This document shows positions 1 to 33,124 of a stretch of 33,124 nucleotides of DNA, one piece after another. The stretch covers positions 1 through 33,124 of the forward strand of contig JAAYJW010000434.1 of the NCBI GenBank assembly GCA_012522765.1, written 5' to 3'. The notes under the pieces were generated by a model that was given only the letters and a program-made list of their open reading frames with translations, was not told the origin of the DNA and did no database searches. Made by a program: the position numbers and the translations under genes. Each line of letters opens with the position of its first letter. The stretch's first letter is position 1. The DNA comes from a candidate division WS1 bacterium (GTDB taxonomy: Bacteria > Armatimonadota > Zipacnadia > Zipacnadales > UBA5352).

Positions 1-27
1 AATCCCTCTGCGTTGCGTCAGGGTGTG

Positions 28-309
28 TCAGTCTGCTCCCGACCGCCTGCCGTGCCGTGGCCGCTGCCGTTCCCGGTCGTTGCCGTTGCCGTTCCCGGCC
101 GTTGCCGTCTGTCGTTGCCTTTCCCCGTCCGCGGGGCCAAAGAGCATCCCGCAGACGATGGGGATACCGGTGGCGGGCCGGATCTCGGTGAAGCCGGGGA
201 CGACGGTTGCGATCTTGAAGGGCAGCAGGATCGCGACGTAGGCCGCGCCGGTGAGCGCTACAAGCACGACCATCTTCGTGTGCCGCCACATGGTGATGGC
301 ATCGAGCAT
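28..309 (-). CDS. Truncated ECF-transporter S-component-like membrane protein
   Basis: The first ~60 residues resemble the N-terminus of ECF transporter substrate-binding (S) components: a hydrophobic segment (VVLVALTGAAYVAILLPFK), then a PGFTEIRPATGIPIVCGMLFGPA stretch. Family members normally continue for another 100 or more residues with several membrane helices. Here the similarity stops right after FGPA, and the frame runs into low-complexity residues (ERQRQTATAGNGNGN...) encoded by a GTTGCC-type repeat before a stop. I chose the ATG at 309 because GGAGGTGT lies just upstream of it. The longer ORF to 579 has no family-like residues before this Met. An S-component binds a vitamin-like substrate and works with EcfT/EcfA, neither of which is in the window. 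The gene is probably non-functional or broken by assembly; the substrate cannot be inferred. Confidence 0.55.
   Translation of the reverse strand: MLDAITMWRHTKMVVLVALTGAAYVAILLPFKIATVVPGFTEIRPATGIPIVCGMLFGPADGERQRQTATAGNGNGNDRERQRPRHGRRSGAD
49..127. repeat. Degenerate GTTGCC/GTTCCC tandem repeat
   Basis: A run of imperfect six-base units (GTGGCC, GCTGCC, GTTCCC, GTTGCC, GTTGCC, GTTCCC, GTTGCC) separated by short GGTC/GGCC spacers. On the minus strand it reads as GGCAACGGCAACGGGAACG-like DNA and encodes the GNGNGN tail of the truncated S-component ORF. It starts almost exactly where similarity to the transporter family ends. Confidence 0.65.
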
Positions 310-416
310 CGGGATACACCTCCGGAAGAAGCTCCTTCGCTCGCGTAGTTCGCCGAGAAGGGCGCGTCCTTCCTGCGTCGGGAGTACGGGGCGAGGGCCG
401 CCGTTCGCCGTCGGAG

Positions 417-438
417 AGGTCGGCCGCCGTGCCGACCT
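417..438. promoter_or_regulatory. Inverted repeat in divergent intergenic region
   Basis: AGGTCGGC-cgccgt-GCCGACCT is a perfect 8-bp inverted repeat with a 6-base loop. It lies between the minus-strand S-component-like gene (start 309) and the plus-strand hydrolase (start 585). It could be an operator or a leader hairpin for either gene. Smaller imperfect stems flank it (for example GAAGG-gcgcgt-CCTTC near 356-371). I could not match the leader to a known riboswitch class. Confidence 0.3.
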
Positions 439-568
439 GTGCCGTTGCTGTACTGCGCACGAAGTCAACACTCTCGGCCTCCCCAGCGAACAACTACTTC
501 TCGCCCCTGTTGAAGGCCTCCCGCCATCTCCGGGGGAAGAACCACTCGCACCCGACATGTTCCACCGC

Positions 569-574
569 AGGAGG
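569..574 (+). promoter_or_regulatory. Shine-Dalgarno site fixing the start at 585
   Basis: AGGAGG sits 10 bases before ATG 585. The ORF track opens at 429, but family similarity (RPNIVLFTTDQHRGD) begins a few residues after Met-585, so the upstream 52 codons are not part of the gene. Confidence 0.75.
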
Positions 575-584
575 CGCATTGTCT

Positions 585-2003
585 ATGAGCGAGAGTAACC
601 GCCCCAACATCGTGCTCTTCACCACCGACCAGCATCGTGGCGACTGGATCGGCCTCGCCGGTCGCTCCGTCATCGAGACACCGAACCTCGACGCGTGGGT
701 AAACGAGGGGCTCTACTTCCCCAACGCCTACACGGAGATCCCCTCCACCACTGGCGCGCGCCGGATACTTCACATGGGCCAGGGCTCCTACGACTGCGGC
801 GTCATCGGCTACGCCGGCGGCATCTGGGACATCGAGAACTCGCTGCCGGCGGTGCTCGCCCGCGCGGGATATCACTGCTTCAGCGCAGGCTGGCGGAACA
901 TGCACCCGCGCCGGGCGCTCTTTGGCTACCACCAGGCCGTGATACACGACCTCCGGCCGGGCGTGGACGACTACATGGACTGGCTCGAGCGCGAGCTTGG
1001 GCCTTCGGCGCACGAGCGCGGGCATGGCTCCGACGCCAATGGCTGGCTGGCACGCCCCTGGCACCTCGAAGAGCGCTATCACCCGACCGTCTGGACCACT
1101 GACGTCGCGCTAGACCTTGTTGAGAAGCGCGACCCGACCAAACCATTCTTCCTCTGGTGCTCGCACCTGCGCCCGCATTCGCCGTACGATCCACCGCAGT
1201 TCTACTGGGACATGTACGATCAGCAGGACCTCGGTGAGCCGCCGATCGGCGACTGGGCGGACAGGCATCGGCAGGAGGGTGTGACGCCGATGCGCACCGC
1301 GTGGCAGGGCAACCTCGGCGCGAAAGCCACGCATCGCTGCCGCGCGGGCTACATGGGCTGCATCACGCACATTGACTACGAGATGGGGCGGATGGAGGAG
1401 TCGCTGATGAAGATGGAAGGCGTGGACGCCGCCAACACCATCTGGCTCTTCACCGCCGACCATGGCGACATGATGGGCGATCACTACCTCCACCGCAAGA
1501 CCTACGCCTATGAGGGCTCCGCTCGCATCCCGTTCGTAGTGCGCTATCCGAAGGGCTACGACGCCCCCACCGGCGCCTTCGAGCAACCGGTCGGTTTGCA
1601 GGATGTCATGCCGACGCTGCTTGACATTGCGGGCGTCGAGTCTCCCGACACAATGACCGGGGAAAGCGTGGTGCAGGCTGCGCGCGGCGGAGAGTGGCGC
1701 GAGTTCATCCACGGCGAGCACTCGCCCTGCTATCACCCGACCAACGCCGTGCAGTACCTCACCGATGGCAGAGAGAAGTTCCTCTGGTTCCCGGTGACGG
1801 GGCAGGAGCAGTTCTTCGACCTGCAGAACGATCGCGACGAGACGCGCGATCTCATCAACGACCCGGCAGCGCAGGAGCGCGTGAAGCTCTGGCGGCAGCG
1901 CCTCGTAGATCGTCTCGCCATCCGCAACGACGGCTTCTCCGATGGCCAGCGCCTGATCACGAAGCCGGAGGGCTACGGCCCGGTGGTGGAGGGCAGGGAA
2001 TAG
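585..2003 (+). CDS. Sulfatase-superfamily hydrolase with Thr at the nucleophile position
   Basis: A 472-residue protein of the sulfatase / alkaline-phosphatase superfamily. The N-terminus RPNIVLFTTDQHRGDW carries the first metal-binding Asp. ADHGDMMGDH and the following Lys and Arg residues match the C-terminal metal/substrate region, and the family C-terminal subdomain (FFDLQNDRDETRDLIND) is present. The usual Cys/Ser-x-Pro-x-Arg formylglycine motif is replaced by T55-T-G-A-R59, aligned by the conserved Gly six residues after Arg. The usual Cys/Ser precursor is therefore absent and a Thr sits there, as in phosphodiesterase branches of the superfamily. No signal peptide is visible, so it is probably cytoplasmic. 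The substrate may be a sulfate ester, a phosphodiester or a phosphonate. The fold is clear; the reaction is not. Confidence 0.85.
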   Translation: MSESNRPNIVLFTTDQHRGDWIGLAGRSVIETPNLDAWVNEGLYFPNAYTEIPSTTGARRILHMGQGSYDCGVIGYAGGIWDIENSLPAVLARAGYHCFSAGWRNMHPRRALFGYHQAVIHDLRPGVDDYMDWLERELGPSAHERGHGSDANGWLARPWHLEERYHPTVWTTDVALDLVEKRDPTKPFFLWCSHLRPHSPYDPPQFYWDMYDQQDLGEPPIGDWADRHRQEGVTPMRTAWQGNLGAKATHRCRAGYMGCITHIDYEMGRMEESLMKMEGVDAANTIWLFTADHGDMMGDHYLHRKTYAYEGSARIPFVVRYPKGYDAPTGAFEQPVGLQDVMPTLLDIAGVESPDTMTGESVVQAARGGEWREFIHGEHSPCYHPTNAVQYLTDGREKFLWFPVTGQEQFFDLQNDRDETRDLINDPAAQERVKLWRQRLVDRLAIRNDGFSDGQRLITKPEGYGPVVEGRE

Positions 2004-2026
2004 CCCACCCCTGTACAAAGGAGAAT

Positions 2027-2061
2027 GGGCGGGCTGCGGGGATGCCGTCCGCAACCCGCCC
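2027..2061 (+). terminator. Hairpin after the sulfatase-like gene
   Basis: GGGCGGG-c-TGCGG pairs with CCGCA-a-CCCGCCC around a 9-base loop, starting 24 bases after the stop codon at 2003. The stem is very GC-rich. There is no clear T-tract after it, so it is terminator-like rather than a textbook intrinsic terminator. Confidence 0.5.
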
Positions 2062-2120
2062 GGAGATACCTCGCGCCCGGTACTACCTGACCAGTCGACC
2101 GACTCTTTCCGGCCGCGAGT

Positions 2121-2337
2121 TGGGCTGGCGAGGTAGGAAGGCGGGGTCCTCGCCAGCCCAGTTACCGGCGGTGCCACTGTTCACCGCCAGGTCCGACAGG
2201 TCTGGCCTCTCGGCCAGAGCGACTTCGGGGGCGGTGATGAACAGCGTGTTTTCACCGCGCTGCCCTCTGCCCATGTCCCCGCCACCCGAAGTCTTCCGGA
2301 GCATCGCAGGCTGCAGAGGGGGGGATCTGCATCCTGC
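2121..2337. other. Gene-free stretch packed with stable inverted repeats (candidate structured RNA)
   Basis: Between the hydrolase (stop 2003) and the SDR gene (start 2591) no ORF looks real, but there are consecutive, unrelated stems. TGGGCTGGCGAGG (2121-2133) pairs perfectly with 2148-2160 (13 bp). GGCGGTG (2167) pairs with CACCGCC (2182). TCTGGCC (2201) pairs with GGCCAGA (2212). GACTTCGGGGGCGG (2221-2234) pairs with 2279-2293, with one bulged A. GCAGG-c-TGCAGA (2306-2317) pairs with TCTGCA-t-CCTGC (2326-2337). Inside the fourth stem, GCGGTGA (2231) can instead pair with TCACCGC (2252), giving two competing folds. The stems differ in sequence, so this is not a REP-type repeat family. I see no tmRNA, RNase P, SRP or 6S signature. 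The remainder, 2338-2590, holds only a weak GATCAC/GTGATC pair (2523-2563) and the SD of the next gene. Confidence 0.4.
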
Positions 2338-2590
2338 TGACCACACAATGCCACACACGGATAACGCAGTCCATCGGGATGTCACCTGATTTCACGCGCG
2401 ATTTCGCCTTAGCCGTGTCTGGGTACATCTGCCCCTGCCAGTTATTTGGAAAGAACTCAACAACCTGCCGCACAAGCCGCCTCCCCCGCTACGCGACGCC
2501 CTCCGCCGTCAGGCTGCAGGAAGATCACCGGAGTCCGCGAAGTCATTACCCGGTAGCGTGATCATCCGAGCGGCAAGGGGCTGATAGACA

Positions 2591-3337
2591 ATGTTCGACC
2601 TGACGGGAGAAACGGCGATTGTCACCGGAGGAGCGCGCGGGTTGGGGCGAGCGATGGCGGACGGTCTCGCCGAACGTGGCGCGAGTGTCGCACTCTTTGA
2701 CGTGATCGACGGGACCGAAGCTTGTGAGCAGATCGCCGGCGCATGCGGGGTGCAGGCGCGGTTCTACGAGGTGGACGTGACCGACGAGGCGCGGATTGAG
2801 GAGGCAGTGGGGCAGGTCGTCGAGGACTTCGGGCCGATAGACATTCTCCTGAACAACGCCGGCATCTACTACCCCACGCCGGTGGTGGAGACGTCGCGAG
2901 AGGACTGGCAGCGCATCCTCGACGTTGACCTCAACGGGTACTTCCTGATGGCCAAGTACGTTATCCCGCGCATGCCCGATGGCGGGCGCATCATCAACAT
3001 CGCTTCAATCGCTGGCCACAGTGCCTTCGAGCAGTCTGCCGCCTACTGCGTCGCCAAGGGCGGAGTGATCGAGTTGACCAAGTCGCTCGCGTATGAGTTC
3101 GGCGACCGCGGCATCAGGGTCAACGCCATCTGTCCCGGGACCTTCACTACCGACATGACCGCCGAGATGCTCGAGGGTACGGAATTCATCGCGACTATCA
3201 AGCGCGAGATTCCGCTCAATCGCCCCGGCCGCCCGGAGGAACTCAAGGGCCTGGCGATCTACCTCGCCTCCGACGCTTCAAGCTACATGACCGGCTCGAT
3301 CATCGACATTGACGGCGGCTGGACCTGCCACGTGTGA
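2591..3337 (+). CDS. SDR family NAD(P)-dependent oxidoreductase
   Basis: A 248-residue classical short-chain dehydrogenase/reductase of normal length. The Rossmann motif TGGARGLG is at 12-19 and NNAG at 88-91. The catalytic tetrad is Asn115 (DLNGYF), Ser139 (NIASIAG), Tyr152 and Lys156 (YCVAK). The family C-terminus (ASSYMTGSIIDIDGGW) is present. Asp37 at the end of strand 2 (ALFDV) favours NAD(H) over NADP(H). AAGGGG lies 10 bases before the ATG. The substrate is not determined; sugar or sugar-acid dehydrogenases and 3-oxoacyl reductases share these features. The neighbouring secreted glycoside hydrolase starts 68 bases downstream on the same strand, so a role in catabolism of a released sugar is plausible but inferred. 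Confidence 0.9.
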   Translation: MFDLTGETAIVTGGARGLGRAMADGLAERGASVALFDVIDGTEACEQIAGACGVQARFYEVDVTDEARIEEAVGQVVEDFGPIDILLNNAGIYYPTPVVETSREDWQRILDVDLNGYFLMAKYVIPRMPDGGRIINIASIAGHSAFEQSAAYCVAKGGVIELTKSLAYEFGDRGIRVNAICPGTFTTDMTAEMLEGTEFIATIKREIPLNRPGRPEELKGLAIYLASDASSYMTGSIIDIDGGWTCHV

Positions 3338-3405
3338 GGTACGGAGGAATCAGCGGGGAGACGGTCAAAGACACCCCCGTCCGCCGTAATCACGGAGGTG
3401 TCTCC

Positions 3406-5291
3406 ATGTACCGTCCTGTGACTATGTGCTTCGCCGCGATCATCGCTGTATCAGCCACAGTAGCGTGCGCTCAACCGGCTCCCCCGGAAGTAGACGATCA
3501 CACGCTCTTTCTGGCGCGCTTCGATGAGGGCTTCGACGCCGACTACGCCGCGGTGACGCAGCCGCGCAGGTCAATGGCGCGGAGCTTATCGCCGAGGGCA
3601 AGTGGGGCGGCGCGGTGCGCCTCACAGGCGGAAATGACCTCAGCTTCGCGCCCGAAGGCAACTTCGACATGGCCGCCGGGACGATCATGTTCTGGTTCAG
3701 GCCCGACTGGGAGCCCGGGGCGCCGGAATCGCACGCGCTCCTGAGCATGACCCTTGGCGGCGACCCGCCCGGCTACTTCGTGCTCAGCCAGGGTTGGTGG
3801 GAGTCCTCCGGCGGCGTCGGACGCATGTACTTCGTACTCGACAACCAGTCCTTCATGCACTGCAACACGCAGGCGTGGGCGAACATGGACGCGGAGGAGC
3901 TTGGGCGCTGGCACCACGTAGCTCTCACATGGAGCGAAGGCGCACAGGGCGTGATGGCGCTCTACATTGACGGTGACCGCGTCGGTTATAGCGCTCGCCC
4001 GGATATCACCCTGCGCCGGCCCGTGGACCGGCTGATCGTGGGCTCGGATGGCTCGCAGGGCGGCCAGCGACCGGCGGACGGGCTGCTTGACGAGTTGGTC
4101 ATCTACGATCGCATAATGAGCGACGCGCAGATTGCCGAGGTCTTTCGCGCGCAGGAGCCCGACTGGGAGGCGATCCAGGCGCGGCGGATGGCGTGGCTGA
4201 CGGACGTGCTCGCCGGGCCGGAGCCGCTGCTGCCTCGCGACGAGCAGGGGCGGCTGCTTGAGAGCCGGGCGCTGCTCGACGAGGGCACCGGTTGGAACAC
4301 TCCCGAGAACATCCCGGAGATCGTGGCGAAGCTCAAGCGCGCTGGCTTCAACGTCTATGTCCCGTGCATCTGGCACGGCCGCGGGACGCGCTGGGCGTTT
4401 GAGGGCTACCCGCCGGATGAGCGGATGGCCGAGCAGTTCGCACAGACTGAGGGTGATCCGCTGGCGATGCTCATCGAGCAGTGCCACGCGGAGGGGATCG
4501 AGGTGCACCCGTGGTTCTGCGTCGTGAAGCGGGAGGGCGACATCCTCCCGGAGTTCGTGGAGGACGGGACGCCTGCGAAGTTCTTCGACGCACACCGGCC
4601 CGCGTTCCGTGAGTTCATCACCGGCCTGATGACCGCCGTGATCGAGCGGTACGAAGTTGATGGCATCAACCTCGACTTCATCCGCACCGGTGGGCTCTGC
4701 ACCGGGCCGCTCTGCGAGGCGGAGTATCGCGCGAAGTTCGGCAGCGAGATGGATGAGGATGCGAAGCTCACCACGGAGGAGGGATGGGCAAACCCGAAGA
4801 TCGTACAGTGGCAGAACGAGTGCATTGGCGAGATCGTGAGGCGCGTGGCGACGCGAGGGTGCGAACTGCGCCCCGGGCTGATCGTGAGCGTGGACGGCCA
4901 CCCTCATGCGCCGGGTGAGGCGCCGGACTCGAACGGGCGCAATGAGGGCCCGTGGGTTGATGCCGGCTGGGTGGACGTGGTCTACGCGATGGACTACTCG
5001 CGCGAACTGTCGTGGGTGCGACTGGACCGAGTGCGCGAGGCGAGTGAGCATCCGGAGGCGTATGTGGAGCTTTGCGGCAACTATGAGCGCACCGAGACCG
5101 GTCACGTGGTGCCGCGCGAGGGCGAACTCGTCGCGCAGCAAATCGAGTTCTGCCGGCGCAAGTGGCCCGGGAACGGCGTCGGCCTCTACCTGTGGTCGAT
5201 GCTCAGCGACGATCAGATCGAGGCGCTTCGGGCTGGCCCCTTCGCCGAGGACGCGGTGCCAACGTGGGTGCGCAGCCACCCTCACCAGTAG
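3406..5291 (+). CDS. Secreted LamG + GHL10-type glycoside hydrolase, frameshifted near 3552
   Basis: Translation begins at ATG 3406, five bases after GGAGGTG, with a signal peptide (YRPVTMCFAAIIAVSATVACA) and HTLFLARFDEGFDADYAA. The frame is then lost. The continuation GDAAAQVNGAELIAEGKWGGAVRL is in the next frame, and the ORF track lists that part only from the Met at 3615. One missing base near 3552 (GCGGTGAC where GCGGGTGAC would restore the frame) explains the break. The restored protein would be about 628 residues. A LamG/concanavalin-like domain (about 30-220) has FDMAAGTIMFWFRPDW and RWHHVALTWSEG. A GHL10 (DUF187-like) TIM-barrel domain (about 280-620) has IPEIVAKLKRAGFNVYVP, EVHPWF and DGINLDFIR. 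It is probably an extracellular glycan hydrolase; the substrate is unknown. It could be a true pseudogene or a consensus error. Its last 10 bases overlap the convergent gene's 3' end. Confidence 0.8.
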
Positions 5292-6613
5292 CCGTGACGC
5301 TCGCCCCACTGCAGCCAGTCTTTCCCGAGCGTGATGCCATGCGTCACCAGCGGATCCTCCTCGAGGCCATTGCGACGCATCATGTATGACACCCAGGCCT
5401 CCAGCTTCGTGTCAAGCTCTGACGCCACGTCTGGCCGCAGCGCAGCAATATTGCGGAACTCGCCGGGATCGGCGTCGAGATCGTAAAGCTCCTCCATCGG
5501 CCCCCCGTAGAGGTCCATAGCCCGGGCCTTGATGTACTTCCATCGCTCCGTCCTGATCGCCCACTTCATCTGCCACGTGCACTCCTGTGTGATGAGGAAG
5601 TCATGCAGCGTGCGCTCTGCTCCCTCAGTCAGAAGGTCCAGCGCGCTGTCGCCCTCCATTGCGTCTGGTATGCGTGCCCCTGCCGCTTCGAGCATGGTCG
5701 GAGCGAGGTTGAGGTGCGTCAGAAGCTGATCTACCTCCGTGCCCGCGGCAATACGCTTGGGCCAGCGTACCAGCAGCGGGACGTGGATGTTCGGGTCGTA
5801 GAGGCCGTGGTGATCGAAGAAGATACCGTGGCGGAACATAAGCTCACCGTGGTCAGAGAAGACAACGACCATCGTATCTTCCGCAAGCCCGGTGTCCTCA
5901 AGCGCGCTCATCAGTTGCGCGAAGCCCGCGTCAACATGCCGAATCTCGGCGTCATATAGCGCCTCGACGAAGAGCGCGTCAGTCAGCCCCTCGGGCAAAC
6001 GGCTGAACCAGTTCTGTTTCCACTTCGAGCCCCAGTAGCCCTCAAGCAGCGGCTTGAGCGACTCGTTGTCAGGATCGCACGGGTCATCGCCCTCGTAGAA
6101 GTCGTACCACATTTCCTCCGGCGGCAGGTAGGGAGTGTGCGGGTCCCAGTAGTGGACGAACATGAAGAACGGGTTATCCGCGCCGTTCTCGCGCAGCCAC
6201 GGTATCGCCAGTTCGTTGTAATCGCGCCAGTCCGACCACTGGATGTACTTGCGGTTCAGCGACGGGTTGAACTGTTGTGTCCATCCTCTGGCGAACCAGT
6301 TCTTCATCATCGGCAGGTTGTCGAAGCCAGCGGTGACATATCCCGCACGCTGAAGCTGCTCCGTCAGATAGGGCGCAGAGGATGGAAGTTCATTGTGCCC
6401 GCCGTGTGCGACTATGCCGGTGGTGATGGACTGCTGTCCGGTGAAGGTGGTCGTGTAGTTCGGCTGTGTCGGCACCGACGGGCAGTAGAGCCTTTGGCAG
6501 AGCGCTCCCTGTCTCGCAAACTCATCGAGATTCGGCGTGGTAAGCTTGTGATAGCCGTAGCAGCTCATGTGCCGCGCGCTGAGGGTGTCGATTGCCACGA
6601 GTATGATGTTCAT
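5282..6613 (-). CDS. Sulfatase-like hydrolase with Thr nucleophile position, coupled to glycosyltransferases
   Basis: A 443-residue sulfatase-superfamily protein. It has the N-terminal metal Asp9 (LVAIDTLSARHMSCYG), SDHGELMFRHG, and FDHHGLYDPNIHVPLLVRWPKR for the second metal/substrate region. At the formylglycine motif it reads T49-Q-P-N-Y53, so the Cys/Ser is Thr and the Arg is Tyr while Pro is kept. It is therefore unlikely to be an FGE substrate and may use Thr directly, as phosphodiesterases of the superfamily do. No signal peptide or membrane helix is visible. Its ATG overlaps the TGA of the upstream GT39-like gene (ATGA), which indicates translational coupling and a shared task with the glycosyltransferases. 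Exact chemistry is unknown. Confidence 0.85.
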   Translation of the reverse strand: MNIILVAIDTLSARHMSCYGYHKLTTPNLDEFARQGALCQRLYCPSVPTQPNYTTTFTGQQSITTGIVAHGGHNELPSSAPYLTEQLQRAGYVTAGFDNLPMMKNWFARGWTQQFNPSLNRKYIQWSDWRDYNELAIPWLRENGADNPFFMFVHYWDPHTPYLPPEEMWYDFYEGDDPCDPDNESLKPLLEGYWGSKWKQNWFSRLPEGLTDALFVEALYDAEIRHVDAGFAQLMSALEDTGLAEDTMVVVFSDHGELMFRHGIFFDHHGLYDPNIHVPLLVRWPKRIAAGTEVDQLLTHLNLAPTMLEAAGARIPDAMEGDSALDLLTEGAERTLHDFLITQECTWQMKWAIRTERWKYIKARAMDLYGGPMEELYDLDADPGEFRNIAALRPDVASELDTKLEAWVSYMMRRNGLEEDPLVTHGITLGKDWLQWGERHGYW

Positions 6614-8118
6614 GATGTCTCATTCTCCTCTGCCCGATCATGCCGCCCGGATGGATAGTCCAGCATGTAGAACCTGACGTCGCCGACGCGGAATTGCTCC
6701 TCAGAAGCGGCCATCTGCCGCACGATATCCGGCGCGCGGCTTTCATGCGCGTGCATGAGGATCAGCCACATCCGCCCGCCGTCGGGCCAGATGTCGAGGG
6801 CCGCGCGCTCAACCTCGGCAGGATCCTCCAGATCCCGCGAGATCCCATGCACTTCCAGCGCCCCGTCATAGTAGTGCGCGAAAAGCTCGGGCACGAAGTT
6901 GCTGTCGATTGTGACGACCACGTCGGACGGCTGCTCGCGCGCCTCAATGGTTGCGGCAATGGTCTCCCAATCCGGCCGCGGCGGCGCGGTATGCCAGCGC
7001 CACAGGCCGTGGCCGCACAGCGCAACGAGGACAATGCTCAGCACGATCGCCGCCCACCGCCGCCGCTGCCACAAGCCCACCACGGCGGCGCTGCAGAGGA
7101 GGGTGGTCGGCAGTAGCGTGATGTTGGGCACTCTCACACCGATCCAGAAGGTGGTGAAGCTGCCGATCAGCGCGATCAGGGCGACGGGGATCAGCAGCAT
7201 GCAGATGGCCCACCAGCGCGCCCCCGGCGTCACGGGATCAAGCCCGCCCTCGCCATCACGCCACAGCCACCATGCAAGCGTCGCACAGCCGAGGCCTGTT
7301 GCGATAGCGATCACTCCCGCCGGCCCCAGCAGCAGGTCGTAGCCGAAAGGCCTGCCGAACGCCGCCATGATTGACGAGGCCCGCGGCAGTTGATAGGCAG
7401 CACCTGTGATCGCGGCGGTCTGCATCTGCCGCGCAAGAACGGCGGCCATCCAGGCGATCATGACCGCCAGCGAGAGTGCAGTACCCGGCCCAAGCTGCAG
7501 AAGATAAGCCCGCTTGCCGGCGTCACGCATACCGGTGAAAAGCGAAAGAAGCACGATCACAGCCAGCGCTACTCCGCCCCAGTAATGCGTGAGCGGCAGC
7601 AGCATCGCCGCCAGTGCGAAGCCGACCGTCGCGGCGAGGTTGCGCTCCCTGCAGACCCGCAGTGCGAAGAGCCATGTCAGCGCGACCAGCAGCACCAGCA
7701 TCGCGTAGCTGCGTGCCTCCTGAGCATAGCGAACGGAGGTGGGCATGATCGCCAGCAGAACCGCACTGGTGAGGCCGACCGATCTTCCGAAGAGGGCGCT
7801 GCCCAGGAGGAAGAGTACCGGGACGGTGGCGACGCTCAGTGCGACCGACAGTCCTCGAAGTGCTGCATCCGATGAGCCGAAGATGTTGCGCCACAGGTGC
7901 AGGGCGAGGTAGTAGCCCGGCGGATGCGGATCATGCAGAGCGGTGGCGCGGAGCACATCGCCCGGCCCCGCGCCCGCGCTGAGCATCAGGCTCGCGCCCT
8001 CGTCGAGCCACAGGTTATCATCTGCGAGGCTGTAGAGGCGCAGGACCAGAGCGAGCAAGATGGCCGCAAGCAGCACGGCCACCGACAGCTTCGCCGGGAA
8101 CGTCCGTGGAGTCTTCAT
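6610..8118 (-). CDS. GT39-like membrane glycosyltransferase (paralogue A)
   Basis: A 502-residue polytopic membrane protein resembling the GT39/PMT/ArnT (GT-C) group, which transfers a sugar from a polyprenyl-phosphate donor on the outer face of the membrane. The N-terminal helix (LSVAVLLAAILLALVLRLY) is followed by the acidic loop LWLDEGASLM carrying the Asp-Glu pair typical of GT-C enzymes. Next come HDPHPPGYYLALHLW and many hydrophobic helices to about residue 380. A soluble C-terminal domain (RPDWETIAATIEAREQPSDVVVTID...) follows. I chose ATG 8118 because it overlaps the stop of the upstream gene (ATGA); the 49 codons before it in the ORF track are antisense-like filler. It is clearly a duplicate of the next gene upstream. 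The acceptor (protein, lipid or glycan) is unknown. Confidence 0.85.
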   Translation of the reverse strand: MKTPRTFPAKLSVAVLLAAILLALVLRLYSLADDNLWLDEGASLMLSAGAGPGDVLRATALHDPHPPGYYLALHLWRNIFGSSDAALRGLSVALSVATVPVLFLLGSALFGRSVGLTSAVLLAIMPTSVRYAQEARSYAMLVLLVALTWLFALRVCRERNLAATVGFALAAMLLPLTHYWGGVALAVIVLLSLFTGMRDAGKRAYLLQLGPGTALSLAVMIAWMAAVLARQMQTAAITGAAYQLPRASSIMAAFGRPFGYDLLLGPAGVIAIATGLGCATLAWWLWRDGEGGLDPVTPGARWWAICMLLIPVALIALIGSFTTFWIGVRVPNITLLPTTLLCSAAVVGLWQRRRWAAIVLSIVLVALCGHGLWRWHTAPPRPDWETIAATIEAREQPSDVVVTIDSNFVPELFAHYYDGALEVHGISRDLEDPAEVERAALDIWPDGGRMWLILMHAHESRAPDIVRQMAASEEQFRVGDVRFYMLDYPSGRHDRAEENETS

Positions 8119-9626
8119 GGCTCGATCTCCGCCGCCATCGCTTCCGACGGATAGTCGAGGCGCAGCAGGGGGATACGATGCACTCCGAGTCGTTCTACGT
8201 GAGACGCGATCTCCTGCAGGATCTCCGGGGCCGGACTGTCGCCCGGGTTGCGCGGGATCAACCACATCCGTCCGCTCTCTGGCCAGACGCGCATTGCTTC
8301 CGCTGTGATAGCCCCGCGATCCGTTATCTCACGCGACAGGCCCACCACCGGAAGCGGGCCTCGGTAGTAGCGCCGCACGAGGTCGGGGATCCACCGATCG
8401 TCAATCGCCAGTATCACGTCGCCCTGTCTTCCCTGCTGCTCGACGACCGCGATCACGCTCTTCCAGTCAGGGCGGTGCGTCTCCGTGTAGCAGCGCCACA
8501 CTCCGGCGACACAGAGGAAGAGGACAACAAGCCCCAGTGCGACTCCCGCCAATACGCGGCGCCGCCACAGGCCGACGATTGCCGCCCCGCATGCCACCGC
8601 CACCGGAATCATCGTCACGTTCGGGACCTTGATGCCCACCCAGAAGTTCGCGACTTCCGCCATGGCTGCCATCAGCAGCACCGGGAGCAGCAGCATCCCC
8701 AGCACCCACCAGAGTGCCCGCGGGTCACCGGCCTTCATCTCCCTGCGCCGCCACAGCCACAACACAATCACGAAGGACGCGATGGTGGTGGCCAGCGCGA
8801 GGACCCCAACCGGCGTCATTATCAGCGTGTTGCCGAACGGGCGGCCAAAGACGCCCACGATTGAGATCAACTGCGCTCGCTCGGGAAACCAGCCCGTCTC
8901 GCTCGCGGCAAGCTGATGGTTGAGGATCACGCTGATCCACGGGACGAAGCCGATGGTGGCGAGCGCTATGCCGGGCATCATCTGCAGCAGGTGCGCTCGC
9001 TGCCGCCGATCACCGGCCGCGAGGGCAAGGGCAGTAAGCACCGCGGCGGCCAGCGCCACCGCACCCCAGTAGTGGATCCACGGCAGCACCAGCGCGGTAG
9101 CCGCAAAGCCGACAGTCGCAGCACGGTCGCGGCGGCGGGAGATCCGGATCGCGAAATACCACATGAGGATGATCGCGAGGGTCAGTAGCGTGTAGCTGCG
9201 GGCCTCCTGCGAGAACAGCACGCTGGTGGGCATTGCGGCCATCGTGAACGCCGCCACGAGGCCCGTCACCGCGCCGAACAGTTGGCGGCCGACCAGGAAG
9301 ATGGCCGGAACCGCCGCTGTGCCGAGGACAACCGAAAGCGATCTCACAGCCGCGTCGGACGATCCGAACGCCCTCTGCCAGAGATGCAGCAGGAGGTAGT
9401 AGCCCGGCGGGTGCGTGTCAAGCTGCGCCGCCATCTCGACAACATCGGCAATTGTGGGTTGCGTGCTGATGATGGTGCTGACTATCTCGTCAAACCAGAG
9501 GTACTCGTCGGCCACGCTGTACGCCCTGAGACCCGCACCCAGAGCCGTCGCGATCAGCAGGAGGATGACCACGAGGCGATGCCCTGGCTCCCGCTCACTG
9601 ACCGGCTCAACGTGGCCATCACTCAT
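8115..9626 (-). CDS. GT39-like membrane glycosyltransferase (paralogue B)
   Basis: A 503-residue paralogue of the adjacent gene with the same architecture: N-terminal helix (LVVILLLIATALGAGLRAYSVA), acidic loop LWFDEIVST, HPPGYYLLLHLWQRAFGSSDAAVRSLSV, about ten further hydrophobic segments, and a C-terminal soluble domain beginning RPDWKSVIAVVEQ. The start at ATG 9626 (MSDGHVEPV) overlaps the 3' end of the upstream GT2 gene by 8 bases; the 26 residues before it in the track are not family-like. The GT2 probably makes the polyprenyl-phosphate sugar used here. The two copies differ around the acidic loop (DEGASLM versus DEIVSTI) and may use different acceptors; this is inference. Confidence 0.85.
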   Translation of the reverse strand: MSDGHVEPVSEREPGHRLVVILLLIATALGAGLRAYSVADEYLWFDEIVSTIISTQPTIADVVEMAAQLDTHPPGYYLLLHLWQRAFGSSDAAVRSLSVVLGTAAVPAIFLVGRQLFGAVTGLVAAFTMAAMPTSVLFSQEARSYTLLTLAIILMWYFAIRISRRRDRAATVGFAATALVLPWIHYWGAVALAAAVLTALALAAGDRRQRAHLLQMMPGIALATIGFVPWISVILNHQLAASETGWFPERAQLISIVGVFGRPFGNTLIMTPVGVLALATTIASFVIVLWLWRRREMKAGDPRALWWVLGMLLLPVLLMAAMAEVANFWVGIKVPNVTMIPVAVACGAAIVGLWRRRVLAGVALGLVVLFLCVAGVWRCYTETHRPDWKSVIAVVEQQGRQGDVILAIDDRWIPDLVRRYYRGPLPVVGLSREITDRGAITAEAMRVWPESGRMWLIPRNPGDSPAPEILQEIASHVERLGVHRIPLLRLDYPSEAMAAEIEP

Positions 9627-10377
9627 CCGTGTGCCGCCTCGGTCCGAATCCGACCCGCTCCCGAGCCAGCAGGCGCAGCGTCTGTGCCACGGTCCGGCGC
9701 ACATTCATCTTGCTCGCGCCAACCTTCTGATCGTACCGCAGGATCATCGGCACCTCGTCCATGATGACGTTGAGACGAGCGAAGCGCAGCAGCAGCTCAA
9801 CCTGGCAGGCAAAGCCCTGCTCGGTGATGAGATTGTCGCCCCAGAGGCGAATGGCCTCACGTACCACCGCGGCTCGGTAGGCGCGGTAGCCGCAGGTGTA
9901 GTCGCGCACTCCCGGAATCGGGAACGTGATGCGAAAGAGCACCCCCGCGCCCCAGCTCATGAACTGCCTGAAGCCGACCAGGCCCAGCACCCTTGCGCCG
10001 GGCTGATAGCGCGAGGCGATGATGATGTCGCGCCCCTCGCGGATCGACCGCACCATGCGAGGGATCAGCCCCGGCAGATGCGTGTTGTCGCCATCCATAG
10101 TGACGATGATGTCGTCATCGGCGGCTTCGGCGACTGCAGTGGTGAGGCAGGTCCGCATTGCCGCGGCGAGTCCCATGTTGCGCTCATGGGGCACGAGGGT
10201 AACCGGATAGCGTCGGGCCCTGTCTGCGATCTCGGCGGCTGTGTCGTCGGTGCTGCCGTCATCAACCACCAGTACGCGATATTCGAAATGCTCGGCCCTC
10301 ATCGCCGCGTCAATGTTGTCGAGCAACGCACCGATGGCTCCCTCTTCATTGTAGGCCGGAACTGCGAACAGCAACAT
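9619..10377 (-). CDS. DPM1-like GT2 polyprenyl-phosphate glycosyltransferase
   Basis: A 252-residue GT2 enzyme in the dolichol/polyprenyl-phosphate mannose or glucose synthase group. It has the nucleotide-sugar site VPAYNEEGAIG and VLVVDDGSTDDT (Asp39-Asp40), the DxD-type MDGDNTHLPGLIPRM, and the acceptor-side region GYRAYRAAVVREA and ITEQGFACQVELLLR, ending in QKVGASKMNVRRT. It is soluble, with no C-terminal membrane helices. I chose ATG 10377, preceded by GGGGGG-acctgtc, over the track's 10431, because similarity starts at LLFAVPAYNEE. It would load a sugar from a nucleotide donor onto a polyprenyl phosphate in the cytoplasm. Its last 8 bases overlap the GT39-like gene, matching a donor-synthase/transferase pair. 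Confidence 0.88.
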   Translation of the reverse strand: MLLFAVPAYNEEGAIGALLDNIDAAMRAEHFEYRVLVVDDGSTDDTAAEIADRARRYPVTLVPHERNMGLAAAMRTCLTTAVAEAADDDIIVTMDGDNTHLPGLIPRMVRSIREGRDIIIASRYQPGARVLGLVGFRQFMSWGAGVLFRITFPIPGVRDYTCGYRAYRAAVVREAIRLWGDNLITEQGFACQVELLLRFARLNVIMDEVPMILRYDQKVGASKMNVRRTVAQTLRLLARERVGFGPRRHTDE

Positions 10378-10423
10378 GACAGGTCCCCCCCATGATGGTG
10401 TTGGGTGGGTCAATGGTGCGAAA

Positions 10424-10789
10424 TCAGCCACGCATCATTCGTGCGGCGATGATGCTGCATGCTTCCAGTACCTCGATGCCCGCGTTTTCGAGCTTCTGCC
10501 GAAGCTCCACGCTGCCGGCGCCGGGGTTCAGATAGACCTGCGCTATCCCCTTCTCGATGATCTTGTCGGCGATCCTCATCCCCAGCGGCGGCGGGACATA
10601 CATCGTCGCCACCTGCACCTCCCCGGGGATGTCGAGAATAGTGGGATAGGCCGTCAGCCCCTCGATCTGCTCCTCACGCGGATTCACGGGATAGACCGTC
10701 CATCCGGCCTCCTGCCACGCCCGCACGGCCATATTACCGTACTTGGCCGGGTCGGCGGACGCGCCTACCACGGCGATTGTTTCTCGCAT
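10424..10789 (-). CDS. CoA-binding (YccU-like) Rossmann protein
   Basis: A 121-residue stand-alone CoA_binding_2 domain of usual length. It begins ETIAVVGASADPAKYGNMAVRAW (nucleotide/CoA loop), then VYPVNPREEQIEGLTAYPTI, MYVPPPLGMRIADKIIEKGI, VYLNPGAGS and a C-terminal ARMMRG. In this family the domain resembles the CoA-binding part of succinyl-CoA synthetases, but the cellular role is poorly defined. It is 46 bases upstream of the GT2 start on the same strand and could head that operon. It diverges from the zinc-ribbon gene. GGGAG lies about nine bases before the ATG. Confidence 0.88.
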   Translation of the reverse strand: MRETIAVVGASADPAKYGNMAVRAWQEAGWTVYPVNPREEQIEGLTAYPTILDIPGEVQVATMYVPPPLGMRIADKIIEKGIAQVYLNPGAGSVELRQKLENAGIEVLEACSIIAARMMRG

Positions 10790-10827
10790 CGCGGCTGACT
10801 CCCATTCGTGAGACGCACACCGTCGGC

Positions 10828-10856
10828 TTGACTACGACACCCGGCGGCGGTACAAT
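10828..10856 (+). promoter_or_regulatory. Sigma-70-type promoter of the zinc-ribbon gene
   Basis: TTGACT (10828-10833), a 17-base spacer and TACAAT (10851-10856) match the housekeeping consensus closely, with one mismatch in each box. Transcription would start near 10863, about 37 bases before the GTG start at 10900. It is the clearest promoter in the window. Confidence 0.7.
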
Positions 10857-10899
10857 TGAACGTGACTGCTCTCGTCGCAAACTGCCGGGAGGCGCACAG

Positions 10900-11019
10900 G
10901 TGACGTGCCCGAAATGTCGCGTGGCCATGAAAGAGCAGCGGGGCGTTCATCATGGCCAGCGCAAATTCAGATGTCCCAGGTGTGGCAAGACCCGCATGAA
11001 GCGGCACCGGGAACGCTAA
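10900..11019 (+). CDS. 39-residue basic zinc-ribbon protein
   Basis: The track shows an 80-residue ORF from 10777, but the promoter at 10828-10856 lies inside it. A strong SD, GGGAGG (10887-10892), stands seven bases before GTG 10900. The product from there is 39 residues with two CxxC knuckles (TCPKC near the start and CPRCG near residue 26) and a very basic tail (KTRMKRHRER). This pattern suggests a single zinc ribbon able to contact nucleic acid or a protein partner. A terminator overlaps its stop codon, so it forms its own transcription unit. I do not recognise a named family. It could be a small regulator or a translation/transcription accessory protein. Confidence 0.7.
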   Translation: MTCPKCRVAMKEQRGVHHGQRKFRCPRCGKTRMKRHRER

Positions 11020-11052
11020 CCGCCCGCTGCTTCGCCATCTTCGCGGGCGGTT
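11018..11052 (+). terminator. Intrinsic-type terminator of the zinc-ribbon gene
   Basis: AACCGCCCGC pairs perfectly with GCGGGCGGTT (10 bp, 15-base loop). The hairpin begins inside the TAA stop codon, and the descending arm runs into ttcctt, a short pyrimidine tract. Confidence 0.75.
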
Positions 11053-11055
11053 CCT

Positions 11056-11078
11056 TCATGAGGTCATGACAATATGAT
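11056..11078 (+). promoter_or_regulatory. Possible operator and -10 upstream of the small membrane protein
   Basis: Two copies of the palindromic hexamer TCATGA (11056-11061, 11064-11069) lie just before TATGAT (11073-11078), which resembles a -10 box. No convincing -35 is seen. The rest of the 151-base gap (11053-11203) shows nothing else I can name. Confidence 0.25.
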
Positions 11079-11203
11079 GGGCCGGACTCCGAACAGCGGA
11101 TGATCGGCCTGCCCGCCTGCAGCGGCTGCGTAGCACAACTGCCGCCGCAGATCGTCGGGACGACTGGTATCGGGTTTGTTGCTCCTGATGGGGAGACGGA
11201 TGA

Positions 11204-11461
11204 ATGAGTGCTGACGATCTGAGGCCCGAAACGCCAAAGCAGGATGGCCGCGGCTGGACTCGCACCGTGCTATTGATGGCGGTGCCGCTCATGCTCGTAT
11301 GGGCGGCCGCCTTCTGGGTGACGGGGCTGCTGTGGTGGAGCCCCCGAGAAGATGCCGTGGAGCAGTCGCCACCGCCCGCACCTCCCGCGATAGAGGCCAC
11401 AGATGCCACGACGATCGATCTTGAGCGATACACACGCGCGCGCCCGACATGGCAGCCGTGA
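11204..11461 (+). CDS. Small single-pass membrane protein, function unknown
   Basis: An 85-residue product with a charged N-terminus (SADDLRPETPKQDGRGWTR), one long hydrophobic segment (TVLLMAVPLMLVWAAAFWVTGLLWW, about 21-45), and a Pro/acid-rich tail. GGGGAG lies eight bases before the ATG. It is 45 bases upstream of the trmFO-like gene on the same strand and may be co-transcribed with it. I recognise no family. By topology it would be an inner-membrane protein with a short tail on the other side. Confidence 0.65.
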   Translation: MSADDLRPETPKQDGRGWTRTVLLMAVPLMLVWAAAFWVTGLLWWSPREDAVEQSPPPAPPAIEATDATTIDLERYTRARPTWQP

Positions 11462-11506
11462 TCGGCAGTAGACGAACTCTCGCAGCATGATTGGCAGCAG
11501 CGTTAT

Positions 11507-12802
11507 ATGAGCCTTAAGCGGATCAGTGTCATCGGCGCTGGAGTCGCAGGATGCGCCGCGGCGATATCCGCCGCGGCACGTGGCGCGGACGTGCTTCTCT
11601 ACGAGCAGCGCCCCCTCCGGTCAACACCAGTGCACACCACCGGGATACCGGCGGAACTCTGTGGCGGTGGCGACTTCGGCGCGGAGGAGACGGATCGCGC
11701 CGGTGGGCTGCTCAATGCGGAACTGCGTGAGCTTGTCCCCTCGCTGTCCTCCTGCATCGACGCCGCGCGCATGGGAGAGCACACGCTGCTGGTCGCCCGC
11801 GAGGCTTTCTCGCAGGCGGTCCGTGATCTCGTGGAAGCCTCGCCCCGGATTGAGTTGCGCGAAGAGCACGTTGCCGCACTTCCCGACGGGCCGGTGGTCA
11901 TCGCCAGCGGTCCGGCCACCTGGTCTCCGCTGGCGCGAGCGATCCATGCCGCATCGGGAGCGCCCTTCGTCTTCTCCTACTGCGGGCGCCCGCCACTGAT
12001 CGCCGCGGACAGCGTTGATCTCTCGGAAGCTCTCTTCGTGCCGCCCTACCCGGGGGCCGAGCCGACGATCTTCCTGCCGCTGAGTGATGACGAGGTGGCG
12101 GGTCTTGCACGGCTGATCGCTTCGGGGGCCAGGGACCACCCGGCGGGCCTCGAGCCGCAGATGGTCCTGGCGGATGAGCAAGTGCCCGTGGAGAGATTGG
12201 CCGCCGACGCTGATGAACTGGCCTCAACGATCCTGCGCGGGCCCCGGGGACCGCAGGTGCAGACGGAAGGGCCGGCGCTTTGTCTGGTGCCTGATGACCC
12301 CGAGCAGAGCGCATTCCACCTGCAGGGGCTTTGCACGTCGCTGACCACAGCCGCTCAGCAGAGCGCGCTTGCGGCGGTCGCGGCGCTGTCGGAGGTTCGC
12401 GTGCTGCGCCCGGGGCTGATCCATCGCACGCCATGGCTGGCCGGGCGCGAGGCGACGCTCTCGAGCCTGGAGCTCGAGCGGCTCTCTCGTGTGCTGCTGG
12501 CAGGAACGCTTACCGGCGCGTGGGGCTACCTCGAGGCGATGGCCACCGGCGCCGTCGCGGGCGTGGGTGCGGCATCTCTGGCAGACGGGCGCAGCCCATT
12601 GCCGCCGCCGCCCGATAGCATGACCGGAGCCCTCTGCTACGCCATCGCGAGGCGGGAGCCGCAGGGCGACAGCAGGATGCTGCGCGCAAACTTCGGCATG
12701 CTGCCCGAACGGCCGCAGGATGAGGGTATGTCGAAGACCGAACGCCGCAGGGGGCAGATAGAGCGGGCGCTGAACGCGATGCGCGAGTACGCCGGCCGCT
12801 GA
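11507..12802 (+). CDS. trmFO: Highly divergent TrmFO-like FAD protein
   Basis: A 431-residue protein, close to the TrmFO length of about 435-470. TrmFO uses FAD and methylene-tetrahydrofolate to make m5U54 in tRNA. It has the FAD-binding N-terminus ISVIGAGVAGCAAAISAAARGADVLLYEQRP, HTTGIPAEL, GPVVIASGP, and a C-terminal LLAGTLTGAWGYLEAMATGAVAG equivalent to the family's FAGQITGVEGYxES. Its position immediately before xerC-hslV-hslU is the canonical one. It is degraded at key sites. The ELVCSNSL region reads ELCGGGDF (Cys52 survives, shifted by one). The second conserved cysteine (GCxPxE) is Gln225 in ADEQVPVERLA. FGPMxPVGL is reduced to LRGPRGPQVQ. No strong SD precedes the ATG. It may be an altered-function homologue; the symbol is given by homology and position only. 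Confidence 0.75.
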   Translation: MSLKRISVIGAGVAGCAAAISAAARGADVLLYEQRPLRSTPVHTTGIPAELCGGGDFGAEETDRAGGLLNAELRELVPSLSSCIDAARMGEHTLLVAREAFSQAVRDLVEASPRIELREEHVAALPDGPVVIASGPATWSPLARAIHAASGAPFVFSYCGRPPLIAADSVDLSEALFVPPYPGAEPTIFLPLSDDEVAGLARLIASGARDHPAGLEPQMVLADEQVPVERLAADADELASTILRGPRGPQVQTEGPALCLVPDDPEQSAFHLQGLCTSLTTAAQQSALAAVAALSEVRVLRPGLIHRTPWLAGREATLSSLELERLSRVLLAGTLTGAWGYLEAMATGAVAGVGAASLADGRSPLPPPPDSMTGALCYAIARREPQGDSRMLRANFGMLPERPQDEGMSKTERRRGQIERALNAMREYAGR

Positions 12803-12850
12803 ACCGAGTGCTGATGTCGAACCGTCTCCGCTGCAGTGAAGGAATAGATA

Positions 12851-13825
12851 ATGCACGCCGGATGGCAGGATGACTTTCTCAGGTACCTCACCGACGTCCG
12901 CAGGCTCTCCCCGAACACAGTGGAGGCCTACGCCAATGACGTCAACCAGTTCGCCGACTACCTCGCCGCCAACTGGGGCGAGGACCGCGCGTACAACTGG
13001 TCGGCGGTGAGCTACCGCACGATCCGCGGCTTCCTCGCCGACCTTTCGCAGCGACACTACAGCCGCGCCAGCATGGGGCGCAAACTCGCCGCGCTGCGCA
13101 CATTCTTCCGCTACCTGCTCACCGAGAACGCGGTGACGCAGAACCCGGCGGCCGTCGCGCCCACTCCGCGGCAGGAGCAGCATCTGCCGGAGTATCTCTA
13201 TGCCGAAGAGGTCGAGCAGTTTCTCTCCGCCCCGGATGAGAATACCGCACTCGGCGAGCGAGACCGCGCCATCCTCGAACTGCTCTATGCCACGGGTGTG
13301 CGGGTCAGTGAGCTTGTCGCGATGGACGTGGACGCGCTTGACTTCGAGCAGCGGCAGGTCCGTGTCATCGGCAAGGGCAATCGCGAGCGCGTGGTGCTGA
13401 TGGGCGATCGTGCTATCGCTGCCCTGAGGCGCTACCTCGCGAGCGGGCGGAAAGAGCTTCTGCGCCGGGCACAATCGCCCGACGAGTCTGCCGTCTTCCT
13501 CAACAAAAGCGGCGGGCGTCTCAGCGTCCGCGGCGTGCAGCAGCGCGTTCATCGCTACGTCCTTGAAACCGCCGCGAGCAGCCGCATCACGCCACACGCG
13601 ATGCGGCATACCTTCGCCACGCACATGCTCGACGGTGGCGCGGACCTGCGTGCGATCCAGGCGCTGCTGGGCCACAAGTCGCTTAGCACCGTCGGCATCT
13701 ACACCCATCTGACAACCGAGCGAATGAAGCAGGTCTACGCGGCGGCACATCCACTGGCCGATGATGCCGGGCCGGAGGAGTCCCCGCCTGGGGGGCGAAG
13801 GCGCGTAACGGAGGATGAGCAATGA
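12851..13825 (+). CDS. xerC: Tyrosine recombinase XerC
   Basis: A 324-residue tyrosine recombinase. The N-terminal SAM-like core-binding domain (about 5-100) includes [20 protein letters not shown]. The catalytic domain has the complete set of residues: Arg151 (TGVRVSEL), Lys175 (GKGNRER), His249 and Arg252 ([11 protein letters not shown]), His275 ([10 protein letters not shown]) and Tyr284 (IYTHL). Xer recombinases resolve chromosome dimers at dif; no dif-like site was seen in the window. The C-terminal ~25 residues ([21 protein letters not shown]) extend beyond the usual end. GAAGGA lies seven bases before the ATG. Its stop overlaps the hslV start (ATGA), so the two are translationally coupled. 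XerC rather than XerD is assigned from the trmFO-xerC-hslVU order. Confidence 0.92.
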
Positions 13826-14382
13826 CACGGTCAACAACAATCGTCGTGGTGCGCCGCGACGGTCAGACAGCGATGGCGGGCGACGGGCAGGTGAGCATTG
13901 ATGACACCATCGTCAAGGGCACGGCGCAGAAGGTGCGGCCGATGTATGATGGCGAGGTGCTCGTCGGCTATGCCGGAGCCGCCGCTGATGCCCTCGCGCT
14001 CTTCGAGCGCCTCGAGGAGAAGCTGGATGAATACAACGGGAACCTGCCACGGGCGGCGCTGGAGCTTGTGAAGCAGTGGCGCACCGACAGGGTCCTCCGC
14101 CAGCTTGAGGCGCTGCTGCTGGTGGCCGATGAGGAGCAGACCTACCTGATCTCCGGCAACGGCGACATGATCGTGCCCGACGACGCCGTGATGGCGATCG
14201 GTTCGGGTGGCAGCTATGCCCTCGCCGCTGCCAAGGCGCTCCTGCGCAATACCGAAATGTCCGCGCGCGAGATTGCCGAGAAGGCGCTGGGTATCGCCGG
14301 AGAGATCTGCGTCTTCACCAATCAGACAATTACGCTGCATGTGCTGCCGCCGGAGGAAGACGACAAGCAGGACGAGGCGTAG
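13822..14382 (+). CDS. hslV: ATP-dependent protease peptidase subunit HslV
   Basis: A 186-residue proteasome-like peptidase of the HslUV (ClpYQ) complex. Family landmarks are [92 protein letters not shown] and ICVFTNQ. The catalytic Thr (first T of TTIV) is at position 5 behind MTRS, not directly after Met as in E. coli, so a four-residue propeptide must be removed for an N-terminal Thr nucleophile. The start overlaps xerC by four bases and hslU follows after 44 bases. Confidence 0.95.
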
Positions 14383-14426
14383 GACACGCTCCGCGCACAC
14401 AGCGTTGATGACAGGAGACAATCGCG

Positions 14427-15866
14427 ATGTTCAGACCCGAAAGTGACGTCCCCAGCCTCAGCAGTGAGATGACGCCGCGCGAGATCGTGGCGGCACTCGA
14501 TCGCTTTATCGTCGGGCAGGATGACGCCAAGCGCGCGGTCGCCGTGGCGCTACGCAACCGCGTTCGGCGCCGGCACATCCCCGAAGACCTGCGCGATGAG
14601 GTGATCCAGAAGAACATCCTCATGATCGGACCGACGGGAGTGGGGAAGACCGAGATCGCCCGGCGCCTCGCGCAGCTTGCGAAGGCCCCGTTCGTAAAGG
14701 TCGAGGCAACCAAGTTCACCGAGGTCGGCTATGTCGGCCGGGACGTGGATTCGATCGTCCGCGATCTAGTGGACATCGCCTACCGCATGGTCGAGAAGGA
14801 GCATATCGGCCGCGTCCGACCGGAGGCCGAGAAGCGGGCCAACGAGCGGCTGCTCGAGGAACTGGCCGGTGGCGAACCGGAGCCCGACTTCCCGTGGATG
14901 GTCCCCGGCGGCGGTGGCCGTGAGGAGAGCGCCGAGGAGGCCTCCGCCCGCTTTGAGCGGGAGCAACGGCAGCGCGATCAGCACAACAAAGTGCTGGAGT
15001 ACACTCGACGCCGCCTCGATGCCGGTGAGCTCGAGAACGAGGAAGTCGAGGTTGAGATGGAGGAGAGCCCGTCGATGCAGAACCTGCAGATCTTCTCCCC
15101 GCAGGGCATGGAGGAGATGGGCTTCAACATGCAGGAGATGCTCGGCAACATCTTCCCCTCGCAGACCACCACGCGCCGCATGACCGTGGCCCAGGCACGC
15201 GAGATGATGATCGAGCAGGAGGCCCAGCGCCTCGTGGATGCGCAGGCGATTGCCGCGGAAGCCATTGACCGCACCGAGCAGTCCGGCATCGTCTTCCTAG
15301 ACGAGCTTGACAAGGTGGCCGGTCGCGAGTCAGGCCACGGCCCGGACGTCTCCCGCGAGGGTGTGCAGCGCGACATCCTCCCGATCATCGAGGGCTCGAC
15401 CGTGCAGACGAAGTACGGGCCCTGCGACACCTACCACATACTCTTCATCTGCGCGGGCGCCTTCCACGTATCCAGCCCGTCCGACCTCATCCCCGAACTC
15501 CAGGGCCGCCTGCCGATCCGCGTCGAACTCGACAGCCTCACCGGCGATGAGTTCCGCCGCATCCTCGTGGAGCCGGAGAACTCGCTGGTGCGGCAGTACA
15601 CGGAACTGCTCGCGACCGAGGGCGTGAGGATATCCTTCTCCGAAGAGGCGCTCGATGAGATCGCCGAACTCGCCCAGGAGGTAAACGATACCACCGAGAA
15701 CATCGGGGCGCGCAGGCTCTACACGCTGATGGAGCGCCTGCTCGAGGAGCTTTCCTTCGAGGCGCCCGAGGTCACCGGACAGACCATCGCCATAGACCTC
15801 GGATACGTGCAGTCGCAGCTCAAGGACCTCGCCGGCGACGAGGACCTGAGCCGCTACATGCTGTAA
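14427..15866 (+). CDS. hslU: HslU ATPase/unfoldase subunit
   Basis: A 479-residue AAA+ unfoldase that recognises, unfolds and feeds proteins into HslV. Walker A GPTGVGKT is at 68-75, the pore loop GYVG at 101-104 and Walker [11 protein letters not shown] near 287-296. The intermediate (I) domain of about 110-250 contains [22 protein letters not shown]. The sensor region reads [23 protein letters not shown] and [20 protein letters not shown]. The C-terminus LSRYML matches the docking tail that inserts into HslV. The I domain is Glu/Gly rich and slightly longer than average. CAGGAG precedes the ATG by nine bases. It is the last gene of the block and meets the TauE gene convergently. Confidence 0.96.
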
Positions 15867-15942
15867 AGGCGGCACAGCGCATGAGGAGGGGTCGCACGAG
15901 GGACATCCGCGGGGTGGATCTCCCGAGTTCGACCCACTGCTC

Positions 15943-16875
15943 TCACGTCAGCGACGCATACAGCGTCAGCGCGCCGAGCAACAGGTACACCGCACCGATG
16001 ATGCTCTTGAGTCCCTGCGCGGGGATCACCCGCACGGTGGCCGCTGCAAAGAGTGACGCCACTATACCGCCGACCAGCAGTGAAGCGGTCAGCACCCACG
16101 GCATCTGCGCGCCGTAAATCACATAGCCGACGATGCCGCCGACGCAACTGAGCGCCTCCGCCAGTGCCGTCACCGCGATCGCATGCCGCATCGTGTCGCC
16201 GATCACCATCTGCCCGGCGACGATCAGCGGCCCGTAGCCTCCGCCCATGAAGCCCTTGTTCGCGCCCGCCAGCAGCCCCAGGACCGCTGCGCGCCACCAT
16301 GAGAATTTCAGCCGGATGTGCCGTGCGACGAAGATCACCACGCCCATGACGAGGATCACCGCGCCGACAGCGCCGTCGAGGGTCCGCTCCGGGAGTGAGA
16401 TGGCCACCGTGGCGGCTATGAATCCGCCGGCGATGCCCATCGCACCGAGCAGCATCGCGAGGCGAAAGTGCGGGCTGCCAAGCTCGAGGTCAGCGTTCCC
16501 AAGGGCGTGATGCGCGATGGAGGCGATACCGCCCGCCACAAGTTGCTGCAGCAGCACGGCCACAACAACCTGCCGGGCCGGAAAGCCGAGCATGATGAGG
16601 AGAGCGCTGAGGGTGGTGCCGTAGCCCATCCCGAGCGTGGCGTCCACGTATTGCGCTGCAAAGGACAGCGCCGCGGGCAGGGCATAGTCGCCGATTGTGC
16701 GATCCTCGCGCACCTGCGGCACGTCAATCCCACCGACGATCGTCAGGTACGCCGCGAAGCCCATCACGCCCACGATCGACGCGATCCACAGGCCGGTCAG
16801 AAAGCGCCTGATCGTACGCGAAGAGGGATCGGTGAGCCGATCCCTCATGCGCACTACGAGATGTCTCCGCCTCAC
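15943..16875 (-). CDS. TauE/SafE family membrane transporter
   Basis: A 310-residue protein with about eight hydrophobic segments and the two repeated TauE/SafE-type halves: DATLGMGYGTTLSALLIMLGF in the first and GANKGFMGGGYGPLIVAGQMV in the second. Members export sulfite, sulfoacetate or related organosulfur anions, though many are uncharacterised. I chose GTG 16875 as the start because GGAGGAGG precedes it; an internal ATG (16848) is possible. It is the last gene of the 17-kb minus-strand run, 43 bases after the DUF6250-like gene. Its presence beside a sulfatase and a persulfide-dioxygenase-like protein hints at sulfur-anion export, but specificity is not shown by the sequence. Confidence 0.87.
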   Translation of the reverse strand: MRRRHLVVRMRDRLTDPSSRTIRRFLTGLWIASIVGVMGFAAYLTIVGGIDVPQVREDRTIGDYALPAALSFAAQYVDATLGMGYGTTLSALLIMLGFPARQVVVAVLLQQLVAGGIASIAHHALGNADLELGSPHFRLAMLLGAMGIAGGFIAATVAISLPERTLDGAVGAVILVMGVVIFVARHIRLKFSWWRAAVLGLLAGANKGFMGGGYGPLIVAGQMVIGDTMRHAIAVTALAEALSCVGGIVGYVIYGAQMPWVLTASLLVGGIVASLFAAATVRVIPAQGLKSIIGAVYLLLGALTLYASLT

Positions 16876-16878
16876 TGG

Positions 16879-16886
16879 CCTCCTCC
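16879..16886 (-). promoter_or_regulatory. Shine-Dalgarno site supporting GTG start of TauE/SafE gene
   Basis: On the minus strand GGAGGAGG-cca-GTG. The first GGAGG is six bases from the GTG codon, which favours GTG 16875 over the downstream ATG. Confidence 0.6.
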
Positions 16887-16918
16887 ATCCCCGTTACGTC
16901 ATGCGGCAACCGCAGTTG

Positions 16919-17674
16919 CTACTTCGCCTCGAGGCGGTAAACCCTGAAGTCATCCACGAACTCGTGATTGCGCGTTGTGCGCAGGCCAAAGTAGCCGCTG
17001 TCATACGGCTCGGGGTCCTGCAACTCGAAGATGATCTCCCCATCGCGTATGAACTGCACCAGCCCGTTGAAGTAGACGAGTTGGAAGACATAGGTGTGTG
17101 TCGGGACGATCAGGTAGTGCGGGTTGTCATCGTAGTGATGGATCGGCTCGGGTGGCGGCGCCTCACCGGTGTAGCGGCGGAAGCGGCAGGTGGTGTTGTT
17201 TCCGCCGCCATAGCCGACATAGTATTGCGTCAGCGTTGAGTAGTTGCCGAAGCTGCCGTTGCGCCACTCAGAGCGCGCCCAAAAGTCATCCGGATGCTCG
17301 GGATCGTTCGCCTGCCAGAAGCAGTTGAGGTCGCGGCAGTAGTCGAACTCAGACCCGCCCGCCCATGCCTGCCGCCGGTACTCGATCATCACGTTGCCCT
17401 CAAGCTTCTCCTTGAACCACACGGTCAGTCCCACGCGCGTGGTAAGCTCCATTCGCTCCTCGGTTATCTGCGGCTCGACATCGCCCTCCCAGACCCACTG
17501 CGAGAGGTCGCCGGAGAAGTCGTCGGAATAGAGCGCCTCCCCGACGCGGTAGCGCTGATCGGCGACTGTTTCGTGATCGTATACCGGGTAGGGCTCGCAC
17601 GGGACGAACTCCTGTGCTCCCGCCATTGCAGTCACCACCATTAGCGCGACTGTCATCAGTAGTACGTTCCTCAT
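16919..17674 (-). CDS. Secreted DUF6250-like concanavalin-fold protein
   Basis: A 251-residue protein with a signal peptide (MRNVLLMTVALMVVTAMAGA). A single beta-sandwich-like domain follows: LYSDDFSGDLSQWVWEGD, VWFKEKLEGNVMIEYRRQAWAGG, DLNCFWQANDP, YYVGYGGGNNTTCRFRRYTGE, VQFIRDGEIIFELQDPEPYDSGYFGLRTTRNHEFVDDFRVYRL. This pattern matches what I know as DUF6250, often attached to or next to carbohydrate-active enzymes. The role is likely glycan binding or cleavage outside the cytoplasm; no catalytic residues can be named. AAGGGGAG lies just before the ATG. It sits between the URO-D and TauE genes with gaps of 43-46 bases. Confidence 0.8.
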   Translation of the reverse strand: MRNVLLMTVALMVVTAMAGAQEFVPCEPYPVYDHETVADQRYRVGEALYSDDFSGDLSQWVWEGDVEPQITEERMELTTRVGLTVWFKEKLEGNVMIEYRRQAWAGGSEFDYCRDLNCFWQANDPEHPDDFWARSEWRNGSFGNYSTLTQYYVGYGGGNNTTCRFRRYTGEAPPPEPIHHYDDNPHYLIVPTHTYVFQLVYFNGLVQFIRDGEIIFELQDPEPYDSGYFGLRTTRNHEFVDDFRVYRLEAK

Positions 17675-17720
17675 GAGTCTCCCCTTTCAGTGCCGGGCCG
17701 CTGCTCTCCTGTCTTCGCTC

Positions 17721-18977
17721 TCACTCGTGGCCGTATGCCGCGGCGATGGCGGAGCGGTGGTCGAACATCTCCTCAATCGGCCCCAGTTGCTTCTCAAGCC
17801 CGCATGGCGGCTCATAGCTGGCATAGTCTTCGCCATGGCAGAAGCCCCTCGCAAGCTCCGCGTAGTAGAGGAAGTTGCGCAGCGGAATGTCGGGCGGGAT
17901 GGCATGATCCACACATGGGATATACCCGCCATACTTGCGCGCCACGCGATAGCGCTCCGCCACCTCCGCACGCAGCCGGCCTCGATCGCGTGCCAGTTCG
18001 CGCTTGTCTATCCCGCCTCGGAGGAAGATCCCCGGCCATCGCTGCAGGAACTCCTCCGGATCGTTACCCGCCGCTATCTCCATCGGGCTGAAGCCGTCGA
18101 GGCAGCCGGGATACATCACCTCGGCAATCTGCCCGCAGTAGCCGTCGCTCTCCATGATGACCGCTGTGACACCCCGTTCCTTGCAGAACTCGTAGAGGGC
18201 GCGGTAGCAGGGCACCATGAACTCGCGCATGTGAGCGGGGGAGAGCATCGCCTGGCCCTTGAACGCCATGTCCTCGCCAAAGTGCATGTAATCAACGTGG
18301 ATGTGCCGCAGCGGCTCATCCAGCAGTTCCATCGTGAACCACGTCCAGTATTCCATCATCTCCCGCACGAGCCGTGGCTGGTCGTAGAGCATCACACACA
18401 GGTTCTCAAAGCCCACCCACTGGCGGGCCATGTAGTAGGGGCCGTAGCTGCGCGCGCTGACGATCCGTTCCGACGCATTCAGCGCCTCCACCTGGTCGCG
18501 CCAGTAGTTCCCCTGCCGCTCGATCCGCCCGTCCGGATCGAGGGTCGGCCTCTCTACAATCTCGCGCGGGATGAGCCGCTCCGGCGCATGAGGATCGAAG
18601 CGCTGCTTGACCTCCTCGAAGTCATTGAGGCTCTTCACAGGATACTCAAGGTAGCGCCGCGTGGCGAAGCCGGTGGTCGGCTGGTTGATGGCATCAACGC
18701 GCGTTATGCCCCAGGCGTCCACCCACTTGCGCAAGTTATCTGTCTCCTCGATGACGCGCTCCTCGAACGGCGGCAGAGGCCCCTGGTAGCACTTGCCGAT
18801 GTTGAGCGACTTCGGCTCCTCGCCGACGAAGTTGGTCCAATCGGCTACCTGTTCCTCATGCAGCCCCTGCTTTCGCCATGCCGCGATGGTCGAAGCCCGC
18901 GGGCCCTGAAACCACACCGGCAGCCGGTCGGGCTCCTCGTGCGCCACGATGCGGCGGAAGCGCTCGCGTTCGGTCAT
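17721..18977 (-). CDS. URO-D family (MtaA/CmuA-like) protein
   Basis: A 418-residue member of the uroporphyrinogen decarboxylase superfamily, longer than the ~350-residue heme enzyme. Family regions include [23 protein letters not shown], the central [55 protein letters not shown] and the C-terminal [24 protein letters not shown]. In methyltransferase members a Cys/His set binds zinc for methyl transfer to or from corrinoid or coenzyme M; His and Cys residues are present here but I cannot confirm a full site. No corrinoid protein is encoded nearby. Many such genes lie in polysaccharide loci of uncultured phyla with unknown role, possibly O-demethylation. It is 35 bases downstream of the heparinase-like gene. 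Confidence 0.85.
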
Positions 18978-19012
18978 GCCTGCCGCTCACCTCGTCGTCG
19001 AATGCCTCGCGG

Positions 19013-21631
19013 TCAGTGCTCTTCAGTGTAGGGCTGGCCGTCTATGCTCACTTCCCCGCCATCCACTATCGCCGCCGCCGTGTTACCCTCGATCTCCCGC
19101 TTGATCACTGCGACCTTTGCATTTGCCGCGATTCCGGCCGCTTCCATGGCCTGCGGACCGCTGAACGAGCACATGACGACATACTCGCTCATCCCGTCCT
19201 GCAGGCGCAGCGCAATCATGCTGTCGGTCATGGCAAGCAGTTCAGCCGTGATCTTCGGCACCTGCTCCGTCGGGTGGGGGACAAGCACAGTGACGAACGT
19301 CTGCGGCGTGGCGCCGGTGCGCGAGTAGACCGCGCAGGGGATAGCACGGTGGTTCTCCCGCGGGACCCAGCCCATCAGCGGGTCCTCCTGCCCCTTTGCG
19401 ATACGCAGCGACAGCCCCTCAGTCAGCAGCGGAACAAGCGTCAGGTTCGGCTCGCCCGGATCGGTGCTGCTGACCGTCAGCCCATCGTCGCCGACCGCGG
19501 CATCCGCCGCATCGAGGTTGAACAGCGCCTCGAACAGATGCTCACCCTCCGCGTCAAGCATCCGGTCTATCACGATGAAGTAGCCGTTGCGGACGAAGAT
19601 CACCGTTCGCTCGTGTGTGCAGGGCATGCGGTCGGGCCCGTAGCCGGTGTCATAGCGCCCCACGCACCAGTCGAAGAGATCATTTGTCGCCCAGACACCC
19701 TCCAGCGGTTCATCGGTAGCGTAGGTAGCCGAAAGCCCTCGGCGGCGCTGCGACATCCCATCCACCATCACGGTGTTATGCGCGGGGGTGTCGAGCACGA
19801 AGCGCCGCCAGTTCGAGCGGTCGTAAGAGTACGTCCCCGCCTCGGTCAGCAGCGGCTTCCCCCAACCCCAGAGGTAGATCCCCAGCGCATCCTCATGCTG
19901 GTGGCCGATGCCGAAGGGGCCGACCTCGAAGGACATGTACCGTGCGTCGGCGTCCCAGCCAGAGCGCATGATCGCCTGCCTGGCCCACGGGAAGAACACG
20001 CTCGTGAAGTCCACGCGCTCGCCCTCGGCGCCGTTCGTCGCCGCCCAGAGGAACTGCGGATCGCCCCAGGTGTCGTATGCCTCCTGCAGATAGCGCGTCA
20101 CGCGCGTCAGTCCCGAATCGTTCAGCGGCGGCAGATAGCCGCCGGGGATCATTGCGCGCAGGTTGTACTCGTACATGCGCTTGAGCTTGCCGAGATACTC
20201 CTCCGGCACTTCGTAGCCATTGCGCACTGCCGGCGCCAGCGCCCGCATGAAGTTGCCCAGCGACACCTGGTGGTAGCCCGTGGATAGCTCCTTCTGCGCG
20301 CCGTCGGGGTATACCTGATCGTCAAGCTCCTGCAGCAGCCGCCCGTATGCCACCTCGCGCCACCGTTCGGCCTCCGTGAACTCCGGGAAGATGCAGCCGA
20401 TGTGCGCGAGGCCATTGCACTCCATCGTCACCCAGTTGCCCTTGTGCTCGGGGTGCTCGACGGTCATGCGAGTGAGCGTCCGCGCGTGCTCGACGAAGGA
20501 CTTGAGGAAGGTCGCATGCGCTTCGGGTGTCATCTGCGGCGCGAACAGGAAGTAGTGATATGCGTCCATCCACGACCCTGCGGTGCGGATGCCCTGCTCG
20601 ATGGTGCGCCATGTTGGCGATTGGTTGGGGCTGCCCAGCACCGGCGCGGGGTTGTCGCGCACCCAGTCGAGCATCTGCGCGACGAACTCCTCGGCGTACT
20701 TGTCATCGCCCGTCGCCCACCACGCGCGCCCGAGGATGCGCCAGTTCTCAAAGCGATTGAGCTGGTAGGTCCACTCCGGCGTGAACTCGGGCTCGTCCTG
20801 CCCGAAGCCGTTGAAGCGCCAGTCTATGTCATCGCCTACATGGGCTTCGCGGCCAAAGCGGTTGAACATGTGCGTCAGCACGTAATCCGCGGCGGTGGTG
20901 TTGTATCCGGCCTCGCGCTTCGTGTCCCATTCGCGTGGATCGAAGCTCCAGGCGGGCTCGCTTCGAGTGCGAAAATGCTCCAGCAGCGCCGCCTTCGCCG
21001 CCTCGTAATCGCCTGCGGCCGCGGCCTCTCGTGCAGGCGCAAGACTCTCGATGTCTTCACCCAGCAGGCCGAAGAACTCCTCGTCGCTCAGGAGCGGCCC
21101 CTCACCGCCCACGTCGTCGCGCAACTCAAGCCTGTCGATGTGAACCACCGCCTCCGGGTGCGGGGTGTTATCCCAGCCAACTGAGGTGAAGCGAACAGAA
21201 TCGACCTGATCCCAGCCGCGCGGGGAGCGCGTGCCGGCGTTACCCTCGATCATCACGCCAAACATTCTCCAGCCGGTGAAGTTCAGCGGCACCTTCACCG
21301 ACCAGTAGTCGGGGCCATCGGTTGCCGGGTTCTCCGAGGAAATGATGCACATGAACGCGGTCGGGACTACGCGCTCGTTGTGCACCCAGAAGCTGAGCGC
21401 GTTCCAACCGGACCAGTCGTGCGGGATCTGCGTACTGCTCACAGCGGGGCGGTCCGGGTGGTTGCTCCAGCGCGCCGAGGTCGCCCCGGAGTGCGCGACA
21501 GCATCATCAAGCTCAAAGCCCTGCCACGCCTCGACCGTATCGAAGTCCTCGAAGACAAGGTTCTCAGCCCCGACGGAGGTGAGCGGAAGGAGGATCGTGA
21601 TCACAGTTACGTGTACCAGCAATCGTCTCAT
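19013..21631 (-). CDS. Secreted heparinase II/III-like polysaccharide lyase
   Basis: An 872-residue protein with a signal peptide (MRRLLVHVTVITILLPLTSVGA). An N-terminal beta-sandwich, possibly carbohydrate-binding, spans about 24-172 (FEDFDTVEAWQGFELDD, WSGWNALSFWVHN). The alpha/alpha-toroid spans about 185-530 and includes GNWVTMECNGLAHIGCIFPEF (Asn399 region) and YPDGAQKELSTGYHQVSLGNF (Tyr453-His454). A C-terminal heparinase II/III beta-domain includes GIGHQHEDALGIYLWGWGKPLLTEAGTYSYD (His577/His579) and TPAHNTVMVDG. These Asn/Tyr/His sites match those used by PL12/PL15/PL17-type lyases for beta-elimination at uronic acids. The exact PL family and substrate (heparan-like, alginate-like or other uronate glycan) cannot be settled by eye. 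GGAGGT precedes the ATG by five bases within a small hairpin. Confidence 0.87.
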   Translation of the reverse strand: MRRLLVHVTVITILLPLTSVGAENLVFEDFDTVEAWQGFELDDAVAHSGATSARWSNHPDRPAVSSTQIPHDWSGWNALSFWVHNERVVPTAFMCIISSENPATDGPDYWSVKVPLNFTGWRMFGVMIEGNAGTRSPRGWDQVDSVRFTSVGWDNTPHPEAVVHIDRLELRDDVGGEGPLLSDEEFFGLLGEDIESLAPAREAAAAGDYEAAKAALLEHFRTRSEPAWSFDPREWDTKREAGYNTTAADYVLTHMFNRFGREAHVGDDIDWRFNGFGQDEPEFTPEWTYQLNRFENWRILGRAWWATGDDKYAEEFVAQMLDWVRDNPAPVLGSPNQSPTWRTIEQGIRTAGSWMDAYHYFLFAPQMTPEAHATFLKSFVEHARTLTRMTVEHPEHKGNWVTMECNGLAHIGCIFPEFTEAERWREVAYGRLLQELDDQVYPDGAQKELSTGYHQVSLGNFMRALAPAVRNGYEVPEEYLGKLKRMYEYNLRAMIPGGYLPPLNDSGLTRVTRYLQEAYDTWGDPQFLWAATNGAEGERVDFTSVFFPWARQAIMRSGWDADARYMSFEVGPFGIGHQHEDALGIYLWGWGKPLLTEAGTYSYDRSNWRRFVLDTPAHNTVMVDGMSQRRRGLSATYATDEPLEGVWATNDLFDWCVGRYDTGYGPDRMPCTHERTVIFVRNGYFIVIDRMLDAEGEHLFEALFNLDAADAAVGDDGLTVSSTDPGEPNLTLVPLLTEGLSLRIAKGQEDPLMGWVPRENHRAIPCAVYSRTGATPQTFVTVLVPHPTEQVPKITAELLAMTDSMIALRLQDGMSEYVVMCSFSGPQAMEAAGIAANAKVAVIKREIEGNTAAAIVDGGEVSIDGQPYTEEH

Positions 21632-21634
21632 TCG

Positions 21635-21647
21635 CTACCTCCGGTAG
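21635..21647 (-). promoter_or_regulatory. Small hairpin covering the heparinase-like gene's SD
   Basis: On the minus strand CTACC-gga-GGTAG forms a 5-bp stem with a 3-base loop. It includes the SD GGAGGT, five bases before ATG 21631. It could modulate ribosome access, but such a short stem may also be chance. Confidence 0.25.
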
Positions 21648-21671
21648 TGGGTCGGTTGAGGGCCTGCAGAT

Positions 21672-22319
21672 TCAGTCTCGCCTGTACAGGCCTTCGAGCA
21701 TCGCCTCGTCAATGATCCGGCCGAGCATCGCCGCCTGCAGTTCATCGTGGGTGGCGCCTTGCTCGAGCCCCGTACGCTCCGACAGAGCGTAGAGGCGGAA
21801 CTGGTAGCGGTGCGCCTGGCCCGGTGGCGGCGCGGGGCCCATGTAGCCGATCTCGCCGCCGGTGTTTGTCCCCTGCACTACCGTCGGCCCGTCCGGCAGC
21901 CCCTCCGCGGGTAATGCCTCGGGCAGTCCTCCAATGTCTGGACTCATGCCGTAGACAACCCAGTGCGTCCATCCGCCTTCGCGCGGGGCGTCCGGATCAT
22001 GAACGATCAGCGCCAATTCAACCGTGCCCTCAGGCACGGCACTGAAGGCCAGCGGCGGCGAAATGTTCTCGCCATCGGGGGTGTAGCGCGCCGGGATCAC
22101 GTCGCCGTCAGCAAACGCGCCCGAGGTGATTGTCAATTCCACCTGCGGTCCCTCCTCGCCAGGAGCGGGCAACGGCCCGGTGTCGTATGTCTCATCCACC
22201 AGATCGGAGGGTTGGCCGAGCACCTGGGTGCCCTCCGGTTGCCGCTCACATCCAGTACCGACCAGCACCAGCATCGCGGCAATCACCGCGAAAGCTACGT
22301 ACATCGCTCGCGTCGCCAT
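21672..22319 (-). CDS. YbhB/YbcL (PEBP) family lipoprotein-like protein
   Basis: A 215-residue phosphatidylethanolamine-binding / Raf-kinase-inhibitor-like protein. An N-terminal hydrophobic segment ends in VLVGTGC24, a possible though non-ideal lipobox, so it is probably exported and lipid-anchored. The PEBP fold motifs are PARYTPDGENISPPLAF, ALIVHDPDAPREGGWTHWVVYGM (ligand-pocket DPDxP and the His) and GQAHRYQFRLYAL. I chose ATG 22319, eight bases after AGGAGG, over the track's 22325, which would leave only two bases. Bacterial members have no settled role. It lies between the MBL/rhodanese and heparinase-like genes. Confidence 0.88.
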   Translation of the reverse strand: MATRAMYVAFAVIAAMLVLVGTGCERQPEGTQVLGQPSDLVDETYDTGPLPAPGEEGPQVELTITSGAFADGDVIPARYTPDGENISPPLAFSAVPEGTVELALIVHDPDAPREGGWTHWVVYGMSPDIGGLPEALPAEGLPDGPTVVQGTNTGGEIGYMGPAPPPGQAHRYQFRLYALSERTGLEQGATHDELQAAMLGRIIDEAMLEGLYRRD

Positions 22320-22352
22320 CCCCATATCCTCCTCATGCGTCAGCGCCCTGGT

Positions 22353-23726
22353 CTACTCAAGCGGACACTGTGCCTGCTTGCACGCCTTCATTGACCCCAG
22401 GAAGTTCTCGACCCGGTCGAAACCGTTGCGCAGAAGAATTGATGCCGCGTTGGATGCACGGTAGCCGGTGCCGCAAAAGGTCACGATAGGGCGCGTATCT
22501 CGGACTTCATCAAGCTTGTCCGCAAGTTCGCCCACGAAAATGTGCTGTGCTCCCTGCAGCATGCCCTTCTCCGCCTCGCCCCTCTTCCGTACATCGAGCA
22601 GCAGGAACTCCTCGTCCTCATCATACCTGCGGTTGATCTCTTCGACGAAGATCTGCGGGATGGTGGCGAAGGGCAGGGCATTGATCGCCCACTCCTCCAT
22701 GCCGCCCTCCAGCCAGCCCTCCACCTTCAGGTAGTCGATGCGCTGCAGTTGCGTCCATGCCTCCTCGAACTGCGCGAGGTTGTATGTCACCGGCGCGATC
22801 GGCACGTCGAAGCCGACCTGATAGCCGATGTACGAAGAGAGCATTGGCAACGTTATGTTCAGGCTGCCCGGTATATGCGCGCCGCCGAACGCCTCCGCCC
22901 CGCGAATGTCGAGCACCAGGCCACCATCCTGCCGGAATTGCTCGACCTCAGGCGCCTTCATCGGCCGCGGAAGCTCACCCACTGCATCGTGCAGCAACTC
23001 CGGACCCTCCTGGTTCGCAGCGTGCATGCGCTCGAAGTACATCGGCATGTGATGGAACTCGCTTGCCTTGTGCTGGACGAACTCGTCGCGGTCGGTCTTC
23101 TGCAGCATCGAGTTATGCCGACGCTCATAGCCGAGCGTGGAGAACGCCCGCGCCGCCATGTTGTCACCGCAGGCCGATCCCGCTCCATGCGCGGGGTAGA
23201 GGATTGTCTGATCGCCCAGCGGCAGGATCTTGTCAAAGAGCGAGTCGTAGAGCAGCCCCGCCACGTGCTCGCGCTGGTCGGGGAAGAAGTCCGTGCGGCC
23301 TACGTCGCCGATGAAGAGCGCATCACCGGTGAAGACGCCGACAGCGTCCTCTTTGCTGAAGTCGGTGTCATACACCGCGACGGAGATGCTGTCGAAGGTA
23401 TGCCCCGGCGTGTGCAAGATATCCAGCCGAAGCTGCCCGAGGTCGAAGCTGTCTCCCTCGGCAACATCGCTACCGTAGCCCCACTCGGTCTGCTCGTGAT
23501 GGTGCACCTCGCAGCCGGTGCGCTCCTGCAGTTCCCGCGAGCCGATGATGTAGTCTTCGTTGCGGTGCGTCTCAAAGACATGCTCGATCGTCATGCCCTC
23601 CTCGCGCGCAATGTCGATGTAGACCTCAACATCGCGGCGAGGATCAACCACAGCGGCGTAGCTGCCACTGCCGATGAAGTATGAAAGGTGTGCCAGGCCC
23701 TTTGACTTGATCTTCTTCAGGATCAT
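22353..23726 (-). CDS. ETHE1-like MBL-fold protein with two rhodanese domains
   Basis: A 457-residue fusion. The MBL domain (about 1-250) has ETH54-R-N-E-D-Y59 in place of THxHxDH, TPGH109TFDS, FTGD135ALFIGDVGR and PAHGAGS. The three residues equivalent to ETHE1's iron ligands (first His of the motif, His of PGHT, Asp of TGDxLF) are kept, and the second-metal residues are lost. A mononuclear-iron persulfide dioxygenase chemistry is therefore plausible. The first rhodanese domain (LVLDIRGAEAFGGAHIPGSLNI) lacks a visible active-site Cys. The second (FLLLDVRKRGEAEKG) has TFCGTGYRAS with the catalytic Cys. The layout resembles persulfide-handling CstB-type proteins. GGAGGAG precedes the ATG. It would convert sulfane sulfur to sulfite or thiosulfate; the link to neighbouring genes is inferred. 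Confidence 0.88.
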   Translation of the reverse strand: MILKKIKSKGLAHLSYFIGSGSYAAVVDPRRDVEVYIDIAREEGMTIEHVFETHRNEDYIIGSRELQERTGCEVHHHEQTEWGYGSDVAEGDSFDLGQLRLDILHTPGHTFDSISVAVYDTDFSKEDAVGVFTGDALFIGDVGRTDFFPDQREHVAGLLYDSLFDKILPLGDQTILYPAHGAGSACGDNMAARAFSTLGYERRHNSMLQKTDRDEFVQHKASEFHHMPMYFERMHAANQEGPELLHDAVGELPRPMKAPEVEQFRQDGGLVLDIRGAEAFGGAHIPGSLNITLPMLSSYIGYQVGFDVPIAPVTYNLAQFEEAWTQLQRIDYLKVEGWLEGGMEEWAINALPFATIPQIFVEEINRRYDEDEEFLLLDVRKRGEAEKGMLQGAQHIFVGELADKLDEVRDTRPIVTFCGTGYRASNAASILLRNGFDRVENFLGSMKACKQAQCPLE

Positions 23727-23766
23727 TCCTGTATCTCCTCCACCACTTGATCCATCAGACTGTTAG

Positions 23767-25086
23767 CTACACGTGCGGCACGCCGTTGTCCATCGGCCGC
23801 TCCGAGTTGCGCTCGCGCTGCTCCTTCGTCGGGGCATAGTCACCGTAGAGCAGCGGATCGTTGCTCTCGACCATCCAGTTTTGCACCCGCGTGCGCAGCG
23901 TCCACGCGACATCGTCGTACTGCGGCTCGTCTATCACATTCTGCTGCTCCAGCGGGTCGCGCTGGAGGTCGTAAAGCTCCTCTCGCGGCCGGACGCTGCT
24001 GTAGAAGTCCTCTTTCATCGCCTCGCCTGCCGGGGCAACATAGATATCCGCGGGCATGTACACCAGCGGCCCGCGCCCGAAGTTGCGGACGTACTTGTAG
24101 CGGTTGGTGCGCACTGCGCGCATCGGGTTGTACTGGTCGTGCCAGGTCATCTCGCAGAAGATGTCCTCGCGCGGCTCATAGTCCTCTCCATCGAGCAGTT
24201 CGAGAAAGCTGCGACCATCGAGGTGCGGCGGCGTCTGTGCGCCCGCCAGGTCGAGGATCGTCGGCAGCAGGTCGCAGTTGGTCAGAAGCTCACTTTGAAC
24301 GCGCGCGGGCTCGAAATGCCCGGGCCAGCGGACTATCAGCGTGGTCTTGATCCCCGGGTCGTAGCAGGTGCCCTTGGCGCGCGGCATCGCAATACCGTGG
24401 TCGGTGGTGAAGATGAACACGGTGTTGTCTGCAAGGCCGCTGTCCTCCAACGCCTGCCGCATCTGCCCGACGGCCTCATCGAGCCGCCAGATCAGCCCGT
24501 GCAGCCCCGCCAGGTCCTCGCGGATGCCCGGCCGATCCGGGAGGTAGGGGAGAGGCTGCAGCGTATCGGGGTTGTCGCGATCGTATCCCTCGCACTCATA
24601 GGGCCGGTGCGGCTCTGTGATGCCGCAGGAGACGAAGAACGGTTGCCCATCCTGCGCCTCGCCTTGCAGATAGCTCCCAAGCTCCGATGCCACCGTCAGC
24701 GCGTGGTGGTCGCAGTTGTTGATCGTCTGATAGCCGAGCATCGGGGCCTCGGTGTTCTCATGCTGATGTGCGATCAGCCGCGTCTGATAGCCCGCGCGGT
24801 TGAGGTACATCGGCAGCGTGACCTCGTTCGCGCCAATCCGCCAGCCGAGGTGCGCGAGGCCCACGAGGCCATTGTTGTGCGGATAGCGGCCGGTCATGAT
24901 CGAGCCGCGCGAGGGCGAGCACTGCGCCGCCGTGCAGCAGTAGTTGTCGAAGAGCACGCCCTCCTCAGCCAGCCCGTCAATATTCGGCGTCTCGATCGGC
25001 GCCCCAAGACATCCGACGTACTGACCGAGATCGTGGCAGATGACCTCGATCACGTTCGGGCGCGAGTTGTAGCTTGCCGTAGGCAT
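23767..25086 (-). CDS. Cys-type sulfatase, N-sulfoglucosamine-sulfohydrolase-like
   Basis: A 439-residue type I sulfatase with the intact formylglycine motif C56-S-P-S-R60 followed by GSIMTGRYPH, so it should be activated by an FGE or anSME encoded elsewhere. The N-terminus VIEVICHDLGQYVGCLG resembles heparan N-sulfatase (SGSH-like) members. FTTDHGIAMPRAKGTCYDPGIKTTLIVRWPG supplies the second metal/substrate set. No clear signal peptide is seen, so location is uncertain. GGAGGT lies six bases before the ATG. It sits between the tandem PL26-like lyases and the MBL/rhodanese gene. Removal of sulfate from an acidic glycan fits the locus, but the sulfated position is not known. Confidence 0.9.
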   Translation of the reverse strand: MPTASYNSRPNVIEVICHDLGQYVGCLGAPIETPNIDGLAEEGVLFDNYCCTAAQCSPSRGSIMTGRYPHNNGLVGLAHLGWRIGANEVTLPMYLNRAGYQTRLIAHQHENTEAPMLGYQTINNCDHHALTVASELGSYLQGEAQDGQPFFVSCGITEPHRPYECEGYDRDNPDTLQPLPYLPDRPGIREDLAGLHGLIWRLDEAVGQMRQALEDSGLADNTVFIFTTDHGIAMPRAKGTCYDPGIKTTLIVRWPGHFEPARVQSELLTNCDLLPTILDLAGAQTPPHLDGRSFLELLDGEDYEPREDIFCEMTWHDQYNPMRAVRTNRYKYVRNFGRGPLVYMPADIYVAPAGEAMKEDFYSSVRPREELYDLQRDPLEQQNVIDEPQYDDVAWTLRTRVQNWMVESNDPLLYGDYAPTKEQRERNSERPMDNGVPHV

Positions 25087-25176
25087 CGTCGTACCTCCGT
25101 GTTTCTTCGTCCAGTTAATGAGATTCGTCGGTCAGCCATGAAGGCCTGCCGTTTGTGCTTGACGCTGTGCAGGATG

Positions 25177-27393
25177 CTACCGCGTCTCCCACTGCACCTG
25201 CGCGCCCCTGACGAGCGCTGTATCGTCCTCAAAGTGCGAGAGGATCAGCGTGTTGGCGTCCGGGTCAAACGGTGCCTCAGGCCGGTCGAAGTTGCCCTCG
25301 TAGCGAGCCACATCAGAGACGCGCAGTTCGTCAACGAAGAGGCCTGCGTAGGCGTCCGCGGGGATGAGCAGCTCCGGCGCGGCCCAGCCGGGTTCGGGCT
25401 GGATGTGCCGGTTGAAGCTGGTCTCAACGCGCACGCCGTCGATGTACAGCGCCACCTCAGTAGCGCCCTCATCGCGCGTGGAGGGGCGCCAGGTGGCGGC
25501 AAAATGCACCCATCGGTCCTGCGGCAGGACAAGGCCCGTCTGATGACCCGGCGCGCCTATGTAGAAGTAAGTGCCGACGCTGATGCGCCGGTACAGTTGC
25601 AGCGGGCCGCTGCGGATCAGTGAGCGGTTGTGCAGGTCATCGTGCTGGCGGGTGTCGCGCACCCACATCTCGATGGTGCCCTCGGTCTCGTTCATCAACG
25701 GCGTCCCATCGGGTGACTTGAGCGCGAGGCCCACCCCCGTCGGCAGCGACAGTGCCTGACCGCCCCCCAGCGGCGACTCTACGAGCGTCGGTCCATCGCC
25801 GGTGGGCAGCGGAACGGGCGGCATCTCCACGATATAGTCAGGTATGAACAGGGCACCTGCGCCTGCAGCGACGATGTTCGGCACACCCTCGAAGCGCAGG
25901 TAACTGGCGGTGGGGGCGAGGAACGAGATCGTCCATGCCTGATCTTCGGCAGGCTGCCCCGCGTCGAGTTCTATGCGCTCATAGTCCTGCCGGCAGTCAG
26001 AGGTCACCGACCACACGCGCTCCGCGACGTCCTCGCCGTCGGCGTTGCGCACCGTCACCCGGACGTCCGTGCGCATCGTAAGGCTCTTGACGCTCAGAGA
26101 GAACGGCCCGGTGCCCGCCGGGACGAGGAATGTCTCCGATGCAGCGGCCACCCAGGCGTCGCCGGTGCCATGCACGACCTTCGGCATGCTCGTCTCAAGC
26201 ACCGTCACCCGCACCGGCGCGATTTGGCTCGCGGGCACGATGCAGTAGGTGCCGGTTTGCCCATCGGCGGGGATTCGCAGATCCATCCGGCCCTCGGTGG
26301 CGCCGGTATCCGCCGCCAGAGCAGGAGTGGTGGTGACGCCTGTGAGCAGATCCACGCGGCTGATCTCCTGCGCATCGGGACCGAGCACCCTCAGCGCCGG
26401 CCGATCCTCAGCCGGCAGTCGCTCCACCCACTCCTGCCAGTTGCTGAACGGCGCCGCGCCGAGGCCGGGAATGCCACGATAAAGCTCGATCTTCAGCCGC
26501 ACGAACTGCTCCGCGTCCTCGGCCTCCTGCAGATAGATCGGCCCGGACCCTGTCGCCGTCGGCCCGGCTCCCTGCGGCATGTCGGGCACGTCTCGCATCA
26601 GGGCCGCGAAGGTCGGAAGCTGATTGCCCAGCGTCGACTCATACGCATGCTCGAAGGTCCACGCGATCGCACCGATCTCGTGATCTTCGCCAGTGGTGGG
26701 AACGCGCTCCACCGCCACCTTGAACTGCCACGCCGCGTAGGGGAGCAGGCTCTCCTCGCCGGTGAACCAGTAGGCGTGCGAGAGGCCCCAGAGCGTCGTG
26801 TGGCGGGTGTCGGCGAAGACGTCTGCATCCCGCCGCTGGCTGAGAACGCGCATGTCATTGACGAACAGGTCCCGCATACGCTCGTCGCCGGTAAGCTGGT
26901 AGTACTTGACCTTGCCCTCGTTCATGTAGACGTCATCGTAGCGCGTGGTGCCAAGCTTCTGCTGCGCGCCGTAGAGGATGTCGGCAAGTTGATGAGCACA
27001 GGAGAGATACTCCGGGTCCCATGACGCCTCGTAGGCTTCTATGAACATCCGCATTCCGCCACCGGTCTGGCGATGCACGTAGATGTTGTTGGCGCGCTCA
27101 TGCCTGCGTCCCGCCTGGTGGTCGGCGAACTCCCTGAAGACCTCCCACGCACGCGGATTGCCGTTGAGGTAGTAGTCGGCGAGCATGAAGCGCACATGGC
27201 AGTCCGGCCCCAGCGGGTAGATGTTCGCGCCGTAGTGGCAGACGCCGTCATTGCCGCCGTAGCGTCCGCCTTTGAACTTCGGGAAGCGGAAGTCGAGGCT
27301 CTCGTCACTGTCGAGATGGCAGATGTCAATGTCCATGATGTGCCGCGAGTTGACGCGGTGGAAGTCCCACGCGTCGCGCCGTCCCGAGCGCAT
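25177..27393 (-). CDS. PL26/YetA-like lyase, C-terminal fragment (frameshifted copy)
   Basis: This ORF matches the C-terminal ~740 residues of the intact neighbour at 29150-33046. It begins YMRSGRRDAWDFHRVNSRHIMDIDICHL, runs through the toroid-like central domain (GGRYGGNDGVCHYGANIYPLG, RQTGGGMRMFIEAYEASWDPEYLSCAHQ) and a beta domain, and ends in LamG (NETEGTIEMWVRDTRQH, RWVHFAATWRPS, FVDELRVSDVARYEGNFDRPEAPF). The track start at 27639 is out-of-family; homology begins near 27406. ATG 27393 is only the first in-frame Met. It joins the N-terminal ORF at a one-base deletion near 27406-27413. If that break is a sequencing error the full gene is 25177-29051. Otherwise this part is unlikely to be translated. 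Confidence 0.7.
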   Translation of the reverse strand: MRSGRRDAWDFHRVNSRHIMDIDICHLDSDESLDFRFPKFKGGRYGGNDGVCHYGANIYPLGPDCHVRFMLADYYLNGNPRAWEVFREFADHQAGRRHERANNIYVHRQTGGGMRMFIEAYEASWDPEYLSCAHQLADILYGAQQKLGTTRYDDVYMNEGKVKYYQLTGDERMRDLFVNDMRVLSQRRDADVFADTRHTTLWGLSHAYWFTGEESLLPYAAWQFKVAVERVPTTGEDHEIGAIAWTFEHAYESTLGNQLPTFAALMRDVPDMPQGAGPTATGSGPIYLQEAEDAEQFVRLKIELYRGIPGLGAAPFSNWQEWVERLPAEDRPALRVLGPDAQEISRVDLLTGVTTTPALAADTGATEGRMDLRIPADGQTGTYCIVPASQIAPVRVTVLETSMPKVVHGTGDAWVAAASETFLVPAGTGPFSLSVKSLTMRTDVRVTVRNADGEDVAERVWSVTSDCRQDYERIELDAGQPAEDQAWTISFLAPTASYLRFEGVPNIVAAGAGALFIPDYIVEMPPVPLPTGDGPTLVESPLGGGQALSLPTGVGLALKSPDGTPLMNETEGTIEMWVRDTRQHDDLHNRSLIRSGPLQLYRRISVGTYFYIGAPGHQTGLVLPQDRWVHFAATWRPSTRDEGATEVALYIDGVRVETSFNRHIQPEPGWAAPELLIPADAYAGLFVDELRVSDVARYEGNFDRPEAPFDPDANTLILSHFEDDTALVRGAQVQWETR

Positions 27394-29051
27394 GTAAAGC
27401 AGCGGAACACGTTCGGCCCGCCGTAGAACATCTGCGCCCAGTGCCGCCAGTGGACGTAGGTGATTGTCTCTGGATTGGTGGCGCTGCTGAGCCCGTAGTT
27501 CATGTCGCCGAAGTTGATCCAGCCGTAGTTCCCCAGCCGATCGCGCAGCCAGTACTTGCGGTGCATGATCGCATCCACCAGCGCCTCGACCTCCGGGAAC
27601 TGCTCCGGGTCCGCGGCAGCGACTCGGCCAAATGCCCACGTCTGGGCGGCGTACTCAGGATCTGCGCAGGCAAGCACAGGCGTATCGCAGGCCGTTGCTG
27701 CCGCCTGCGCGGCTGAGCGTGCCGCCGCATCCGTGCCGAAGAAGTCAAGCTGCAGGTTGTGCGTCTTTCCGATGCCGTAGCCGTTCGTCCACGCGTCGAG
27801 GCCGCCACGGTAGAAGTCCTGCCAGAAGACCCGATCGCCGGGGTACTCCGCGCCCATCACTGCTGAGGGCGTGAAGTCGAGCACCGGCGCGTCGTGCGCA
27901 GGCCACAGGTGCGCGACTATCGCACCCTCCGTGACCTCAAGCTCCATCGGGAACTGCTCGGCGAAGTCGCGGATCGAGACAAACGCGCCTGCCTCGTCTG
28001 CCGCGCGCGCGCCTGCCCAGCCGCCGGAGCGCGTGCCCTCAACTGGCGCGGTTGCGGCGGAGGTGACGATGCAGGTATCAAGCCCCGTCTGCACCACTCG
28101 TGCGGGAAGAGCGTTGGCCGCGAGATCCACCGACTCGCCCGAGGAGAGGGCGGCGTTCGCCACCCCGCCCTCAACCGGCACCGCGAGCCGAATGTCGCGG
28201 ATCTGATTGCTCGAGGTATCGAATGCCACTACCAGCGTGTGATCGTGGCGCACAGAGGCGCTGCCCGCTCTGAACCAGGTGTAGGTAATGAACTGGCAGT
28301 AGGGCTCACCGGCGGCTGAGGTGTACCATCCCTCGCGACGGATGACTGTCTCATTCGCACCCTGCCGGGTGATGCTGACGCTGAAGCCGTCCGCGGATGC
28401 CGGATATTCCGTCCCGTCGCCGCCGACTACCGTCGGCAGGTTCGCCGTAGCCGCCTCAGGCGTCACGATCTGCTCTCCGGCGACTGTCGCGGCATCGAGC
28501 AGCGTCGGGCGGGTCTTGCTGATGGTGGCCTGCAGCGGCCCGGTGTTGATCGTGATCGCATCGGGGGTCTCACTGACGGTCATGCCGTCGGCCTCAAATG
28601 CCTCAACTTCGGTGCCGTACTCGATGAAGTAGTCCTGCCCGCGTTCGAGCGTCGCGCTCACCAGCATCCAGCGCACCGACCCATCCTCGCGCCACCAGGT
28701 GGCGGTGGTGCGCAGGTCAGCGGGTACGGGCGTGCCGTCGGCGGTAATGAGCCGTGCGTTCTGAGGAGATGCCAGCGCGCCATCGGCGAAGGGCACTCCG
28801 AATGTGACCGGGCTGGCATCGAGGCCCGCAACACCCGGCCAATCGGTCCGCAGCGGAACACGAGCGCGCTCAGGTGTGACGACTTCGCGCGAGAATTCCG
28901 GCGCCCAGTGGAAGCCGGGATCGAGGGCCTCGACGTTCGGCGGATATGCCGCCCTCAGCCCTTCAATCGTCACCTCCTGCGCTGTCGCAGGCACCGTCAA
29001 CAGCGCGATCAATGCAGCCAGACATGCCGACGTTCTGAATGCGCGCAGCAT
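27039..29051 (-). CDS. PL26/YetA-like lyase, N-terminal fragment (frameshifted copy)
   Basis: The start ATG 29051 is eight bases after GGGAGG. A signal peptide (LRAFRTSACLAALIALLTVPATA) follows. The PcRGLX/YetA-like RIFT-barrel region has PGFHWAPEFSREVVTPERARVPLRTDWPGVAGLD, VTFGVPFADGALA and TTATWWREDGSVRWMLVSATLERG. The central region ends in YVHWRHWAQMFYGGPNV. From there (about 27406) the frame is wrong and encodes filler (FRCFTCARDGATRGTST...) to a stop at 27039. The paralogue continues FYGGPNTHPLQFMRSGDRRSWDF, and the same continuation (VPLLYMRSGRRDAWDF) is in the next frame. Restoring one base gives about 1,290 residues, like the intact copy. The family includes exo-rhamnogalacturonan lyases (PL26), so the likely role is cleavage of an acidic plant- or algal-type glycan outside the cell. 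Confidence 0.75.
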   Translation of the reverse strand: MLRAFRTSACLAALIALLTVPATAQEVTIEGLRAAYPPNVEALDPGFHWAPEFSREVVTPERARVPLRTDWPGVAGLDASPVTFGVPFADGALASPQNARLITADGTPVPADLRTTATWWREDGSVRWMLVSATLERGQDYFIEYGTEVEAFEADGMTVSETPDAITINTGPLQATISKTRPTLLDAATVAGEQIVTPEAATANLPTVVGGDGTEYPASADGFSVSITRQGANETVIRREGWYTSAAGEPYCQFITYTWFRAGSASVRHDHTLVVAFDTSSNQIRDIRLAVPVEGGVANAALSSGESVDLAANALPARVVQTGLDTCIVTSAATAPVEGTRSGGWAGARAADEAGAFVSIRDFAEQFPMELEVTEGAIVAHLWPAHDAPVLDFTPSAVMGAEYPGDRVFWQDFYRGGLDAWTNGYGIGKTHNLQLDFFGTDAAARSAAQAAATACDTPVLACADPEYAAQTWAFGRVAAADPEQFPEVEALVDAIMHRKYWLRDRLGNYGWINFGDMNYGLSSATNPETITYVHWRHWAQMFYGGPNVFRCFTCARDGATRGTSTASTRGTSWTLTSAISTVTRASTSASRSSKADATAAMTASATTARTSTRWGRTAMCASCSPTTTSTAIRVRGRSSGSSPTTRRDAGMSAPTTSTCIARPVAECGCS

Positions 29052-29076
29052 TGGTATTACCTCCCGATCATTCGGA

Positions 29077-29086
29077 CCACATGTGG
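29077..29086. promoter_or_regulatory. Palindrome upstream of the frameshifted lyase gene
   Basis: CCACATGTGG is a perfect 10-bp palindrome, with further GG/CC symmetry at the flanks. It lies 26 bases upstream of the ATG at 29051 and 11 bases before its SD. It could be an operator half-pair; no equivalent is visible upstream of the other paralogue. Confidence 0.25.
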
Positions 29087-29089
29087 CCA

Positions 29090-29116
29090 CCTCCCGCGAC
29101 CGTATGGCGCGGGAGG
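29090..29116 (-). terminator. Hairpin between the tandem lyase genes
   Basis: CCTCCCGCG and CGCGGGAGG form a perfect 9-bp stem with a 9-base loop, 34 bases after the stop of the upstream lyase gene (29150). There is no T-tract on the minus strand, so it may be a processing or attenuating hairpin rather than a full terminator. Confidence 0.4.
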
Positions 29117-29149
29117 CAGCCCACTACTGGCAAGCCGGATCTCTTACTG

Positions 29150-32100
29150 CTATCGCGTCTCCCACTGCACCTGTGTGCCCTTCACGAGGGCGGTGTCGTC
29201 GTCGAAGTGCGAGAGGATCAGCGTGTTGGCGTCGGGCTCAAACGGCGCCTCGGGGCGGTCGAAGTTGCCCTCATACCGCGCCACGTCGGAGACGCGCAGT
29301 TCGTCCACGTAGAGCCCCGCGTTGTCGCCGGGGATTAGAAGCTCCGTCCCTGCCCATCCCGCTTCGAAGCCGAGATGGCGGTTGTAGCTGGTCTCGACGC
29401 GCGTGCCGTCGAGGTAGAGCGCTACTTCAGTCTGGCCCGCGCTCACTGTCGATGGCCGCCACGTAGCCGCAAGATGCACCCAGCGGCCCTGCGGGAGGAC
29501 CATGCCGGTCTGATGGCCGGCACTGCCAACATACATGTAGGTGCCGATGCATATGCGGCGACGGATGCTCAGGTCGCCGGAACGCACAAGCGTCCTGTTG
29601 TGCAGGTCGCTGTGCTGGCGAGTGTCGCGCACCCACATCTCGATGGTGCCCTCGGTCTCGTTCATCAGCGGCGTGTCATCAGCGGTTGCGAAAGCCACAC
29701 CGACGCCAGATGGCAGCGCAAGCGCCTCTCCGCCACCGGTCAGCGGTGACGCGACCCGCGAGGGCGCACCGCCCTGCGGCTCCTCGATGGCAGGCATCTC
29801 CACGACCCGCTCAGGAACAAAGAGCGCATCGGGCGAGGAGGCCACGAAAGGTGGCACGCCCTCAAAGCGCAGAAGGGCCGGGGTCGGTGCCACGAACGTC
29901 AGCAGCCACGTCTCATCCTCCGCAGGAGCCCCCGCGTTCATCTCGATGCGTTCCCAGTCATGCCGGCACTCCGCCGAGACGTCCCAGTCGGCTTCCGCGA
30001 CGACATCGCCCTCGGTGTCGCGCACGGCCACACTGACGCCTTTGCGCAGCGTGAGGGCCTTGATGTCAATGCTGAAGTCCTCGGTGCCCGCGGGTACGCG
30101 GAAGTGGTGCATCACGCCGCTCACCCACGCATCGCCGGTGCCGTTCACGTGCGGCACGACGACATCCTCCGTCACCTGTAGCGTGATCGGCACGTTGTAG
30201 TTGGCGGGCGCCAGCACGTAGGTGCCCGTCTGCCCATCACGCGGGATCATGATTTGAACCACCGGGCGATTGCCGTCGGTATTGAGCCAAAGCGCATTGC
30301 CCTGCTCGGGCTCACCCACCAGGTCGAAGCGCGCGGCCTCAGTTCCGTCCGGCGCATACAGAACCAGCGTCGGACGATCCTCGACCGGCAGAGACTGGGC
30401 CCACTGCTGCCAGTTGCTGAACGGGGCGGCACCGAAGCCCGGCGGAGCGATGGCCAGCCGCACCTCGACCTTCAGGCTCAGGTCGCCATCTTCAGCCTCC
30501 TGGAAGTAGATTGGCCCGTTCCCGCTGGCGGGGGGGCCGATCGACAGCAGCGGCATGGCGTCCGCGTCCGGGAGATCGTCCGTCTCCGCCAGCAGCGCCG
30601 CCAGCGTAGGTAGCTGGTTGCCCAGAGTTGACTGATAGGCGTGCTCGAAGGTCCAGCCTACCGCGCCGATCTCATGTGCCTCACCCTCCACCGGGGTTCG
30701 GCTCGTCGCTACTCCGAATTGCCAGAGCGCGTAGGGCAGCATATCCCGGTCCCCGGTGAACCAGTAGCCGTGCGTCAGGCCCCAGATGGTCGTCGCCCTC
30801 GTGTCGGTGAAGACGTTCGCATCGCGGCGCGCGGAGAGCACCTTCATGTCGTTGACGAAGAGGTCGCGCATTCGCTCGTCGCCGGTCATCTGGTAGTACT
30901 TCACCTTGCCCTCGTTCATGTAGACGTCATCGTAGCGGGTGACGCCAAGCTCTTCCTGCGCCTTGTAGAGGATGTCGGCGAACTGGTGGGCGCAGGAGAG
31001 ATACTCCGGCTCCCATGTCGCCTCGTAGGCCTCCGCGAAGAGCCGAAGGCTCCCGCCGGTCATCCGGTGGCGGTAGATGAGGTTGTAGCTCTTGTCGCGC
31101 AGGCCCGCGTAGTGGGTGACGAACTCGTTGAAGACCTCCCACGTGCGCGGGGTGCCGTTGAGGTAGTAGTCCCAGAGCATGAAGCGCGTGTGGCAGTCGC
31201 AGCCGATAGTGTACATTTCAGCCGCATAGTGGCAGATGCCACCACTGCCGCCGTAGCGCCCGCCGGTCTCCTTCGGGTAGCGGAAGTTCTCGCCCGCCTC
31301 GTGATCGAGGTGCGCGATGTCAAAGTCGAGGATGTGCCGGGTGTTGACGCGATGGAAGTCCCACGACCTGCGGTCGCCTGAGCGCATGAACTGCAGCGGA
31401 TGGGTGTTCGGGCCGCCGTAGAACATCTGCGCCCAGTGGCGCCAGTGGCTGTAGTTGATCTCCTCAGGGTTCGTCGCGTTGGAGATGTTGTAGTTCACAT
31501 CGCCGAAGTTGATCCAGCCGTAGTTGCCCAGGCGGTCGCGCAGCCAGTACTTTCGGTGCGTGAAGGCATCCTGCAGCGCCTCGAGTTCGGGGAACTGCTC
31601 CGGATCGCGATGGCGCACACGCCCGAACGCCCACGTGTCGGTGGCGTATTCGGGGTCCGCGAACGCCAGCACCGGCTCATCGAATGCCCGCGCACTCGCT
31701 TCTGCAGCCGGGCGCTCCGCGGGCGCGGCGAAGAACGTGAACTGCAGGTTGTGCGTCTTGGCGCTGCCGTATGCCTGCGCCCACGAGTCGAGGCCGTCGC
31801 GGTAGAAGCTGCGGTAGTAGACCCGGTCGCCGGGGTACTCGTCGCCCATCAGGACCGAGGGCGTGTAATCGAGCACCGGGACGTCATGCGCAGGGTAGAG
31901 GTGCGCGATGAGCGCATCGCCGGTTACCTCAAGCTCCATCGGGTACTGCTCCCAGAAGTCGCGCAGGCTGACGAATGCGCCCACTGTGCCATTTGAGCCG
32001 CCGGCCCATCCTGCGGCGCGCTCACCCTCGGTGGTATTGCCGGCGCCATCGGTTACGACGCAGGCATCCACCGCTGTCTGTACGACACGCGCGGGAAGAG

Positions 32101-33046
32101 CGTTGGCCGCGAAATCGAGTGGCTGCGCATCTGCGTCCATGGCGAGAGTGCCGCTGGTGACGCCGCCACTGACCGGCAGCGCGAGGCGAACGTCGCGGAT
32201 CGTGTTCTCCATGCTGTCGAAGGCGACGACCAGCGTGTGGTCGTGGCGCACCGAAGCGCTGCCCGCGGAGAACCACGTGTAGGTGATGAACTGGCAGAAC
32301 GGTTCGCCGGCGGGGGAGAGGTACCAGCCCTCGCGCCGGATGACCGTCTCCATCCGGCCGTTGCGGAAGAAGCTCACCTGGAGGTTGTTCGGCGAGGCGG
32401 TATATGCAGCCCCGTTGCCATCAACCACCGTCGGCAGGTTGGCCGCTGCCAACTCCGGGGTGACGATTGCCTGACCATTGACCGTGACCGCGTCGAGCAC
32501 CGTCGGCGTGGTCTTGCTGATGGTCGCCTGCAGCGGGCCTGTATCCACTGAGATAGCATCCGCGGTCTCGTTCACCATCAGGCCATCGGCCGCGAAGGGC
32601 TCAACCGCCGTGCCATACTCGATGAAGTAGTCCTCGTCGCGTTCGAGCGTCGCGCTGACGAGCATCCACCGCACCGGGCCATCCTTGCGCCACCATGTTG
32701 CGGTGGTACTCAGATCTGCCGGGACCGGCGTACCGTCCGCCGTCACCAGACGCGCGTTCTCTGACGACGCCAGTGCGCCATCATGGAAGGGCACGCCGAA
32801 GGTGACGGCGCTCCGGTCCAGCCCGGCGACGTCCGGCCAGTCAGTTCGGAGGGCCACACGGGTGCGGTCGGGTGTGACGATCTCGCGGGAGAACTCCGGC
32901 GCCCAGTGGAAGCCGGGGTTCATCGCATCAACGTTCGGGGGGTACTTCGCCTGCAGTTCCTCAATTGTGACTGTCTGCGCAGCCGCAGACAACGCGAGCA
33001 ACCCGATGAGGGCCGCCATGAGTACGACCGTACCGACTGTACGCAT
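29150..33046 (-). CDS. Secreted PL26/YetA-like lyase with C-terminal LamG (intact copy)
   Basis: A 1,298-residue protein. The signal peptide is MRTVGTVVLMAALIGLLALSAAAQ. The RIFT-barrel region (about 45-400) has FHWAPEFSREIVTPDRTRVALRTDWPDVAG, VTFGVPFHDGALA and ATWWRKDGPVRWMLVSATL. The alpha-helical central domain (about 480-830) has HWRHWAQMFYGGPN, WDFHRVNTRHILDFDIAHLDHE, GGRYGGSGGICHYAAEMYTIGCDCH and MTGGSLRLFAEAYEATWEPEYLSCAHQ. A beta-rich linker follows, and the LamG domain (about the last 220 residues) has NETEGTIEMWVRDTRQH, GRWVHLAATWRPS and LYVDELRVSDVARYEGNFD. The family contains the exo-rhamnogalacturonan lyase PcRGLX and Bacillus YetA; this one is longer because of the LamG module. 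I chose ATG 33046, eight bases after GGAGG, over GTG 33052. It is the first gene of the minus-strand run and a tandem duplicate of the next. Confidence 0.85.
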   Translation of the reverse strand: MRTVGTVVLMAALIGLLALSAAAQTVTIEELQAKYPPNVDAMNPGFHWAPEFSREIVTPDRTRVALRTDWPDVAGLDRSAVTFGVPFHDGALASSENARLVTADGTPVPADLSTTATWWRKDGPVRWMLVSATLERDEDYFIEYGTAVEPFAADGLMVNETADAISVDTGPLQATISKTTPTVLDAVTVNGQAIVTPELAAANLPTVVDGNGAAYTASPNNLQVSFFRNGRMETVIRREGWYLSPAGEPFCQFITYTWFSAGSASVRHDHTLVVAFDSMENTIRDVRLALPVSGGVTSGTLAMDADAQPLDFAANALPARVVQTAVDACVVTDGAGNTTEGERAAGWAGGSNGTVGAFVSLRDFWEQYPMELEVTGDALIAHLYPAHDVPVLDYTPSVLMGDEYPGDRVYYRSFYRDGLDSWAQAYGSAKTHNLQFTFFAAPAERPAAEASARAFDEPVLAFADPEYATDTWAFGRVRHRDPEQFPELEALQDAFTHRKYWLRDRLGNYGWINFGDVNYNISNATNPEEINYSHWRHWAQMFYGGPNTHPLQFMRSGDRRSWDFHRVNTRHILDFDIAHLDHEAGENFRYPKETGGRYGGSGGICHYAAEMYTIGCDCHTRFMLWDYYLNGTPRTWEVFNEFVTHYAGLRDKSYNLIYRHRMTGGSLRLFAEAYEATWEPEYLSCAHQFADILYKAQEELGVTRYDDVYMNEGKVKYYQMTGDERMRDLFVNDMKVLSARRDANVFTDTRATTIWGLTHGYWFTGDRDMLPYALWQFGVATSRTPVEGEAHEIGAVGWTFEHAYQSTLGNQLPTLAALLAETDDLPDADAMPLLSIGPPASGNGPIYFQEAEDGDLSLKVEVRLAIAPPGFGAAPFSNWQQWAQSLPVEDRPTLVLYAPDGTEAARFDLVGEPEQGNALWLNTDGNRPVVQIMIPRDGQTGTYVLAPANYNVPITLQVTEDVVVPHVNGTGDAWVSGVMHHFRVPAGTEDFSIDIKALTLRKGVSVAVRDTEGDVVAEADWDVSAECRHDWERIEMNAGAPAEDETWLLTFVAPTPALLRFEGVPPFVASSPDALFVPERVVEMPAIEEPQGGAPSRVASPLTGGGEALALPSGVGVAFATADDTPLMNETEGTIEMWVRDTRQHSDLHNRTLVRSGDLSIRRRICIGTYMYVGSAGHQTGMVLPQGRWVHLAATWRPSTVSAGQTEVALYLDGTRVETSYNRHLGFEAGWAGTELLIPGDNAGLYVDELRVSDVARYEGNFDRPEAPFEPDANTLILSHFDDDTALVKGTQVQWETR

Positions 33047-33054
33047 TGACACAA

Positions 33055-33060
33055 CCTCCA
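33055..33060 (-). promoter_or_regulatory. Shine-Dalgarno site fixing the start at 33046
   Basis: On the minus strand TGGAGG is followed by eight bases and ATG 33046. The track's GTG at 33052 would leave only two bases. Upstream to 33124 I see only an imperfect palindrome around CGATCG near 33092-33104 and no clear promoter. Confidence 0.6.
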
Positions 33061-33124
33061 GATCGATTTGTGGCGGACGTTGGCGCTCCAGACGATCGAC
33101 ATCTCAAGCGAACTCATTCCTGTG

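Follow-up and report, generated by a model that had tools for sequence, protein, structure and literature searches.

A cysteine-less paralogue of the tRNA methyltransferase TrmFO at the xerC-hslVU locus of a candidate division WS1 bacterium

The locus and its TrmFO homolog

The stretch of DNA analyzed here (the window, 33,124 nucleotides, from genome G000 of a candidate division WS1 bacterium) has a gene for a homolog of TrmFO (COG1206), the tRNA m5U54 methyltransferase. It is situated before genes for a xerC-type recombinase, HslV and HslU (Table 1), a position given to it in the initial annotation and confirmed by the Pfam matches of the neighboring genes and by the relatives. Resemblance to TrmFO runs along the full length of the protein (Pfam GIDA, 119 bits), with the best match among solved structures being T. 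thermophilus TrmFO (3g5q, E-value 5.8e-50). However, the protein is below the cut-offs of both curated TrmFO equivalogs, namely NF003739 (226.9 against 262) and TIGR00137 (192.4 against 428.65). MnmG/GidA proteins also possess the superfamily fold and C-terminal FAD motif of the window protein, but they are longer and the sequence match is far weaker (46 bits against 227 for TrmFO). With TrmFO the protein shares fold, length, FAD motif, Arg309, Tyr343 and the place before xerC-hslVU, whereas the two catalytic cysteines are gone from it, as are Asn310 and the FGPMKPVGL stretch. The case is also a warning about automatic annotation, which would label such a gene trmFO if it relied on locus or loose homology.

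The structural model of the protein is confidently folded (pLDDT 91.7), with TM scores of 0.61-0.62 to the T. thermophilus structures 3g5q, 3g5s and 3g5r. As modeled, its fold matches TrmFO as well as that of a canonical control does. An altered domain arrangement in the model was considered and dismissed as not specific, the control itself reaching a TM score of just 0.63.

Table 1. Genes and residues of interest at the locus, by position in the window.
Feature	Position	Strand	Basis
Gene for an 85-aa protein with a single hydrophobic stretch, immediately before the paralogue	11204..11458	+	Conserved in family f1; found before canonical trmFO in G286 as well
Cysteine-less TrmFO paralogue, 431 aa	11507..12802	+	ORF; TrmFO homology; paralogue clade 100/100
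FAD-binding GAGVAG, residues 10-15, retained	11534..11551	+	G10, G12 and G15 invariant in 19/19 paralogues
Cys52, off the catalytic column	11660..11662	+	Aligns with T. thermophilus V50, one column before C51
Gly53 at catalytic Cys51 column	11663..11665	+	Glycine in all 19 paralogues; cysteine in 80/80 TrmFO elsewhere
Gln225 at nucleophile Cys223 column	12179..12181	+	Cysteine in all 80 TrmFO genes of the control set
LRGPRGPQ, remnant of FGPMKPVGL	12233..12256	+	Alignment; 7 residues deleted
His306-Arg307-Thr308 at folate residues H308-R309-N310	12422..12430	+	Alignment
Tyr341, equivalent to flavin-stacking Tyr343, retained	12527..12529	+	19/19 paralogues
xerC-type recombinase gene	12851..13825	+	Pfam Phage_integrase, E-value 2.5e-47
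hslV	13822..14382	+	Pfam Proteasome
hslU	14427..15866	+	Pfam AAA_2

The initial annotation had left room for a second, canonical trmFO or a trmA elsewhere in the genome. The former is indeed present in G000 (97.7% complete), at positions 3-1292 of another contig (C164), and scores 644 bits against the NF003739 cut-off of 262. Its product is 55% identical to T. thermophilus TrmFO, has intact CSNSL, GCLPIE, GPMKPKGL and HRN motifs and possesses both cysteines. The gene in the window is therefore a paralogue, and the possibility of a single degenerate TrmFO as the only copy in G000 was rejected. Contamination is an unlikely source of the second copy, as the canonical copies of the family to which G000 belongs (f1) make up a single clade, within which the groupings largely mirror those of the paralogues. 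No trmA was found, nor any other gene for a SAM-dependent m5U methyltransferase of the TrmA/RlmCD family, in G000 or any of the 41 genomes of the order, while the control genomes gave matches. The idea that the window protein stands in for a missing thymidylate synthase was also rejected, as G000 has ThyX; a partial match to the ThyA family (52 bits) is found in the same genome (L095, G000:C316:3805-4239).

Catalytic, folate and flavin residues

Columns are numbered according to T. thermophilus TrmFO (3g5q), with which the window protein was aligned. In TrmFO, C51 is reported to act in a methylene-flavin adduct or as a base, and C223 in the attack on uracil C6 or in uracil activation (PMC7226160, PMC5954106). 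The control and outgroup set consists of 80 TrmFO genes of other, named organisms, obtained with one general pattern scan of named genomes, which yielded canonical TrmFO only; it is a broad sample, not a random one. All 80 have cysteine at both catalytic columns, and so chance does not explain the loss of these residues.

From the sequence the initial annotation had read an eroded set of catalytic motifs between a retained FAD-binding N-terminus and C-terminal end. The alignment bears this out but shows the loss to have been understated. Gln225 lies at the C223 column as claimed, the CSNSL segment is replaced, and RGPRGPQ with a 7-residue gap is all that stands in place of FGPMKPVGLVDPRT; the N-terminal GxGxxG and the C-terminal GTLTGAWGYLE are both present. 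The first cysteine, however, is also gone, with glycine at its column, so that neither catalytic column holds the cysteine which would have spoken against the reading. The window protein is alone among the 19 full-length paralogues in having a cysteine near column 51. At column 223 cysteine is found in none of the 19; the f1 proteins have one of six residues there (Q, S, M, A, H or T), and tyrosine is present in all four f4 paralogues and four of the five from f6.

Seven columns that are near-invariant in TrmFO are lost in every paralogue, these being C51, A92, D158, C223, Q278, N310 and E341. Conversely, all 19 preserve 27 of the 86 near-invariant columns, among which are the FAD glycines, E31, R309 and Y343. 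The folate site is partly preserved, as R309 is kept throughout and N310 lost throughout, while H308 is retained in 6/10 f1 paralogues and lost in all five f6 proteins. As both cysteines are absent, TrmFO chemistry is most unlikely, and activity as an RlmFO-type rRNA methylase was rejected for the same reason. Folate binding is possible in the window protein, since its His306 and Arg307 remain.

Distribution and origin of the paralogue

The paralogue is present in all nine other members of f1, where it is 45-59% identical to the window protein. The ten f1 proteins have intact reading frames, similar lengths and 82 invariant residues. Eight of these nine relatives also possess a canonical trmFO, the exception being G270, which is 59% complete. 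Outside f1, the residue losses described above recur in family f4, genus g15 (five genomes, with the gene of G262 in pieces at contig edges), and in family f6, genus g17 (six genomes, that of G277 being partial). The full-length set of 19 thus comprises ten proteins from f1, four from f4 and five from f6, and these families all belong to a single order. Among the matches listed in a phylum-wide search, those outside the order are close to the canonical sequence, at about 49% identity or more. In families f18 and f25 many genomes have two moderate TrmFO matches rather than one strong match, perhaps due to an insertion splitting the alignment.

Nine genomes (G262, G263, G264, G276, G277, G278, G280, G281, and G282), five of them 92-96% complete, have the paralogue only, and no known m5U54 enzyme was found in them, neither canonical TrmFO nor a TrmA/RlmCD-type gene, although with fragmented metagenome-assembled genomes such absences are not proof. 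In these organisms m5U54 would be either absent or formed by some new route. Four further members of the order with incomplete assemblies (G283, G284, G285, and G287) gave no TrmFO match of either kind and no TrmA. G281 also has a decayed fragment of a second paralogue (L178, contig C29), of which the C-terminal part is in frame and the remainder unreadable.

In the phylogenetic tree the 19 paralogues are set apart by a single branch with 100/100 support. Independent decay in each family was rejected by AU tests, which do not allow the f1 paralogues to group with f1 canonical TrmFO (p 0.004) or those of f4 with f4 canonical TrmFO (p 0.001); with both tree and tests, long branches could attract the three paralogue groups to one another. 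Subject to that caveat, the paralogue is probably old and would have been born once, in an ancestor of part of the order. The canonical trmFO of two f4 genomes (L057 and L058 in G260 and G261) groups with genus g20 of f6 and not with the other f4 genera, a placement that may reflect re-acquisition through transfer.

The neighborhood also bears on descent. In f1 and g15 the paralogue precedes xerC-hslV-hslU wherever the contig is long enough, with the canonical copy, if present, located elsewhere. In families f2, f3, f5, and f7 and the other f4 genera, it is canonical trmFO that lies at or near the xerC-hslVU genes. This, together with the small upstream gene, which the canonical trmFO of G286 also has, indicates that the ancestral position is now occupied by the altered copy. 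The g17 paralogue lies instead near clpX-like and clpP-like genes, as judged by eye. Two further features were seen at these loci: a short ORF whose CxxC pattern resembles a zinc ribbon (window positions 10777-11016), conserved in two other f1 members, and, in three relatives, an insert of two genes separating hslV from hslU (L063:10965-12017, L065, and L069), which by eye resembles a nucleotidyltransferase/HEPN toxin-antitoxin pair.

Pairwise dN/dS among all paralogues is 0.16-0.40, indicative of purifying selection. In f1 the paralogue evolves faster than the canonical copy (0.27-0.40 against 0.15-0.20). All these values come from our own script, and synonymous sites are near saturation in the f1 pairs.

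Possible roles and known counterparts

The initial annotation had suggested that the protein may have lost m5U54 methylation, may use a different mechanism or may act in another flavin reaction, and each of these fits the loss of the cysteines and Asn310 with retention of the FAD residues. The explanation we consider probable is that of a retained, FAD-binding paralogue which has lost TrmFO chemistry and taken on a new role under selection. The protein would keep the TrmFO fold and, judging by residue conservation, the FAD pocket, whereas the absence of C51, C223 and part of the folate site makes U54 methylation highly unlikely; in G000 that task would fall to the canonical TrmFO. A flavin pocket retained in this way, if real, points to another flavin-dependent role, and we infer that this is most likely a different flavin reaction not resting on cysteine, a purely RNA-binding role being less likely.

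That lesser possibility supposes an inactive RNA-binding protein, a tRNA chaperone or binding partner with FAD serving fold stability only, and it appears unlikely, if with some precedent. The TrmA protein of E. coli is needed for viability while its activity is not, probably reflecting a chaperone role (PMC7912444), and the free variation of column 223 in f1 would suit a protein without catalysis. However, the invariance of Tyr343 and the FAD residues is more than a scaffold might need, and several otherwise conserved basic residues have disappeared, K243 from 19/19 paralogues and R263 from 18/19. Unusual surface charge was looked for in the paralogues with no clear difference; overall they are no more basic than canonical TrmFO, which also counts against RNA binding as the sole role. 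A functionless, decaying duplicate is very improbable and largely refuted: the faster evolution in f1 and the decayed extra fragment in G281 would be in keeping with it, but dN/dS is well below 1, and frame, length, identity and invariant residues are preserved across the ten f1 members.

The protein might still be an RNA methyltransferase using folate and flavin independently of cysteine, with tyrosine at column 223 in f4 and f6 or with no nucleophile in f1. The nine paralogue-only genomes and the lack of TrmA/RlmCD matches in the order are in its favor, as is the tyrosine at column 223 in f4 and most of f6, which is the residue of the TrmFO-like proteins of Mollicutes, where a tyrosine nucleophile has been proposed (PMC7226160). 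We nevertheless regard it as improbable, given the loss of N310 in every paralogue and of H308 throughout f6 and the six residues found at column 223 in f1. Moreover, M. capricolum, which has RlmFO and a TrmFO-like protein but no TrmFO, lacks m5U54 (PMC7226160). It is similarly doubtful, though conceivable, that a cysteine-free enzyme derived from TrmFO performs a new flavin-dependent RNA reaction, supplying a T-loop or rRNA modification where canonical TrmFO has been lost.

The nearest precedent for the probable FAD-binding paralogue is this TrmFO-like group of Mollicutes (MCAP_0613), likewise a TrmFO paralogue lacking both cysteines but retaining the FAD motif and Tyr343. In that group both cysteines are replaced by tyrosine, folate and FAD residues are retained and the function is unknown (PMC7226160); complementation gave no thymidylate synthase activity (PMC7226160, PMC4081110). 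The window protein differs in having Gly53 and Gln225 at the two columns, with tyrosine at column 223 restricted to its f4 and most of its f6 relatives, and its paralogue group has lost N310, whereas the folate residues are strictly conserved in the Mollicutes proteins. The two groups belong to different lineages and are likened here by the published description of the Mollicutes proteins. RlmFO (MCAP_0476), which forms m5U1939 in 23S rRNA, is also a TrmFO paralogue with a separate role; unlike the window paralogue it retains both cysteines (PMC4081110).

No report on the window paralogue was found in the literature searched. Beyond the Mollicutes group, it would give a second example of a TrmFO duplicate that has shed both cysteines and has yet been kept by selection, and with two cases the role of cysteine-less TrmFO proteins becomes approachable by comparison. 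Whether m5U54 can be lost or formed otherwise could be tested directly in the relatives that have the paralogue only.
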